In this document: piece after piece, positions 1-64,000 of the stretch | Position numbering within the stretch: position 1 is the stretch's first letter | Layout of the letters: every line of letters starts with the position of its first letter | Origin: Marinilabiliaceae bacterium ANBcel2 | GTDB taxonomy: Bacteria > Bacteroidota > Bacteroidia > Bacteroidales > Marinilabiliaceae | Assembly (NCBI GenBank): GCA_029688995.1 | Contig: JARULA010000004.1 | Location: 124,001-188,000, forward strand | DNA: 64,000 nt | Reading direction: 5' to 3' | Notes under the pieces: generated by a model | The model's input: only the letters and a program-made list of their open reading frames with translations | The model's database searches: none | Told to the model about the DNA's origin: nothing | Program-made: the position numbers and the translations under genes

Positions 1-850
1 ACTCAACATTTAAAACACCATAATACTCTTCACAATCTTCTCCCCAATTATTACTATCAGGAATAACGCCCGATGCTAAGGCTGCTTCCTGAGGATCTTC
101 ACCATATTTAATATATGACCCTTTAACTCCATTAACAATATAGCTGGGTGAAGGTTCTTTAACAAGATAACTGGCGGCCAATTCAACAAACTTATTTGGA
201 TAAGTAAGAGCAATATTAAAAAAATCATCTACAAGGGCACCATCTCTCATAATTGCCATATTTGCAGAAACATATTGAGGCATACCAAATAAATGAAGTG
301 CCTGATCAATTATGTGTGAACCAAGATTATATAAAATACTGGTTCTGTTTTGAGGATTCTCCTTCCAACTGTTTTTAACCTGAGGACGATACCGGTCATA
401 ACGTGCCCTATACTCAACAATATTTCCCAGTGTATCCTCTTCAATAATTTTTTTAACAGTTAAAAAATTATTATCCCATCTGCGATTATGAAAGACCGAT
501 AGAATAACACCTTTCTCGGAAGCCTTATTAATTAACTCTTCACCCTGCAATACATTTTGAACAAAAGGTTTTTCTAATACCACATGTTTACCTGCATCAA
601 TTGCCTTTAAGGCCTGTTCATAATGAAGATAATCAGGGGTATTGATTATTATTAACTCTGTATTACTATCAAGTAGATCATCAAACTCCTTTACAATGTC
701 AACATTAGGATAGTTCTCTTTGCAACTGTTACTACTTCGTTGCATTACATTAGTCAGTTCAAAATATGAACTATAGTGAATTAAAGGAGCATGAAATACT
801 CTACCAGACATACCATAAGCAGCCAATGATGTTTTTACAGGTTTTATCAT
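1..850 (-). CDS. Gfo/Idh/MocA family oxidoreductase, C-terminus cut by window edge
   Basis: The reverse strand is open from the ATG at 848-850 to the window edge, giving about 283 residues with no stop. The N-terminus (MIKPVKTSLAAYGMSGRVFH) is a Rossmann strand-loop-helix, followed by the IINTPDYLH stretch and the family's EKP motif (VVLEKPF), whose lysine is the usual catalytic residue. The second half reads as the alpha/beta substrate domain (LYNLGSHIIDQALHLFG), where the family's catalytic histidine normally sits. Such enzymes oxidise or reduce sugars or related polyols with NAD(P); the substrate cannot be read from sequence. It is divergent from rarA, with 62 bp between start codons. The remaining C-terminus lies outside the window. 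Confidence 0.9.
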   Translation of the reverse strand, partial: MIKPVKTSLAAYGMSGRVFHAPLIHYSSYFELTNVMQRSSNSCKENYPNVDIVKEFDDLLDSNTELIIINTPDYLHYEQALKAIDAGKHVVLEKPFVQNVLQGEELINKASEKGVILSVFHNRRWDNNFLTVKKIIEEDTLGNIVEYRARYDRYRPQVKNSWKENPQNRTSILYNLGSHIIDQALHLFGMPQYVSANMAIMRDGALVDDFFNIALTYPNKFVELAASYLVKEPSPSYIVNGVKGSYIKYGEDPQEAALASGVIPDSNNWGEDCEEYYGVLNVE

Positions 851-876
851 ATAATATTAAGCACTTACATTATTAC

Positions 877-884
877 TATATTTG
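877..884 (+). promoter_or_regulatory. Bacteroidota -7 box (TATATTTG) for rarA
   Basis: TATATTTG matches the TAnnTTTG -7 consensus of Bacteroidota housekeeping promoters and lies 28 bp before the rarA ATG. A convincing -33 TTTG is not visible. It supports transcription start downstream of the long upstream ORF extension. Confidence 0.5.
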
Positions 885-912
885 TATAAAAGAATATTAC
901 AAAAATAATATA

Positions 913-2199
913 ATGAACGGATTTCCACCATTAGCAGAAAGAATGCGGCCTAAAAATCTTGATCAATATCTTGGTCAAAAACAGCTGGTTGGCAAAGATG
1001 CTGTTTTAAGAAAAATGATAGAGTCGGGAAAAATCTCTTCTATCATTCTTTGGGGACCGCCAGGAGTAGGAAAAACAACATTGGCCCGAATTATATCAAA
1101 TCAACTTGAGCGGCCATTTTACGTTCTTTCAGCGGTCTCCTCGGGAGTTAAAGATGTTCGCGAGGCGATAGAAAAAGCAAGAAAGTCACGATTCTTTAAT
1201 ACAAATACCGCTATTCTTTTTATAGATGAAATTCACCGTTTTAGTAAGTCTCAACAAGATAGCCTGCTTGGAGCAGTTGAAGAGGGTGTAATTACTCTTA
1301 TTGGTGCTACAACCGAAAATCCCTCCTTTGAAGTAATTTCTCCTTTACTTTCACGATGTCAGGTATATACTTTAAAACCGTTGAACAAAGATGATCTTAT
1401 AGAACACCTTCTTGAAAGAGTTAAAAATAGCGATTCAATATTGAAATCACGAACTTTTAAATTAAACGAGATTAATGCATTAATAAAATTCTCGGGCGGA
1501 GATGCACGCAAATTTTTAAATATTATTGAGCTTGCTGCCAACTCATATAGTAAAGATGAAGAAATAGTGATAAATGATAAGGTTGTTACTAATCTTTTAC
1601 AGGAAAATCCTGCACAATATGATAAAGATGGAGAGCTCCATTATGATATTATTTCGGCATTTATAAAATCTATAAGAGGTAGCGATCCTGATGCTGCTGT
1701 ATATTGGCTGGCACGAATGGTAGAAGGTGGTGAAGATCCCAAATTTATTGCAAGACGTTTAATTATTAGCGCTTCCGAAGATATCGGACTGGCAAATCCA
1801 AATGCTCTGTTACTTGCTACCAACTGCTTTGAAGCTATAAAAATGGTTGGATGGCCCGAAGCAAGAATTATACTGAGTCAGGTTACAATATATCTTGCTA
1901 CCAGTGCCAAAAGTAACTCGGCTTACATGGCAATCAATAAGGCCCAAAGCATGGTAAGAGAGAGTGGAAACTTACCTGTTCCCTTACACTTAAGAAATGC
2001 CCCCACTACTCTCATGAAGGAGCTGGGATATGGCGATAATTATAAATATTCTCACGATTATAATGATAACTTTGCTGCTCAGGAGTTTATGCCCGAAAAA
2101 TTAAGCAATCAAAAGCTTTGGGAAGCTCAAAATAACCCCGCAGAGAATAAAATTAAAGAGAGGATGAATTATCTTTGGCGGGATTATAAGCAAAAATGA
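913..2199 (+). CDS. rarA: Replication-associated recombination protein A (RarA/MgsA AAA+ ATPase)
   Basis: A 428-residue AAA+ ATPase that acts at stalled replication forks, related to clamp-loader ATPases. From the chosen ATG, the Walker A GPPGVGKTT is at about 48-56, Walker B FIDEIHRF at about 103-110, and the sensor 1 region GATTENPSFE follows. The C-terminal half (GGDARKFLNIIE, then SDPDAAVYWLARM) matches the RarA tetramerisation part. The frame is open upstream to 766, but that extension (MNYSELKEHE...) is not family-like and runs through the divergent oxidoreductase start, so I start at 913 (MNGFPPLAERMRPK). kdsA follows 46 bp later on the same strand. Confidence 0.96.
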   Translation: MNGFPPLAERMRPKNLDQYLGQKQLVGKDAVLRKMIESGKISSIILWGPPGVGKTTLARIISNQLERPFYVLSAVSSGVKDVREAIEKARKSRFFNTNTAILFIDEIHRFSKSQQDSLLGAVEEGVITLIGATTENPSFEVISPLLSRCQVYTLKPLNKDDLIEHLLERVKNSDSILKSRTFKLNEINALIKFSGGDARKFLNIIELAANSYSKDEEIVINDKVVTNLLQENPAQYDKDGELHYDIISAFIKSIRGSDPDAAVYWLARMVEGGEDPKFIARRLIISASEDIGLANPNALLLATNCFEAIKMVGWPEARIILSQVTIYLATSAKSNSAYMAINKAQSMVRESGNLPVPLHLRNAPTTLMKELGYGDNYKYSHDYNDNFAAQEFMPEKLSNQKLWEAQNNPAENKIKERMNYLWRDYKQK

Positions 2200-2245
2200 A
2201 GTTTAAACAATCAAAAAAATAATTACTATATAAAACAAATAGATT

Positions 2246-3070
2246 ATGATAATAGACTCAATACCAAAAATAGAGTTCAGCAATGAAAATCAATTTTTCC
2301 TATTTGCCGGTCCGTGCGCAATTGAAGGAGAAAAAATGGCCATGCAAATTGCTGAAACCATAACCGAGGTTACACAACGTCTTAAAATTCCTTTTGTTTT
2401 TAAAGGATCATATCGTAAAGCTAATCGCTCAAGATTAGACTCTTTTACAGGAATAGGAGATATTAAAGCACTAAAAATATTAGAAAAAGTATCAAATCAA
2501 TTTCAAATACCAGTAATAACCGATATACACACCCCTGATGAAGCCCAAATGGCTGCTGAATATGTAGATATATTACAAATTCCGGCCTTTTTGTGCAGGC
2601 AGACCGACATATTGGTGGCTGCAGCAAAAACAGGTAAACATGTAAATATTAAAAAGGGGCAGTTTTTAGCCCCGGAATCGATGAAATTTGCTGTGGATAA
2701 GGTACGTCAATCAGGAAATAACAATATTGTAATAACAGACCGAGGTACTATGTTTGGTTATCAGGATATTATTATAGATTATCGAGGAATACCGGTAATG
2801 CAAAGCTTTAAAACTCCTGTAGCCCTTGATATAACTCACTCCCTTCAACAACCTAATCAATCCACCGGAGTAACAGGAGGTAAACCCGAACTTATTGAAA
2901 CAGTAGCCCGTGCAGCAATAGCAACTGGTGTTGATGGATTTTTTCTTGAAACACATCACGATCCAGGCAATGCAAAATCGGATGGAGCTAACATGTTAAA
3001 ACTAGATCAACTCGAAAAATTATTAACAAACCTGTCACATCTTAAAAAAGCAGTAAATAAGTTAAAATAG
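2246..3070 (+). CDS. kdsA: 3-deoxy-8-phosphooctulonate synthase (KDO-8-P synthase)
   Basis: Condenses PEP with D-arabinose 5-phosphate to give Kdo-8-phosphate, the first committed step toward the Kdo of LPS inner core; cytosolic. Length 274 matches the family. Recognisable parts are FAGPCAIEG near residue 21, the FKGSYRKANRSR substrate loop near 53, VNIKKGQFLAP, the ITDRGTMFGY stretch, and FFLETHHDPGNAKSDG near the C-terminus. The cysteine in AGPC is the site that separates metal-dependent from metal-independent enzymes, but this would need alignment to classify. Probably co-transcribed with rarA. It indicates a Kdo-containing outer membrane. Confidence 0.97.
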   Translation: MIIDSIPKIEFSNENQFFLFAGPCAIEGEKMAMQIAETITEVTQRLKIPFVFKGSYRKANRSRLDSFTGIGDIKALKILEKVSNQFQIPVITDIHTPDEAQMAAEYVDILQIPAFLCRQTDILVAAAKTGKHVNIKKGQFLAPESMKFAVDKVRQSGNNNIVITDRGTMFGYQDIIIDYRGIPVMQSFKTPVALDITHSLQQPNQSTGVTGGKPELIETVARAAIATGVDGFFLETHHDPGNAKSDGANMLKLDQLEKLLTNLSHLKKAVNKLK

Positions 3071-3093
3071 AGTTATCAAAATCAATATCTATT

Positions 3094-3909
3094 TTATCTC
3101 TCCCTATAATATTGCATAGCCTCAGGTAAAATAGATTGAATATTACGCACTCTGGCATCATTAGCCGGGTGTGTACTTAAAAAGGCCATATTGCTTCCTC
3201 CATCACTCAAAGATGACATACGCTTCCAAAAATCAACAGCTACTGAAGGATCATAACCTGCCATTGCCATAAACTTAAGTCCCAACTCATCAGCCTCATA
3301 CTCATGCCTACGGGAGTATGGTAAAATCATACCTACCTGTGAGGTAATTCCATAGGCCGACATCCAAAGGTTTTGCGTCTCTTGCGGTTTTTCTGAAAGT
3401 AAAGCGCTTAAAGCCATTCCTCCAAACTGAATTCCCATTTGCTGACTCATTCTTTCACTTCCATGACGTGCAACAACATGAGCTATTTCATGCCCCATAA
3501 CTACAGCAACACCTTCTTCATTTTGAGTTATAGGTAAAATTCCTGTATAAAACACAACTTTTCCTCCCGGCATAGCCCAGGCATTGGGAGTATTATCCTC
3601 TATAAGATTAAATTCCCACTGAAAATCGGATAACTGATCTTCTAATCCATTTTGCCTAAAATACTCCTCAACAGCTGAGGCTATACGATTACCTACACGA
3701 TCAATCATCTCGCGCTGTTCACGATCTTCGGCCAATTGATGCTCCTGTAAAAACTGATTATATTGAGTACGGCTCATCGACATAATTTCTGAATCGGAAA
3801 CCAAACTAAGTTGTCTTCTACCGGTTAAAGGTACAGTAGCACAAGACCATACAACAGCAACAATTATAAAAAAAGCAATAACCTTACAGATATTTTTAAT
3901 ATTTTTCAT
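3094..3909 (-). CDS. M48 family metallopeptidase, lipoprotein
   Basis: A 271-residue zinc peptidase predicted to be an envelope lipoprotein: a hydrophobic N-terminus ends in a lipobox-like VVWSC with Cys23. The zinc motif HEIAH is at 140-144 and the third-ligand motif EYEAD at 203-207. The segment TVPLTGRRQLSLVSDSE after the lipid anchor and NTPNAWAMPGGKVV before the active site are typical of the BepA/LoiP-like M48B group, which cleaves or chaperones misassembled outer-membrane proteins (family knowledge). It stands alone, convergent with kdsA (23 bp between stops). No partner TPR domain is fused, unlike BepA. Confidence 0.92.
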   Translation of the reverse strand: MKNIKNICKVIAFFIIVAVVWSCATVPLTGRRQLSLVSDSEIMSMSRTQYNQFLQEHQLAEDREQREMIDRVGNRIASAVEEYFRQNGLEDQLSDFQWEFNLIEDNTPNAWAMPGGKVVFYTGILPITQNEEGVAVVMGHEIAHVVARHGSERMSQQMGIQFGGMALSALLSEKPQETQNLWMSAYGITSQVGMILPYSRRHEYEADELGLKFMAMAGYDPSVAVDFWKRMSSLSDGGSNMAFLSTHPANDARVRNIQSILPEAMQYYRER

Positions 3910-3978
3910 GTATCTATAATTTGTTTATTTAAGGATATTTTAAAACTAAAATATCACATTTAAAATTATAAAACAATA

Positions 3979-5169
3979 CTACTTTATAATCCTATTACGA
4001 GCATCAAGCAACTGATTTAATGCTTTTTCAATAACAGTTCTACTGCTTGCAATGTTCATTCGCATAAACCCTCTCCCCTGCTTTCCAAAAGTTAAACCAT
4101 CATTGAGTCCAATTTTTGCTTCATTAACTAAAAAACTTTTTAGTTGAGAAGATTTCATGTTAAAACCCTCAAAATTGATCCAAAGCAAATAGGTAGCTTC
4201 AGGTTTCTCAACTTTCAATTCGGGCATCTTTTTATTAATAAAGTCTATTACAAAATCAATATTCCCTTCAAGATAATTTTTAAGATCATTAAGCCACTCC
4301 TGCGACTCATTATAAGCTGCCTCAAGTGCAATAGGACCAAAAACATTCCCCATGTGGAGATGGAAACCTGAAAGGTAGGTTCGCAATTTATGCAAAAGCT
4401 TCTCATTTGAAACTACCATATAGGCAGTAGATAACCCGGCAAGATTAAAAGTTTTGCTGGGAGCCATACAGGTTACTGTAATATCAGCAATCTCTTTTGA
4501 CAATGAAGCTATTGGAGTATGCTTATTTTTATAAAGAGTTAGATCACAATGTATCTCATCCGAAATTATTGTTACACCATTTTTTAAAGCTATCTCCCCT
4601 ATTTTGTATAGCTCCGCTTTACTCCATACTCTACCTACCGGATTATGAGGATGACATAATAAAAGTAGCTTAACAGAAGAATTAGAGGTTACTTTATCTA
4701 AATGTTCAAAGTCAATATAATATCTACCATTCTCATTTTTTAAAGGATTTTCAATCACCTCTCTTCCAAAATCACGCACAACACTAAAAAAGGGAGGATA
4801 AACGGGAGGTTGAATAACAACTCCATCACCAACATCGGTAAATGCCTGTACTGCTATCGCAATATTTGGAACAACACCCGGTGAAAACTCTAACCAGGAA
4901 TCATCAACACTCCAATCATAATGAGCTTTTAACCAGCTCTTTATAGCATTAAAAAAAGATTGAGGTCGATTTGTATACCCCATAACAGGATGATCAACCC
5001 TCTTTTGTAAAGCTTTTTGTATTGCAGGAGCAACAGGAAAATCCATATCAGCTACCCATAGTGGAATAACATCTGAAGTGCCAAAAAGCTTCTCTCTAAA
5101 ATCATATTTTATTGCCCGGCTATTTTCTCGCTTAATAACCTTATCAAAACTATATTTATCACTACTCAT
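3979..5169 (-). CDS. MalY/PatB-type aminotransferase (C-S lyase, cystathionine beta-lyase-like)
   Basis: A PLP-dependent fold type I enzyme of the MalY/PatB family, which usually cleaves C-S bonds of cystathionine or cysteine. It shows VIPLWVADMDFPVAPAIQ at the N-terminus, the SDEIHCDL motif, and the PLP-lysine motif MAPSKTFNLAGL. The frame is open to 5196, but that start would overlap fcl by 20 bp and adds a non-family leader; the ATG at 5167-5169 gives MSSDKYSFDKVIKRENSR, aligning with known starts, and 396 residues. It is the last gene of the rny-wbpP-like-gmd-fcl run, 7 bp after fcl, although its reaction is unrelated to sugar nucleotides. Confidence 0.93.
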   Translation of the reverse strand: MSSDKYSFDKVIKRENSRAIKYDFREKLFGTSDVIPLWVADMDFPVAPAIQKALQKRVDHPVMGYTNRPQSFFNAIKSWLKAHYDWSVDDSWLEFSPGVVPNIAIAVQAFTDVGDGVVIQPPVYPPFFSVVRDFGREVIENPLKNENGRYYIDFEHLDKVTSNSSVKLLLLCHPHNPVGRVWSKAELYKIGEIALKNGVTIISDEIHCDLTLYKNKHTPIASLSKEIADITVTCMAPSKTFNLAGLSTAYMVVSNEKLLHKLRTYLSGFHLHMGNVFGPIALEAAYNESQEWLNDLKNYLEGNIDFVIDFINKKMPELKVEKPEATYLLWINFEGFNMKSSQLKSFLVNEAKIGLNDGLTFGKQGRGFMRMNIASSRTVIEKALNQLLDARNRIIK

Positions 5170-5176
5170 AAAATTC

Positions 5177-6274
5177 TTAAATATTTTTAAATGCAATATA
5201 ACTATTATAGACTCTTCTTACACCCTCTTCTAAAGAAGTTGATGCTTTCCAGCCAAGAGAATTTAACCGGGAGACGTCCATTAACTTTCTATAAGTTCCG
5301 TCGGGTTTACTGCTATCCCACTTTATTGCACCATCATAACCTACTACCTTTTTTATAAGCAGAGCCAATTCATAAATAGAGAGATCCTCGCCACAACCAA
5401 TATTTAAATGAGTATTTCTGATTTGATCATCATCTCTACTTTTTACAATATCTTCAAAGTCAATATTTTGCATAACAAAGTAAAGAGCATCTGCCAAATC
5501 ATCAGAGTATAAAAACTCTCTACGTGGCTCACCTGTTCCCCACAGTTGAATTTCACTTAACGTTCCGTCACAAAATATTCCAAACTCTTTAACCGATTCA
5601 ATAATGTCACTATCACTCATACTATAATGTAAACCATCAAAAGGACGTCTCTTAAGATCTTCTCTCACTTTATCAAACTTTTTTAATTTTAATAATTTTC
5701 CCAAATGCATTTTGCGAATTAATGCAGGTAAAACATGTGAATTGTTTAAATCATAATTATCATTTTCGCCATACAGGTTTGTTGGCATAACAGAGATAAA
5801 ATTGGTATTATACTGCAAATTATATGATTCACACATTTTTATTCCCGCTATTTTTGCAATAGCATAGGGTTCGTTTGTATACTCAAGAGGTGAATTTAAA
5901 AGATACTCCTCTTTCATTGGCTGGGAAGCATCACGCGGATAGATACAGGAACTGCCCAAAAAAAGTAGCTTCTCTACATTATGTTTCCAGGAAGAGTTAA
6001 TTATATTATTTTGAATTTGTAAATTCTCATATATAAATTGAGCTCTATATCTATTGTTGGCCATTATACCACCAACTTTTGCAGCTGCAAGAAAAACATA
6101 CTGAGGCTTCTCTTTTTCAAAAAAAGAGTTTACAGATGCCTGATCAAGCAGGTTAAGCTTTTCACGAGAAGGTAAAATAAGATTGTGATAACCTTTTTCT
6201 CTTAATTTTCGAGTTATAGCAGATCCCACCAATCCATTATGTCCGGCTACATATATACTACTCTCCTGTCTCAT
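5177..6274 (-). CDS. fcl: GDP-L-fucose synthase
   Basis: An NADPH-dependent epimerase/reductase that turns GDP-4-keto-6-deoxy-mannose into GDP-L-fucose. SDR features are visible: GHNGLVGSAI at 11-20, Ser108 in LGSSCIYP, and Tyr137/Lys141 in YAIAK. At 365 residues it is longer than the roughly 320-residue enterobacterial enzyme; the extra length is a mid-protein insert (about residues 190-235, KLLKLKKFDKVREDLKRRPF) that I recognise from Bacteroidota homologues. Its ATG shares one base with the gmd stop (TAATG), so translation is probably coupled. Confidence 0.96.
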   Translation of the reverse strand: MRQESSIYVAGHNGLVGSAITRKLREKGYHNLILPSREKLNLLDQASVNSFFEKEKPQYVFLAAAKVGGIMANNRYRAQFIYENLQIQNNIINSSWKHNVEKLLFLGSSCIYPRDASQPMKEEYLLNSPLEYTNEPYAIAKIAGIKMCESYNLQYNTNFISVMPTNLYGENDNYDLNNSHVLPALIRKMHLGKLLKLKKFDKVREDLKRRPFDGLHYSMSDSDIIESVKEFGIFCDGTLSEIQLWGTGEPRREFLYSDDLADALYFVMQNIDFEDIVKSRDDDQIRNTHLNIGCGEDLSIYELALLIKKVVGYDGAIKWDSSKPDGTYRKLMDVSRLNSLGWKASTSLEEGVRRVYNSYIAFKNI

Positions 6275-7386
6275 TACTCAAAATAATTTAATGTTTCAAA
6301 TCCTCCTTCTCGAAGATAGCGCTCCTTTTTCATCATTTTTAAATCGGACTGTACCATATCTTCAATCAATTGCTCTATGGTATATTCAGGTTCCCAGTTC
6401 AACTTGCTTTTGGCTTTTGATGGATCTCCAATTAGTAGTTCAACTTCGGTAGGTCGAAAATAGCGGGGATCCACTTCAACAACGCACTTATCCTTTAAAT
6501 AACTATACTCCTTGCTGGCAGAAACAATATATCCTTTCTCATCAACTCCCTCTCCTCTAAACTCAATTACACATCCCACCTGATCAAATGATTTTCGAAC
6601 AAACTCACGAACTTCGGTAGTAACACCAGTTGCAACAACATAGTCATCGGGTTCATCCTGCTGAAGAATTTTATACATAGCCTTTACATAATCTTTAGCA
6701 TGCCCCCAGTCTCGTTGAGCCGACAAATTGCCGAGATAGAGCTTTTGCTGCAATCCTAAAGCAATACGGGCAACAGCTCTAGTAATTTTTCTGGTAACAA
6801 ATGTTTCACCCCTTATAGGTGATTCATGATTAAAAAGTATTCCATTACAGGCATAAATATTGTATGCTTCGCGATAATTTACAGTAATCCAATAACCATA
6901 CAATTTAGCAACAGCATAGGGAGAGCGAGGATAAAAAGGAGTATTCTCGGTTTGAGGCACTTCTTGCACTAAACCATAAAGTTCACTTGTAGAGGCCTGA
7001 TAAAACTTACTCTTTTGTGTTAGTCCGAGCAACCTAATAGCTTCTAAAAACCTAAGAGTACCAATGCCATCAGCATTAGCTGTATATTCAGGTGTATCAA
7101 AACTAACCCCAACATGAGACATTGCTGCAAGATTATAAATCTCATCAGGTTGAGTCTCCTGAATAATTCTAATAAGATTTGTAGAGTCGGTTAAATCGCC
7201 ATAATGCATAACAAATCTGCGATTCTCGGTATGTGGATCCTGGTAGATATGATCTACACGATCGGTATTAAAAAGAGAAGCTCTACGTTTAATTCCGTGC
7301 ACAATATAACCCTTTTTAAGAAGATATTCAGCTAAATATGCACCATCCTGTCCGGTAACACCGGAAATTAAAGCCACCTTTTCCAT
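6274..7386 (-). CDS. gmd: GDP-mannose 4,6-dehydratase
   Basis: Converts GDP-D-mannose to GDP-4-keto-6-deoxy-D-mannose, the step before fcl. The Rossmann motif [12 protein letters not shown] is at 9-20, the STSE motif near 132-135, and YAVAK (Tyr157/Lys161) is the SDR pair. [16 protein letters not shown] is the family's nucleotide-binding signature. Length 370 matches the family. The gene overlaps fcl by one base and sits 39 bp after the WbpP-like epimerase. GDP-mannose synthesis genes (manB/manC) are not in the window, although a phosphosugar mutase lies at 52.7 kb. Confidence 0.97.
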
Positions 7387-7425
7387 TATTTCAAGTTAAA
7401 ATTAAATTAAGAGTAATATATAATA

Positions 7426-8430
7426 TCAATTACCTATTCTTAAATTGTTAAAATACCACTCTGCAGCCTCCTTAATTCCATCATAAAATTGATAAGTTGG
7501 TTTATATCCCAACAAACTATTAGCTTTATCAATTGAGGCAAGTGAATGGGGTATATCACCAACTCTTTTCTCCCCGTAATTAGGTTCAACTAAAGAGATC
7601 TGCTTATCATAAACAGAAAGCACATCTCTTAAACTACTAAAAAGTTCATTTAAAGTAACTCTTGCACCACAGGCAACATTATAAACAGTATTAATTGCAT
7701 CAATATCATCTGCAACAGCTGCTCGTTCATTAGCCTGAATCACATTTTTAATATATGTAAAATCCCTAGAATAAGATCCGTCACCATTAATAACGGGTGA
7801 CTGATATTCAATTAGAGCCTTTGCAAACAGAGGTATAACGGCAGCATAAGCACCATAAGGATCCTGACGCGGACCAAAAACGTTAAAGTAACGCAAGCCC
7901 ACGAGCTCCATACTATAGAGGTCACAAAACACTTTTGCATACAACTCATTTACATATTTTGTAACTGCATATGGTGAAAGTGGATTACCAATACGCTCTT
8001 CTATCTTAGGCAAGCTATCATTATCACCATAAGTAGAGCTACTTGCTGCATAAACAACTCTTTTAACCTCACTGTCACGGGCAGCAATTAGTATATTTAA
8101 AAATCCATTTACATTTACCTCATTTGAAGTAAGTGGATCGTTAATGCTTCGCGGAACCGAGCCTAATGCTGCCTGATGCAAAACAATATCAACTCCCCTG
8201 CATGCTTTTTTGCAAACTTTTAAATCTCTTATATCACCTTCAATAAGAGTAAAATAAGAATTCTCCTTAAGATGAGATATGTTTTGGTACTTACCGGTGG
8301 AAAAATTGTCTAAACAGATCACTTCATTATTTTGTGATAACAGTTTATCAATAATATTAGATCCTATAAATCCCGCTCCACCGGTAACTAAAACCCTTCT
8401 GTTTTCAATAAATCCTTTACTATTTGGCAT
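7426..8430 (-). CDS. UDP-N-acetylglucosamine/N-acetylglucosaminuronate 4-epimerase-like protein (WbpP/TviC type)
   Basis: An extended SDR epimerase of 334 residues. It has [10 protein letters not shown] near 17-26, the SSSTYGD motif near 131-136, and YAVTK (Tyr154, Lys158). The combination [20 protein letters not shown] and [17 protein letters not shown] is characteristic of WbpP/TviC epimerases acting on UDP-GlcNAc(A) and UDP-GalNAc(A), used for O-antigen or capsule sugars. Substrate choice between the N-acetyl sugar and its uronate cannot be fixed from sequence. Its start codon lies inside rny (11 bp overlap), so it is likely translated by coupling to RNase Y. Confidence 0.88.
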
Positions 8431-9949
8431 AATTAATAGCCCTTGTTTCTCTTATTACTGTGATTTTAACCTGACCAGGATATGTCATTTCGGTCTGTAT
8501 CTTTTTTGCAATATCGTATGAAAGTGATTCAGCCTCTTTATCTGAGATCTTTTCACTTCCTACAATTACTCTTAGCTCACGACCTGCCTGAATAGCATAT
8601 GTTTTTAACACACCTGGATGATTTAAAGCAAGAGATTCCAAATCTTTTAACCTCTTAATATAAGCATCTACAACCTCACGTCTTGCTCCCGGTCGGGCTC
8701 CTGAAATAGCATCACATACCTGGATTACCGGTGCAATCATTGTACTCATTTCAACCTCATCGTGGTGAGCGCCAATTGCATTACATATATCGGGTTTCTC
8801 TTTATACTTTTCGGCCAACTTCATTCCCAACACTGCATGCGGTAATTCAGGATCTTCATCTGAAACCTTTCCAATATCATGCAACAATCCGGCTCTTTTT
8901 GCCCTCTTAGCATTAAGTCCGAGCTCCGAAGCCATAACAGCACATAAGTTAGCTGTTTCTCTACTGTGCTGCAGTAAATTTTGACCATAAGAGGATCTAT
9001 ACTTCATTTTTCCTATCAGCTTAATCAATTCGGGATGTAAACCGTGTACACCCAAATCAATTGCTGTACGCTTTCCCGTTTCAATAACCTCCTCCTCAAT
9101 CTGTTTGCGAACTTTATTTACAATTTCCTCAATACGGGCAGGATGAATTCTACCATCGGTAACTAACTGATGTAATGCCAATCTGGCAATTTCTCGTCGC
9201 ATGGGATCAAAAGCCGATAGAACTATAGCCTCAGGAGTATCATCAACTATAATTTCAACACCCGTTGCTGCTTCAAGAGCTCTTATATTTCGCCCCTCAC
9301 GTCCAATAATACGACCTTTAATCTCATCTGAATCTATATGAAATATAGTAACAGCATTCTCAATGGCAGTTTCGGTAGTTACCCTTTGAATAGTATTTAA
9401 AACAATGCGTTTGGCTTCTTTGTTGGCATTAATTTTAGCTTCATCCATGATGTCATTTATATAAGACATCGCTTCGGTTTTGGCCTCATTTTTCAACGAC
9501 TCCATCAACATCTCTTTTGCCTCTTCAGCAGAGAGGTTTGAAATAGTCTCTAACTCTTCAACATGTTGCTTATGAAGCCTGTCAAGATCTTCACTCTTTT
9601 TCTCAACTAATTCAAGTTGATTATTTAAATTCTCTCTAATTGAATCAACCTCCTTCTTTTTTCTTTGATACTCCTCCATCCTTTGCGAAAAAGCTGACTC
9701 TTTTTGCTTAATCTTGTTTTCCAGATTAAGCATTTTTGAATTTCTGCTATTAATCTCTTTCTCATGCTCAGTCTTTAGCTGAAGAAATTTTTCTTTAGCC
9801 TGCAGAATTTTATCCTTTTTTATCACTTCTGCTTCTGTTTGAGCCTCTCTTATAATCTTTTGCGATCGTGATTTAAACGCTTTCACTATTATTGTCCAGG
9901 TTATTAATCCTCCTACAATAAAAGCTATAATTCCTATCAATATTTCCAT
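8420..9949 (-). CDS. rny: Ribonuclease Y
   Basis: A membrane-anchored endoribonuclease that initiates mRNA decay. The order is classical: one N-terminal membrane helix (residues 2-24), a long charged coiled coil to about 190, a KH domain ([15 protein letters not shown]), and an HD domain with HDIGK plus the metal-binding IGAHHDE segment. Length 509 is normal. Upstream on the same strand lies zapA (146 bp away) and downstream the epimerase overlaps its stop codon by 11 bp. That places an RNA-decay enzyme at the head of a sugar-nucleotide run. Confidence 0.97.
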
Positions 9950-10095
9950 TTTCTATACTCTTTTAATTAATCTGTTAAAATAAAAAACGCACCCTTTTCC
10001 TAACTAAAATTAACCAACACTATAAAAAGTGTCCGTTTAAGTTGAGGAAAAAAATGCGGGAATACCTATTTATAAAATTAAATAGTTCTTACTTA

Positions 10096-10401
10096 TTACT
10101 CTTCGTTATTATTATCGTTATTCAAAAAATCTTCCAGCTTTTGATCCAATAGTGAAACAGCATCAGTCACAGGTGAAACATCATGACTGTTTTCCAGTTC
10201 CAATGCTTTAATTACATATTGCAATGATGCCATAGCCAAAAAATCCTGAACATCCTTATCATTATAACGTTGCTTATACTGTAATACCTTCTCGTTAATA
10301 AGCTTTGCAGCTTTACGAATACGCTCCTCATCTTCCCTGTCAACCCTCAATGGATAGTACCGGTCGGCCACATTTACACGTATTGATAATTTATCATCCA
10401 T
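10096..10401 (-). CDS. zapA: Cell division protein ZapA
   Basis: A 101-residue ZapA-family protein that bundles FtsZ filaments at the division ring. The N-terminal beta strands (KLSIRVNVADRYYPLRVDREDEERIRKAA) and the following long helix are diagnostic. The acidic, Asn-rich tail (DQKLEDFLNNDNNNEE) is probably disordered. It follows the small coiled-coil gene by 12 bp, so the two are surely one operon. The 146 bp before rny contain no clear terminator, leaving open whether rny belongs to the same transcript. Confidence 0.93.
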   Translation of the reverse strand: MDDKLSIRVNVADRYYPLRVDREDEERIRKAAKLINEKVLQYKQRYNDKDVQDFLAMASLQYVIKALELENSHDVSPVTDAVSLLDQKLEDFLNNDNNNEE

Positions 10402-10413
10402 ATTATAGCTATA

Positions 10414-10707
10414 TTAACGATTTAGCAGAGCTATACATTTATCTATTTCCCGCACAATTTGATTAATCCTCAACTTTGTCTCTTTAACATCATTGTTTGA
10501 AGCTTCTAAAGTTTTGGCAATTTTCAACTTCTCGAAGCTTTCTTCAAGTGATGAGTAAGAGGAGTTTATCTGATTCAACTGTTCAGTTAACTGAGAAACA
10601 CGGCTCCGAAGCATTTTATTCTCCTCCTTTTGAGCTTTGTACCTCTCAATTAATTTATCAACTTTCTCTTCTAGTTTAACAACTAAATCGATATTTGGAT
10701 TAACCAT
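10414..10707 (-). CDS. Small coiled-coil protein upstream of zapA (ZapB-like position)
   Basis: A 97-residue protein that is almost entirely helical and charged. Heptad-like hydrophobics run from LVVKLEEKVDKLIERYK through MLRSRVSQLTEQLNQI to the C-terminal LRINQIVREIDKCIALLN. No signal peptide and no catalytic motif are visible. It lies 12 bp upstream of zapA in the same operon. By size and coiled-coil content it resembles ZapB, but sequence identity to ZapB is not something I can assert; a cell-division partner of ZapA is the likely role from context. Confidence 0.75.
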   Translation of the reverse strand: MVNPNIDLVVKLEEKVDKLIERYKAQKEENKMLRSRVSQLTEQLNQINSSYSSLEESFEKLKIAKTLEASNNDVKETKLRINQIVREIDKCIALLNR

Positions 10708-10725
10708 AATATATTATTTCCCTTA

Positions 10726-10733
10726 CAAAGTTA
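10726..10733 (-). promoter_or_regulatory. -7 box (TAACTTTG) for the coiled-coil/zapA operon
   Basis: On the minus strand the sequence reads TAACTTTG, fitting TAnnTTTG, 19 bp upstream of the coiled-coil gene's ATG. It shares a 127 bp divergent region with the ygiQ-like gene. Confidence 0.45.
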
Positions 10734-10815
10734 ACATAGCTTTTATAATTTGAAAAAAAACGTTATACTTTTCACTCATATTTTTAATCATAGCTGCATA
10801 ATTGTCATAAAAAAG

Positions 10816-10823
10816 TATATTTG
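10816..10823 (+). promoter_or_regulatory. -7 box (TATATTTG) for the YgiQ-like gene
   Basis: TATATTTG lies only 11 bp before the proposed TTG start at 10835. Initiation about 7 bp downstream would leave a leader of a few nucleotides, so the mRNA may be nearly leaderless. Confidence 0.45.
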
Positions 10824-10834
10824 CATAAAAAAAA

Positions 10835-12685
10835 TTGAACATTAACAATCAGTCAAATAGATGGCTCCCTATTACGCAAAAAGAGATAAAGGCTATGGGT
10901 TGGTCCCAACCTGATGTTATTCTCTTTTCGGGAGACGCATATGTTGATCACCCCTCTTTTGGAACCGCCGTTATTGGGCGTTTATTAGAATCGCTCAAGT
11001 TAAAAGTGGCCATTGTTCCACAACCAAACTGGCAGGATGATTTAAGAGATTTTAAAAAATTTGGGGAGCCACGACTCTTTTTTGGAGTAACTGCCGGTAA
11101 TATGGACTCTATGGTTAACCATTATACTGCCGGAAAAAGAAAACGAAGTGATGACGCTTATACCCCTGGGGGAAATGCCGGTCAACGACCCGATTATGCT
11201 ACCTCAATCTATGCAAAATTATTAAAACAGCTCTATCCTAACACACCTGTTATTGCAGGTGGTATAGAAGCTTCACTGCGTAGATTTACTCATTATGATT
11301 ACTGGAATAATAAGCTACTACCCTCTATTTTAGAATGGTCACATGCAGATATGATAATATATGGCATGGCAGAAAAACCATTAATTAAAATAATAACCCT
11401 TTTAGAAAAAGGTGTCCCTTTTAATTCACTAACCACTATAGAGCAAACAGTTATAAAGCAATCAAAAAAGGAGCCTTTGCCCAAAAATAAAAAATGGAAA
11501 GATATTGAGCTCTACAGCCATGAGGAGTGTGTGACAAGTAAAAAAAGATTTGCTATTAATTTTAAAACTATCGAGGAGATCTCTAACAGTTTTTACCCTC
11601 CCCGATTGCATCAAATATGTAATAGCAACCGAATAATTGTTAATCCTCCCGACCTGTCGGTTTCTGAAAATGATTTGGACAAAATCTACAGACTCCCTTT
11701 TACCAGAATGCCTCATCCTAAATATAAAAACAAAAAGACTATTCCTGCCTATGAAATGATAAAGCATTCGGTAGTATTGCACCGAGGATGTTTTGGCGGA
11801 TGTAGCTTTTGTACAATATCGGCCCATCAGGGTAAATTTGTAATATCACGTTCTAAAAAATCGATACTTAATGAACTAAAACAGGTAGTTAAGATGGACG
11901 ATTTTAAGGGATATATCTCCGATTTGGGCGGACCAAGTGCCAATATGTACAAAATGGAAGGTAAAGATATCTCTAAATGTGAAAAGTGTAAGCGTCCGTC
12001 ATGCATTTTCCCTGCAATCTGCAGTAATTTGAACACATCACATAAACCACTTCTTGATTTATATAAAAATGGCCGCTCCATAGAAGAGATAAAAAAGATT
12101 TTTATTGGTAGTGGTATAAGATACGATCTGCTTTTAAACAAAAATATATCGAAAGAAGAGAAGGAAAATAACAGTAGATATATTACTGAGGTGATAAAAC
12201 ATCATGTTTCGGGCAGATTAAAAATTGCTCCCGAGCACTCATCTAACAGGGTGCTTAAAACAATGCGTAAACCTTCATTTAATCTATTTAAAGAGTTCAA
12301 CGCAATATTTAAGAAAGGTAATAATGAATTAAATCTTAAACAGCAGCTTATCCCCTATTTTATATCAAGCCACCCCGAATCTCATGATGAAGACATGGTA
12401 GAGCTTGCATTAGAGACCAAAAATCTCAATTTTAAACCTGAGCAGGTACAGGATTTTACCCCTACGCCAATGACCCTCTCAACTGCAATGTACTATACAG
12501 GTATAGATCCCTATACACTCAAACCCCTATACATACCATCAGGACAAAAACAGAAAGAGAGACAAAGAATGTTTTTCTTTTGGTACAAACCGCAGGTTGA
12601 AAAGCAAATAAAAAGCTTATATAATAACAGCAAAATAAAACCATTAATTGAAAGGCTATTCGACAAAAAAGTGAAGCAAAAATAG
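10835..12685 (+). CDS. YgiQ family radical SAM protein
   Basis: A 616-residue radical SAM protein of the YgiQ/UPF0313 family; the reaction is unknown. The family's N-terminal region shows as WLPITQKEIKAMGW and VILFSGDAYVDHPSFG. The [4Fe-4S] motif is C319-x3-C323-x2-C326 (GCFGGCSFC). Further downstream are GGPSANMYKMEG, a Cys cluster (CEKCKRPSCIFPAIC) and APEHSS. The start is a TTG at 10835: a TAA at 10826-10828 closes the frame immediately upstream, and the next ATG (10892) would delete the conserved WLP segment. The C-terminal tail is Lys-rich as in relatives. Confidence 0.92.
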   Translation: MNINNQSNRWLPITQKEIKAMGWSQPDVILFSGDAYVDHPSFGTAVIGRLLESLKLKVAIVPQPNWQDDLRDFKKFGEPRLFFGVTAGNMDSMVNHYTAGKRKRSDDAYTPGGNAGQRPDYATSIYAKLLKQLYPNTPVIAGGIEASLRRFTHYDYWNNKLLPSILEWSHADMIIYGMAEKPLIKIITLLEKGVPFNSLTTIEQTVIKQSKKEPLPKNKKWKDIELYSHEECVTSKKRFAINFKTIEEISNSFYPPRLHQICNSNRIIVNPPDLSVSENDLDKIYRLPFTRMPHPKYKNKKTIPAYEMIKHSVVLHRGCFGGCSFCTISAHQGKFVISRSKKSILNELKQVVKMDDFKGYISDLGGPSANMYKMEGKDISKCEKCKRPSCIFPAICSNLNTSHKPLLDLYKNGRSIEEIKKIFIGSGIRYDLLLNKNISKEEKENNSRYITEVIKHHVSGRLKIAPEHSSNRVLKTMRKPSFNLFKEFNAIFKKGNNELNLKQQLIPYFISSHPESHDEDMVELALETKNLNFKPEQVQDFTPTPMTLSTAMYYTGIDPYTLKPLYIPSGQKQKERQRMFFFWYKPQVEKQIKSLYNNSKIKPLIERLFDKKVKQK

Positions 12686-12749
12686 AACATTATTGAGTTA
12701 CAAACGTAAATAGCACATAAATAAACAGTAAAAATCAACTAAATAAGTT

Positions 12750-13490
12750 ATGATTAAAAAAATTTTTGGAGTAGTATCAATAACATTAATAGTTTTAGCA
12801 TCTTGTGATGAATATATAGAAGATATTATTAACTACCCCTCAGAGTATGAAATTAGTAACGGATTAAAAGAGGCTCTTAAAAACGGAACTGATGTAGCAA
12901 CTAATAATCTGGGAGTTGCTAACGGATATTATGAAGATGAACTAGTGAAAATAATGTTACCTGACGAGCTGCAACAGATTTCAGAATATCTTGATATTAT
13001 GCCATTTGGGGAAAATCTTATGGAAAATTTAACCTTACAAATTAACAGCGCGGCTGAACATTCAGCAAAAAATGCTGGTCCCATATTTTATGAAGCTATT
13101 TCAGATTTAACAATTGAACGCGGCATTGGTATTCTTAATGGAGAAAATGATGCTGCAACAAAATTTTTAAAAGAGAATACATTTGATGAACTGCATGCAC
13201 TTTACAAACCCGAAATAGAAAGTGCTATGGGAATGGGGATAACCGATGGGGGTTCGGTGAATGATACATGGAATACCTTAACTACCGACTATAATAGTGT
13301 TGCCAACTCTTTGATAGGTTCAACCATGGGATTAGATCCTATTGAAACAGATCTTAGCAGTTATCTGACAAATCAAGCCCTCAATGGTCTCTTTATTAAA
13401 ATAGCAGAACAGGAGTCTATTATTAGAGAAGATCCTGCAGCACGCACCAGCGATTTACTAAAAAAAGTTTTTAAATACAGTGGGCAGTAA
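12750..13490 (+). CDS. DUF4197 domain lipoprotein
   Basis: A 246-residue predicted lipoprotein: the hydrophobic N-terminus ends at a lipobox-like VLASC (Cys19). The rest matches the DUF4197 pattern, with SNGLKEALKNGTDVATNNLG near the start, KIMLPDELQQI, and the C-terminal IREDPAARTSDLLKKVF signature. The family is periplasmic and of unknown function. It follows the YgiQ-like gene by 64 bp and ends before a strong terminator that overlaps the convergent yhcC-like gene. The function cannot be deduced. Confidence 0.85.
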   Translation: MIKKIFGVVSITLIVLASCDEYIEDIINYPSEYEISNGLKEALKNGTDVATNNLGVANGYYEDELVKIMLPDELQQISEYLDIMPFGENLMENLTLQINSAAEHSAKNAGPIFYEAISDLTIERGIGILNGENDAATKFLKENTFDELHALYKPEIESAMGMGITDGGSVNDTWNTLTTDYNSVANSLIGSTMGLDPIETDLSSYLTNQALNGLFIKIAEQESIIREDPAARTSDLLKKVFKYSGQ

Positions 13491-13522
13491 CTTTAACTGT
13501 CACTCTATAAATATTAAATCAA

Positions 13523-14473
13523 TTAAAAAGATACCGGGCTATAATATTTACCTTGCCAGGTATCTTTTTTTTCCATTCTATTTTCAAGAATCCTTACAAA
13601 TTCAAAATTTTTAATCCCCCACTTTGGAGCAATTAATAGAGAGTGGGGGGCCTGACTGGTAAATCGTTCCATCACAATATCAGGACGAAGATTTTCCAGA
13701 AAAGTAACAACAAAATCAATATATTGATCTAAATTTAACAAAGAGTCTGGTTGAGGATTTTCGAGATAATAATTTCCAAGTTTTGATCCTTTAACATACT
13801 GTAACTGATGAAGTTTAAGATAATTAACCGGCAGCTTAGAGATATATTCTCCATGTTTTAGCATATCATCAAAAGATTCACCCGGAAGCCCCATTATCAT
13901 ATGGACTCCAACAGGAATATTATTCTTTGCCAAAATATTAATAGCCTGCTTTGATTCATCAAAAGAGTGTCCGCGATTTATTCTCTCTAAAGTAACATCC
14001 AAGGTAGATTCAACTCCAAGTTCTACAGCTACATAATATCTCTTTTGAATATCTTTAAGATAATCGATTAATTGATCAGAAAGACAATCGGGGCGAGTAC
14101 CAATAATCAACCCCTCTACACCATCATAAGATAAAGCACTTTCATAGAGATCAATCAAAGTTTCTAATGGTGCATAACTGTTCGTATATGCCTGAAAATA
14201 GGCAATATATTTAACACTATCATATCGCCGCTCAAAAAATTTTATCCCCCGGTTAATCTGCTCTGCAATATTAAGGTCACTTTGACAATATGAGGGTTTA
14301 AATGATTCATTATTACAAAAAGTGCATCCACCAACTCCTTTAGTCCCGTCACGGTTGGGACAGGTAAATCCTGCATGAATAGATATTTTTTGCATTTTAG
14401 AACCATTAAAAACTTTGCGAATATGGTTGCTAAAATCATTAAATCGACGATTGTGTCCCCAATAGTAACTCAT
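13523..14473 (-). CDS. TIGR01212 family radical SAM protein (YhcC-like)
   Basis: A 316-residue radical SAM protein of the YhcC group. The opening YYWGHNRRFNDFSNHIRK and the iron-sulfur ligands C38, C50 and C53 (CPNRDGTKGVGGCTFC, a spacing typical of this family rather than CxxxCxxC) are clear. GTRPDCLSDQLIDYL, VELGVEST and HMIMGLPGES follow in family order. The biochemical role is unknown. The last codons encode the left arm of a terminator for the opposite gene. Its start is 109 bp from the divergent rsmE. Confidence 0.92.
   Translation of the reverse strand: MSYYWGHNRRFNDFSNHIRKVFNGSKMQKISIHAGFTCPNRDGTKGVGGCTFCNNESFKPSYCQSDLNIAEQINRGIKFFERRYDSVKYIAYFQAYTNSYAPLETLIDLYESALSYDGVEGLIIGTRPDCLSDQLIDYLKDIQKRYYVAVELGVESTLDVTLERINRGHSFDESKQAINILAKNNIPVGVHMIMGLPGESFDDMLKHGEYISKLPVNYLKLHQLQYVKGSKLGNYYLENPQPDSLLNLDQYIDFVVTFLENLRPDIVMERFTSQAPHSLLIAPKWGIKNFEFVRILENRMEKKDTWQGKYYSPVSF
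13525..13569 (+). terminator. Intrinsic terminator of the DUF4197 gene, embedded in the convergent gene
   Basis: The arms AAAAAGATACC (13525-13535) and GGTATCTTTTT (13559-13569) pair perfectly, and inside them GGC/GCC pair after one mismatch. T's run from 13564 to 13571. The hairpin coincides with the last codons of the minus-strand YhcC-like gene. Confidence 0.8.
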
Positions 14474-14558
14474 AAATTAAGTAAATTACAGAGTTGCAAA
14501 TAACGTAAAACATTTTTAATTGCCGGAGTTGAAAGTGGTAAAAAAAGAAAAAGAAAAC

Positions 14559-14566
14559 TATTTTTG
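14559..14566 (+). promoter_or_regulatory. -7 box (TATTTTTG) for rsmE
   Basis: TATTTTTG fits TAnnTTTG and lies 16 bp before the rsmE ATG. The A-rich DNA before it lacks an obvious -33 element. Confidence 0.4.
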
Positions 14567-14582
14567 AAGAAAATAAGAGACT

Positions 14583-15281
14583 ATGCAACTATTTTATGAG
14601 CCCAACCTACTTACTAATAACGGAGTTCTTAACAAAAAGGAGTCGCACCACTGTATAAAAGTATTAAGACATAAAAAGGGGGATGCAATAAAAATTATTG
14701 ATGGTAAAGGGCGTCTGTTTTATGTCTCAATAACAGATGATTCACCAAAAGAGTGCTCTGTTTTAATTGACAAACAGATTAATGCTCAATATGATAATGC
14801 AAAAGGACATATTGCTATTGCTCCAACAAAAAGTAACGACAGAACCGAATGGTTTGTCGAAAAAGCTACAGAGCTTGGAATTAACTCTATAACCCCACTA
14901 TTTTGTGAAAATTCTATTCGTAAATCGATAAAGCCTTATCGTCTTGAAAAAATAATAACATCAGCTATTAAACAGTCAGGCGAACTATACAGACCCGTAC
15001 TTAATGAAAGCATACCCTTTAAAGAGTTAATAAACAAAGAGTTTAAGGGAGATAAATTTATTGCTTACTGCAATAACAAAGATTCAAAACATTTAAAAGA
15101 GCTCGTTAAAAAAGGTAGAGAGACTCTTATAGTTATTGGTCCGGAAGGCGATTTCTCACAGGAAGAGATAGAGTTGGCACAACAAAAAGGATTTATACCA
15201 GTATCTCTAGGAAGTAAAAGATTAAGAACCGAAACAGCTGCAATAGTTGCCAATAATATTATTCAGTTAATAAATGAATAA
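14583..15281 (+). CDS. rsmE: 16S rRNA (uracil1498-N3)-methyltransferase
   Basis: A SPOUT-fold methyltransferase that modifies U1498 of 16S rRNA using SAM. The N-terminal PUA-like part shows HHCIKVLRHKKGD near 21, then WFVEKATELGINSITPL. The knotted SAM-binding part has VIGPEGDFSQEEI and the hallmark SLGSKRLRTETAA near the C-terminus. Length 232 matches the family. It is a single gene convergent with the Rrf2 regulator (33 bp between stops). Confidence 0.95.
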   Translation: MQLFYEPNLLTNNGVLNKKESHHCIKVLRHKKGDAIKIIDGKGRLFYVSITDDSPKECSVLIDKQINAQYDNAKGHIAIAPTKSNDRTEWFVEKATELGINSITPLFCENSIRKSIKPYRLEKIITSAIKQSGELYRPVLNESIPFKELINKEFKGDKFIAYCNNKDSKHLKELVKKGRETLIVIGPEGDFSQEEIELAQQKGFIPVSLGSKRLRTETAAIVANNIIQLINE

Positions 15282-15314
15282 TCAAAGAGAAAATAAACAG
15301 CAAATAAAAATAAC

Positions 15315-15716
15315 TTAATCTATATAATCTGATAAAGTTTTACTGCTTAGATACTCTTTCACCTCAAAAGTAATGTTTTGTGAAGCATCTCCTAAAATAC
15401 ATTCATTAAAAGGACATTTTTCTTTACGCGCCGGACATGAACCATCTTCTATTTTTCCCTCAATGGCTTCATATATATTTAAAAGAGACAGCTCATCGGG
15501 AGCAATCTTAAGATAAAAACCGCCACTGGGACCTCTTGTTGATGCAACAAAACCGCTTTTTGCTAAACGTTGCATAACCTTTGAAACATGATGCTTAGAG
15601 CTCGATATTAAGTCGGCAATTTCAGCAGCATTAAGAACTCTGTTATTACGCACTATTACTACCATACTATGTAAACCAATAGCAGCAGCTTCTGAAAATG
15701 CGACAACCCTGGACAT
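15315..15716 (-). CDS. Rrf2 family transcriptional regulator with three cysteines
   Basis: A 133-residue winged-helix repressor of the Rrf2 family. The helix-turn-helix is seen in NAAEIADLISSSKHHVSKVMQRLAKSG (shown in parts), followed by the wing STRGPSGGFYL. Cys94, Cys101 and Cys106 form CX6CX4C, close to the iron-sulfur ligands of IscR, NsrR and RirA, so it could sense NO, redox state or iron through a cluster. The spacing does not match IscR (CX5CX5C) exactly. It sits downstream of the PPi-PFK gene behind a terminator, and no obvious target operon (isc, suf, hcp) is nearby. Confidence 0.9.
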   Translation of the reverse strand: MSRVVAFSEAAAIGLHSMVVIVRNNRVLNAAEIADLISSSKHHVSKVMQRLAKSGFVASTRGPSGGFYLKIAPDELSLLNIYEAIEGKIEDGSCPARKEKCPFNECILGDASQNITFEVKEYLSSKTLSDYID

Positions 15717-15756
15717 AATTATATATATATAATAATTAACAAATACCTTAAAAGTA

Positions 15757-15790
15757 ATTAAGCCCTGTAAGACTTCTTACAGGGCTTAAT
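15757..15790 (-). terminator. Intrinsic terminator downstream of pfp
   Basis: A 15-bp perfect stem, ATTAAGCCCTGTAAG (15757-15771) with its complement at 15776-15790, closes a 4-nt loop. It lies 23 bp after the pfp stop and before the Rrf2 gene. The following minus-strand T run is short (TACTTTT). Confidence 0.75.
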
Positions 15791-15813
15791 TTTACAATTA
15801 TAACAAAATTCTA

Positions 15814-17460
15814 TTATGATTGTTCATAAACAATAGTACGTGTTGTTAAATCACAAACCTGTGAAGGCCCAAAATATTGAATAGGTCCGGGATATAAATA
15901 GTTAGTCTCCATTGCCCACTCTTCTCGGTTCTCTTCAAGAGCTTTAAATGGTTTGCCATCTAATTTAACCAAAGCTTTTTGTATTACAGGCTTTAGTGCA
16001 CCGTGACGTCTCTCCATATTCATCATCATAGTTATTGGAGCTCCTCCGGGAATCCACTCTTCAGCAGGGGCTGTAAGATTTTTTATTGAAGCCATATAAC
16101 CGGTCTTTCCTTCAGAAATTAATAGAGAAGCGGTATATCCCAAGCTATAACAATAATCAGCATCAAAGTTTGATGGAGCTGCGCAACGTCCTTCATATCC
16201 AAAAAAGTGACCCTGAGCACTAAACTTTCCCTTGTAACTACCATCAGCTTTTAATTCATCCAGCTTCACTTTTACCATATCAATTAAAAGCTTTTCGGTA
16301 TCAATCATCGATACCTGAACATTTCCATGAGGATCACGATCAAGCATCAATTGATCTGCAAATGAAGCAGGTAATGAAGTAAACACTTTTGAAGAGTCTG
16401 CACTTAATTTGGTAGCTACAAACTCCCGGCGTTTTTGGTTATTCTCCAATCCTTTAATATCACTCTCATTAGCAGCAAGTATATCATTAAGCTCACCTAT
16501 AAGAGTCTTCATAGCAGGGATAAACTCAACGAGTCCTTCAGGAATAAGAACCGATCCAAAGTTATGTCCCTGTTCGGCTCTCTTTACGATAATATCGGTT
16601 ATATATGATACAATATCATCCAGTGTAAGTTTTTTATTCTCTACCTCTTCAGATATAATAGTAATATTGGGTTGAGTTTGCAAAGCACACTCAAGGCCAA
16701 TATGAGAAGCCGAACGCCCCATTAATCTAATGAAGTGGTAATATTTTTTCGCAGAATTGGCATCTCTTTGTATATTTCCTATAAGTTCACTATATGTTTT
16801 ACAGGCGGTATCAAAACCAAAAGAAGTTTCAACTACCTCATTTTTTAAATCCCCGTCAATTGTTTTAGGAACTCCTAAAACCTGAATGCCTGCTTTCTTT
16901 TTAACAAAATACTCAGCAAGCACACAAGCATTTGTATTTGAGTCATCACCTCCAATTATAACTATGGCATTTATTCCCATAGCCTTACAATTTGACATTA
17001 CTTTATCAAACTGCTCTTCATCCTCTAATTTTGTTCTTCCCGAACCAATTATATCAAAGCCTCCTGTATTACGATACTCATCAACAACATCAGAGGTAAG
17101 CTCAATATAATCATTGTCAAGCAACCCACTTGGGCCACCTAAAAATCCATAAAGCTTATTATTTTTATTGCACTTTTTTAATCCATCAAACAGTCCGGAT
17201 ATAACATTATGACCACCCGGAGCCTGTCCTCCTGATAATATTACTCCTACCTTAGCTACAGGGTAAACAGAGGTTTCTTCACCCGATTCAAAGGTAATAA
17301 CTGGCATCCTGTGAGTATTAGGAAACATTTTATCGATTTCTGCCTGATCGGCAACAGATTCAGTTTTATTTCCTTCAACAATTTTTACAGCACCTTTCAA
17401 TGATGCCGGTATTTTTGGAGCATAATCTGCTCTGGCAATTTGTAATGGACTCTTTAACAT
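15814..17460 (-). CDS. pfp: Diphosphate--fructose-6-phosphate 1-phosphotransferase (PPi-PFK)
   Basis: Phosphorylates fructose 6-phosphate with pyrophosphate, a reversible glycolytic step. At 548 residues it is the long PFP form. The phosphate-binding segment LSGGQAPGGHNVISG is near the N-terminus, and the motif GGDDSNTNA has Asp where ATP-dependent enzymes have Gly, which marks PPi dependence. PKTIDGDLKN holds the catalytic TIDxD-type motif, with MGRSASHIGLE and PEGLVEF following. It is monocistronic with a strong terminator. Its presence beside PEPCK and pyruvate kinase in the window fits a PPi-using Bacteroidales fermenter. Confidence 0.96.
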   Translation of the reverse strand: MLKSPLQIARADYAPKIPASLKGAVKIVEGNKTESVADQAEIDKMFPNTHRMPVITFESGEETSVYPVAKVGVILSGGQAPGGHNVISGLFDGLKKCNKNNKLYGFLGGPSGLLDNDYIELTSDVVDEYRNTGGFDIIGSGRTKLEDEEQFDKVMSNCKAMGINAIVIIGGDDSNTNACVLAEYFVKKKAGIQVLGVPKTIDGDLKNEVVETSFGFDTACKTYSELIGNIQRDANSAKKYYHFIRLMGRSASHIGLECALQTQPNITIISEEVENKKLTLDDIVSYITDIIVKRAEQGHNFGSVLIPEGLVEFIPAMKTLIGELNDILAANESDIKGLENNQKRREFVATKLSADSSKVFTSLPASFADQLMLDRDPHGNVQVSMIDTEKLLIDMVKVKLDELKADGSYKGKFSAQGHFFGYEGRCAAPSNFDADYCYSLGYTASLLISEGKTGYMASIKNLTAPAEEWIPGGAPITMMMNMERRHGALKPVIQKALVKLDGKPFKALEENREEWAMETNYLYPGPIQYFGPSQVCDLTTRTIVYEQS

Positions 17461-17583
17461 TTCAGGTTATTTATTTATTATTAATTAAACCACTATTAAT
17501 TACTCTAAAGCTATAAACTTCTTAAAAGCTACAAATTTGTAAATATTTTTTCAAACATAAAAAAAGCAAACATTAATAATTTG

Positions 17584-17591
17584 TATATTTG
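17584..17591 (+). promoter_or_regulatory. -7 box (TATATTTG) for the family 2 glycosyltransferase
   Basis: TATATTTG lies 19 bp before the ATG at 17611 in the 150 bp divergent region with pfp. No clear -33 TTTG at the usual spacing is present. Confidence 0.5.
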
Positions 17592-17610
17592 AAGCCAAAC
17601 AAAAGTTATT

Positions 17611-18603
17611 ATGCCAGAATTTTCATTTATAATTCCTGTTTACAACAGAGCTGAAGAAGTTGATGAACTTTTACAAACAATAATTGAACAGACCAGCAAA
17701 AATTTTGAAGTAATAATTGTAGAAGATGGCTCTGAGGAAACATGCGAACATATTATTCAAAAACATGAAAACAAGGCAACTATAAAATATATAGTTCAAA
17801 ATAACAGTGGTCCGGGATCTGCAAGAAACAACGGAGCAAAAAAAGCAAGAGGATGCTGGCTTATTTTTCTCGATTCAGATTGCCTGCTACCAAGAAATTA
17901 CCTTGATATAGTAAAAGCTGAGGTTGATTGTGAGGAGTTTGATGGTTTTGGGGGCCCCGATAAAGCGCATCCGGCTTTTAACAGAATACAGCAAGCAATA
18001 GGATATGCTATGAGCAGTGTTATAACTACCGGGGGAATACGGGGTGCAAAAGAGCAGTTTGATCTTTTCTATCCCAGAAGTTATAATATGGGAGTTCGTA
18101 ACTCAGTTTTTAACGCATTAGAAGGATTTTCAGATATGCGATTTGGCGAAGACCTCGATTTTAGCATGCGACTTATAAAAAAAGGTTACTCAACCAGATT
18201 AATAAAGGAGGGCTTTGTATTTCATAAAAGAAGAAATAATTTCCGCTCTTTTTTTAAGCAGGTTTACAATTCAGGAATAGCAAGAATAAATCTTGAAATG
18301 CGTCATAAAGGAACAACAAAACTGGTTCATTGGCTTCCTTCTCTATTTATTCTATCACACATTCTCATTTTTTTAATAGCTTTTGCATACCCCTGGATAC
18401 TGCTACTATTAATTATAACTCCTGCTATTATATATGTACATGCTAACAAAACATTAAAAAACAAAACTAGTGCTCTATGGGCAGTAGCAGCCGCTTATGT
18501 GCAAACCGTGGGATACGGATTGGGGTTTTTAGAGGGAATAATAGTTCGAAGACTTTTAAAAAAGAGAGAATTTCACGCTTTCAAAGAAAATTTTTACAAA
18601 TAA
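17611..18603 (+). CDS. Family 2 glycosyltransferase with C-terminal membrane helices
   Basis: A 330-residue GT-A fold transferase. The N-terminus (FSFIIPVYNRAEEVDELLQT) is classical, the DxD-type motif is FLDSDC near residue 88, and GFSDMRFGEDLDFSMRL holds the acceptor-base ED region. Two hydrophobic helices at about 245-280 (LFILSHILIFLIAF and WILLLLIITPAIIYV) anchor it to the inner membrane, with a possible third near 290-305. The sugar donor and acceptor are unknown. It is isolated from the sugar-nucleotide clusters, so it is more likely a housekeeping envelope-glycan or glycolipid enzyme than part of an O-antigen locus. Confidence 0.9.
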   Translation: MPEFSFIIPVYNRAEEVDELLQTIIEQTSKNFEVIIVEDGSEETCEHIIQKHENKATIKYIVQNNSGPGSARNNGAKKARGCWLIFLDSDCLLPRNYLDIVKAEVDCEEFDGFGGPDKAHPAFNRIQQAIGYAMSSVITTGGIRGAKEQFDLFYPRSYNMGVRNSVFNALEGFSDMRFGEDLDFSMRLIKKGYSTRLIKEGFVFHKRRNNFRSFFKQVYNSGIARINLEMRHKGTTKLVHWLPSLFILSHILIFLIAFAYPWILLLLIITPAIIYVHANKTLKNKTSALWAVAAAYVQTVGYGLGFLEGIIVRRLLKKREFHAFKENFYK

Positions 18604-18610
18604 ACGTGAA

Positions 18611-18799
18611 CTAATTTTTTTGTAAATAGAGATAAAATCTTTGAGATTCATTATAAGCTTTAATTTCATCAATAACAGATTGAGAAAGAGGAGGTGTAAA
18701 TAACTTTAACTCATTATCAGATAACTGTAAAATCATTTCGCGCAAAACCTCTCCTTTTCTGTCCAGTTTTAACAGTTCACTATCATTCTCTTTTTTCAT
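18611..18799 (-). CDS. Small protein (62 aa) downstream of an ECF sigma factor
   Basis: I do not recognise this 62-residue protein. It is hydrophilic, with a basic/acidic N-terminus (MKKENDSELLKLDRKGEVL), predicted helices, and a C-terminal IDEIKAYNESQRFYLYLQKN. There is no signal peptide or membrane helix, so it is not a classical transmembrane anti-sigma factor. It lies 92 bp after the ECF sigma gene on the same strand and 7 bp from the end of the convergent glycosyltransferase. Possible roles are a cytosolic sigma regulator or an unrelated small protein; coding potential rests on the intact ORF and position. Confidence 0.6.
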   Translation of the reverse strand: MKKENDSELLKLDRKGEVLREMILQLSDNELKLFTPPLSQSVIDEIKAYNESQRFYLYLQKN

Positions 18800-18891
18800 G
18801 CAAAAGGGGTTATATCTTACAAATTAAACGATAGATACCCTTTTATTATTATTTTGAGAAGAGCTTTTTTTAAAAAAACAGCATTTAATTA

Positions 18892-19482
18892 TTAAAAATA
18901 GAGAGTTAGCTCATTTTCTGTAATCATCTTGCGTAAATTAATAAGCGCATATCGCATTCGGCCTAACGCAGTATTTATACTAACATTTGTTTCATCAGCA
19001 ATCTCTTTAAAGCTCAAACCCAAATAGTGTCGTAAAACAACCACTTCGCGCTGATTATCGGGAAGTTCATTTACCAATACGGCAACATCTCGAAGAGTCT
19101 CCTCATGAACCATACTCTCTTCAACAGAAGCATCAGAAAATTTGGAGTGATTAAAAATATCCCGTTCATGATCTTCATTAAATAGAATAGGATAATTTTT
19201 TTGACGTCGAAAGTGGTCAATTATCAAATTATGAGAAATCCTCATAACCCATGAAACAAATTTACCCGATTCTAAATATTTACCTTTTAATAGTGTGGTA
19301 TGAACTTTAATAAAAGTATCCTGTAGAATATCTTCAGCAAGTTCCTGCCGCCTAATCATTAAATAGATATAGGAGTAAACTTTTTGTTTATGTCTTTCTA
19401 ATAAAATATTAAAAGAGACCTGATTACCGGAAACGAAACTTTTTACAAGCTCTTCGTCCGACAGCTTTTTTAAATCTGCCAT
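18892..19482 (-). CDS. ECF RNA polymerase sigma factor
   Basis: A 196-residue sigma-70 family ECF factor. Region 2 is visible in EELVKSFVSGNQVSFNILLERH and DILQDTFIKVHTTL, with the -10 recognition segment WVMRISHNLIIDHFRRQK. Region 4 carries LPDNQREVVVLRHYLGLSFKEIA and the helix-turn-helix NVSINTALGRMRYALINLRK. No gene for a membrane anti-sigma factor or TonB receptor is adjacent; only the 62-residue ORF follows. This argues for a general or stress sigma of Bacteroidota rather than a FecI-type cell-surface signalling sigma (inference). Confidence 0.93.
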   Translation of the reverse strand: MADLKKLSDEELVKSFVSGNQVSFNILLERHKQKVYSYIYLMIRRQELAEDILQDTFIKVHTTLLKGKYLESGKFVSWVMRISHNLIIDHFRRQKNYPILFNEDHERDIFNHSKFSDASVEESMVHEETLRDVAVLVNELPDNQREVVVLRHYLGLSFKEIADETNVSINTALGRMRYALINLRKMITENELTLYF

Positions 19483-19660
19483 AACTCTATTATCAATTAA
19501 TAGTTTGTAACTTGTAAAAATTTCTCAATAGGCATTAATATATTTAAGATTAGACATTACAAAAAAATGAAAAATTGTCAAAAAAACCAAAAAAAGATAA
19601 TTGTTTTTTATTTAAAAAATTTTCCGCTATCTATTAACTGAAAAAAAAGCATACTTTAAC

Positions 19661-19668
19661 TACATTTG
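19661..19668 (+). promoter_or_regulatory. -7 box (TACATTTG) for uvrA
   Basis: TACATTTG fits TAnnTTTG, 57 bp before the uvrA ATG, in the 243 bp divergent region with the sigma factor gene. The rest of that region is A/T runs with no other recognisable element. Confidence 0.45.
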
Positions 19669-19725
19669 CATAAAATCAGAATATAACCAAATAGCTAAAT
19701 TAAAAAAAGATTATTTCATATCCCG

Positions 19726-22563
19726 ATGAAGATAAAACAAGCCAGAGCGAGTCAGCAAAATAGTATCATAATTAAAGGAGCCAGAGTTCATAATCTCAAA
19801 AATATAGACCTTTCAATACCTCGTAATAAATTTATCGTAATAACCGGTGTTTCCGGGTCGGGAAAAAGTTCACTTGCATTTGATACTTTGTATGCCGAGG
19901 GTCAAAGGCGTTATGTTGAAAGTTTGAGCTCATATGCAAGACAGTTTTTAGGAAGAATAGATAAGCCCGAAGCTGACTTTATTACAGGTATTCCACCGGC
20001 CATAGCTATTGAACAAAAGGTTAACACTAAAAATCCCCGTTCTACAGTTGGTACATCAACCGAAATATATGACTACCTTAAACTGCTATATGCAAAGGCC
20101 GGAAAAACAATATCTCCTATTTCGGGTAAAGAAGTAAAAAGAGATAGTGTAACCGATGTAGTAAATTTTATCAACAGTTACCCAAAATCCACAAAAACAG
20201 CAATATTAGCTCCTGTTATTTTACCAAAAGAGAGAGATTGCAAAAATCATCTTGAAATATTAGCTAAACAGGGATATAGCAGAATTGAATCGAACGGTTC
20301 ATTTACTTCGATTAATGAAATAATAAATGATCCCACTCATCCTGCAAATGATTGCACAAAATTTAACCTCTTAATTGACCGGGTTAGTGTTAACAACGAA
20401 GATAATGACAACACCTCCAGAATTGCAGATTCGGTACAAACTGCTTTTTATGAAGGATATGGTGATTGTATAATAAACATATATAAATCAAAAAGTGAAA
20501 TAGAAGCCCATAATTTTTCAAATAAATTTGAAAAAGACGGAATCGAATTTGAAGAACCCACAGAAAACCTCTTTGCTTTTAACAGTCCGGTTGGAGCTTG
20601 CCCAAAATGTGAAGGATTTGGAAGCGTAATAGGAATTGATGAGGACCTTGTTGTTCCCGATAAAAACCTCTCAATTTTTGATGGAGCTATAGCTTGTTGG
20701 AGAGGAGAAAAAATGGGGGAATGGAAAAATTTACTAATAAAAAATGCACACAAATTTGACTTTCCCGTTCATCTCCCCTACCATGAATTAACACTACAAC
20801 AGCGCGAACTTTTATGGACAGGCAATCGATATTTTTATGGATTAAACCGCTTCTTTAAACATCTGGAAGCAAAACTATATAAAATTCAAAACCGGGTAAT
20901 GCTTGCTAGATACAGAGGAAAAACAGTTTGCCCCGATTGTAAAGGAACACGTCTTAAAAAAGAAGCATCACAAGTAAAATTTAACAATAAAAGCATTACC
21001 GAACTGGTACTAATGCCGGTTGAAAAGCTGCACAACTTCTTTAACAATTTAAAACAAGATGCTCATGAAAGCAAGATTACACAAAGATTACTATATGAGA
21101 TAACCTCCCGTTTAGAGTTTTTAAAGAAGACCGGACTTGGTTATTTAACTTTAAATCGCCTCTCATCAAGTCTATCGGGAGGAGAAAGCCAGCGAATAAA
21201 TCTTGCAACATCTATGGGCAGCAGTCTGGTAGGCTCACTATACATATTAGATGAACCCAGCATTGGATTACACTCAAGGGATACACATCTATTAATTGAT
21301 GTTCTAAAAGATCTTCAAAAACTTGGAAATAGTGTAATTGTAGTAGAGCATGATGAAGAGATAATTAGATCTTGTGACGAGATAATCGATATTGGTCCGG
21401 GCGCCGGTCAACACGGAGGAAAAGTTGTTTATCAGGGACAATTCAAAAATATAAAATCGGTTAGTGATAGTTTAACAACTCAATATATCACAGGAGTAAA
21501 AAATATTGATATTCCTTCAAGCAGAAGGTTTTCTGCATCATCAATTACTTTAACCGGAGTACGAGAAAATAATTTAAAAAACATAACAGTTAAAATACCT
21601 CTAAACTGCTTAACTGCCATTACCGGTGTTAGCGGATCGGGAAAATCATCACTTGTAAAAAATGTACTTTATCCGGCAATAAAAAAACTTAAAGGCGGAG
21701 TAGCAGATAAAACCGGGGATTTTGATCTTTTAAAGGGAGACTTAAAATCAGTTGCCGATGTTGAGTTTATAGATCAAAACCCAATAGGCAAATCATCCAG
21801 ATCAAATCCGGCAACTTATTTAAAAGCATGGGACGATATTAGAAAGTTGCTGGCATCTCAAAAATCGGCACAAATAGAAAATATTAAACCATCACACTTC
21901 TCGTTTAATGTTGACGGGGGAAGATGTGATCAATGTTTAGGAGAGGGCAAAATTAAGGTAGAGATGCAATTTATGGCCGATCTGGTACTAATGTGTGAAA
22001 ATTGTAGAGGAAAACGATTTAAAGAAACCATACTAGAGATAAAGTATAATGGTAAAGATGTAAATGATATTCTGGAAATGACCATTGATGAGGCCATCAC
22101 ATTTTTTTCGCAAAAGAAAGGAACAACAGAAAAAAAGATAGTAAACAAATTAACACCTCTAAAAGATGTTGGTTTGGGCTACGTAAAACTGGGCCAGTCG
22201 AGCAGTACATTAAGCGGTGGTGAAAGTCAGAGAATTAAACTGGCAGCTTTTTTAGCTTTGGAAAAAAATGAGCCAACTCTCTTTATTTTTGATGAGCCTA
22301 CCACAGGACTTCATTTTCATGATATAAATAAACTTTTAAAATCATTTAGTGCATTAATAGAGAAAGGGCACTCTGTAATTGTTGTTGAACACAACATGGA
22401 TATAATAAAATGCGCAGATTATATCATAGATCTTGGTCCGGAAGGTGGAGAAAAAGGTGGAGAAGTTGTATTTGAAGGAACTCCCGAAGAGATTATAGGT
22501 TCAACAAATTCATATACCGGCTACTATCTTAATAAGGTAATGGAGCGTCAACTCAATCTTTAA
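19726..22563 (+). CDS. uvrA: Excinuclease ABC subunit A
   Basis: The damage-recognition ATPase of nucleotide excision repair, 945 residues. Both ABC modules are intact: Walker A GVSGSGKSSLAF and GVSGSGKSSLVK, signatures LSGGESQRIN and LSGGESQRIK, and Walker B LDEPSIGLH and FDEPTTGLHFHD. The C-terminal zinc site has CDQC and CENC (about 733 and 756). In the first module only the second Cys pair, C292/C295 (ACPKCEGFG), is present; the CxxC that precedes it in E. coli UvrA is missing. This resembles a variant I associate with Bacteroidota. Its end overlaps the convergent secreted-protein gene by 11 bp. Confidence 0.95.
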   Translation: MKIKQARASQQNSIIIKGARVHNLKNIDLSIPRNKFIVITGVSGSGKSSLAFDTLYAEGQRRYVESLSSYARQFLGRIDKPEADFITGIPPAIAIEQKVNTKNPRSTVGTSTEIYDYLKLLYAKAGKTISPISGKEVKRDSVTDVVNFINSYPKSTKTAILAPVILPKERDCKNHLEILAKQGYSRIESNGSFTSINEIINDPTHPANDCTKFNLLIDRVSVNNEDNDNTSRIADSVQTAFYEGYGDCIINIYKSKSEIEAHNFSNKFEKDGIEFEEPTENLFAFNSPVGACPKCEGFGSVIGIDEDLVVPDKNLSIFDGAIACWRGEKMGEWKNLLIKNAHKFDFPVHLPYHELTLQQRELLWTGNRYFYGLNRFFKHLEAKLYKIQNRVMLARYRGKTVCPDCKGTRLKKEASQVKFNNKSITELVLMPVEKLHNFFNNLKQDAHESKITQRLLYEITSRLEFLKKTGLGYLTLNRLSSSLSGGESQRINLATSMGSSLVGSLYILDEPSIGLHSRDTHLLIDVLKDLQKLGNSVIVVEHDEEIIRSCDEIIDIGPGAGQHGGKVVYQGQFKNIKSVSDSLTTQYITGVKNIDIPSSRRFSASSITLTGVRENNLKNITVKIPLNCLTAITGVSGSGKSSLVKNVLYPAIKKLKGGVADKTGDFDLLKGDLKSVADVEFIDQNPIGKSSRSNPATYLKAWDDIRKLLASQKSAQIENIKPSHFSFNVDGGRCDQCLGEGKIKVEMQFMADLVLMCENCRGKRFKETILEIKYNGKDVNDILEMTIDEAITFFSQKKGTTEKKIVNKLTPLKDVGLGYVKLGQSSSTLSGGESQRIKLAAFLALEKNEPTLFIFDEPTTGLHFHDINKLLKSFSALIEKGHSVIVVEHNMDIIKCADYIIDLGPEGGEKGGEVVFEGTPEEIIGSTNSYTGYYLNKVMERQLNL

Positions 22564-22987
22564 CACCAAAAAGTATTGCTAAACATCCACCCTTAACAGA
22601 CTCCTCCTCTAAGTCGTGAACTATAACCTGTACCATAATATTTGAAGTTGTTTCAGCTACAAAATCCCATACTTTAGTATATTCATGGTTTGCATTATCA
22701 AAGAGCAGATGCTGATTTTCATCAAAAACCCTTACTCGAATATCAGGAAGAGCTTCAACTGCAGTAACTACTAAACGATACTCTTCTCCTCGAAAAAAAG
22801 TTTTATATAACTCTGCTCTCTCACCCTCTTCAATATATGTAGCATTAAAATTTCCGTCATGACGAAAAGGCTCCAACATTGGTCGGGCAATATTTCTTGC
22901 AAAACCAGTACATTGAGAGGCTGCTATTTGTGAAAATCCTGAAAGCAGTATTATCACAAAGAAAATTTTTACATAAAATCGGTTCAT
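22553..22987 (-). CDS. Small secreted protein, paralogue of the protein at 34445-34870
   Basis: A 144-residue protein with a signal peptide (VKIFFVIILLSGFSQIAAS then QC), so exported. The mature part looks all-beta. It aligns along its length with the 141-residue protein at 34445-34870: a GE-x-AE segment, a Y-RLV strand (EEYRLVV against NVYRLVL), V/I-x-D turns, YTKVWDF (103-109) against YTNKWDF (101-107), and a C-terminal G-x-LLFGVK/MLLGFK. No known domain is recognised. It is 26 bp downstream of the lipoprotein gene at 23014 and probably shares its transcript. Confidence 0.85.
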   Translation of the reverse strand: MNRFYVKIFFVIILLSGFSQIAASQCTGFARNIARPMLEPFRHDGNFNATYIEEGERAELYKTFFRGEEYRLVVTAVEALPDIRVRVFDENQHLLFDNANHEYTKVWDFVAETTSNIMVQVIVHDLEEESVKGGCLAILFGVKD

Positions 22988-23013
22988 CTGCTATAAAAAA
23001 ATTAAAAAAGAGA

Positions 23014-23940
23014 TTACGATATAAATTCAGAACGAATCTCTCTTACCTTATTACATAGTTCTCTAAAAGCTTCAGGGGTAACCTCAACTTCAGATTGAGA
23101 TCTAATTATGGTAATTTTCTCTTCGGGATTAGTCTCAGCTTCAATATCAGATTTTGAAACAATACTCATGACATTAAAGTACTCTTGTAATGATTCCATT
23201 CGATCAATCAAGTAACTTATATCGGGATCTGACTTATGAGTTTCAAGCAGACTTAAAAGGGTGTTTAATGACAATTTTTGATATACTATACGATCAACCA
23301 ATTCACTATTATTATCTATATCCCCACCAGTTAAACTGGTAGCTATATACAAACCTTCAATCCATCCTCCGGTTAAAACCATAGCTGCAATAGCAGGTCT
23401 GTTTTGTTCAGTTAAATAAGCATTAGAATTCATAAAAGTTTCAGAAATGATATCAATAACTACATCTCTGTTATTCATATTCTCCTCTAAACGGCGAATT
23501 GTTTCTTCATCTATCAACTCCAATATACCTAAATTACCTGCTAAATTTCGACATGTTCCCATATAATTTACAGTATGTTGGGCCTGGTCGAACAGACTAG
23601 CATAACTCATGTTAGCGGTATAAATACCCAAATTTAATGCCATTTTCAAATTGGAATTATAACGGCTAGCATTTCCGGGTTCATTAAGTAAATCCTGATC
23701 AAATCCTCCACCCGCTCGTTTTATAAGCATAGCAGTCTCAACAGGAGAAGGAAGTGAGTAAAAAATAAATTTTGATTTTTCAAAATCATCTACCAACTGC
23801 TTATCGTTAATAGCAGTATCAACAATCTCCTGTTGGGTTTTAGATTGATCTGACTTAGACTCACAGGTGCAATAAGAAAATGCAAAAAGCATAAACAGTC
23901 CTGAAGTCAAATAAAGAGTTAACTTATTGATAAATTGCAT
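23014..23940 (-). CDS. Uncharacterised lipoprotein
   Basis: A 308-residue envelope protein from the ATG at 23938-23940 (the frame extends 7 codons further upstream). The N-terminus MQFINKLTLYLTSGLFMLFA ends at SYCTCESKS, a likely lipobox. The mature part is helical and acidic, with FIFYSLPSPVETAMLIKRAGGGFD and NLKMALNLGIYTANMSYASLFDQ as its most distinctive segments; GIYTANMSYA and GGWIEGLYIAT are Gly/aromatic-rich and look conserved. I know no function for it. The next gene downstream is the small secreted protein, which may act with it at the envelope. Confidence 0.8.
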   Translation of the reverse strand: MQFINKLTLYLTSGLFMLFAFSYCTCESKSDQSKTQQEIVDTAINDKQLVDDFEKSKFIFYSLPSPVETAMLIKRAGGGFDQDLLNEPGNASRYNSNLKMALNLGIYTANMSYASLFDQAQHTVNYMGTCRNLAGNLGILELIDEETIRRLEENMNNRDVVIDIISETFMNSNAYLTEQNRPAIAAMVLTGGWIEGLYIATSLTGGDIDNNSELVDRIVYQKLSLNTLLSLLETHKSDPDISYLIDRMESLQEYFNVMSIVSKSDIEAETNPEEKITIIRSQSEVEVTPEAFRELCNKVREIRSEFIS

Positions 23941-24093
23941 CAGCGAAAATTTTATAAACAAACTAATACAAAATTCCGAAAAAAAAAGATAAAGGTCAAA
24001 GTATATTCAGAACAAAATAAAAATCTAATTGCAATTAGATCCCAAAATATATTTTAATATGCAAGTAACAAAGGTCAATTTAATACTAAAACC

Positions 24094-25101
24094 CTACAGT
24101 TTATTGTTGTCTCCTATATCAAGTTGTGAGAAATATTTCATAAACTGAGCTCTTTCATACATGGCAGGGTCAGGAATACGACTGTAGCTCATAATGCCAT
24201 TAAAATCATCAATGGAAGAGAAGTTTTTACCTTTCATCCACTCTTTAATATAGTTATTCATTGAAGTTATTACAGCAGGGCCATGTTTATAAATAACTGA
24301 ACAAACCTGAACAGCTTTTGCCCCGGCTAGCAACTGTTTAACGACAGCTTCACCATCATGAACGCCAGTAGATGCTGATATATCAATATTAGGAATTTTA
24401 TCACTTACAATAGCAACCCATCGCAATGATCTTCTTATATCTGAGGGAGAACTATAAACATTAGATGAGGTAAGGGTAAGCTTATCAATATTAATATCGG
24501 GCTCATAAAACCTGTTAAATAAAACAACACCCTTGCTGCCCGATACAGAAAGTTTATTAACCAAACTAACCAAATTAGAGAAATAGACACCAAGTTTTAT
24601 AGAAACAGGTATACTAACAACCTTGCTAACCGATTGTGAAACCTTATAATAAACCTCCTCATACTTTTGAGGATCACTATTTTTATCGTGATTAACAATA
24701 AAAAGATTTAATTCTATACCATCAGCACCAGCCTCCTCTATTTTTTTTGCAAAATTAACCCAACTTTTATCAGAATAACAGTTTATACTGGCGATGACCG
24801 GAATATTAACTTCATTTTTAGCCCCCGAGATTAGTTTTAAATATTCATTAACTGAATTATTTTGAGCATACTCGGTCATATAGTCGTAAGCTTCGGGATA
24901 ATCTTTATGAGCTGATACGGCAATTTGTTCATTAACCTCAAAATTAATCTGCTCCTCGAAAAGAGATTTTAAAACAACTGCTCCAACTCCTGCTTTTTCA
25001 AGTTTTTTAATATTATCAACACTATTTGTTAATCCAGAACTTGCAGCAATAACAGGAGATGATAAATCTAACCCCAAATACTTAACACTAATATCGGCCA
25101 T
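24094..25101 (-). CDS. Dihydroorotate dehydrogenase-like flavoprotein
   Basis: A 335-residue TIM-barrel flavoprotein of the DHOD-like group. The start MADISVKYLGLDLSSPVIAA is class 1 DHOD-like, and IPVIASINCYS, GADGIELNL, IPVSIKLGVYFSN and the C-terminal FMN-phosphate region (ASTGVHDGEAVVKQLLAGA) are recognisable. It lacks other pyr genes around it and lies at the end of the serC-serA-DUF1015-yggS run, 58 bp after yggS. That suggests either a divergent pyrD or another FMN-dependent oxidoreductase; the substrate is not proven. Confidence 0.85.
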   Translation of the reverse strand: MADISVKYLGLDLSSPVIAASSGLTNSVDNIKKLEKAGVGAVVLKSLFEEQINFEVNEQIAVSAHKDYPEAYDYMTEYAQNNSVNEYLKLISGAKNEVNIPVIASINCYSDKSWVNFAKKIEEAGADGIELNLFIVNHDKNSDPQKYEEVYYKVSQSVSKVVSIPVSIKLGVYFSNLVSLVNKLSVSGSKGVVLFNRFYEPDINIDKLTLTSSNVYSSPSDIRRSLRWVAIVSDKIPNIDISASTGVHDGEAVVKQLLAGAKAVQVCSVIYKHGPAVITSMNNYIKEWMKGKNFSSIDDFNGIMSYSRIPDPAMYERAQFMKYFSQLDIGDNNKL

Positions 25102-25159
25102 ATCTTAAAAAATTGCTAATTTAAAAATTATAATTTTGCTCTTTTGTTAAACAAATATA

Positions 25160-25834
25160 TCAATAATTTCGGTTCCCAAAAATTGCACTACCAACTCTTA
25201 CAATATTGCTTCCCTCCTCTATTGCAATATTATAATCATTTGACATTCCCATACTTAATTGAGTAAACTCAGGATAATTATTCAAATCACTCTCTTTTAC
25301 TTCATCAAAAATAGCTTTCAAATATCTAAACTCCTCTCGTACAATATCACAATCATCTGTAAAGGTTGCCATCCCCATTAATCCGCAAACTCTAACATTA
25401 CTAAAATCATTAATATTATCATTAAAGAACCTGATCAAATCTTTTAATCCCTCTTTTGACAACCCATACTTACTAGATTCTTTAGCAATATGTACCTGAA
25501 GCAGGCAGTCTATAACCCTACTGTTTTTAGCAGCCTCTTTATTAATAACCTTAAGTAACTTTTGCGAGTCAACAGCATGTATAAGAGTAACAAAAGGAGC
25601 TATATATTTCACCTTATTAGATTGCAAATGGCCAATCATATGCCATCTGATATCTTTAGGCAAAACTTCTGCTTTAGAAATAAGTTCCTGCACCTTGTTT
25701 TCTCCAAAATCTTTATGCCCTGTATTATAAGCTTCCATTACAATATTAGAGGAGTAAGTTTTAGATACTGCCACTAAACTAACCTCTTTGGGTAATGCTG
25801 ATTTAAAAGTTATAATTTGTTCAGAAACAGACAT
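25160..25834 (-). CDS. YggS family PLP homeostasis protein
   Basis: A 224-residue single-domain PLP-binding protein of the YggS/PROSC family, which buffers pyridoxal 5-phosphate and affects amino acid pools. The PLP lysine lies in LVAVSKTYS near residue 24. GENKVQEL, WHMIGHLQSNKVK and the C-terminal SMGMSNDYNIAIEEGSNIVR with VGSAIFGNR are family signatures. It sits between DUF1015 (28 bp) and the DHOD-like gene, in a stretch that also holds the PLP enzyme SerC, which fits a PLP/serine theme. Confidence 0.95.
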   Translation of the reverse strand: MSVSEQIITFKSALPKEVSLVAVSKTYSSNIVMEAYNTGHKDFGENKVQELISKAEVLPKDIRWHMIGHLQSNKVKYIAPFVTLIHAVDSQKLLKVINKEAAKNSRVIDCLLQVHIAKESSKYGLSKEGLKDLIRFFNDNINDFSNVRVCGLMGMATFTDDCDIVREEFRYLKAIFDEVKESDLNNYPEFTQLSMGMSNDYNIAIEEGSNIVRVGSAIFGNRNY

Positions 25835-25862
25835 AAACTCTTTACTTTAACATCATTAAAAA

Positions 25863-27113
25863 CTATTCCAAATCATGAATTACCAGTCCGGACCTCAATT
25901 TAGGTTCAAACCATGTAGTTTTAGGGGGCATAATATTACCCGAATCTGCAATATCAATCAACTGTTGCATAGATACAGGATAAAGTGCAAAAGCTACCTT
26001 CATCTCCCCTGAATCAACCCTCTGTTGAAGCTCGTTTAATCCACGAATACCGCCTACAAAATCAATTCTATCTGATCTTCTTAAATCCTTTATATCAAGT
26101 AGTCGGTCTAATACATATTTAGACAAAACAGTTACATCAAGTGAATCAATAGGGTCTGAATCATTATAAGTTCCTTTACGAGCTACCAACTTATACCATG
26201 AACCTGAAAGATACATTCCAAATTCATGTAACGAAGAGGGCTTATAAATATCTGCACCTACATTGGTAACTTCAAAATATTTACCTAAAGCAATTAAAAA
26301 GTCATTAGTATCTAATCCGTTTAAATCTTTTACTAAACGATTGTAGTCAATAATAGATAATTGATCATCAGGAAAGTGAACTGCCATAAAGTAGTTGTAC
26401 TCTTCATCCCCTGTGTGTTTTGGATTAGCCTTTTTTCTCTCTTGACCAATTCGGGCAGCGGCAGCTGTTCTGTGGTGACCATCGGCTACATATGTACACT
26501 CTACTTTATTCTTAAACAACTGCTCAATTCTTTTATTTGCCACTTTGTCCCAAATCACCCAAAAATGATGACCAAAACCATCTTCACTCACAAAATCATA
26601 CTCCGGATTTTGGTTAGTAACAACATTTTCAACTACTTCATCTATCTCAGGAACAGAACTATAACTAAAAAAAACCGGCTCAAGATTTGCATTATTAGTG
26701 CGAATATGCACCATCCTATCCTCCTCTTTATCAGGTCGTGTTAGTTCATGTTCTTTTATTACTCCATTAAAATAGTCATCACAAGAGGCAGAGCCAACTA
26801 TACCATATTGAGTTCTACCCTCCATTGTTTGAGCGTAAATATAAAAACGTGGCTCATCATCTTTTTTCAACCACCCGTTTGCACGAAAATCACTAAAATT
26901 TTGGGCCGATTTATTATAAACCTTATCTGAATGAATATCGGTTCCCTCATCACAATCAATTTCTGCTCTTGTAATGTGTAACAAAGAATGCTTATTACCA
27001 TTTGCCATTTGAGCTGCCTCTTTACTATTCATAACATCATAAGGAAGGCATGAGAGTTTTTGCGCAATTTCTCTGGGAGGTCGTAAACCTCTAAATGGTT
27101 TAACTATAGCCAT
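25863..27113 (-). CDS. DUF1015 family protein
   Basis: A 416-residue DUF1015 protein of unknown activity. The family start IVKPFRGLRPPREIAQKLSC, then LPYDVMNSKEA, LTRPDKEEDR, and YVADGHHRTAAAA (DGHHR at 211-215) are visible. The DGHHR element resembles the core motif of ParB/sulfiredoxin-fold kinases such as SerK and SbnI that act on free serine; that is a resemblance, not proof. It starts 39 bp after serA, immediately behind the serA terminator, and precedes yggS. Context points to serine or phosphoserine metabolism. No cofactor site can be assigned. Confidence 0.9.
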   Translation of the reverse strand: MAIVKPFRGLRPPREIAQKLSCLPYDVMNSKEAAQMANGNKHSLLHITRAEIDCDEGTDIHSDKVYNKSAQNFSDFRANGWLKKDDEPRFYIYAQTMEGRTQYGIVGSASCDDYFNGVIKEHELTRPDKEEDRMVHIRTNNANLEPVFFSYSSVPEIDEVVENVVTNQNPEYDFVSEDGFGHHFWVIWDKVANKRIEQLFKNKVECTYVADGHHRTAAAARIGQERKKANPKHTGDEEYNYFMAVHFPDDQLSIIDYNRLVKDLNGLDTNDFLIALGKYFEVTNVGADIYKPSSLHEFGMYLSGSWYKLVARKGTYNDSDPIDSLDVTVLSKYVLDRLLDIKDLRRSDRIDFVGGIRGLNELQQRVDSGEMKVAFALYPVSMQQLIDIADSGNIMPPKTTWFEPKLRSGLVIHDLE

Positions 27114-27129
27114 ATAAAATTAATTCTAT

Positions 27130-27161
27130 TAAAAAAAAAGACAGTAATTTTTTTACTGTCT
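27130..27161 (-). terminator. Intrinsic terminator at the end of serA, just before DUF1015
   Basis: On the minus strand the 9-bp stem AGACAGTAA/TTACTGTCT (27153-27161 with 27139-27147) closes an A5 loop and is followed by nine T's (27130-27138). The serA stop codon lies in the first arm. Only 16 bp separate the T run from the DUF1015 start codon. Confidence 0.8.
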
Positions 27162-28079
27162 GTTAATTCTATGAGTTTCATCTCCTGAAACAAAATAACT
27201 AACTATTTGACGGGCAGCTGCAATTCCTGCATTTAAATTAGCTTCATGCGTTTGAGCACCCATTTTTTTAGGAGTAAAGAAAACTCTACCGGGAAACTTC
27301 TCAAGCAAAGTATCTGATTTATCAGGTGATATATCAGATAGGTACATTAAATCATCCCTTTGAGACATAACTTCAATAAGTTCATCTTCATTAATTATCT
27401 CCTTTCGCGCTGTATTAACAATAGCAGCACCTTCGGGCATCATTGAGATTAATGACTTATTTATAGATTTTTCTGTAATATCATTTGCAGGAATATGCAG
27501 TGAAATATACTCACATGTACGATATAGATCCTCTACCGAAGAAACTGGCTCAACTCCATGCGATTGCATTCGGTCATTACTAACATAAGGATCATAACCA
27601 AAAACTTTCATTCCAAAACCATGTGCAATTTTTCCAACATAATAACCAACATTACCGTAAGCATGAATACCTATAGCTTTACCTCTTAATTCATTGCCTA
27701 CTGTGCCATTAAAGTTATTACGAGCCCCATAAATCAACAAACCAAACACCAACTCAGCCACAGCATTAGAGTTTTGGCCGGGAGTGTTCATTGCTACAAC
27801 ACCATTAGATGTACATGTTACTAAATCCAGATTATCATAACCTGCTCCAGCTCTAACAACAATTTTTAAATTTTTTGCTGCTTCTAATACGTTACATGTT
27901 ACTTTATCTGACCTTACAATTAGAGCATCGGAATCAGCTAGAGAGTTAATCAGCTCCTCTTCAGATGAATAATTTTCCAGAACTTCAAGTTTCATTTCAG
28001 CATCTTCAATAATCTCTTGAATTTCTCGAATAGCTGAAGATGAAAAAGGTTTTTCAGTTGCAATTAAGACTTTATGCAT
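27153..28079 (-). CDS. serA: D-3-phosphoglycerate dehydrogenase (short form)
   Basis: Oxidises 3-phosphoglycerate to 3-phosphohydroxypyruvate, the first step of serine synthesis. It is a 308-residue D-2-hydroxyacid dehydrogenase without ACT or ASB regulatory domains. The NAD-binding turn reads GIHAYGNVGYYVGK, the catalytic Arg is in VRAGAGYDN, and the catalytic His in GAQTHEANLNAG. The codon at 28082 is GTG and the ATG at 28079 starts MHKVLIATEKPFS, so I use the ATG. Placement 43 bp after serC makes the assignment to 3-PGDH firm. The lack of a regulatory domain suggests no allosteric serine feedback. Confidence 0.93.
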   Translation of the reverse strand: MHKVLIATEKPFSSSAIREIQEIIEDAEMKLEVLENYSSEEELINSLADSDALIVRSDKVTCNVLEAAKNLKIVVRAGAGYDNLDLVTCTSNGVVAMNTPGQNSNAVAELVFGLLIYGARNNFNGTVGNELRGKAIGIHAYGNVGYYVGKIAHGFGMKVFGYDPYVSNDRMQSHGVEPVSSVEDLYRTCEYISLHIPANDITEKSINKSLISMMPEGAAIVNTARKEIINEDELIEVMSQRDDLMYLSDISPDKSDTLLEKFPGRVFFTPKKMGAQTHEANLNAGIAAARQIVSYFVSGDETHRINRQ

Positions 28080-28122
28080 CACTATAAAATTTAGTTAGTT
28101 ACAAAATAAAACAACAAATTAA

Positions 28123-29193
28123 TTAACATTGTTTTTCAAACTCTCTCATTGCATCAACCAAAGCTCGAACTCCCTCTTCAGTCATTGCATTATAACACGA
28201 AGCTCTAAATCCTCCTACAGATCGATGACCTTTTAACCCTACCATACCTTTATTGTAAGCAAACTCCAAAAACTCCTTTTCAAGATCGCCATAATTTTCA
28301 TGCATTACAAAACAGATGTTCATAATTGACCTGTCTCTAGGATCACTAACTGTTGACTTAAAAAGTCTGTTACGCTCTATCTCCTGATATAACATGTCGG
28401 CTTTTCGAACATTAATTTTTTCCATCTCTTTTACGCCACCCTTCTCTTTAAGCCAAAGCAATGTTTGATAAGCTGCATAAACAGGGAGAACAGGAGGAGT
28501 ATTGAACATTGAACCATTATCAATATGAACCTTATAATTAAGCATTGATGGAATTGGTCTTTTAACCTTCCCGAGAATATCTTCTTTAACTATTACAAAA
28601 GATACACCTGAGGGAGCCAGATTTTTTTGAGCTCCTCCATATATGAGTGCATATTTTGAAATATCAACCGGGCGAGATAAAATATCAGATGACATATCAG
28701 CTACCAAAGGAATTTTTGAATCGATATCTTCACGAATTTCAGTTCCAAAAATTGTGTTATTGGTTGTTATATGAAAATAATCTGCATCGTCAGGAACATC
28801 AAACTTTTTAGGTATATATGAAAAATTTTTATCTTTTGATGTTGCAGCTTCAACAACTTCCCCAAAAAACTTAGCCTCTTTCATAGCTTTCGAGGCCCAT
28901 GTTCCTGTAGTTAAATATGCTGCCTTTTTATTTAAAAGATTGTATGGCACCATGCAAAACTGCAAACTTGCGCCCCCACCTAAAAAAAGAACCTCATACC
29001 CCGATGGAATATCAAGCAACTCCTTAAAAAGAAGTCTTGCCTTATCCATAGTTGCCATAAACTCTTTATCCCTGTGAGAAACTTCCATCACCGACAAACC
29101 GGTTCCTTCAAAATCTATAACTGCTTCAGCAGTATTTTTAATTGTAAATTGAGAAAGAATTGAAGGTCCGGCCGAAAAATTGTACTTTTTCAT
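28123..29193 (-). CDS. serC: Phosphoserine aminotransferase
   Basis: Transfers an amino group from glutamate to 3-phosphohydroxypyruvate with PLP, giving phosphoserine. The start [19 protein letters not shown] is typical (NFSAGP), [18 protein letters not shown] binds the cofactor, [13 protein letters not shown] precedes the PLP lysine in [12 protein letters not shown], and [15 protein letters not shown] closes the active site. Length 356 is normal. First gene of the serC-serA unit, preceded by a 387 bp region with two palindromes. No serB phosphatase is in the window. Confidence 0.97.
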
Positions 29194-29278
29194 CTGATTT
29201 AGATTATTAGTTTTATTTAGGTATCATTAAATGAATACTGTTTTAGTTTAGCAAAGTATAACAACATAAAAGAGAATG

Positions 29279-29294
29279 TAGTTTTTAAAAACTA
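29279..29294. promoter_or_regulatory. 16-bp perfect palindrome upstream of serC
   Basis: TAGTTTTTAAAAACTA is self-complementary over 16 bp and lies 86-101 bp upstream of the serC ATG. It may be a regulator site; AT-richness makes chance occurrence possible. Confidence 0.3.
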
Positions 29295-29304
29295 AACCCT
29301 GTTT

Positions 29305-29325
29305 ATGAGTATTTAAAATACTCAT
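29305..29325. promoter_or_regulatory. Inverted repeat ATGAGTATTT-A-AAATACTCAT upstream of serC
   Basis: Ten-bp perfect arms around one base, 112-132 bp upstream of the serC ATG and 10 bp beyond the first palindrome. It could be an operator or a hairpin. Confidence 0.35.
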
Positions 29326-29580
29326 GATTATACTTTCATTAAAATAACTCAATAAAAAATAGATGTAGAATGGTCTATATTAAATAAACGACAATTGCCT
29401 ATAAATAAAATCACTACTATTTCATATCATGTTTTAATAGATATTAAAATAGAGTTTTCAATAATTGCCACCACTTTTTATCAACTGCAAAATTAAAAGA
29501 AAAATGAATAAATAACTTACAAAATGGAATAAAATTATATAAGTGAAATAATTATCCACAAAAATGTAACAACATAAAGT

Positions 29581-30663
29581 CTATACAAACGGAGTTTTAA
29601 CAATAATTGCAGAAACCAAACGCTTTCTTATTCGAATAAAAATCTCAGATTCTAAATAAGCATCTTCATTTTTGATATATCCCATACCAATTCCTTTGTT
29701 TAATCCCGGAGATACAGACCCGGAGGTTACTGTACCAATAACATCACCATTACTATTAAGAATCTCATATCCTTTACGGGGAATTCCTCTCTCCTGCATA
29801 GCAAAACCGCGTAAGCGACGTTTTACTCCCTCCTTTTTCTGTTTTACAACTATTTTTTTGCCAATAAAATCATTTCCCTCATCTATTTTTACAGCAAAAG
29901 ACAACCCGGCTTCAATAGGGGTTGTTGTCTCATCCAAATCATTTCCATGCAAACAAAGCCCCTTTTCAAGTCGTAAAGTATCACGAGCTCCCAAACCTGC
30001 AGGAACAAGGCCAAACTCTTCCCCTTCACCTATTAAAGCACGCCATATTGCCTCACAATCACTATTACTACAATAAATTTCAAAGCCCCCGGAACCTGTA
30101 TATCCTGTGTTTGATAAAAGGACATTCTCAACACCGGCAAAATCGGAATGAATAAATGAATAAAATGGGACTTTGCTTAAATCTGATTTTGTTAATCGCT
30201 GCAAAAGAGAAAGGGCTTTTGGACCCTGTACAGCAAGTAAAGATATATCATCACTTTTATCTGATAAGTTTACACCGGGAATTAATTTACTTTGACACCA
30301 ATCAAAATCTTTTTGACGATTAGATGCATTTACAACCAGCAAAAAACGTGACTCTTTTAACCGGTAAACTAAGAGATCATCAATAACTCCTCCCCTCTCA
30401 TTAAGCATCAAATTATATTGTGCCTTACCAATTTTAATCTTTTCTATATTATTTGAAGTAATTCGTTGAAGATACTTTACAGCATTTTCACCCTCAACAT
30501 AAAACTCTCCCATGTGTGATACATCAAATATACCAACATCACTACGAACTGCATTATGTTCACTAGTAATTCCACTATATTCAACCGGCATCTCATAGCC
30601 TGCAAACTCAACCATTCGCGCACCCAAAGCTTTATGAACTTCGTTTAAAACAGTTTTACGCAT
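29581..30663 (-). CDS. gcvT: Glycine cleavage system aminomethyltransferase (T protein)
   Basis: Transfers the methylene group from the lipoyl H protein to tetrahydrofolate, releasing ammonia. The sequence [16 protein letters not shown] near the N-terminus, [10 protein letters not shown]-like [32 protein letters not shown] and GFEIYC match the family; the conserved Asp of the folate site is in GGVIDDL. The codon at 30669 is TTG; the ATG at 30663 gives [17 protein letters not shown], the family start, and 360 residues. gcvH and gcvP are not in the window. It lies upstream of the serine genes but 387 bp away. Confidence 0.95.
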
Positions 30664-30726
30664 ATCCAATTTTACTTATAACTTATATTATACATAAACT
30701 AATTACAGAATATTGAACTAATATAT

Positions 30727-30734
30727 TAAATTTG
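30727..30734 (+). promoter_or_regulatory. -7 box (TAAATTTG) for the Hpt-STAS pair
   Basis: TAAATTTG fits TAnnTTTG, 39 bp before the Hpt gene's ATG, in the 110 bp region divergent from gcvT. Confidence 0.45.
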
Positions 30735-30773
30735 TGGTGAATTACATTTAGTAATATCAGAAAAGGCAAAAAA

Positions 30774-31256
30774 ATGAACAATTCAGGTAACCGTTATACA
30801 AATTTAAAATACTTGAATGAGATATCTAACGGTGACAAAAACATTATAAAAGAACTAATTACCATTTTTCTGGAACAGATAGAGGAGTTTTCTCAAGGAT
30901 TTAAAATTAATTTCGATAAAAAGAGGTGGAAAGAGCTTGCCGGTTTAGCACATAAAGCAAAATCCTCTGTTATATCGATGGGAATGGAAGAGCTGGGAAA
31001 TAATGATCTCAAAAACATTGAATTACTTGCTAAAAAAGAGAGGATTAAGGAAATAGAAAAAAAAGGCTCTCTATCTAAAGCTGAAATTAGAGAGCTGCAA
31101 ATTAACTATGATTCTATTGAAGGGTGCCCATATGAAAAAAAGAAATGGTTAAAAGAAGTTGATTCTATTGAGCAAATTAAAAATATAATTAATAAATTTG
31201 GTTCTATAATAAATAAAGCCAAAACAGAACTAAAAGAGGACATTGAAAACCTGTAA
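30774..31256 (+). CDS. Hpt-domain phosphotransfer protein
   Basis: A 160-residue all-helical protein. The segment LAGLAHKAKSSVISMGMEEL matches the Hpt phosphorylation helix, with His60 as the phosphoacceptor (H-K-x-K-S-S instead of the common H-x-L-K-G-S). A Leu/Ile/Glu-rich helix before it (IIKELITIFLEQIEEF) completes the four-helix-bundle look. The 60-residue C-terminal extension with a Lys-rich helix is not part of a minimal Hpt. It is 2 bp upstream of a STAS protein and far from any histidine kinase, so its phosphodonor is unknown. Confidence 0.8.
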   Translation: MNNSGNRYTNLKYLNEISNGDKNIIKELITIFLEQIEEFSQGFKINFDKKRWKELAGLAHKAKSSVISMGMEELGNNDLKNIELLAKKERIKEIEKKGSLSKAEIRELQINYDSIEGCPYEKKKWLKEVDSIEQIKNIINKFGSIINKAKTELKEDIENL

Positions 31257-31258
31257 TC

Positions 31259-31567
31259 ATGTTAACAATTGAAGAAAAGGAGAATCAACAAATTGGTGTT
31301 ATTGAAGGGACGGATAGATTAAATGCTCCTATTGCACCTGCAATAAAAGAGAGGTTAAACAAATCACTTAAAGATAGTGATTATACCCTCACTTTAAATC
31401 TTAAAAACATTCGTTTTATTGACAGTACCGGTATAGGGGTTTTAATTTCTGCATTAAAAACTGCAAGAGAGAATAACGGCTCATTTAAACTTCAAAATGT
31501 TAATGACGATGTTATGAGTCTGTTAAAACTAATGAAACTGGATAAAGTTTTTGACTTTTCTAAATAA
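31259..31567 (+). CDS. STAS domain anti-sigma factor antagonist-like protein
   Basis: A 102-residue stand-alone STAS domain. The phosphoacceptor motif FIDSTGIGVLISAL places Ser56 where SpoIIAA and RsbV are phosphorylated. LRLNAPIAPAIKERL-like residues near 20-32 form the expected first helix. Such proteins bind a serine kinase/anti-sigma factor and are switched by phosphorylation. It is co-transcribed with the Hpt gene (2 bp gap), a pairing that would join a phosphorelay protein to a partner-switch protein. It ends at a bidirectional terminator. Confidence 0.92.
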   Translation: MLTIEEKENQQIGVIEGTDRLNAPIAPAIKERLNKSLKDSDYTLTLNLKNIRFIDSTGIGVLISALKTARENNGSFKLQNVNDDVMSLLKLMKLDKVFDFSK

Positions 31568-31569
31568 TA

Positions 31570-31613
31570 AAAACTGGATTTTGAGGAATTATACTTCCCC
31601 AAAATCCAGTTTT
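31570..31613. terminator. Bidirectional terminator between the STAS gene and clpB
   Basis: Arms AAAACTGGATTTTG (31570-31583) and CAAAATCCAGTTTT (31600-31613) pair perfectly over 14 bp, with GGAA/TTCC continuing inside after one mismatch. A's precede and T's follow, so it can act on both strands, filling the 50 bp between the two convergent stops. Confidence 0.85.
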
Positions 31614-31617
31614 AAAA

Positions 31618-34203
31618 TCAATTAGAGAAGATTAAGCCCTCTTTTTCATTTGAATAATCCACATTAACTGGTCTTTCGGTATTAATTTCATCCTTTAAGA
31701 TTATCTTGGATAGCTCATTAAGAACAAACTTCTGTATAGCCCGTTTTACTGGTCGGGCACCATAAACAGGATCAAACCCTACTTTAACCAGCCACTCAAG
31801 AGCTTTATCAGTTAAATCAAGATAGATACCCTGATTAGATACCTGCGAAATCAATTCATTAATCTGAATTTTTACAATATCCTTTACCTGACTCATATTT
31901 AAAGGTGAAAAGAAAACTATTTCATCAATTCTGTTTAAAAACTCCGGACGTATCGACTGCTTTAAAAGCTCCATAACTTTGTTACGACTCTCTTTAGTAA
32001 TAACAAAATCATCATTTTTATTACCCTCTATATCACCTTGCAGTATATTACTACCCAAATTAGAGGTCATAACAATTATTGTATTTTTAAAATCAACAAC
32101 ACGCCCTTTATTATCTGTTAAGCGACCATCGTCAAGAACCTGTAACAAAATATTAAACACATCGGGATGCGCTTTTTCTATCTCATCCAAAAGAACAACA
32201 GAATATGGTTTTCGCCTTACCGATTCGGTAAGTTGCCCACCCTCATCATAACCTACATATCCCGGTGGTGCACCAACTAATCGAGATACAGAATGGCGCT
32301 CCTGATACTCCGACATATCAATACGTGTCATTAAATTATCATCATCAAAAAGAAATGTAGCCAATGCCTTTGCAAGCTCTGTTTTTCCAACACCGGTTGT
32401 CCCTAAAAAAACAAAGGAACCAATTGGTCGTTTAGCATCCTGCAATCCGGCTCTGCTTCGACGAACAGCATTTGCAACTGCCTCTATAGCTTCATCCTGT
32501 CCAACAACACGTTTATGTAGTTCATCCTCAATTGTTAAAAGCTTATCCTTTTCGCTTTTTAACATTCTGCTCACCGGAATGCCTGTCCATCGACTAACTA
32601 CCTGTGCAACATCTTCTGAATCAACCTCCTCTTTAATCATCGCCGCATCACTCTGTTTTTGCATCAATTCATTAGTAAGCTTCTCTATATTGGCTTCAGC
32701 CTCTTTTATTTTACCATACCTTAACTCAGCAACTTTTTCATATAAACCTTCCCGTTCTGCTTTTTCGGCCTCAAACTTATAATTTTCAATATCTGATTTA
32801 TACTGCTGTATCTGAGTAATTAATAATCTCTCCTCTTCCCATTTAGAACGTAATACTGAACGTTCACCTTTTAACTCATCAATCTCCTTAGATAACAGCT
32901 CTAATTTAAGTTTATCACCCTCCCTTTTTATGGCTTCACGTTCAATTTCAAGTTGTTTGATTTTTCGTTCAATCTCATCGATCTCTTCGGGCACAGAGTT
33001 CATCTCTATACGTAATTTTGAAGCTGCCTCATCAATTAAATCAATAGCTTTATCAGGCAAAAATCTATCAGAAATATATCTTTTTGAAAGCTCTACCGAT
33101 GCAATAATAGCTTCATCTTTAATTCTAACCTTATGATGAGATTCGTATCTCTCTTTTAATCCCCGCAATATAGAAACTGAAGAAATTATATCAGGCTCAT
33201 CAACCATTACTATTTGAAACCTTCTTTCAAGAGCTTTATCTTTTTCAAAATATTTTTGATACTCATTTAAAGTAGTTGCTCCTATAGCTCTCAATTCACC
33301 TCTGGCCAATGCAGGCTTTAATATATTTGCAGCATCCATAGCTCCTTCACTTTTGCCGGCACCTACCAGAGTATGTATCTCATCGATAAAGAGAACAACC
33401 TCTCCATCACTACTTATAACATCCTTAACAACAGCTTTAAGCCTCTCTTCAAACTCTCCCTTATATTTAGCACCGGCAACTAAAGCTCCCATATCTAGAG
33501 AGTATATCTGTTTGGTCTTAAGATTTTCGGGGACATCTCCATTTATAATCCTGTGAGCTAACCCTTCAGCAATTGCAGTTTTTCCTACACCGGGCTCTCC
33601 TATTAAAACAGGGTTGTTTTTTGTGCGTCGCGTTAAAATCTGTAATATCCTTCTAATCTCTTCATCTCTTCCAATGACAGGATCCAACTTATTATTGCGT
33701 GCTCTATCATTAAGATTTATGGCAAAGCGATTAAGCGCATTATAAGTATCTTCGGCGGTTTGACTATCAACTTTGCTTCCTTTTCTTAAATCTTTTATAG
33801 CCAGCGTCATCTCCTTCTCCCGTACTCCTGCATCTTTAAGCATTCGGGCAACAGAGTCATTCACCGAGATAATTCCAAGTAAAATATGCTCAACCGATCC
33901 AAAACTGTCGCCTAACTCTTTTGCTTTATTAAGAGCATTATGTAATGCACTGGAAGCATCTTTTGACAGATAGGGTTCACCTCCCTGAACTTTTGGATAT
34001 GACTCTATTATTTTATCCAAAACGGGGTCTATATTGCCAACACCGAGTTTGCTAAAGATATGTCGTGAAATCTCCTCTTCAGCCTGTAAAACACCTTTAA
34101 GCAAATGACCATTTTCAATGGACTGATGGTTATATCCCTCAGCTATTTGAAATGCTTGCTGAATAGACTCTTGCGCTTTTATTGTAAACTGATTTAAGTT
34201 CAT
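31618..34203 (-). CDS. clpB: ATP-dependent chaperone ClpB
   Basis: A Hsp100 disaggregase of 861 residues that works with DnaK to resolubilise proteins. In order: N-terminal Clp repeats ([18 protein letters not shown]), NBD1 with [14 protein letters not shown] and [15 protein letters not shown], the long coiled-coil middle domain ([18 protein letters not shown]), NBD2 with [14 protein letters not shown], and the arginine-finger region ending [14 protein letters not shown]. The frame extends 21 codons further up, but the ATG at 34203 fits the family and is preceded by a strong GGAGGAG. Upstream are twin palindromes that may be its heat-shock operators. Confidence 0.97.
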
Positions 34204-34209
34204 TTTATT

Positions 34210-34216
34210 CTCCTCC
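34210..34216 (-). promoter_or_regulatory. Strong Shine-Dalgarno (GGAGGAG) of clpB
   Basis: GGAGGAG ends 6 bp before the ATG at 34203 and decides that start over the upstream frame extension. Such a match is rare in this window, where most genes have no SD. Confidence 0.8.
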
Positions 34217-34275
34217 AATTTAAAATGTTCAACCGAATCATTTAATAAACAAAAGATTTGCCACATCTATATATA

Positions 34276-34319
34276 TGACAACATGTCGCGCAAATCAAAG
34301 CTGTTGCGACAATATGTCA
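34276..34319. promoter_or_regulatory. Twin GACA-N3-TGTC palindromes upstream of clpB
   Basis: GACAacaTGTC at 34277-34287 and GACAataTGTC at 34308-34318 are two copies of one palindrome with centres 31 bp apart, about three helical turns. The flanks also match as TGACA...TGTCGC and its inverted partner GCGACA...TGTCA, forming a larger inverted repeat. They lie 74-115 bp upstream of the clpB ATG. The pattern differs from CIRCE (TTAGCACTC-N9-GAGTGCTAA) and from HspR HAIR sites. Confidence 0.6.
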
Positions 34320-34331
34320 CAGGAGTATCAT

Positions 34332-34353
34332 TAGTTAGTATAATGACTAACTA
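34332..34353. promoter_or_regulatory. TAGTTAGT-N6-ACTAACTA inverted repeat in the clpB divergent region
   Basis: Eight-bp perfect arms separated by 6 bp, 13 bp beyond the twin palindromes. It may be an operator for either clpB or the divergent secreted-protein/ABC operon. Confidence 0.5.
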
Positions 34354-34415
34354 TTTTAGTATAATAACGTATATCAAATAACAATTTAGCTATTTCCTTT
34401 ATCATATCTTTTAAA

Positions 34416-34423
34416 TAACTTTG
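34416..34423 (+). promoter_or_regulatory. -7 box (TAACTTTG) for the secreted-protein/ABC operon
   Basis: TAACTTTG fits TAnnTTTG, 21 bp before the ATG at 34445. It lies about 60 bp from the TAGTTAGT inverted repeat. Confidence 0.5.
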
Positions 34424-34444
34424 AATTAAACAAATTATTTTCTG

Positions 34445-34870
34445 ATGAAATTATTTACAATATTAACTCTATTTCTTTTTCTTGTTCCTGCCATTGTATC
34501 GACACAATCGGCACAAGAAGAAAAACTGTTAAAAAATTGTGGTGAAAATATGAGTTCAGAGTTTATACAAAGCAATAACTCGTTTAGAGCCTTTTTAACA
34601 GGAGAAGAGATTGCAGAATTTAGAACCACGCTTTTAAAAGGAAATGTGTACCGATTAGTACTTTGTACTCACCAGCCACAATTAATTGAGATAACAATTT
34701 ATGATTATGAAAGAAACAAAATTTTTTCAAATAGTGATTTTAATTATACAAATAAATGGGATTTCAAAATTGAAAACTCTGTTGAATTTATTATAGAAGC
34801 AAAACTCAATCAAGATGTTGCTAACTCAGGTATGGCGTTAATGTTACTGGGTTTTAAAAACTATCTTTAA
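34445..34870 (+). CDS. Small secreted protein, paralogue of the protein at 22553-22987
   Basis: A 141-residue protein with a signal peptide (MKLFTILTLFLFLVPAIVST, then QS). The mature part looks all-beta and lacks known motifs. It aligns throughout with the protein at 22553-22987 (for example YTNKWDF against YTKVWDF, and GMALMLLGFK against GCLAILFGVK). It is 13 bp upstream of the 1032-residue ABC fusion and shares its promoter, so it may be a periplasmic partner or substrate of that transporter (inference). Confidence 0.85.
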   Translation: MKLFTILTLFLFLVPAIVSTQSAQEEKLLKNCGENMSSEFIQSNNSFRAFLTGEEIAEFRTTLLKGNVYRLVLCTHQPQLIEITIYDYERNKIFSNSDFNYTNKWDFKIENSVEFIIEAKLNQDVANSGMALMLLGFKNYL

Positions 34871-34883
34871 CCCCGGATAAAAA

Positions 34884-37800
34884 ATGAGTGAAGAGATTTT
34901 TAAAGCATTAATGCAATTATTTGCTCTTGTATCAGCTCCCGGTAAAGATGAAAAAAGCAGAAAAAAAGTTATTAAAGAGTACCTGCTTCAACAGTTAAGT
35001 AGTCAGCTTGCTCAACAATATCTGAATATTTATGACTACTATCATCATTTATTCAAAGATAAACTAAAAAAAAGAGGACAGTTACAAAAGCGGTTTGCAG
35101 CAAGCTCTGTTAGAATATTAAAAATCACCAACTCAATTAATGAAGAGCTTACCTATTATCAAAAATTAATAGTTTTAGTTAAGCTACTGGAATTTTTACA
35201 CTCCGCAAAAAATGATATTGAAGAGATTGAAATTGAATTTGCAAATGCTATAGCTGACTCCTTTAATATTGACAGTTTTGTTTACCTTCAACTATATGCT
35301 TTTATAAGTGATAATTTTAAAAGTCGTACACCACATAACAACCTACTTATCATTACAGGAGATAAAAGTGAGGTATCTTCGGATAGATTTTATTTCTGGG
35401 AACACTTCAACAACGATGTACGAGTTCTTAATATTGAATCAGTTAACCTCTTTTTGATAAAAGCAAAAGAGAGTAATAACTTAACAATAAATGGTCAGTT
35501 AGTTCAGCCCGGCAAAATCCATCTTATGAGGCCCGGAAGTTCATTACGATATACTAATCATACACCAATTACATACACCGACCTTCACTCCCGTTTTTAT
35601 AAAGATACTAACAAATCAAGTATAATATTTTCGGCAAAAAACATTTCATACAACTACCCGGCCAGCAATAATGGAATTCACCCCATGTCATTCTCTTCTG
35701 AATCAGGCAATTTAGTAGGAATAATGGGAGATTCAGGTGCAGGAAAAACAACACTGGTAAATCTGTTAACAGGTGTAATTAAACCTGACAAAGGAGATGT
35801 AACTATAAATGGATTTAATATTCATAATGATCAAATAAAAATAAAAGGAATAGTTGGTTATGTGTCTCAAGATGATCTCTTAATAGATGATTTAACTGTT
35901 TTTCAAAACCTCTATTATAATGCAAAATTATGCTTTGATCATCTGTCAAAAATAAGCATAAAAAGAAAAGTTGATTCTCTGCTAAACTCTCTCGGACTTG
36001 AAGAGGTAAGAAATATGAAAGTTGGTTCTCCTTTGGATAAAAAAATAAGTGGCGGTCAACGAAAAAGGTTAAATATTGCTCTGGAATTAATTAGAGAACC
36101 TTCAGTAATGTTTTTAGATGAGCCCACATCAGGATTATCCTCAAAAGATTCTGAAAACATTATGGATTTACTCAAGGATCTGGCTTTAAAAGGGAAACTG
36201 GTTTTTGTAGTTATACACCAACCCTCCTCAGATATATTTAAAATGTTTAATCAACTGTTAGTACTCGATAACGGAGGTTATTTAATTTATAATGGAGATG
36301 CTGTTGAGGCTATCAACTATTTTAAAGAGAGTATTAATCACATAAACCGTGAAGAGAGTGAATGCCCACTTTGCGGCAATGTTAGTCCGGAGCAAATTCT
36401 TACGATTGTTAACAGCAATATTGTAAATGAATATGGAGTTCCAACAGATACCAGAAAAGTCTCGCCTAAAGAGTGGTATTGCTATTTTAACAAAAAAATC
36501 AAAGAGCAAAATAAAGAAGAGAAGAGATCAAAAAAAGAGAAACTACCACTTATAACATTTAAAATACCTAATAAATTAAAACAGCTTGCAATTTTTACTA
36601 AAAGGGATGTTGTTTCAAAACTGTCTAATAGACAGTATATGATTATTAATATTACACAAGCTCCTCTACTGGCCTTTATTCTCTCAATATTAATAAAGTA
36701 TTTTAATACTTATGGAAATAGTGGGGAGTATATTTTTAGAGAAAACCCTAATATTACTGTATACATAATCATCTCAGTAATAATAGCTATTTTCATAGGT
36801 CTATCGGTTAGTGCTGAAGAGATTATAAATGACAGAAAAATAAGAAAACGAGAAGCTTTCTTAAGTTTAAGCAGACTAAGTTACATCTCATCTAAACTGT
36901 TAATCTTAACGGTACTATCAGCAATTCAAACGGGCCTGTTTGTATTAATAGGCAATTCAATAATGGAGATAGAAGGAATGGCTATACCCTACTGGATTAC
37001 ACTATTTTCAGCGTCTGTTTTTGCAAACCTGTTAGGATTAAATATCTCAGATAGCTTTAAAAAAACAGTTAACATATATATTTTAATTCCTTTTTTAATA
37101 ATACCACAATTAATATTAAGTGGAGTTTTTGTCAGCTATGATAAATTAAATCCTAATCTTTCATCTAAAGAGAACGTACCCTTGTATGGAGAAATAATAA
37201 TAGCTCGTTGGGCCTTTGAAGCCTTAGCAGTTAATCAATACAAAAACAATGAGTACCAAAAAAATTTTTTTATATATGATAAACTAAAAAGTAAAGCAAC
37301 ATACAGAAAAGATTTTTGGGCTCCACAACTAATTAATATTATCAACAGATTAGATAAGTTAAACAAATCAGATAATTTAAAAGAAAAAGAGTATAATCGA
37401 TTATCTAAACTAATTATTAATGAGCTGGTAAAACATAACAACTTAAATCTACCAGAAACTACAATCAATTATAATAATTTTATTGATGAAGAGAAAGCTG
37501 TTTTAGCAGAAAAGAGTGATTCATTAATTGATGTAATAAACAATATTCAAAACGTTTGGATAAAAATTTATAATGAAGCTGACAGGCAACATGATAAAAA
37601 AATAAAAATGATTATAGAGACTAAAGGTAATGAGCATCTTACAACTCTTAAAAACCGTTATCACAATGATGAACTTGAGAGATTTATTAGAAGGAGTAAT
37701 GATATATTTGCTAATAGAATTATAGAATCAGATGATAAGTTAATACAAGTTTTTGACCCTATCTACAAAACACCTGAAAAATCATTAATAAGAGCACATT

Positions 37801-37982
37801 TTTTATCAGCAACCAAACCTCTCGGGAATAATCAGTTTAAAACACTACATGTTAATATTGCCATAATATGGTTATTCAATATAGTCCTGTTTTTATCTCT
37901 ATATTACAGTGCCTTAAATAACATTCTGAATAAAACAGCCTTACTGAAAACTATTTTATTCAGAAAAAAAAATAATAAGTAA
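34884..37982 (+). CDS. ABCG-type transporter fusion (helical N-domain, ATPase, membrane domain with periplasmic insert)
   Basis: A 1032-residue ATP-binding/permease fusion. Residues 1-140 are helical and resemble a TerB-like fold (YQKLIVLVKLLEFLHSAKND); about 150-245 form a small beta domain that could be FHA-like (LTINGQLVQPGKIHLMRPGS). The ABC domain has Walker A GDSGAGKTT near 283, signature ISGGQRKRLN, Walker B FLDEPTSGLSS and H-loop VIHQPSSD, the ABCG/White pattern. A CPLC pair (C494/C497) follows. Membrane helices run from about 595 to 755, then a hydrophilic insert of about 200 residues, presumably periplasmic, and a last helix near 995. The substrate is unknown. Confidence 0.88.
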   Translation: MSEEIFKALMQLFALVSAPGKDEKSRKKVIKEYLLQQLSSQLAQQYLNIYDYYHHLFKDKLKKRGQLQKRFAASSVRILKITNSINEELTYYQKLIVLVKLLEFLHSAKNDIEEIEIEFANAIADSFNIDSFVYLQLYAFISDNFKSRTPHNNLLIITGDKSEVSSDRFYFWEHFNNDVRVLNIESVNLFLIKAKESNNLTINGQLVQPGKIHLMRPGSSLRYTNHTPITYTDLHSRFYKDTNKSSIIFSAKNISYNYPASNNGIHPMSFSSESGNLVGIMGDSGAGKTTLVNLLTGVIKPDKGDVTINGFNIHNDQIKIKGIVGYVSQDDLLIDDLTVFQNLYYNAKLCFDHLSKISIKRKVDSLLNSLGLEEVRNMKVGSPLDKKISGGQRKRLNIALELIREPSVMFLDEPTSGLSSKDSENIMDLLKDLALKGKLVFVVIHQPSSDIFKMFNQLLVLDNGGYLIYNGDAVEAINYFKESINHINREESECPLCGNVSPEQILTIVNSNIVNEYGVPTDTRKVSPKEWYCYFNKKIKEQNKEEKRSKKEKLPLITFKIPNKLKQLAIFTKRDVVSKLSNRQYMIINITQAPLLAFILSILIKYFNTYGNSGEYIFRENPNITVYIIISVIIAIFIGLSVSAEEIINDRKIRKREAFLSLSRLSYISSKLLILTVLSAIQTGLFVLIGNSIMEIEGMAIPYWITLFSASVFANLLGLNISDSFKKTVNIYILIPFLIIPQLILSGVFVSYDKLNPNLSSKENVPLYGEIIIARWAFEALAVNQYKNNEYQKNFFIYDKLKSKATYRKDFWAPQLINIINRLDKLNKSDNLKEKEYNRLSKLIINELVKHNNLNLPETTINYNNFIDEEKAVLAEKSDSLIDVINNIQNVWIKIYNEADRQHDKKIKMIIETKGNEHLTTLKNRYHNDELERFIRRSNDIFANRIIESDDKLIQVFDPIYKTPEKSLIRAHFLSATKPLGNNQFKTLHVNIAIIWLFNIVLFLSLYYSALNNILNKTALLKTILFRKKNNK

Positions 37983-37996
37983 TCAAAAACTAATAA

Positions 37997-38377
37997 TTAC
38001 TCTTCCATCTCAAACATGGAAAAAGGAATGTTTATAATAGACTGATAGTCCTCACCCGCCTCAAACATATCTTCGTCATCCTCTTCATAATACCAGTTAA
38101 TTTGAACTTTAGTTCCCTTTTTATATATAAGCTCCAGCTTCTTAAAGATATCAAGAATACATTTAGAAGAGCTGGTATTAAAATACTCCAACTGTACATT
38201 AACTGTTGTGGTATCTTTAGGATCTTCTCCATATGTATCTAACCAGTCAATCAAAGGTTTATAAAACTCTACAGAATTTTCCGGTATGGATCTCCCTTTA
38301 ATCTCAATCAATCCCTTTTCACCATCTAACATCACATAAGGGGTCTTTGGACTTCCTTCTCGAATAATTGTCTCCAT
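37997..38377 (-). CDS. DUF1987 / SiaC family regulatory phosphoprotein
   Basis: A 126-residue DUF1987 protein. In Pseudomonas aeruginosa SiaC is phosphorylated on Thr68 by SiaB and, when unphosphorylated, activates the diguanylate cyclase SiaD (established for that system). Here Thr68 is present at the same number in LEYFNTSSSKCILD. The N-terminus TPYVMLDGEKGLIEIKGRS and the acidic C-terminus fit the family. It is 23 bp downstream of a SiaB-like kinase. No siaA phosphatase or siaD cyclase is in the window, so the downstream target is unknown. Confidence 0.9.
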   Translation of the reverse strand: METIIREGSPKTPYVMLDGEKGLIEIKGRSIPENSVEFYKPLIDWLDTYGEDPKDTTTVNVQLEYFNTSSSKCILDIFKKLELIYKKGTKVQINWYYEEDDEDMFEAGEDYQSIINIPFSMFEMEE

Positions 38378-38400
38378 AATAAATAAACGATGTTACTTTA

Positions 38401-38949
38401 TTAACTTATATAAACATCCAGTGCAAAAAATACAAGTTCTTTATTATATGTATATACTGAATACTCTAATTTATTACCTGTTTTACGAACAATATCAAGC
38501 ATTCCCAAACCACCTCCTCCTTTTATAGTTATATCTTCATTGCCCAATATGTCTCTGTAAACTGATTTTATCTCCTCATCAGATAATGAGTTAACCTGAT
38601 CAACTCTATCCTTAATTATATTGATTTTATCAATTCTCACAAAATTACCGGTTGATATTCTATAAAAAGAATTATCCTTTGCAAGAATAATAATGCCAAA
38701 CTTTCCTTTATTCTCAATATCTGAAGCCTTTGGAGATTCATCAACATGATGAAAAAGGTTTTGGATACACTCTACAAATACATTGAATACTTTTTTTCTT
38801 ATTATGTTTTTCTCATTCTTAATATTGAGATTTGACTCTATCTTAGTTAAAGCTTCTGTTATCTTATCAGAAGTAATTTCTCCAACATAATGAAGTAAAA
38901 CTTCTCCCTGCATCTTGTGCAATACCCATTTATCAAGATCAAATCCCAT
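38401..38949 (-). CDS. SiaB family protein kinase
   Basis: A 182-residue protein of the SiaB/DUF6272 group, with a GHKL-like ATP-binding fold. The N-box helix reads VFVECIQNLFHHVDES and the glycine-rich lid KGGGGLGMLDIVRKTG; YRISTGNFV lies between. The partner gene directly downstream encodes its expected substrate, the SiaC homologue. The two form an isolated dicistron that ends 15 bp from the convergent ABC fusion. Confidence 0.88.
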   Translation of the reverse strand: MGFDLDKWVLHKMQGEVLLHYVGEITSDKITEALTKIESNLNIKNEKNIIRKKVFNVFVECIQNLFHHVDESPKASDIENKGKFGIIILAKDNSFYRISTGNFVRIDKINIIKDRVDQVNSLSDEEIKSVYRDILGNEDITIKGGGGLGMLDIVRKTGNKLEYSVYTYNKELVFFALDVYIS

Positions 38950-39048
38950 GTAATAAATAGTTTTTCAATGCTATTAAATGATTCATGAGGGACCAAAATA
39001 GTATCATAGCATTATTATAAACATTAGTAATAATTTTATACTCTTAAA

Positions 39049-39056
39049 CAAATATA
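39049..39056 (-). promoter_or_regulatory. -7 box (TATATTTG) for siaB-siaC
   Basis: The minus strand reads TATATTTG about 100 bp upstream of the siaB ATG. It is the only good match in the 162 bp before the serine acetyltransferase gene. Confidence 0.4.
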
Positions 39057-39111
39057 TTAAAATTCATTCTTATATAGTATCTAATTACTATAATAAAATA
39101 GTGGCAAACTA

Positions 39112-40038
39112 TTATATTCCATCACCATAAGTAAACCCTTTTGATGAAGGTTTACCCTGAACTAACTTACTGTTGGGAGGAACATCCGAGGTAACCCATA
39201 CATTACCGCCAATAACAGAATTCCCTCCTATTACTATACGCCCCAAAATGGTTGCCTGCGCATAAATAATCACATTATCTTCAACAATAGGATGCCTTGG
39301 AATACCCTTAATAGGATTTCCTTTACTATCCAACGGAAAACTTTTAGCTCCCAGTGTAACTCCCTGATATATTTTAACATTATTCCCAATAACCGATGTG
39401 GCACCAATAACAACACCTGTGCCATGATCAATGGTAAAACTTTTTCCGATTTTGGCACGCGGATGAATATCTATTCCGGTTTCGGAATGCGCCATTTCAG
39501 CAATAATGCGCGGTATCAATGGTACATTTAAAGTAAGTAAAGAGTGAGCAATGCGATAATTTGTTAAAGCACGAATAGCCGGATAGCAAAAAATAACCTC
39601 AGCCCGACTTTGAGCAGCAGGATCTCCCAGGTAAGCAGCTTCAACATCAGTTGATAAAACATGTCTTATACCGGGTAGTTCCTCTATAAATTTAACAGAC
39701 AAAGCTGCAGCCTCTTTTTTTGCGGCTGAAATTTGAAAATGCTCTTTATCACTACACTCAAAACACAATCCCGCAAATATCTGCTGCTTTAATTTTTCAA
39801 AAAGTAACTCAACATTAACTCCAATATAGTATTTTACACTTTCGGGTTTTGTTTTTGAATTACCAAAATAACCTGGAAATATTATCTCCCTTACCAGATC
39901 AACTATTTCACCGGTTACTTTTACCGATGGCATAGGCTGATCGGGGTAATGCCTGTGACTAACCGATCCGTATGACTCTTCACGTGATAAAAAATCAATA
40001 GTATTTTTTAACTCTTCATTATAATAGAACGTTGACAT
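39112..40038 (-). CDS. Serine O-acetyltransferase (long N-terminal form)
   Basis: Acetylates L-serine with acetyl-CoA to make O-acetylserine for cysteine synthesis. The C-terminal half is a left-handed beta-helix of hexapeptide repeats (IHPRAKIGKSFTIDHGTG, VIGATSVIGNNVKIYQGVTL), with the catalytic His in DHGTG, and ends with YGDGI. The first 140 residues are the helical extension seen in SAT. At 308 residues it is a long SAT; the length is common in Bacteroidota. It follows the NadR-like kinase by 6 bp and is the last gene of pnuC-nadR-like-SAT. Confidence 0.93.
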   Translation of the reverse strand: MSTFYYNEELKNTIDFLSREESYGSVSHRHYPDQPMPSVKVTGEIVDLVREIIFPGYFGNSKTKPESVKYYIGVNVELLFEKLKQQIFAGLCFECSDKEHFQISAAKKEAAALSVKFIEELPGIRHVLSTDVEAAYLGDPAAQSRAEVIFCYPAIRALTNYRIAHSLLTLNVPLIPRIIAEMAHSETGIDIHPRAKIGKSFTIDHGTGVVIGATSVIGNNVKIYQGVTLGAKSFPLDSKGNPIKGIPRHPIVEDNVIIYAQATILGRIVIGGNSVIGGNVWVTSDVPPNSKLVQGKPSSKGFTYGDGI

Positions 40039-40044
40039 AAATTA

Positions 40045-40569
40045 TTACTTAAAATTACAATATCCTGATACTAATTTAATAACATTTGTAATTCTCGCAT
40101 CTTCGTACCCGGAGACAATATTATATGAAATATTATATCGCTCTAACTCTTCCCGATAACGATAAAACAAATGTAACCTTTTATCTTTATTCTCACGTAC
40201 TCCATCATGTTTCCATTCAATATCAGGATAACATAAAAAAACTAAATTTGGTTTATACATTTTTATTGCCTCGTGTATAAATAGCGGACAACATTGATAA
40301 ACCTCCTCAAACCATATTTTTGTAATTATTAAAAAAGTATCGAAAACTACTAAACTATGCATTCCTACACATTTTTGCATAATTTTATAACTGGCTATTT
40401 GACGAATAGCAATAGTTTCTACATCAGAGAAAAGATATTCACGATTAAGGCGCTGAACATAATCCCGGGCATACTCCTCAACAAACAAACAGTTAAAATA
40501 ATTAGCCAACTGTTTTGTCATTGTAGATTTCCCTGTTGATTCGGGTCCCGAAATTACAATAGATATCAT
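40045..40569 (-). CDS. NadR-like ATPase (probable ribosylnicotinamide kinase)
   Basis: A 174-residue P-loop protein matching the C-terminal kinase part of NadR. The P-loop is GPESTGKST (8-16), followed by VEEYARDYVQRL and VVFDTFLIITKIWFEEVY. It would phosphorylate imported nicotinamide riboside to NMN. The NMN adenylyltransferase domain of full-length NadR is absent. Its ATG overlaps the pnuC stop by 4 bp, strong support for coupling of NR import to phosphorylation. Confidence 0.87.
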   Translation of the reverse strand: MISIVISGPESTGKSTMTKQLANYFNCLFVEEYARDYVQRLNREYLFSDVETIAIRQIASYKIMQKCVGMHSLVVFDTFLIITKIWFEEVYQCCPLFIHEAIKMYKPNLVFLCYPDIEWKHDGVRENKDKRLHLFYRYREELERYNISYNIVSGYEDARITNVIKLVSGYCNFK

Positions 40570-41177
40570 TTACTACAACACATATTTTGTTTCCACTTAA
40601 TATAACCAGTAATTGCCATCAGTGTATATATCATAAATAGAGCTGCTGTAATGTATAGCTCCTTGCTAATATACATTGCCATAGCAAATAAATCAACAAA
40701 TATCCACAATAACCAGTTTTCAAGAATTTTACGTGCAAGCATCCATGTTGCAACAATACTACCTGCTGTAGTAAAAGCATCTCCAAAAGGTAAAGAAGAG
40801 GGCAACAGATTCAAATATTGAGGGAGCTGTTTAAGTACAAAATATATTACAACAGTTAATATAAGAGTTAACAAAAGATAGTTAATAAGAACCCTGTATG
40901 ACAATGATATGGTAGGGAGATTTGTCTCTCCCGATTTAACAGATTTGCTATTACCAGCCCAATGGAACCAACCATATATACTAATTAACAAATAATAAAT
41001 TTGCAAACTCATATCTGCATATAACTGACTTTGATAAAAAACAACAAGATAAAAAGCTGAAGTTACAAAGCCTACGGGCCACAACCAGAACTTTTCCCGA
41101 ATAGAAAAATACATATACAACAAAGCTGTAACAGCCCCTGTAATCTCAATCCAATTTTGTGCTATCCAATCAACCAT
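40566..41177 (-). CDS. pnuC: PnuC family nicotinamide riboside transporter
   Basis: A 203-residue PnuC transporter with about six to seven membrane helices; facilitates nicotinamide riboside uptake across the inner membrane. The family signatures IYGWFHWAG near the middle and ENWLLWIFVDLFAMAMYI near the C-terminus are visible. In this phylum some PnuC relatives import thiamine, but the adjacent NadR-like kinase favours nicotinamide riboside. The start codon lies 5 bp after the T run of the upstream ctp terminator, leaving almost no room for its own promoter. Confidence 0.92.
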   Translation of the reverse strand: MVDWIAQNWIEITGAVTALLYMYFSIREKFWLWPVGFVTSAFYLVVFYQSQLYADMSLQIYYLLISIYGWFHWAGNSKSVKSGETNLPTISLSYRVLINYLLLTLILTVVIYFVLKQLPQYLNLLPSSLPFGDAFTTAGSIVATWMLARKILENWLLWIFVDLFAMAMYISKELYITAALFMIYTLMAITGYIKWKQNMCCSK

Positions 41178-41182
41178 TATAA

Positions 41183-41222
41183 TAAAAAAAACCTGACTCC
41201 TACTCTTATATAGAAGTCAGGT
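41183..41222 (-). terminator. Intrinsic terminator of the S41 protease gene, abutting pnuC
   Basis: On the minus strand ACCTGACT (41222-41215) pairs with AGTCAGGT (41198-41191), followed by eight T's (41190-41183). The next gene's ATG is at 41177. Confidence 0.8.
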
Positions 41223-41242
41223 AAAAAAAATAAAAAAACTAT

Positions 41243-42823
41243 TTACTTTAAAATATCACTATATAAATTCTCATCGTCTAAAATCCGTAAAGCCTCACGA
41301 TAAACAGGCATGTTAGGATTTACTACTCTAAAATATTTTGTAGTATCCCATATATCTCTGGCAATTAAAGCCTTGATATGATTCTTAATTAACTCTTTAG
41401 ACACCTCAGCATCATCATCACCATATTCAATATCAAGCTCTTCAGCCTCACTTAAAAAATAGTTATAAAAATCTTTATCAATTTTAAAATCAGAATAAAA
41501 AAGTTCAAAATCAGAATATGTATCTATTAACTCAGTTCGATTATCATCAACATAGTTCATAGCAACCCTGTTTAATAATCCTGAAGCAACTGCTGCTCTA
41601 TAAAGAGTAGAATATCCGGTAGTATCGGCAGCTACAAAAACATCAGGAACTATACCTCCGCCACCAAAAACAGGGCGATTATTAATTAAAGTTTCATAAT
41701 AATTATCATCCTCAATTTTTATACTGTCGGGAGAATAAACCTCCCCATTCTCAACTCTCATTAATATCTCCTTATAATATTCATCATTTCCATCATCATA
41801 AGGCTTTTGAATACTTCTGCCCGAGGGGGTGTAGTAGTTTGCAACAGTCAACCTAACCTCTGATCCGTCAGGCAAAGAAAATGGGCGTTGGACTAAACCT
41901 TTTCCAAAGCTTCTTCGACCCAAAACAATGCCTCTATCCCAATCCTGAACAGCACCGGCAACAATCTCACTTGCCGAGGCCGATCCTTCATCAATTAAAA
42001 TCAAAAGATTTCCCTCTTCAAAAACACCATTTCGACTTGAATTATGCTGTCTTCTAGGCACTGCAGAACCTTCGGTGTATAATAGCATATTTCCACCGGG
42101 AATAAACTCATCTGCAATTTTTAATGCAGCAGTTAAATAGCCTCCTCCATTACCTCTTAAATCCAAAATAAGATTTTCCATTCCCTCATTTGATAACTGT
42201 TCAATTGCCTCAAGAAACTCATCATGCGAAGTGACAGAAAATCTGCTAAGTTTTATGTATCCAGATGTTGGGGAGACCATATAAGAGGCATCCATACTAT
42301 TAATAGGAATTTTATCACGAGTAACTGTAAAAGTAGGTAAAACTCCCTGATTTCTGCGATATACTTTAACATCAACTTTAGTTCCCTTCTCTCCTCTTAA
42401 CATAGAGATTACATCAGAATTCATCAATCCCACCGAAGCAACATTCTCTCCGTCAATCTCAATAATTCGATCACCGGGCATTATTCCAACTTCTTCTGAA
42501 GGACCGCCTGCAACAGTTGCTACAACTGTTAAAGTATCACGTAAAATAGCAAATTCGATCCCAACTCCTTCAAAGTTACCATCTAAAGGCTCATTCATAG
42601 CCGAAACCTCCTCAGGCGGAATTAAAACTGAATGGGGATCAAGCTTTTTTAACATTCCCTCAATTGCTTCTCTGGCTAACTCTTTATCATCTACCGATTC
42701 AACATAAAAATTAGTAATTAATTGCCATGCTGTTTGAACATTTTTAAACGACTCATTTTGTGAGTAACCCGATATAGAATAAGTAACCCAAAACAGCACC
42801 GTAAACAATATCATCTTCTTCAT
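41243..42823 (-). CDS. S41 family C-terminal processing peptidase
   Basis: A 526-residue periplasmic or membrane-tethered Ctp serine protease. From the ATG at 42823 the signal peptide reads MKKMILFTVLFWVTYSISGYSQ; the frame continues six codons up to 42841, but an AAAGGATAGGA purine stretch precedes this ATG. A PDZ domain (about 85-165, IMPGDRIIEIDGENV) is followed by the S41 core: NLILDLRGNGGGYL, the nucleophile region DEGSASASEIV and the lysine region GRRSFGKGLVQ, giving a Ser-Lys dyad. The C-terminal extension is acidic. It is single, closed by a strong terminator. Confidence 0.95.
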   Translation of the reverse strand: MKKMILFTVLFWVTYSISGYSQNESFKNVQTAWQLITNFYVESVDDKELAREAIEGMLKKLDPHSVLIPPEEVSAMNEPLDGNFEGVGIEFAILRDTLTVVATVAGGPSEEVGIMPGDRIIEIDGENVASVGLMNSDVISMLRGEKGTKVDVKVYRRNQGVLPTFTVTRDKIPINSMDASYMVSPTSGYIKLSRFSVTSHDEFLEAIEQLSNEGMENLILDLRGNGGGYLTAALKIADEFIPGGNMLLYTEGSAVPRRQHNSSRNGVFEEGNLLILIDEGSASASEIVAGAVQDWDRGIVLGRRSFGKGLVQRPFSLPDGSEVRLTVANYYTPSGRSIQKPYDDGNDEYYKEILMRVENGEVYSPDSIKIEDDNYYETLINNRPVFGGGGIVPDVFVAADTTGYSTLYRAAVASGLLNRVAMNYVDDNRTELIDTYSDFELFYSDFKIDKDFYNYFLSEAEELDIEYGDDDAEVSKELIKNHIKALIARDIWDTTKYFRVVNPNMPVYREALRILDDENLYSDILK

Positions 42824-42966
42824 AATCCTATCCTTTCTCAAAATAATACTCCTCCAATAAAAACTTTTCTTAATTCATTTAATTATTTGCAATAATCGCA
42901 CCATTATAATAACAGCAATAAACTATATACAGTTCAAAATATGATATTGTTACGGTAACATTGCAA

Positions 42967-44496
42967 TTATTCCCACTCAATAGTTGCCGGAGGCTTAGAG
43001 CTAATATCATAAACAACCCGGTTTACTCCACGTACCTTGTTGATAATTTCATTAGAGATCTTACTTAAAAATTCATAAGGTAGATGTACCCAATCGGCAG
43101 TCATACCATCAGTTGACTCTACAGCCCTTAAAGAAACAACACTTTCATAAGTACGTTCATCACCCATAACACCAACAGACTGTACAGGTAGCAACATTGC
43201 ACCTGCCTGCCATACCTTATCGTACAATCCTGCACTCTTTAATCCTTCAATAAAACAGTTATCAACCTCTTGCAACAAAGAAACTTTTTCAGGAGTAATC
43301 GCACCTAAAATTCTTATAGCCAAACCAGGACCCGGAAATGGATGACGCCCTAAAATTGAAGGAGATAGATTCATCTCTTTTCCTACCTTTCTAACTTCAT
43401 CTTTAAAGAGTAATCTTAATGGTTCAACAACCTTAAGATTCATCTTTTCAGGTAACCCTCCCACATTATGATGTGATTTAATGGTTACCGAAGGACCATT
43501 AACAGAAACCGACTCAATAACATCAGGGTATATAGTTCCTTGCGCCAACCATTTTACACCTTCAATTTTTTTTGCTTCAGAATCAAAAGTTTCAATAAAC
43601 ACCCTACCTATGATTTTTCTCTTCTGTTCAGGATCACTTACGCCGGTTAGTTCTCCTAAAAAAGCACTTTTTGCATCAACACCTATAACATTGAGCCCCA
43701 TATGCTTATATGACTCCAGCACTTTTTCAAATTCATTTTTACGTAATAATCCATTATCGACAAAAATACAGGTCAAATTTGTACCTATAGCTTTATGAAG
43801 AAGCATTGCAGCAACAGAACTATCAACACCTCCTGACAGACCAAGAACAACTTTATCATTACCAAGCTGTTTTTTAAGTGCTCCGACGGTACTTTCTACA
43901 AAAGAGGCCGGACTCCAATCACGGGTAGAGCCGCAAATATCAATAACAAAATTGTTTATAAATTGTGCCCCCTGAATTGTATGGTAAACTTCGGGGTGAA
44001 ACTGAATTCCAAAAATATTGTTCTTCTCGGAGTAAAAACCTGCGACTTCTACATCATTGGTACTTGCAGTAACTTTATACTCTTGAGGTAGTTCAACTAT
44101 AGTGTCTCCATGCGACATCCAAACCTGACTATCATGATCTATCTCACTAAAAAGCGGATTATCATGATCTACAAATTTTAGGTTTGCTCTCCCATATTCA
44201 CGCTTTTCGATTGATTCAACTACTCCACCATGAAGCTTGGCAATATGTTGTGCACCATAACATACTCCCAATATCGGCAACTTCCCAATTGCTGCAGACA
44301 AATCAGATACAGGAGCGTTCTCATCCAAGACACTTGAGGGGCTTCCTGATAAAATAATTCCTTTAACACTATCATCAATTCGGGGAATATTATAATATGG
44401 ATGTATTTCACAATAAACATTAATTTCTCGAACCCTGCGGGCAATTAACTGAGTATATTGCGACCCAAAGTCAAGAATTACTATTTTGTTCTTCAT
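42967..44496 (-). CDS. guaA: GMP synthase (glutamine-hydrolysing)
   Basis: Converts XMP to GMP with glutamine. The class I amidotransferase domain has Cys79 in LGVCYGAQH and its His in IQFHPEVYH. The ATP-pyrophosphatase domain carries the P-loop [11 protein letters not shown], and the C-terminal dimerisation domain ends [14 protein letters not shown]. Length 509 matches the family. A guanine riboswitch is not visible in the 92 bp upstream. A 13-bp palindrome (TGTTACGGTAACA, 42948-42960) sits just after the stop codon. Confidence 0.97.
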
Positions 44497-44538
44497 TTGG
44501 TAAAATTTTAAATTAATGTAGTAACATAAAGCTTACCA

Positions 44539-44546
44539 CAAATATA
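44539..44546 (-). promoter_or_regulatory. -7 box (TATATTTG) for guaA
   Basis: The minus strand reads TATATTTG about 43 bp upstream of the guaA ATG, in the 92 bp after rnz. It indicates that guaA has its own promoter. Confidence 0.45.
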
Positions 44547-44588
44547 ATAAATATATGGATTTAAATTTTTAACTCTCTCTTCTTGATT

Positions 44589-45515
44589 TTAAGGGAATTT
44601 TAAAGGAACTTCAAAGATATCTCCCTCAGTAGCTTTACTCACATTAGAGAAAATATTCTTAGCCTCATTAAGCAAGAGGTTTGTATCCTTGTAACGGGTG
44701 CTGAAATGGCCTATCAACAGCTTTTTCGCATTAGCTTTCAATGCTATTTCTGCTGCCTCTGATGCGGTACTATGAAATGTCTCCCTTGCAAGCTTTTTAT
44801 CCGAAAGTGAAAAGGTTGCCTCATGATAAAGCATATCAACACCTTCAATTAAAGGAACTATTGATTCGCAAAAAGCAGTATCGGAACAAAATGCATATGA
44901 TCGGGGTGGTGAAGAGGGCTTTGTTAGCAATGAATTCTTAACAAAAGTTCCTTCCCAACTAATATAATCACCCCCTTTTTTAATTCTGGGAAGCTCTTTA
45001 ACAGGAACCTTATAATAATCTACCGCATCACGTATTATATGACGCTCTCTCTCCTTCTCCTTAAACAAAAAACCACATGTAGGTTTTCTATGCAGCAGTG
45101 GAATAGTTGACACCTCAACAGCAGAATCTTCAAATATCACTTCACTCTTCTCAACATCAACTGGTATAAAAATAACATTATATTTAAGATTGGGACAAAA
45201 ATATTTTATTTGAGGAGCAAAAACCGCTTCTAAATCGGAGTGTCCATAAATATAAAGATCGCTTGTCCGTCCCAGTAAACTATAAGTACTTATAAGTCCG
45301 ATTAAACCAAAACAATGATCCCCATGAAGATGAGAAATAAAAATATGGTTAATCCGTGAAAATTTTATCCTGTTTTTTCTTAACTGCATTTGAGTTCCTT
45401 CACCACAATCAATCAAAAAAAACCGCTCAGATGCATTTAGCACCTGAGCGGTAGGATATTTTCCGGATGTTGGTAAAGCTGAATTACTACCAAGAATTGT
45501 CACAGAAAATTGCAT
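44589..45515 (-). CDS. rnz: Ribonuclease Z
   Basis: The tRNA 3'-end processing endonuclease of the metallo-beta-lactamase fold, 308 residues. The zinc motif HLHGDH is at 62-67; LIDCGEGTQMQLRK precedes it and AFCSDTAF, YHEATF and LIGHFSTRYKD follow. It is relevant here because the three tRNA-Asp genes carry no encoded CCA and need 3' processing. The gene lies 11 bp after a STAS gene, itself after rpsA. Confidence 0.95.
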   Translation of the reverse strand: MQFSVTILGSNSALPTSGKYPTAQVLNASERFFLIDCGEGTQMQLRKNRIKFSRINHIFISHLHGDHCFGLIGLISTYSLLGRTSDLYIYGHSDLEAVFAPQIKYFCPNLKYNVIFIPVDVEKSEVIFEDSAVEVSTIPLLHRKPTCGFLFKEKERERHIIRDAVDYYKVPVKELPRIKKGGDYISWEGTFVKNSLLTKPSSPPRSYAFCSDTAFCESIVPLIEGVDMLYHEATFSLSDKKLARETFHSTASEAAEIALKANAKKLLIGHFSTRYKDTNLLLNEAKNIFSNVSKATEGDIFEVPLKFP

Positions 45516-45526
45516 AAAACATTAAA

Positions 45527-45883
45527 TTATTGTTTGTCAACAGCTTTACGCATCATCTCCTCTCCATCCTTAGCAGTTGGAGCAATATTTATCACATTAT
45601 TAAGCTGTGAAACACTAATTAATCTTTCAACAGCAGGTTGAAGTCCAGCTAAAATAAAAACTCCATCATTATTTTTGCTTAACCGATTAGCAACAAGAAT
45701 TGCACTCAATCCTGATGAATCACAATAGCTACATTTGGCTAAATCCAAAAGGATATTTTTCTCATTGTTACCTGCAAGCAAAACCAGTTCTGATTTCAGC
45801 GAAGGAGCAACTGTTGTATCAAGTTTCTCTTTCTGCATTTGAACCAGAATATAACCATTCAGCTTTTCAATCTTAAAATCCAT
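45527..45883 (-). CDS. STAS domain anti-sigma factor antagonist-like protein (second copy)
   Basis: A 118-residue STAS protein with the motif CDSSGLSAIL; Ser56/Ser57 are at the phosphoacceptor site. It differs from the STAS protein at 31259 and shares little beyond the fold. It sits between rpsA (15 bp) and rnz (11 bp) in one tight operon, so a signalling protein is co-expressed with translation and tRNA-processing factors. No cognate kinase or anti-sigma factor is adjacent. Confidence 0.9.
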   Translation of the reverse strand: MDFKIEKLNGYILVQMQKEKLDTTVAPSLKSELVLLAGNNEKNILLDLAKCSYCDSSGLSAILVANRLSKNNDGVFILAGLQPAVERLISVSQLNNVINIAPTAKDGEEMMRKAVDKQ

Positions 45884-45898
45884 TATAAAATGATTAAA

Positions 45899-47788
45899 TT
45901 ACTCTTTATCCTTCTTCTCATCCTTTTCCATCTGACTTCTCAATGCAGCAAGATCTGAAATATCTCCCAGAGTAGTTTTTTCAAGATTATCCTTTAGCTT
46001 CTTCACATTCTTCTTGGTTGAAGCAACAGATTTAGCCTGCTCTTTTTTAGCTGCTTGCTCTTCACTTCTTTTCTCATCTTCAAAAATTCTTGAGTGAGAC
46101 AGAATTATGCGTTTTGCTGTTTTATTAAATTCAATAACCTTAAACTGCAATTTTTCTTCAGCCTTGGCCTGACTACCATCCTCTTTTACAAGATGACGAG
46201 GAGTTGCAAAACCTTCAACACCATAGGGAAGAGATATTACTGCTCCCTTATCGAATATATCAACTATTGTACCTTCATGAATAGAATCAACAGTAAAAAT
46301 AGTCTCAAACACATCCCAGGGATTCTCTTCAAGTTGTTTATGTCCCAGACTTAAACGGCGATTATCTTTATCTATATCAAGAACAACAACTTCAATTTGT
46401 TCTCCTATTGAAGTAAATTCAGCCGGATGTTTAACTTTTTTGGTCCATGAAAGATCAGAAATGTGAATTAAACCATCAATTCCCTCCTCTATTTCAACAA
46501 AAACACCAAAGTTGGTAAAGTTACGTACTTTAGCAGAATGCTTACTGTTAACAGGATATTTCTCTTCAATATTATCCCATGGATCAGGTTTAAGCTGCTT
46601 AATACCAAGTGACATCTTACGCTCATCACGATCCAAAGTAAGAATAGTAGCTTCTACCTCATCGCCAACTTTCAAGAAATCCTGAGCACTTCTTAAGTGT
46701 TGTGACCATGACATTTCAGAGACATGAATAAGACCTTCAACACCTGGCGCAATTTCAACAAAAGCACCATAGTCAGCCATAACAACAACCTTTCCTTTAA
46801 CAATATCTCCAACTTTCAACTCTTTATCAAGAGAATCCCATGGATGATCGGTAAGCTGCTTAAGTCCTAATGCTATACGTTTTTTCTCATCATCAAAATC
46901 AAGAATAACAACATTAAGCTTTTGATCTAGCTGTACAATCTCTTCGGGATGAGAAACACGTCCCCATGAAAGATCGGTGATATGAATTAATCCATCAACT
47001 CCTCCAAGATCTATAAAGACACCATAAGAGGTGATATTTTTAACAGTTCCCTGAAGAACCTGACCTTTTTCAAGTTTAGATATGATCTCTTTCTTTTGTT
47101 GTTCAAGTTCAGCTTCAATAAGAGCTTTATGCGAAACAACAACGTTTTTAAACTCAGGATTGATTTTTACAACCTTGAACTCCATTGTTTTACCAACAAA
47201 TACATCATAGTCACGTATTGGTTTAACATCAATCTGAGATCCTGGTAAGAAAGCTTCAATTCCAAATACATCAACGATCATACCACCTTTGGTACGACAC
47301 TTAATGTATCCTTTAATAACTTCATCTTTTTCAAGAGCCTCATTAACTCTGTCCCATGAGCGTAAAGCTCTTGCCTTTTTATGAGAAAGAACAAGCTGAC
47401 CTTTTTTATCTTCCTGACTTTCAACATAAACCTCAACAGAATCACCAACTTTTAAATCGGGATTATAACGAAACTCATTACGACTAACAATGCCATCTGA
47501 TTTAAAGCCGATATTTATCACAACTTCGCGCTTGTTCATGGCAATTACAGTCCCGTCAATAACTTCTTTTTCAGAGATTGTTGATAATGTTTGATCATAC
47601 ATCTTTTCCAACTCCTCTTTTTTGGAGTTATCTTTAATGAGATCATCATCTTCAAAACTATCCCAGTCAAAATCGTCATCAGCAACATCTTTTGTCACTG
47701 GTGCATCCTGTACATTTTGTACTTGCTCTTTCTGATTTTCAGTTTCTGGAGCATTTTGCTCCTCTTTGTTTTCTTCTAATTCTGTCAT
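45899..47788 (-). CDS. rpsA: 30S ribosomal protein S1
   Basis: Recruits mRNA to the 30S subunit, important in a phylum that largely lacks SD sequences. At 629 residues it has an acidic, Gln/Glu-rich N-terminal extension (1-65) and repeated S1 OB-fold domains; repeats such as GVDGLIHITDLSW, GVEGLIHVSEMSW and GIDGLIHISDLSW are spaced by about 85 residues. The C-terminal tail is Lys/Glu-rich. The acidic extension is a feature I associate with Bacteroidota. First gene of rpsA-STAS-rnz. Confidence 0.96.
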   Translation of the reverse strand: MTELEENKEEQNAPETENQKEQVQNVQDAPVTKDVADDDFDWDSFEDDDLIKDNSKKEELEKMYDQTLSTISEKEVIDGTVIAMNKREVVINIGFKSDGIVSRNEFRYNPDLKVGDSVEVYVESQEDKKGQLVLSHKKARALRSWDRVNEALEKDEVIKGYIKCRTKGGMIVDVFGIEAFLPGSQIDVKPIRDYDVFVGKTMEFKVVKINPEFKNVVVSHKALIEAELEQQKKEIISKLEKGQVLQGTVKNITSYGVFIDLGGVDGLIHITDLSWGRVSHPEEIVQLDQKLNVVILDFDDEKKRIALGLKQLTDHPWDSLDKELKVGDIVKGKVVVMADYGAFVEIAPGVEGLIHVSEMSWSQHLRSAQDFLKVGDEVEATILTLDRDERKMSLGIKQLKPDPWDNIEEKYPVNSKHSAKVRNFTNFGVFVEIEEGIDGLIHISDLSWTKKVKHPAEFTSIGEQIEVVVLDIDKDNRRLSLGHKQLEENPWDVFETIFTVDSIHEGTIVDIFDKGAVISLPYGVEGFATPRHLVKEDGSQAKAEEKLQFKVIEFNKTAKRIILSHSRIFEDEKRSEEQAAKKEQAKSVASTKKNVKKLKDNLEKTTLGDISDLAALRSQMEKDEKKDKE

Positions 47789-47848
47789 TTAAATTTAAAT
47801 TACGAACTAATTGGTTAGACAATATATGTTATATTAATAAATTTGGTG

Positions 47849-47856
47849 CAAAAATA
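47849..47856 (-). promoter_or_regulatory. -7 box (TATTTTTG) for rpsA
   Basis: The minus strand reads TATTTTTG 61 bp upstream of the rpsA ATG, in the 243 bp region shared with ugd. Confidence 0.45.
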
Positions 47857-47963
47857 CCAACTTTTATATTAATATCCAGACAAAGAGAAAAATATTTTTT
47901 TTGATCAAAAAATTTCCTTTGCATAATAACTTAATAATAGTTCGCTGCTCTTTTAAAAATAGT

Positions 47964-47971
47964 TATTTTTG
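47964..47971 (+). promoter_or_regulatory. -7 box (TATTTTTG) for the ugd operon
   Basis: TATTTTTG lies 60 bp before the ugd ATG and fits TAnnTTTG. It would drive the six-gene plus-strand sugar-nucleotide operon. Confidence 0.45.
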
Positions 47972-48031
47972 AAACATATTTTTTAAAATAGTAATAGTTA
48001 TATTTTATAATTAAAACTTAGAATTGTATAA

Positions 48032-49369
48032 ATGAAAATTTCAGTTGTAGGTACCGGGTATGTCGGATTGGTAACGGGAACCTGTTTTGCCGAGACAGGA
48101 GTAAATGTGACCTGTATAGATATCGATAAAGAGAAAATAGAAAATTTAAAAAAAGGTATCATACCTATTTATGAGCCCGGACTCGAAAATATGGTTAAAA
48201 GAAATAGTGATCAAAAACGACTATTTTTTACAACTGATATAAAAGAAGTGATAGAAGATACCGAAGTCTTTTTTATTGCTACAGGTACCCCTCCCGGTGA
48301 AGATGGAAGTGCCGACTTAACTCATGTATTAAATGTTGCACGTGAGATAGGTAAATATATGACATCCTATACAGTAATTGTCACAAAAAGTACTGTGCCG
48401 GTTGGAACTTCAATAAAAGTAAAAGCCGCCATTAAAGATGAACTGGAGAAAAGAGGATCCCAAATAGCTTTTGATGTAGCTTCAAATCCAGAGTTTCTAA
48501 AAGAAGGGAGTGCCATTGATGATTTCTTAAAGCCAGACAGAATTATTGTCGGGGTAGAGAGTGAAAAAGCTCAAGCAATAATGAGTAAACTCTACAAGCC
48601 ATTTCTTTTAAATAATCATCCACTTCTATTTATGGATATCCCATCAGCAGAAATGACAAAATATACAGCAAATGCAATGCTGGCAACAAAAATAAGCTTT
48701 ATCAATGATATTGCTAACTTATGCGAACTTGTGGGGGCAGATATAAACATGGTAAGAAAGGGAATAGGAACAGATAATCGTATAGGCCATAAATTTATAT
48801 ATGCAGGCATTGGATATGGTGGCAGCTGTTTTCCAAAAGATGTAAAAGCAATTATTAAAACTGCAGATGATTATAACCACTCATTACGACTATTAAAATC
48901 GGTAGAAAAAATAAATAAAGAGCAGAAAAAACTACTTTACAAAAAGGCCGATGAATATTTTAAAAATGATTTAAAAAATAAAATTTTTGCTCTATGGGGA
49001 CTTGCTTTTAAGCCCAACACCGATGATATGAGAGAAGCCCCGGCTATTGTAATAATAAAAAAGCTTCTTGAAGCTGGAGCCAAAGTAAAAGCCTATGACC
49101 CTGTAGCACAAAAAGAGGCAAAGAAAATATTTGGAGAAACCATTGAATATGCTAAAGATCCTTATGACACATTAATTGAAGCAGATGCATTAATGCTTGT
49201 TACTGAATGGCCCGAATTTAGACTTCCCAATTTTAAAGTAATGGGAAAACTAATGAAAAACAGAATGATCTTCGATGGAAGAAATATTTATGATCCTATT
49301 GAAGTTACATCAAATGGTTTTGATTATTACGGAATTGGTCGCAATTTTATAAAAGCAGATAAACATTAG
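48032..49369 (+). CDS. ugd: UDP-glucose 6-dehydrogenase
   Basis: Oxidises UDP-glucose to UDP-glucuronate in two NAD-dependent steps. The N-terminal VGTGYVGLVTGTCFAE is the NAD-binding turn, STVPVGTS and NPEFLKEGSAIDDFL follow, and the catalytic Cys is C266 in GGSCFPKD. LWGLAFKPNTDDMREAP is the C-terminal UDP-binding domain. Length 445 is normal. The next gene, 3 bp later, is the decarboxylase that uses its product, so the substrate call as UDP-glucose is well supported over GDP-mannose. Confidence 0.94.
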   Translation: MKISVVGTGYVGLVTGTCFAETGVNVTCIDIDKEKIENLKKGIIPIYEPGLENMVKRNSDQKRLFFTTDIKEVIEDTEVFFIATGTPPGEDGSADLTHVLNVAREIGKYMTSYTVIVTKSTVPVGTSIKVKAAIKDELEKRGSQIAFDVASNPEFLKEGSAIDDFLKPDRIIVGVESEKAQAIMSKLYKPFLLNNHPLLFMDIPSAEMTKYTANAMLATKISFINDIANLCELVGADINMVRKGIGTDNRIGHKFIYAGIGYGGSCFPKDVKAIIKTADDYNHSLRLLKSVEKINKEQKKLLYKKADEYFKNDLKNKIFALWGLAFKPNTDDMREAPAIVIIKKLLEAGAKVKAYDPVAQKEAKKIFGETIEYAKDPYDTLIEADALMLVTEWPEFRLPNFKVMGKLMKNRMIFDGRNIYDPIEVTSNGFDYYGIGRNFIKADKH

Positions 49370-49372
49370 ATA

Positions 49373-50323
49373 ATGAAAAGAATTTTAGTAACAGGCGGAG
49401 CAGGTTTTATCGGGTCTCATTTATGTGAAAATCTTTTAAATGAAGGAAATGAAGTTATATCTCTGGATAACTACTTTACAGGAGATAAATCAAATATTGT
49501 AGATTTTGTTCAAAATCCCTATTTTGAAGCTGTTCGCCATGATATTACCCATCCATACTTTGCTGAAGTGGATGAAATATATAATCTTGCATGCCCTGCA
49601 TCACCTGTTCACTATCAACACAACCCAATTAAAACAATAAAAACCTCGGTTATGGGTGCTATAAATTTGCTAGGCTTAGCTAAAAGAATAGATGCGAAAA
49701 TTATGCAGGCATCTACAAGCGAAGTTTATGGTGACCCTCTTGTGCATCCTCAAAAGGAGTCATACTGGGGGAATGTTAATCCCATAGGAACTCGTTCATG
49801 TTATGATGAAGGTAAAAGATGTGCCGAAAGCCTTTTCTTTAACTATAATCGTCAAAACAGTGTTAAAGTTAAAGTAATTAGGATTTTTAACACATACGGT
49901 CCGCGCATGGATCCTAATGATGGCAGAGTTGTTTCTAACTTTATAGTACAGGCATTAAAAAATGAGCCTATTACAATATTTGGTGACGGAAAACAGACAA
50001 GAAGTTTTCAATATATAGATGACTTAATAGTGGGGATGAAAAGAATGATGGGAACCGATAATTCGGTTATCGGACCTGTAAACATGGGTAATCCTCATGA
50101 GTTTTCGATGCTTGAACTAGCCGATATGATTATTGAAATTACAAACTCAAAATCGAAACTTACTTTTAAGCCTCTCCCCGATGATGATCCAATTCAAAGA
50201 CAACCCGATATAAGTAAAGCAAAAGAGCTGCTAAATAATTGGGAACCAAAAACCAATGTTAAAACAGGTCTTAAAAAAACAGTTGCCTATTTTGATAATC
50301 TACTTTCAAAAGAGAGACTATAA
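49373..50323 (+). CDS. UDP-glucuronate decarboxylase (UDP-xylose synthase)
   Basis: A 316-residue extended SDR that decarboxylates UDP-glucuronate to UDP-xylose. It has [10 protein letters not shown], the [12 protein letters not shown] segment typical of [15 protein letters not shown], and the pair Tyr144/Lys148 in [28 protein letters not shown] follows. These features distinguish it from RfbB dehydratases (which read HLAAESHVDRS). It directly follows ugd and precedes rfbA in the same operon. Confidence 0.93.
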
Positions 50324-50344
50324 ATAATTATAAAATATTTAGTG

Positions 50345-51214
50345 ATGAAGGGAATTATTTTAGCAGGCGGATCAGGAACCAGACTATACCCCGCTACTCA
50401 CAGTATCTCAAAACAGATTATACCTGTTTATGATAAGCCGATGATTTACTATCCACTATCAGTTTTAATGTTAGCTGGTATTAAAGAGATATTAATTATC
50501 TCTACACCTCATGACCTTCCACTATATAAAAATCTATTTGATGACGGGTCAAACTGGGGACTCTCTCTCTCCTATGCAGAGCAACCATCACCTGATGGTT
50601 TAGCACAAGCATTTATCATTGGTGAGGAGTTTATTAATAATGAACCGGTATGCCTTATTCTTGGCGATAATATTTTTTATGGATTCGAATTTAGCAGAAT
50701 AATAAAACAGGCAGCAACATTAAAAGATGGTGCGACAGTTTTTGGATACTATGTAAATGATCCTAAAAGATATGGAGTAGCAGAATTTGATAAAACTGGC
50801 AAAGTTTTAAGTATTGAAGAGAAGCCAGAAATGCCAAAATCCAATTATGCAGTTACCGGGCTCTATTTTTATGGCACCGATGTAGCTAAAAAAGCAAAAA
50901 GTTTAAAACCGGGTAAACGTGGAGAGCTAGAAATTACCGACTTAAACAAACTCTATTTAAAAGAGGAAAAGCTAAATGTAAAACTATTAGGCAGGGGTAT
51001 GGCTTGGCTCGATACAGGAACACATGACACTCTGCTGCAGGCTTCGAACTTTATATCAACCATTGAAAAAAGACAAGGTCTTAAAATTGCCTGCATAGAA
51101 GAAATTGCATACAAACAAAAATGGATAACCAAAGAGGAGCTTCTAAAATTAGCTAAGCCATTAGAGAAAAATGAGTATGGACAATATTTAAAAAAGATTG
51201 CAGAAGAGAACTAA
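50345..51214 (+). CDS. rfbA: Glucose-1-phosphate thymidylyltransferase
   Basis: Makes dTDP-glucose from dTTP and glucose 1-phosphate, the first rhamnose-pathway step. [20 protein letters not shown] is the nucleotide-binding start, then [23 protein letters not shown] and [20 protein letters not shown]. The frame has a GTG one codon upstream (50342), but the ATG at 50345 is the family start, giving 289 residues. It ends one base before the rfbC ATG. Confidence 0.96.
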
Positions 51215-51215
51215 T

Positions 51216-51770
51216 ATGAAAATAAAAACAACAGAAATACCTGACCTGCTAATAATTGAACCACAACTCTTTGGAGATAACCGGGGATGTTTTTTTGAAT
51301 CTTATAATGAAAAAAGGTTTAAAGAGCATGGAATCACTACTAACTTTGTTCAGGATAATGTCTCCCACTCCATAAAAAATACAATAAGAGGTCTCCACTA
51401 TCAATTAGCTCCTCATAGTCAGGCAAAACTAATACAGATTTTAAAAGGAAAAGTGCTGGATATTGCTGTTGATATAAGAGAAAACTCCCCTACATACGGA
51501 AAATATTTTGCTGTTGAATTATCAGATAAAAACAATTTACAATTCTATATTCCCGAAGGGTTTGCTCACGGTTTTAGCGTATTAAGTGATCAGGCTATTT
51601 TTCTTTATAAATGCAGTAAATTTTATAACAGAGAGTCAGAAAGAGGTATAATATTTAATGATTTTGATTTAAATATTGATTGGCAAATATCGCCCCAAAA
51701 AGCAATAATATCAGATAAAGATGCCCAACTTCCTCCATTTAAGGAAGCGGAGCATAATTTTTATTTTTAA
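51216..51770 (+). CDS. rfbC: dTDP-4-dehydrorhamnose 3,5-epimerase
   Basis: A cupin-fold epimerase of 184 residues. The catalytic His is in IRGLHYQLAPHSQAKLIQ, and FYIPEGFAHGFSVLSD with YKCSKFYNRESERGI are family signatures. The frame reaches a TTG inside rfbA, but the ATG at 51216, just after the rfbA stop, gives MKIKTTEIPDLLIIEPQLFG, the normal start. It acts third in dTDP-rhamnose synthesis, after RfbB, which is not in this cluster. Confidence 0.96.
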   Translation: MKIKTTEIPDLLIIEPQLFGDNRGCFFESYNEKRFKEHGITTNFVQDNVSHSIKNTIRGLHYQLAPHSQAKLIQILKGKVLDIAVDIRENSPTYGKYFAVELSDKNNLQFYIPEGFAHGFSVLSDQAIFLYKCSKFYNRESERGIIFNDFDLNIDWQISPQKAIISDKDAQLPPFKEAEHNFYF

Positions 51771-51794
51771 AATAATTAAACAAGCTGTTTTAAA

Positions 51795-52661
51795 ATGCAA
51801 ATATTAATAATAGGAGGCGAAGGACAGTTAGGTAACTCATTAAAAGATATAGCTAAAAACGAATCATTTGCAAGTTTTACCATAACTCAAATAGAAGAGT
51901 TGAATTTGAGTAAAGAGAGCAATGTGGAATCATTTTTAACAGCCAATTATTTTGATTATATAGTAAATACAGCAGCTTATACAAATGTTGATAAAGCTGA
52001 AGAAGAGAAAGATATTGCTAAAATCATAAACAGCAAGGCCCCCGGTTGGATAGGAAAATATGCTGCTAAAGATACGGGAATAATACAAATATCAACAGAT
52101 TATGTGTTTGACGGATCAGCAAACGAACCATTATCTCCCGATATAAAACCAAACCCCTGCTCTGTTTATGGTAAAACTAAATTAAAAGGAGAAGAGAATT
52201 TACTAAAAGAGCATTCAAACTCAGCTATAATTCGAACCTCCTGGCTATACTCCCAATATGGTGGCAACTTTGTAAAAACAATGTTAAATTTAGGAAGTAA
52301 AAAAAATGAGATAAATGTTGTTTTTGATCAAATAGGAACACCAACATATGCAGAAGATTTAGCTAAAGCTATAATTTTTATTTTAAAACAGAGCTGTAGA
52401 GATAAATCGCAGTTTATTCCCGGTATATATCACTATTCTAACGAAGGAGTATGTTCATGGTATGATTTTGCACATACAATATTTAATCTTAGCTCTATTA
52501 ATTGTAAAATTAATCCGGTATTATCAGATATGTTTCCAACCAAAGCACCAAGGCCATCTTACTCAGTAATGGATAAAACAAAAATAAAAGAGAGTTATCA
52601 TTTAGAGATTCCACATTGGTATGATAGTATAAAAAAACATATATCAACTTTTAGTAAATAG
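51795..52661 (+). CDS. rfbD: dTDP-4-dehydrorhamnose reductase
   Basis: An NAD(P)H-dependent SDR that makes dTDP-L-rhamnose, 288 residues. MQILIIGGEGQLGNSLKDI is the cofactor-binding start, NTAAYTNVDKAEEEKD follows, ISTDYVFDG carries the Thr and YGKTKLKGE carries the Tyr-Lys pair. RTSWLYSQYGGNFVKTML and APRPSYSVMD complete the pattern. Last rhamnose gene of the operon, 24 bp after rfbC. Confidence 0.96.
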   Translation: MQILIIGGEGQLGNSLKDIAKNESFASFTITQIEELNLSKESNVESFLTANYFDYIVNTAAYTNVDKAEEEKDIAKIINSKAPGWIGKYAAKDTGIIQISTDYVFDGSANEPLSPDIKPNPCSVYGKTKLKGEENLLKEHSNSAIIRTSWLYSQYGGNFVKTMLNLGSKKNEINVVFDQIGTPTYAEDLAKAIIFILKQSCRDKSQFIPGIYHYSNEGVCSWYDFAHTIFNLSSINCKINPVLSDMFPTKAPRPSYSVMDKTKIKESYHLEIPHWYDSIKKHISTFSK

Positions 52662-52669
52662 AAACAATT

Positions 52670-54424
52670 ATGACAAGCAATAGTGAGCAACTAACAGCAA
52701 TTAGAAAAAGGGCAGAAAAATGGTTAGATCCTCTATATGATGAGCAAACCAATGCAGAGGTAAAAGCTATGTTAGATAATGATGATCCAACAGAACTAAC
52801 CGACGCTTTTTATAAAAATCTGGAGTTTGGAACAGGAGGCTTACGTGGAGTAATGGGAACCGGATCTAACAGAATGAACAAATATACAGTAGGATCTGCG
52901 ACCCAGGGATTAGCTAACTACATAAATAAAGAGTTCTCTCACTTAAGTGAACGCAAAGTTGTAATAGGCCATGATTGTCGAAATAATAGTCGCTACTTTG
53001 CAGAAACTGTGGCCCAAATATTTTCAGCAAACAATATCACTGCTTATCTCTTTGAAGATTTACGCCCCACACCTGAAATATCTTTTGCAATAAGGCATTT
53101 AAAATGTCAAAGCGGTGTAATAATCACTGCATCACATAATCCAAAAGAGTATAATGGATTTAAAGCATATTGGGATGATGGTGCACAAATTATAGCTCCA
53201 CATGATAAAAATATTATAGATGAAGTTGCAAACATAGAATCCGTTAGCAAAATTAAATTTGAAGGAAACAAAAAGCTTATTAAAATATTGGGAAATGAAA
53301 TTGATAAGCTTTTTATAAAAGAGATAACAAACATATCTCTTAATAAAAAGATAATAGAGAATCAAAAGAATTTAAAAATTGTATTTTCTCCAATACACGG
53401 GACCACAGTAAATATAGTTCCATCAGCTCTACAAGAATATGGTTTTAATAATATAATTAATATTCCAGAACAGGATATTGTAGATGGGAATTTCCCCACC
53501 GTAATCTCCCCCAACCCGGAAGATCCCGAAGCTCTTAAAATGGCAATAAAAAAAGCAGAAGAGAGTAATGCTGATATGGTTGCAGCATGTGATCCCGATG
53601 GTGACAGATTGGGAATTGCTGTAAAAAATGAAAAAGGTGAATTTATTTTATTAAATGGTAATCAAACAGCCCTTTTACTTACATGGTACATGATTACTCA
53701 ATGGAAGAAACAGGGATATATCAAAGGAGAAGAGTTTGTTGTTAAAACTATTGTTACATCCGAAATTATTAAAACAATTGCTGACAACAACTCTATCGAA
53801 TGTTTCGATTCATATACCGGTTTTAAATGGATAGCTTCTATAATAAGAGAGCTTGAAGGTGAAAAAAAGTATATCTGCGGCGGAGAAGAGAGTTATGGTT
53901 TTTTACCAGGAGATTATGTAAGAGATAAAGATGCTGTAGGTTCAATATGCATGATGGCTGAGATAGCAGCATGGGCAAAAGATCATGGCAAAACTGTTTA
54001 TGAGCTGTTAAAAGATATCTATATTGAATATGGCTTTTCATATGAACATATGGTATCAATTGTACGTAAAGGAAAATCAGGTGCAGAAGAGATTAATGCA
54101 ATGATGGATAAATTTAGAAACAATCCTCCCAAAGAAGTTGCAGGCTCAACAATTACAGTTATAAAAGACTTTGATAAATTAGAGGAGATTAATCTTTTAA
54201 CAGGCAAAAAAGAGAAGCTAAATAAACCAGCTCCATCAAATGTATTACAATTTTTCACTAAAGATGGATCTAAAATTTCGGCAAGACCATCAGGAACCGA
54301 ACCCAAAATTAAATTTTACTTTGAAGTAAAAGGTGAGCTAAAAGAGCGAATAGAATTTAATAGTTCGGTAGCAAAAGCAAAAAACAAAATCGATGCAATC
54401 ATAAAAGATATGAAAATTGAGTAA
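52670..54424 (+). CDS. Phospho-sugar mutase (phosphoglucomutase/phosphomannomutase)
   Basis: A 584-residue alpha-D-phosphohexomutase that interconverts glucose 1- and 6-phosphate or the mannose equivalents. The active-site phosphoserine is in TASHNPKEYNGFKAY; the metal loop is DPDGDRLG, the sugar-binding loop GGEESYGF, and the phosphate-binding loop SARPSGTEPKIKFY. It ends the operon 8 bp after rfbD, where it would provide glucose 1-phosphate for UgdA/RfbA precursors; mannose specificity is also possible because gmd needs GDP-mannose. Size fits the PGM2/PgcA group. Confidence 0.94.
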   Translation: MTSNSEQLTAIRKRAEKWLDPLYDEQTNAEVKAMLDNDDPTELTDAFYKNLEFGTGGLRGVMGTGSNRMNKYTVGSATQGLANYINKEFSHLSERKVVIGHDCRNNSRYFAETVAQIFSANNITAYLFEDLRPTPEISFAIRHLKCQSGVIITASHNPKEYNGFKAYWDDGAQIIAPHDKNIIDEVANIESVSKIKFEGNKKLIKILGNEIDKLFIKEITNISLNKKIIENQKNLKIVFSPIHGTTVNIVPSALQEYGFNNIINIPEQDIVDGNFPTVISPNPEDPEALKMAIKKAEESNADMVAACDPDGDRLGIAVKNEKGEFILLNGNQTALLLTWYMITQWKKQGYIKGEEFVVKTIVTSEIIKTIADNNSIECFDSYTGFKWIASIIRELEGEKKYICGGEESYGFLPGDYVRDKDAVGSICMMAEIAAWAKDHGKTVYELLKDIYIEYGFSYEHMVSIVRKGKSGAEEINAMMDKFRNNPPKEVAGSTITVIKDFDKLEEINLLTGKKEKLNKPAPSNVLQFFTKDGSKISARPSGTEPKIKFYFEVKGELKERIEFNSSVAKAKNKIDAIIKDMKIE

Positions 54425-54449
54425 GCAAGCTCTTCTCAAGATAAAAGCA

Positions 54450-54494
54450 AATAAAGAGATGCCATATTTTTACTAATTTGGCATCTTCTTTATT
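54450..54494. terminator. Bidirectional terminator between the mutase and the RecD-like gene
   Basis: AATAAAGAGATGCCA (54450-54464) pairs with TGGCATCTTCTTTATT (54479-54494) over two helices (ATGCCA/TGGCAT and AATAAAG/CTTTATT) with a small bulge. It overlaps the last bases of the convergent helicase gene. Confidence 0.7.
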
Positions 54495-55926
54495 CTCTCA
54501 TTTTATCACTATAAAACTCTTTAGGGAAATTAATAAAATAGAGCTGCTCTGATGCTCGTGTAACAGCTGTATATAGCCATCTATAAAGATCTCTGCCCAA
54601 ATACTCCTCTTTAAAATAGCCCATATCTATAAATACTGCTTTCCACTGACCACCCTGCGATTTATGACAGGTCATCGCATATGCAAATTTAACCTGAAGG
54701 GCATTAAAAAATTGGTTCGACTGTAAAGATTCATATCTTTTTTTGGCTGAAGAGATATCCTGATAATCCTCCATTACAACATTATAAAACTCTTCTTGCT
54801 GCCCAACAGAAAATCCGGCTCCGGGTAATTGTAATGTATCAAGATTAATTCTAACATCGATATCAACATCCTTATAATCCATCAATTCACAAGTGATATC
54901 AGCAAACCTATACCCATACATATTATGATAATTTTTGATACGCACTACTTTTCCAATATCACCATTAGCAATAAACTCAATTTTTGGGTGATCTTTAACC
55001 CAATAGTAATTATTACGCGTTATAAGTAAATAGTCACCCGTCGATATCTCATCCTCTTTAAAAAGAATTGTATTACGAATACCTGTATTGTATAAATTAG
55101 ACCGTTTATTAGATCTGCATATAATTAAAGTCTCCTCCTCTCCGTATAAATCGTAACATCTGTTAATCTCCTCCTGGACTTCAGCTCCATTTAAAGCATG
55201 AGTATCATTAAAACGTACTGTCTCTAATTTAGGGTAACATCCTTCATAAAAACCATTACTTAATGCCGTTCTAATAGTAGTTGCATTATACAAAATACCA
55301 CTATCATGATGTTGACGCACAACATCTCTTAACTCTGTCTCAATAATCTCTCTGCCATAACCACTTAAATAATCAGCATCGAGGGCCGGACTTATCAATG
55401 TTGATACTGGTGGCAACTGAGCGGTATCTCCAACAATAATTAATTTACAACCGGTCCCTTTATACACAAACTCAATTAAATCATCTAAAAGTCGGCCCGA
55501 CCCAAAAAATGCGCCTCCCGAAGATTCATTAGAGATCATAGAGGCTTCATCAACAATAAAAAAAGTGCTCTTTTGCCTATTATAACTAACCTTAAATCCC
55601 GAAAAATAATCAATTGAAGATTCACGATTATAAATATATTTATGAATTGTATAAGCCGGGATGTCAACAGCTTTACTCAACACCTTTGCAGCTCTTCCCG
55701 TAGGCGCTAACAATACAGCATTAAAATCACTCTCCCTTAAAGTAGTAACAAGTGATTTAATTAATAAAGTTTTTCCTGTTCCGGCATATCCTTTCAATAA
55801 AAAAGTGTAATTTGGTTGCTTGAGTGCAACAAAAGATGACATTTTATCAATAGCAACAGATTGCGATACCGTTGGCTCATGAGGAAAATGGAAATGTAAA
55901 CGACTTAAAAAATAGTCTTTTAGCAT
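54490..55926 (-). CDS. RecD-like ATP-dependent DNA helicase / AAA family ATPase
   Basis: A 478-residue superfamily 1B helicase-like protein. Walker A is KGYAGTGKTLLIKSL near the N-terminus, FFIVDEASMISN is Walker B, IVGDTAQLPPV is motif III-like, and the C-terminus has MTCHKSQGGQWKAVFID and YTAVTRASEQLYFI (UvrD_C_2 type). It is much shorter than RecD and has no RecB/RecC neighbours, so it fits the stand-alone RecD-like helicases common in Bacteroidota. Cytosolic DNA repair or recombination role is inferred from the family. Confidence 0.9.
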   Translation of the reverse strand: MLKDYFLSRLHFHFPHEPTVSQSVAIDKMSSFVALKQPNYTFLLKGYAGTGKTLLIKSLVTTLRESDFNAVLLAPTGRAAKVLSKAVDIPAYTIHKYIYNRESSIDYFSGFKVSYNRQKSTFFIVDEASMISNESSGGAFFGSGRLLDDLIEFVYKGTGCKLIIVGDTAQLPPVSTLISPALDADYLSGYGREIIETELRDVVRQHHDSGILYNATTIRTALSNGFYEGCYPKLETVRFNDTHALNGAEVQEEINRCYDLYGEEETLIICRSNKRSNLYNTGIRNTILFKEDEISTGDYLLITRNNYYWVKDHPKIEFIANGDIGKVVRIKNYHNMYGYRFADITCELMDYKDVDIDVRINLDTLQLPGAGFSVGQQEEFYNVVMEDYQDISSAKKRYESLQSNQFFNALQVKFAYAMTCHKSQGGQWKAVFIDMGYFKEEYLGRDLYRWLYTAVTRASEQLYFINFPKEFYSDKMRE

Positions 55927-55974
55927 TTTTAACGTATTTATTGATTAAAAAAAAGCAAGAACAATATTTTTTTT

Positions 55975-55982
55975 TAAATTTG
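55975..55982 (+). promoter_or_regulatory. -7 box (TAAATTTG) for the membrane protein/DUF3822/rsmD operon
   Basis: TAAATTTG lies 39 bp before the ATG at 56022 and supports that start over upstream in-frame codons that overlap the divergent helicase gene. Confidence 0.5.
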
Positions 55983-56021
55983 TGCAAAAGTAACAGAAAA
56001 CAAATTAAAGCTCTAAAAATA

Positions 56022-56654
56022 ATGAAAACAGTACTTCAAATTTTATTGACCATTGCTATTATCCTACTTGCATACATGGCTGTTGAAAGTATTAACAGAC
56101 CAGTAAGGTTTCAGCAGGAGTATGAATCAAGAAGAGATAAAGTAATTGAAAGACTAAAAGAGATAAGATCTGCTCAGGTTGCATACAGATCAATGCACGG
56201 AGAGTTTACTTCAAGTTTTGATACTCTTTCAAACTTTATTGCCGAAGACTCACTTGTTCTGGTTAGAATGGAAGGTAATTTAACTGACAGCATGCTGGAT
56301 GCCGGTATGACAGAGAGACAAGCTCTTGATTTAGGGATAATATCGCGCGATACTATTAGAAGAAGCGTAAAAGATTCTCTTTTTAGAAATAAGTCGTGGA
56401 TTTTGGATTCAATAAGTTATATTCCTTACTCACAGGGCGAAAAGTTTGAAATGGAGAAAGGAAATGTAGAGACAGCATCAGGAATTAAAGTTCCGGTTTT
56501 TCAAGCTCAGGCTCACAACAACACATTCACAAAAGACCTTAACAGACAGGAAGTTATTAATATAAACGACAGGCAAACGCAGCTTGACAGATATCCCGGT
56601 CTGCGAGTAGGTTCTATTGAGCAAGCTAATAACAATGCAGGTAATTGGGAATAA
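56022..56654 (+). CDS. Single-pass membrane protein with pilin-like segment, unknown function
   Basis: A 210-residue protein starting MKTVLQILLTIAIILLAYMA, one membrane helix, followed by a charged helix (YESRRDKVIERLKEI) and the segment RSAQVAYRSMHGEFTSSFDT (about 49-68), which resembles the region after the helix in type IV pilins and pseudopilins. The rest is probably periplasmic and ends with IKVPVFQAQAHNN. No prepilin peptidase site is visible, so it is not a canonical pilin. The frame is open to 55872, but that extension overlaps the divergent helicase gene. It is 9 bp upstream of DUF3822. Similar proteins appear conserved in Bacteroidales from memory. Confidence 0.82.
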   Translation: MKTVLQILLTIAIILLAYMAVESINRPVRFQQEYESRRDKVIERLKEIRSAQVAYRSMHGEFTSSFDTLSNFIAEDSLVLVRMEGNLTDSMLDAGMTERQALDLGIISRDTIRRSVKDSLFRNKSWILDSISYIPYSQGEKFEMEKGNVETASGIKVPVFQAQAHNNTFTKDLNRQEVININDRQTQLDRYPGLRVGSIEQANNNAGNWE

Positions 56655-56663
56655 AAAAATGAC

Positions 56664-57518
56664 ATGAGGGAAATTTCATTTACCGACGATCATTTTGATT
56701 ATAAAATAACATCATCATATTTTATATCCATCCAGATTTCTCTGGATGGATTTTATTTTTGCACTCTTGATCCTGTAAAAAACAGATATATCCAGTTTGA
56801 AAATCATCTGTTATCAAAAGATGCAAAAAAAAATCAAGAGAGTATCGAAGAGCTTTTTAATAAAAAAGAGAAATTAAATCTTCCATATAAAAAAACATTT
56901 ATATTAATACCGGGATTAACAAATACGTTGGTTCCGTCAGGATTATATAAAACCAATAAACCCGAAGAGTGGCTTAAACTATCATACGGTAATATTAACC
57001 TAAAAGAAAATATAGTTGTAAGCAACAAAGTTAATTTAGCTGATGCATATAATGTATTTACAATCCCAAAAAAATTGCACACAATTATATCGAGACAATT
57101 TCCCTCTCCACAAATATTTCACCAGCATACTCCTATTATTGAAAAAAATCTTTCAACAAGAATGACCAATCACGGTTCAACAATCCTCTACATAAATCTC
57201 GAGGACTCTTTTTTTGATATTATAGCATTTAAAAACAATAAACTGCAACTATCAAACTCCTTTATAATTAAAAGTAAACAAGATTTTATCTACTTTGCAC
57301 TCTTTGTATTTGAACAGCTAAAGTTAGAGCGAGCCCAAACTAAAATAATTCTTAGCGGGAGACATTCTGGTTTTAACACATTGCAAAAAGAGCTAAAAAG
57401 ATATATCAAGAATATTTATACCACTAAATTACCATATGAATTTCAGTACTCATATCATTTTAGAGATTTAAAAAATACAGCATTTCACAATATGCTAAGT
57501 TTACCTTTATGCGAATAA
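56664..57518 (+). CDS. DUF3822 family protein (possibly actin-like)
   Basis: A 284-residue cytosolic protein that I recognise as DUF3822. Two segments look like an ASKHA/actin-like phosphate-binding arrangement: STILYINLEDSFFDIIAF near 173-190 and a later KIILSGRHSGFNTLQKEL near 228. In PilM/FtsA relatives the first binds phosphate and the second adenosine, but the Gly-rich loops are weak here. No enzymatic activity is known. It overlaps rsmD by 10 bp and follows the membrane protein by 9 bp, suggesting the first two form one complex and rsmD is a passenger. Confidence 0.82.
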   Translation: MREISFTDDHFDYKITSSYFISIQISLDGFYFCTLDPVKNRYIQFENHLLSKDAKKNQESIEELFNKKEKLNLPYKKTFILIPGLTNTLVPSGLYKTNKPEEWLKLSYGNINLKENIVVSNKVNLADAYNVFTIPKKLHTIISRQFPSPQIFHQHTPIIEKNLSTRMTNHGSTILYINLEDSFFDIIAFKNNKLQLSNSFIIKSKQDFIYFALFVFEQLKLERAQTKIILSGRHSGFNTLQKELKRYIKNIYTTKLPYEFQYSYHFRDLKNTAFHNMLSLPLCE

Positions 57519-58048
57519 TAAGCGGTTTTTTAAAAGGAAGGCGTTTTAATCCGCCAAAAAACTTTAAAGCACGTCCAACAACCGATACTGCGCGTGAAAG
57601 TCTTTTTAATATACTAAACAACACAATTGAGTATGATCAAATTAAAGTTTTGGATCTTTTTTCAGGAACCGGAGCTGTCACCTATGAGTTTGTTTCACGA
57701 GGAGTTAAAGAGATAACATCTGTAGAAAAGAATTACAACCATTACAAATTTATCAAAAAAACTATTGAACAGTTAAAGATAGATAACTATGTAAAGACAG
57801 TAAAGTTGGATGTATTTAAATTTCTGAAAAACGAATCAACAGAAAAATTTGATCTTATTTTTGCAGATCCTCCATTCGAAATGGAAAATTTTGAGTTATT
57901 GCCCGATTCAATTTTTTTATCGAATCTTTTAAATCCGGATGCTTTAGTAATAATAGAACACGGTCCCGATAAAGACTTTTCGAATAATAATAATTTTAAA
58001 GATAGAAGAGAGTATGGAAAAGTTAATTTCTCATTTTTCAGTTTATAA
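57509..58048 (+). CDS. rsmD: 16S rRNA (guanine966-N2)-methyltransferase
   Basis: Methylates G966 of 16S rRNA in the small subunit. A 179-residue Rossmann methyltransferase: MRIISGFLKGRRFNPP is the family start, RPTTDTARESLFNIL follows, VLDLFSGTGAV (48-58) binds SAM, and the catalytic motif is DPPF (120-123). It begins inside the DUF3822 reading frame (10 bp overlap), so translation is coupled. It ends 19 bp before the first tRNA gene on the other strand. Confidence 0.95.
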   Translation: MRIISGFLKGRRFNPPKNFKARPTTDTARESLFNILNNTIEYDQIKVLDLFSGTGAVTYEFVSRGVKEITSVEKNYNHYKFIKKTIEQLKIDNYVKTVKLDVFKFLKNESTEKFDLIFADPPFEMENFELLPDSIFLSNLLNPDALVIIEHGPDKDFSNNNNFKDRREYGKVNFSFFSL

Positions 58049-58067
58049 AGATAACTGAAATTAAAAG

Positions 58068-58141
58068 CGGTCTGGACGAGACTCGAACTCGCGACCTCCG
58101 GCGTGACAGGCCGGCATTCTAACCAACTGAACTACCAGACC
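58068..58141 (-). tRNA. tRNA-Asp (GTC), copy 3 in transcription order
   Basis: The minus strand reads as a full cloverleaf: acceptor GGTCTGG paired with CCAGACC, discriminator G, anticodon loop CTGTCAC with anticodon GTC, and T-arm GCGAGTTCGAGTCTCGT. It is 74 nt with the discriminator; CCA is not encoded. It is identical to the two copies that follow. Confidence 0.96.
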
Positions 58142-58208
58142 AATAAATTTTATCTATAATTAAATCAATAATAAGATAATAAATCATTACAATTTTTTGA
58201 AAAAGTAG

Positions 58209-58282
58209 CGGTCTGGACGAGACTCGAACTCGCGACCTCCGGCGTGACAGGCCGGCATTCTAACCAACTGAACTACCAGACC
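58209..58282 (-). tRNA. tRNA-Asp (GTC), copy 2
   Basis: Identical over 74 nt to the other two copies, with the same acceptor GGTCTGG and anticodon GTC. It lies 67 bp from the copy at 58068 and 33 bp from the copy at 58316. The spacers are AT-rich and not duplicated. Confidence 0.96.
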
Positions 58283-58315
58283 AACAAATCAACCATTTAA
58301 ATATTAAATTAAAAG

Positions 58316-58389
58316 CGGTCTGGACGAGACTCGAACTCGCGACCTCCGGCGTGACAGGCCGGCATTCTAACCAACTGAACTACCAGACC
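58316..58389 (-). tRNA. tRNA-Asp (GTC), copy 1 (promoter-proximal)
   Basis: Identical over 74 nt to the two downstream copies. It is the first transcribed, about 65 bp downstream of a TATATTTG promoter at 58454-58461. The three copies are most likely one transcript processed by RNase P and RNase Z. Confidence 0.96.
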
Positions 58390-58453
58390 GGTTGACTTGT
58401 ATTTTTATTCTCAAAAAATTAATAATGATCATCCTTTGCTTTCAAAGGCGTTG

Positions 58454-58461
58454 CAAATATA
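58454..58461 (-). promoter_or_regulatory. Promoter (-33 TATTG, -7 TATATTTG) for the tRNA-Asp array
   Basis: On the minus strand TATATTTG (58461-58454) is preceded, 19 bp upstream, by TATTG, matching TTTG-N19-TAnnTTTG closely. A hairpin CCTTTG-CTTT-CAAAGG (58433-58448) lies at the 5' leader of the array. Confidence 0.6.
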
Positions 58462-58485
58462 GTGTTTCTTTTGTTTTGTACAATA

Positions 58486-58522
58486 CAGACCCTCACTTTT
58501 TTTTCTTTTTTTTGAGGGTCTG
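58486..58522 (-). terminator. Hairpin with poly-T loop after pyk
   Basis: CAGACCCTCA (58486-58495) pairs with TGAGGGTCTG (58513-58522) around a 17-nt loop made of C and T's. It lies 40 bp after the pyk stop. The T-rich loop is on the plus strand and there is no T run after the stem on the minus strand, so it is not a canonical terminator; call made from position. Confidence 0.5.
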
Positions 58523-58562
58523 CACACATTACAGTGATTTTTAACTCTATATAAAAATTTAA

Positions 58563-59993
58563 TTAATCAACGTATCGATCAACCTTATTTAATAATCCCG
58601 TAACAGTTATAATTTCAAGATAGGTTGTTCCACCTCCAATACCAAAACTGCCACCCAAATATGCAACCAAATCCTCATCAGCAAGATTTCTCTTCTTTTG
58701 AAGCTTAACTAAGGTATTATGCATTATCTCTTTTTTAGAACTGCCTGCTTCAGTTAATCTGGGAAACACACCATAACTCAAAGCCAGTTCACGCCCAACG
58801 CGCTTATTATAACATAGTGCAATAACAGAGAGATGCCCTCTAAATGCAGCAAGATATCGAGCCGTTTTTCCCGTCAAACTATCAGTCATTACAGTCTTAA
58901 TATTAAGCTCTTTTGAAGCTTCAACAGCAGTATCAGCCAAATATGCTGTAATATCATGCTTAACCAAATCAACAGGAATGTCATTTCTACTATCCTTGGC
59001 CTTTTCAACCTCTTTGGCAATCTTAGACATAGTAGCTACAGACTCAACAGGATATTTACCATATGCAGTCTCCCCGCTTAACATTATTGCATCGGTTCGA
59101 TAATAAATAGCATTAGCAACATCAGTAACCTCAGCCCTTGTAGGACGCGGATTATCAATCATACTATGCAACATCTGGGTAGCAACTATAACGGGCTTTT
59201 TAGATTCAACACATTTTCGTATTAACTGGCGTTGTAACAATGGAATTTTCTCCTGAGGAATCTCAATTCCCAAATCTCCACGAGCAACCATTATTCCATG
59301 AACATGCCTTAATATATCATCAATATTTTCAACACCTTCCTGATTTTCAATTTTAGCAATTATTTTAACCGCACTGTCATACTCATCCAGAATATCCTGA
59401 ATAGCAATACAATCCTGCGCATTACGAACAAAAGAGTGAGCAATAAAATCTATGTCATTTTCAATCGCATATTTAACATAACTTATGTCTCTTTGCGTAA
59501 GGGATGGAAGGTTAATACGAACACCGGGAACATTTACACTTTTACGACTACCAACCACTCCACTGTTTAAAACTTCACAGATTAATCCATCGGCTCCCTT
59601 TTCTTTAACTATTAAATCAACCTCTCCGTCATCAATCAAAAGATGACTCCCAACTTCAACATCCTCAGCAATCTTCGGATAGGATACATTAATGCACTTT
59701 TCTGTTGAATCCTCATTAGGAGAGCCTTTAAGAATAATAGTATCTCCAATTTTAACAGACAAATTATTAATACATTTTGTTGTTCTAATCTCGGGCCCTT
59801 TAGTGTCAATTAAAAGAGCTATTTTATCTGAAACCTGACGAGTATTATTAACAATCTTATCCAAACCCTCAAAATCAAGATGAGCAGTATTCATCCTTAC
59901 TACATTCATTCCAGCCTTATAGAGGCTACGTATAAACTCCACATCACATCTCTTATCTGAGACTGTGGCAATAATTTTTGTATGCTTATCCAT
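58563..59993 (-). CDS. pyk: Pyruvate kinase
   Basis: Transfers phosphate from PEP to ADP, the last glycolytic step. A 476-residue enzyme with MDKHTKIIATVSDKRCDVEF, the active-site loop LIDTKGPEIRTTK, KIENQEGVENIDDIL, the signature VARGDLGIEIPQEKIPLLQ and MLSGETAYGKYPVESV. It lacks the extra C-terminal domain of longer forms. It follows aroQ by 56 bp on the same strand, and together with PEPCK and PPi-PFK marks a PEP-centred carbon node. Confidence 0.96.
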   Translation of the reverse strand: MDKHTKIIATVSDKRCDVEFIRSLYKAGMNVVRMNTAHLDFEGLDKIVNNTRQVSDKIALLIDTKGPEIRTTKCINNLSVKIGDTIILKGSPNEDSTEKCINVSYPKIAEDVEVGSHLLIDDGEVDLIVKEKGADGLICEVLNSGVVGSRKSVNVPGVRINLPSLTQRDISYVKYAIENDIDFIAHSFVRNAQDCIAIQDILDEYDSAVKIIAKIENQEGVENIDDILRHVHGIMVARGDLGIEIPQEKIPLLQRQLIRKCVESKKPVIVATQMLHSMIDNPRPTRAEVTDVANAIYYRTDAIMLSGETAYGKYPVESVATMSKIAKEVEKAKDSRNDIPVDLVKHDITAYLADTAVEASKELNIKTVMTDSLTGKTARYLAAFRGHLSVIALCYNKRVGRELALSYGVFPRLTEAGSSKKEIMHNTLVKLQKKRNLADEDLVAYLGGSFGIGGGTTYLEIITVTGLLNKVDRYVD

Positions 59994-60049
59994 ATAAATA
60001 AAAAAAGAATTATTTTAAACTATACTGTAAATAAAATATCAGAAAAACC

Positions 60050-60475
60050 TTAAACCCTGTTAAACAAAGCTTCTATAGCTAAGCGATAAGAGTCTAATCC
60101 AAATCCACAAATAACACCCTCTACAACAGGCGATAAGAAAGAGTGATGCCTGTACTCTTCACGTTTATATATATTTGATATATGAACCTCAATAACCGGT
60201 ACAGATAAAAGACGTACAGCATCGGAAATTGCTATAGAGGTATGAGTATAAGCAGCTGCATTAATAACAACTCCATCAAATCTATCCATATTATTATGAA
60301 GATAATCAATAAGTCCACCTTCACTATTCGATTGATAATAGGAGATATTAACTCGACCTTCAAAAAAAGTTTCAAGCTCCATCAAGTATTGATCAAATGA
60401 CCTGCCGCCATATAAATCGGGTTCTCGAAGCTCAAGTAAATTTAAATTAGGTCCGTTAAGAATTAAAACTCTCAT
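60050..60475 (-). CDS. aroQ: 3-dehydroquinate dehydratase, type II
   Basis: Dehydrates 3-dehydroquinate to 3-dehydroshikimate in the shikimate pathway. At 141 residues it is a type II enzyme: VLILNGPNLNLLELREPDLY is the start with Tyr22 of the active site, SNSEGGLIDYLH carries the substrate loop, VINAAAYTHTSIAI the catalytic Asn-His region, and IEVHISNIYKREEYRHHS the C-terminal His. It may be co-transcribed with pyk. Confidence 0.95.
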   Translation of the reverse strand: MRVLILNGPNLNLLELREPDLYGGRSFDQYLMELETFFEGRVNISYYQSNSEGGLIDYLHNNMDRFDGVVINAAAYTHTSIAISDAVRLLSVPVIEVHISNIYKREEYRHHSFLSPVVEGVICGFGLDSYRLAIEALFNRV

Positions 60476-60504
60476 AGTATGAAGTAAAAATAGAATTATA
60501 TTGA

Positions 60505-60512
60505 CAAACTTA
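60505..60512 (-). promoter_or_regulatory. -7 box (TAAGTTTG) for aroQ-pyk
   Basis: The minus strand reads TAAGTTTG about 30 bp upstream of the aroQ ATG, in the 174 bp region divergent from xerD. Confidence 0.45.
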
Positions 60513-60649
60513 AGATAACTATTACAAATAAAAAAATGAGGCTATAATTAAACTAAAATATAAAATATTTGTCATAATTTTATAGTTATACATAATAGTT
60601 TTACTTTATTGCATTATTACTCTATATATTATTTAAAAACAACATACTT

Positions 60650-61549
60650 ATGAACTGGGAAAGTGAAATAAATTCGTTTAAAGATTATCTAAAACTTGAA
60701 AAAGGTTTATCTGATAACTCAATACACGCGTATATAACTGATTTATATAAGCTGGTACAATTTTTAAAAGATCGAGGGCATAATGTAAATCCCGATAATA
60801 TCACTCTTAATCACCTTAAAGAATTAATGGAGTGGATAAACAGCCGTGGTATTAGTCCGCGCACACAAGCCCGAATTATAAGCGGAATTAAATCATTTTA
60901 CAAATTTCTATTAATTGAAGAGAAGATAGAAAAAGACCCCACATCTCTTTTAGAAGCACCCAAAGTAGGTAGAAAATTACCTGAAATATTATCAGTTGAA
61001 GAGATAGATGAAATAATAAACGCCATAAATACAAGAAAACCTGAAGGTCAACGTAATAAAGCAATTCTTGAAACACTATACAGTTGTGGACTTCGTGTAT
61101 CAGAACTGATAGACCTGAAAATATCAAATCTCTTTTTTGAATCGGGATTTATTAAAATTGAAGGAAAAGGCAGTAAAGAGCGACTAGTACCCATTAGCAC
61201 AAAGGCTATTAAAGAGATCAATCTATACCTGGGAGAATATAGACGAAATCTTAATATCAATCCTGATGATGAAGACACTCTCTTTTTAAACCGCAGAGGA
61301 AAAAAGCTGTCACGGGTGATGATCTTCACTATTATAAAAAACACCACAAAGGCTCTGGGACTTGAAAAAAATATCAGTCCGCACACATTCCGTCACTCTT
61401 TTGCCACTCACCTAATCGATGGAGGAGCAAACTTAAGAGCAGTTCAGGAGATGTTAGGGCATGAATCTATAATAACAACAGAGATTTATACTCATCTTGA
61501 CAAAGAGTATCTAAAAAACACTATAATTCAGTACCATCCAAGAACTTAA
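60650..61549 (+). CDS. xerD: Tyrosine recombinase XerD
   Basis: Resolves chromosome dimers at dif during division. A 299-residue integrase of the XerC/D type: the N-terminal SAM-like domain spans about 1-90, and the catalytic residues are Arg149, Lys174, His245, Arg248, His271 and the nucleophile Tyr280 (EIYTHLD). The stretch HTFRHSFATHLIDGGANLRA is XerD-like. It is not accompanied by an attachment site or element, so it is a housekeeping copy rather than a mobile integrase. XerC versus XerD cannot be separated with certainty. Confidence 0.9.
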   Translation: MNWESEINSFKDYLKLEKGLSDNSIHAYITDLYKLVQFLKDRGHNVNPDNITLNHLKELMEWINSRGISPRTQARIISGIKSFYKFLLIEEKIEKDPTSLLEAPKVGRKLPEILSVEEIDEIINAINTRKPEGQRNKAILETLYSCGLRVSELIDLKISNLFFESGFIKIEGKGSKERLVPISTKAIKEINLYLGEYRRNLNINPDDEDTLFLNRRGKKLSRVMIFTIIKNTTKALGLEKNISPHTFRHSFATHLIDGGANLRAVQEMLGHESIITTEIYTHLDKEYLKNTIIQYHPRT

Positions 61550-61932
61550 CATATCATCATTGTGATATATGAACATATTTAAACCCTTTTTAACTTATAA
61601 CAGTTAGTTAAAGAGCTCTCTTTTCTTATATTAGATGTTTATTATATAAGATAGGACATTATATTTGTCTGCCTATAATCGTATATCATAAAAAAATATA
61701 AAAAAAACAATAAAGAAATAATTCTTTATTAGAAAACTTTTTTATATTTGCTGACAACAAAAAATAGACTAAATGAATAAAACGAACCATAAGTAATTTT
61801 TTCTCATAAAAGAGAATCTCAAATTAATGCAAACAATAACTATTATTATGGTAAGTTTTATCTACAATTTATATCAAAATACAGGCACGTGAAAAAAGAG
61901 AATTTTTAATAACAAATAATTAATTTTTAATT
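61550..61932. other. 383 bp gene-free stretch between xerD and pckA
   Basis: AT-rich, no ORF of note. It contains a TATATTTG promoter box at 61743-61750, and thus a leader of about 175 nt before pckA. I see no recognisable riboswitch; a weak TTCTC...GAGAA pairing is present near 61800-61815. Confidence 0.55.
61743..61750 (+). promoter_or_regulatory. -7 box (TATATTTG) for pckA
   Basis: TATATTTG lies 183 bp before the pckA ATG. If used, it gives an unusually long leader for this window. Confidence 0.45.
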
Positions 61933-63537
61933 ATGGCAAATTTGGACTTAACCAAGTATGGGATTACCGGCGTGAAAGAGATTGTTCACAACCCATCTTA
62001 TGACCAACTATTTAAGGAAGAGACTAATCCCAATCTTGAAGGATTTGAAAAAGGCGTAGTAACTGAACTTGGCGCCGTAAACGTTATGACGGGAGAATTT
62101 ACCGGCCGATCTCCCAAAGATAAGTTTATTGTTAAGGATGATAATACCAAAGATACTATTTGGTGGACATCCGATAAAGCAAAAAATGATAATAAACCAA
62201 CAACTCCTGAGGTATGGAAAGACCTTAAAGAGTTGGTTAGTAATCAACTTTCAAATAAAAGGTTGTTTGTAGTTGATACTTTTTGTGGAGCCAACCCCGA
62301 TACACGTCTTAAAGTACGTTTTATAATGGAGGTTGCATGGCAGGCCCATTTTGTTAAAAATATGTTCATTCGTCCAACCGAAGAGGAGCTGGCAAATTAT
62401 GGAGATCCCGATTTTGTATCGATGAATGGTTCTAAAGTAACCAATAAAAAATGGAAAGAGCACGGACTAAACTCTGATGTATTTACTGTATTTAACCTGA
62501 CAGAAAAAATGCAGGTGATTGGAGGTTCGTGGTATGGCGGAGAGATGAAAAAGGGTATATTCGCAATGATGAATTACTATCTTCCACTTCAGGGAATAGC
62601 ATCCATGCATTGTTCTGCTAATGTTGGAAAAGATAATGATACTGCTATATTTTTCGGACTCTCAGGTACAGGGAAAACAACTCTGTCAACCGATCCTAAA
62701 CGTCAGCTTATTGGCGACGATGAGCATGGATGGGATGATGATGGAGTTTTCAATTTTGAAGGAGGTTGTTATGCTAAAACTATCAACCTTGACAAAGATG
62801 CTGAACCGGATATATATAATGCAATTAAGCGTGACGCTCTTCTAGAAAATGTAACTGTTGATAAAGACGGAAAAATTGATTTTGACGATAACTCGGTAAC
62901 TGAGAATACACGAGTATCATACCCCATTTATCACATAAAAAATATAGTAAAACCGGTATCTAAAGCAGTACATGCTAAAAAAGTAATATTCCTTACAGCC
63001 GATGCATTTGGTGTGCTGCCTCCGGTAGCAAAATTAACTCCTGAACAGACTAAGTACCATTTCCTTTCAGGATTTACTGCAAAACTTGCAGGTACCGAAC
63101 GGGGAATTACAGAACCTGTACCAACATTCTCTGCATGTTTTGGAGCTGCTTTCTTAAGTCTGCACCCAACAAAATATGGAGAAGAGCTTGTTAAAAGAAT
63201 GGAAGCAGCAGGAGCCGAAGCATATCTTGTAAATACAGGATGGAACGGTACAGGAAAACGTATATCTATTAAAGATACGCGTGCAATTATTGACCGTATT
63301 TTGGATGGGTCTATAGAAAAAGCAGAAACAAAAACATTACCTGTTTTCAACCTTGAAATACCAACAGCTTTAAAAGAGGTTGACAGCAACATATTAGATC
63401 CACGTGACACCTATTCTGATGCCTCACAATGGGATAAAAAAGCAGAAGATCTTGGTGCAAAATTTGTTAAAAATTTTGAGAGATATACCGATAACGAAGA
63501 AGGTAAAGCCCTTGTAAAAGCAGGACCACAATTGTAA
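61933..63537 (+). CDS. pckA: Phosphoenolpyruvate carboxykinase (ATP)
   Basis: Interconverts oxaloacetate and PEP using ATP/ADP; in fermenting Bacteroidales it can run toward CO2 fixation for succinate production. A 534-residue enzyme with [12 protein letters not shown], the P-loop GLSGTGKTT (242-250), the metal-binding [20 protein letters not shown] (shown in part), and RVSYPIYHI downstream. [11 protein letters not shown] fits the family start. It is closed by a strong terminator. Confidence 0.97.
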
Positions 63538-63559
63538 GCTACTACCGGAATAAAAAAAT

Positions 63560-63592
63560 AAAAAGGGGTGCTCAAAAACACCCCTTTTTTTA
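63560..63592 (+). terminator. Intrinsic terminator of pckA
   Basis: AAAAAGGGGTG (63560-63570) pairs with CACCCCTTTTT (63579-63589) around an 8-nt loop and runs into further T's. A canonical terminator 22 bp after the pckA stop. Confidence 0.9.
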
Positions 63593-63650
63593 ATTTTTTA
63601 AGAAATCTTTTAAGGCAATTTTTATTAAAATATTGGTAATAAAAAAACTA

Positions 63651-64000
63651 CTAAATTAAACTTTTCAACCCCTCTTCAAGGCGGGGATACTTAAAATCAA
63701 AGCCATCGGCCAGTAATCTTTGCGGTATTACTTGCTGTCCCAATAAAAGCATAGAAGCCGCCTCACCATAAATAGTTTTTAATAAAAAAGCAGGTAGTGG
63801 TAAAATAGCAGGACGCGATAATACTCTCCCCAAAACTCTAGAAAATTGGCCATTTGTTACTATCTCAGGAGCAACTAAATTATATACTCCGGTTGGTCGA
63901 TTTAATTCTACGGCACCAATAAATGCATTAACAACATCATCTATATGAATCCAGGGAAAATATTGTTTCCCCGAACCAACAGGTCCACCTACACCATATT
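63651..64000 (-). CDS. TIGR01777 family epimerase, C-terminal part
   Basis: The minus strand is open from the window edge to the stop at 63651-63653, giving about 115 C-terminal residues. It reads GGPVGSGKQYFPWIHIDDVV, FIGAVELNRPTGVYNLVAPE and a C-terminal domain with LLLGQQVIPQRLLADGFDFK followed by YPRLEEGLKSL. This is the pattern of the SDR protein YfcH/TIGR01777 with its DUF1731 C-terminal domain; function unknown. The N-terminal Rossmann part lies beyond the window. Confidence 0.85.
   Translation of the reverse strand, partial: YGVGGPVGSGKQYFPWIHIDDVVNAFIGAVELNRPTGVYNLVAPEIVTNGQFSRVLGRVLSRPAILPLPAFLLKTIYGEAASMLLLGQQVIPQRLLADGFDFKYPRLEEGLKSLI

Follow-up and report, generated by a model that had tools for sequence, protein, structure and literature searches.

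Type IVa pili include PilM (PF11104), an actin-like protein that binds the N-terminal tail of PilN and whose gene adjoins that of a single-pass inner-membrane protein. The cytoplasmic domain of GspL and the PilO2/BfpC proteins of type IVb pili bring an actin-like fold into the platform of a secretion system or pilus, and they carry a membrane helix of their own. The major pseudopilin GspG/PulG (PF08334) is built from a long N-terminal helix and a head formed by an antiparallel sheet. The "T2SS" of the Bacteroidetes is known as a divergent lineage within the type IV filament superfamily (PMC6668835). The Cytophaga-type T2SS-like machine of some members of this phylum is a complete system that includes GspE, GspF, a secretin and pilins of its own.

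Here, we analyzed two neighboring genes, coding for a single-pass membrane protein and a DUF3822 protein, in a stretch of 64,000 nucleotides (the window) from Marinilabiliaceae bacterium ANBcel2. The DUF3822 protein shares the actin-like fold of PilM over almost the whole chain, sequence matches to PilM were obtained for its homologues in other classes, and its gene likewise adjoins that of a single-pass inner-membrane protein. In contrast to PilM, its nucleotide motifs are lost and it is not accompanied by PilN, PilO, PilP, PilQ or a motor. The pilin-like neighbor also differs from PilN, as it has no cytosolic tail of PilN length. Unlike GspL and PilO2/BfpC, the DUF3822 protein is soluble and the membrane helix is encoded by a separate gene. 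The membrane protein shares the long N-terminal helix and the antiparallel-sheet head with GspG/PulG, but it lacks the leader and Glu5 and carries a GNW signature and many O-glycosylation sequons instead. BT_3980 (3HRG) belongs to the same family as the DUF3822 protein and was previously just an uncharacterised structure. The Cytophaga-type machine is encoded at a different locus and is absent from the genome of the window.

Gene order and distribution of the pair

The two genes are located on the plus strand with 9 bp between them. An earlier note on this DNA had described a 210-residue protein followed after 9 bp by a DUF3822 gene at 56022-57518, and these coordinates as well as the quoted sequences are exact. 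The rsmD gene, which was not mentioned in that note, overlaps the DUF3822 gene by 10 bp and is part of the same conserved gene block. The features are as follows:

54490..55926, minus strand: RecD/PIF1-like helicase (AAA_30, E = 3.3e-24; UvrD_C_2, E = 2.4e-19)
56022..56654, plus strand: single-pass membrane protein, 210 aa (ATG at 56022, stop at 56652-56654); modeled with a TM helix at about residues 3-21 inside helix 2-59, then a pilin-like head and a C-terminal GNWE
56664..57518, plus strand: DUF3822 protein, 284 aa (ATG at 56664; PF12864, E = 5.3e-54)
57509..58048, plus strand: rsmD, 16S rRNA (guanine(966)-N(2))-methyltransferase (TIGR00095 equivalog, 120.9 bits, cut-off 117.5)

An alternative, longer ORF for the membrane protein starts with TTG at 55872 (260 aa), yet the relatives conserve the start MKTV... 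at 56022. The helicase gene is often kept upstream in divergent orientation (66 of 80 named Bacteroidales loci), but we do not count it among the genes of the module. Directly 3' of rsmD, a tandem array of three tRNA-Asp(gtc) genes was observed (58067-58389, minus strand).

Of 295 Bacteroidia genomes, 264 contain DUF3822 and 122 the membrane protein, both nearly always as a single copy; many lineages are devoid of the membrane protein. Among the compared Bacteroidia genomes having both genes, 54 of 56 encode them adjacently on one strand. A profile search of contigs with three close sequences resulted in 80 named Bacteroidales loci, including Carboxylicivirga, Marinifilum, Phocaeicola and Bacteroides. 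DUF3822 is directly downstream of the membrane protein at 76 of them (74 by the limit of the script and 2 by an overlapping ORF call). rsmD is adjacent to the pair within Bacteroidia as well as in further classes, and DUF3822 still adjoins rsmD where the membrane protein was lost. Families f79 and f70 (L093, L099 and L098) kept the membrane protein with no recognisable DUF3822; rsmD directly follows the membrane protein in L099, and the membrane protein stands alone in L093. Since each gene is found without the other, neither needs its partner everywhere. We conclude that the pair is conserved, but not obligate. The earlier note had proposed to check the co-occurrence of the two genes; their neighborhood proved to be conserved, but some lineages contain one gene alone.

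Fold and ancestry of the DUF3822 protein

The DUF3822 protein in the window matches PF12864 with 183.4 bits, compared to a Pfam gathering score of 24.9. Its homologue BT_3980 from Bacteroides thetaiotaomicron (E = 2.6e-24, 25% identity) was solved in 2009 and deposited as an actin-like ATPase fold (3HRG). This structure was also found as a DALI neighbor (Z = 7.4) in a paper on the type IVb pilus protein PilO2 (PMC3984277).

A Foldseek search with the AlphaFold2 model of the window's DUF3822 protein (70 homologues, pLDDT 93.8) returned 3HRG first, PilM at all of the ranks 2-9, and then FtsA. VIA-align yielded Z scores of 31.3 for 3HRG, 17.7 for PilM (2ych; rmsd 3.7, 262 of 284 residues aligned) and 17.7 for FtsA (1e4f), compared to 12.8 or less for EutJ, ParM, MreB and Hsp70. 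The model shows an actin-like fold of the PilM/FtsA type, and the structure search that had been set beforehand thus found ASKHA-type similarity. PilM and FtsA typically contain a 1C subdomain. On the model, we would place it at residues 87-145, which form a strand-helix-strand-strand-helix run.

The residues expected to bind a nucleotide have largely changed. The position of the phosphate-1 Asp is mostly occupied by Gln (34 of 70 DUF3822 homologues), the phosphate-2 Asp is present in 6 of 70, and one Gly is left in the adenosine site; FtsA proteins from this class show no variation at the equivalent positions. Judged by these motifs, ATPase activity of DUF3822 is unlikely. The earlier note had suggested an actin-like ATPase core, which 3HRG and the model matches confirm with respect to the PilM/FtsA fold. 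As the nucleotide motifs are lost, the term "ATPase core" holds for the fold alone.

DUF3822 itself did not yield a sequence match to PilM_2, and its comparison to an FtsA profile by hhalign gave no signal (probability 0.65%). The genome of the window encodes its own FtsA-like ORF (L131). PilM_2 matches in Bacteroidia genomes were considered as candidates for PilM and rejected, as they represent FtsA.

The connection to PilM was found in other classes of the phylum. The membrane protein was matched in 82 of 198 phylum genomes, with 59 of the 82 being outside the class Bacteroidia. The membrane proteins of these classes comprise only about 150-190 aa, and their genes again precede a gene for about 300 aa and rsmD; an ORF between the membrane protein and rsmD was present at 18 of 20 loci. 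By hhalign, the membrane proteins from other classes align with those of Bacteroidia (99.5%, E = 2.9e-22), and the products of the middle genes align with DUF3822 (91%, E = 1e-6). A profile of the middle genes matched PilM structures in the PDB (3jc8, E = 2.7e-12; 5eox, E = 5e-8; 2ych, E = 1.7e-4), and one member passed the Pfam cut-off for PilM_2 (E = 1.2e-9). The phosphate-1 Asp is rare in the middle genes, too. Taken together, the PilM matches of the middle genes and their alignment with DUF3822 point to PilM ancestry of DUF3822, which we regard as well supported by sequence comparison.

A further gene with a weak DUF3822 match (E = 3e-4) was observed at L071:2879-4297 (family f18, another class). 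It has no rsmD nearby and is located directly downstream of a gene encoding a TM segment and a helix-hairpin-helix (ComEA-like) domain. A link to DNA uptake via this neighbor was considered and is unsupported, with a negative hhalign comparison to the PilM-like set.

The name DUF3822 was not found in the literature searched, and the papers found mention neither the pilin-like neighbor nor PilM ancestry nor a gene order shared throughout the phylum.

The membrane protein and its likeness to type IV pilins

The hydropathy profile of the membrane protein shows a single hydrophobic segment around residues 3-21 (mean Kyte-Doolittle value 2.45), while later 19-residue windows reach 0.69 at best, in agreement with the single N-terminal membrane helix of the earlier note. 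The protein has no Pfam or NCBIfam family match, the weak Pfam match of the window's protein to Pilin_GH having an E-value of 0.077. Its relatives form a clear family, as the C-terminal GNW is present in 109 of 109. In addition, RSAQVAYRSMHGEFTSSFDT is present in the window's protein and conserved across the family, and is therefore not due to chance.

The AlphaFold2 model (29 homologues, mean pLDDT 90.7) shows an unbroken helix (residues 2-59) that leads into an antiparallel sheet. An antiparallel sheet after a long helix corresponds to the architecture of type IV pilins. Foldseek alone did not find any match with E < 0.001 for this model, pilins included, and the pilin match comes from VIA-align, which was run on the candidates of Foldseek. 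The best five of 997 aligned chains were GspG (Z = 6.8), PulG (Z = 6.5), TcpA (Z = 5.4), CofA (Z = 5.1) and PilA1 (Z = 4.8), all of them type IV pilins or pseudopilins, and the sixth reached only Z = 3.2. Since VIA-align Z scores below 8 can reflect a common arrangement, we rate this evidence as good, but short of conclusive. For the membrane proteins of other classes, PulG was the best sequence match in the PDB (E = 0.088), and 4 of 20 weakly matched T2SSG with a marginal E-value of 0.002 at best. The model and this sequence bridge uphold the pilin-like region after the helix that had been noted earlier, and the membrane protein probably descends from a pseudopilin.

None of the 109 relatives has a prepilin leader, with a Gly preceding and Glu5 following the cleavage site, N-terminal to the TM helix. 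The prepilin pattern was matched 15 times, always at the distal end of this helix. As the leader peptide and Glu5 are absent, we expect no maturation and probably no polymerization of the membrane protein.

With the N-terminus in the cytosol and the C-terminus outside, the cytosolic side of the protein would comprise about 2 residues, which offers hardly any binding surface to a PilM-like protein. Family f6 (L016, L018, L022-L024, L026, L029, L030 and L032; probably Flavobacteriaceae) carries an extra N-terminal hydrophobic segment. Its members also have a short basic loop before the main TM helix, often with (K)(F/Y/I)(I/L/V)P (read by eye), which would be cytosolic and is a candidate docking site. 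Other variants of the membrane protein were also observed. In family f10 (L033, L034 and L039) it contains an insert that resembles a biotinyl/lipoyl barrel-sandwich domain (Biotin_lipoyl, E = 0.0054, and HlyD_D23, E = 0.03, for single members in Pfam), and the version of L104 (family f65) has 415 aa, roughly double the normal size.

In Bacteroidota, proteins outside the cytoplasm are O-glycosylated at the motif D-S/T-A/I/L/V/M/T (PMC8550257; PMC12871550). The membrane protein in the window contains six D[ST][AILVMT] sequons (D67, D76, D89, D110, D118 and D129). Its family carries 4.39 sequons per protein compared to 0.57 expected from shuffling, whereby the relatives share descent and the counts are not independent. 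The membrane proteins of other classes carry 4.55 compared to 0.71 expected from shuffling. No enrichment was detected for DUF3822 (0.62 vs. 0.70 expected) or RsmD (0.21 vs. 0.44 expected), and this strong contrast with the two neighbors supports a periplasmic head of the membrane protein. From the sequons, we infer that the head is periplasmic and O-glycosylated. BT_3979 from the list of fucosylated proteins of B. thetaiotaomicron was considered as a representative of the membrane protein and rejected; it is annotated as a methyltransferase and is probably RsmD.

Filament machines and the possible role of the pair

No match for T2SSE (PF00437), T2SSF (PF00482), Peptidase_A24 (PF01478) or Secretin (PF00263) was found in the whole assembly of the window's genome (2.98 Mb, 98% complete). 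Thus, the earlier observation that no secretion ATPase, prepilin peptidase or secretin is encoded nearby extends to the whole assembly, and to the platform protein as well. A T2SSF protein was detected in 20 of 99 Bacteroidia genomes, and the membrane protein is not coupled to it (10 of 20 vs. 36 of 79, Fisher P = 0.80). No GspG was found with PF08334 in Bacteroidia T2SS genomes.

Outside Bacteroidia, T2SSF (GspF/PilC) was detected in 19 of 20 module-containing genomes. In L252, the one machine cluster of another class that was scanned with Pfam, GspF, two GspE-type ATPases and a secretin are encoded together and away from the module, indicating that module and machine are distinct even in genomes carrying both. 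An uncharacterised protein of 526 aa adjoins the ATPases and the secretin, in the place expected for PilM/GspL, and comparison of the module models to this protein did not result in a clear match. The idea that the pair represents the missing machine part in other classes is weakened by this 526-aa protein. In other classes, the machine loci L252:8376-9245 and L251:8314-9205 contain pairs of small proteins starting with MGQQQLLLI(V/I)LGVI, which have pilin-like N-termini; the one that was scanned had no Pfam match.

We give an even chance to the pair being an inner-membrane module derived from PilM and a pseudopilin that is reused without a filament; two former pilus components have probably been put to another use in these bacteria. 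In such a module, the membrane protein would span the inner membrane in N-in/C-out orientation as a permanent anchor with no leader to cleave, and its putatively O-glycosylated, pilin-like head would extend into the periplasm. The DUF3822 protein, in which the canonical ATP site is lost, would dock from the cytosol onto the membrane, in analogy to PilM and PilN (reviewed in PMC10191384). Gene order and the precedent of PilM and PilN suggest this contact between the two proteins, which together may form a static, non-polymerizing scaffold. More tentatively, and with less confidence, we suggest an ancient two-protein complex of a PilM-derived pseudo-ATPase and a non-polymerizing, O-glycosylated pseudopilin, which could act as a filament-free scaffold or sensor in the inner membrane and could have outlasted the loss of the motor in most Bacteroidia.

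Mirror-tree analysis resulted in a partial correlation of 0.18-0.21 for the pair, below that of either protein with rsmD, and thus showed no extra co-evolution. Together with the very short cytosolic tail and the independent losses, this speaks against contact between the two proteins. The mirror-tree result would also fit two proteins of type IV filament ancestry that have no joint function and are neighbors because they are trapped in an old rsmD operon, as would the independent losses of each gene and the retention of DUF3822 beside rsmD in genomes that lost the membrane protein. We consider this rather unlikely, since nearly all genomes that keep both genes, from several classes, encode them adjacently with the membrane protein upstream, and since both proteins trace to one ancestral machine, an improbable coincidence for unrelated neighbors.

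Two further explanations appear considerably weaker to us. The module could still serve a type IV filament or secretion machine that is fully present in other classes and has diverged beyond detection here, given the frequent presence of GspF/PilC in module-containing genomes of those classes and the known divergence of the Bacteroidetes "T2SS" (PMC6668835). This is improbable in view of the empty search of the window's own genome, the independence of the membrane protein from T2SSF in Bacteroidia, the lack of a leader for a prepilin peptidase and the separate machine cluster in L252. Slightly more doubtful still is an independent single-pass protein whose helix-plus-sheet shape is convergent and not due to kinship with pilins. 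While the low Z scores, the lack of a confident match by Foldseek alone, the marginal T2SSG E-values and the missing prepilin motif would allow for convergence, the five pilins and pseudopilins stand well above all other aligned chains, PulG and Pfam T2SSG were matched by the shorter homologues from other classes, and the protein is paired with a PilM relative.

Overall, the interpretation in the earlier note is partly supported, with both of its fold assignments being right. Our analysis suggests that most of the sampled Bacteroidia have no detectable type IV filament platform protein, yet a PilM relative is near-universal among them (264 of 295) and a pseudopilin relative is common. The uncharacterised DUF3822 thereby gains an evolutionary identity and a candidate partner, which can be tested in tractable Bacteroides or Flavobacterium, and the pair can serve as a natural example for studying the role of PilM-type proteins outside the context of the motor.
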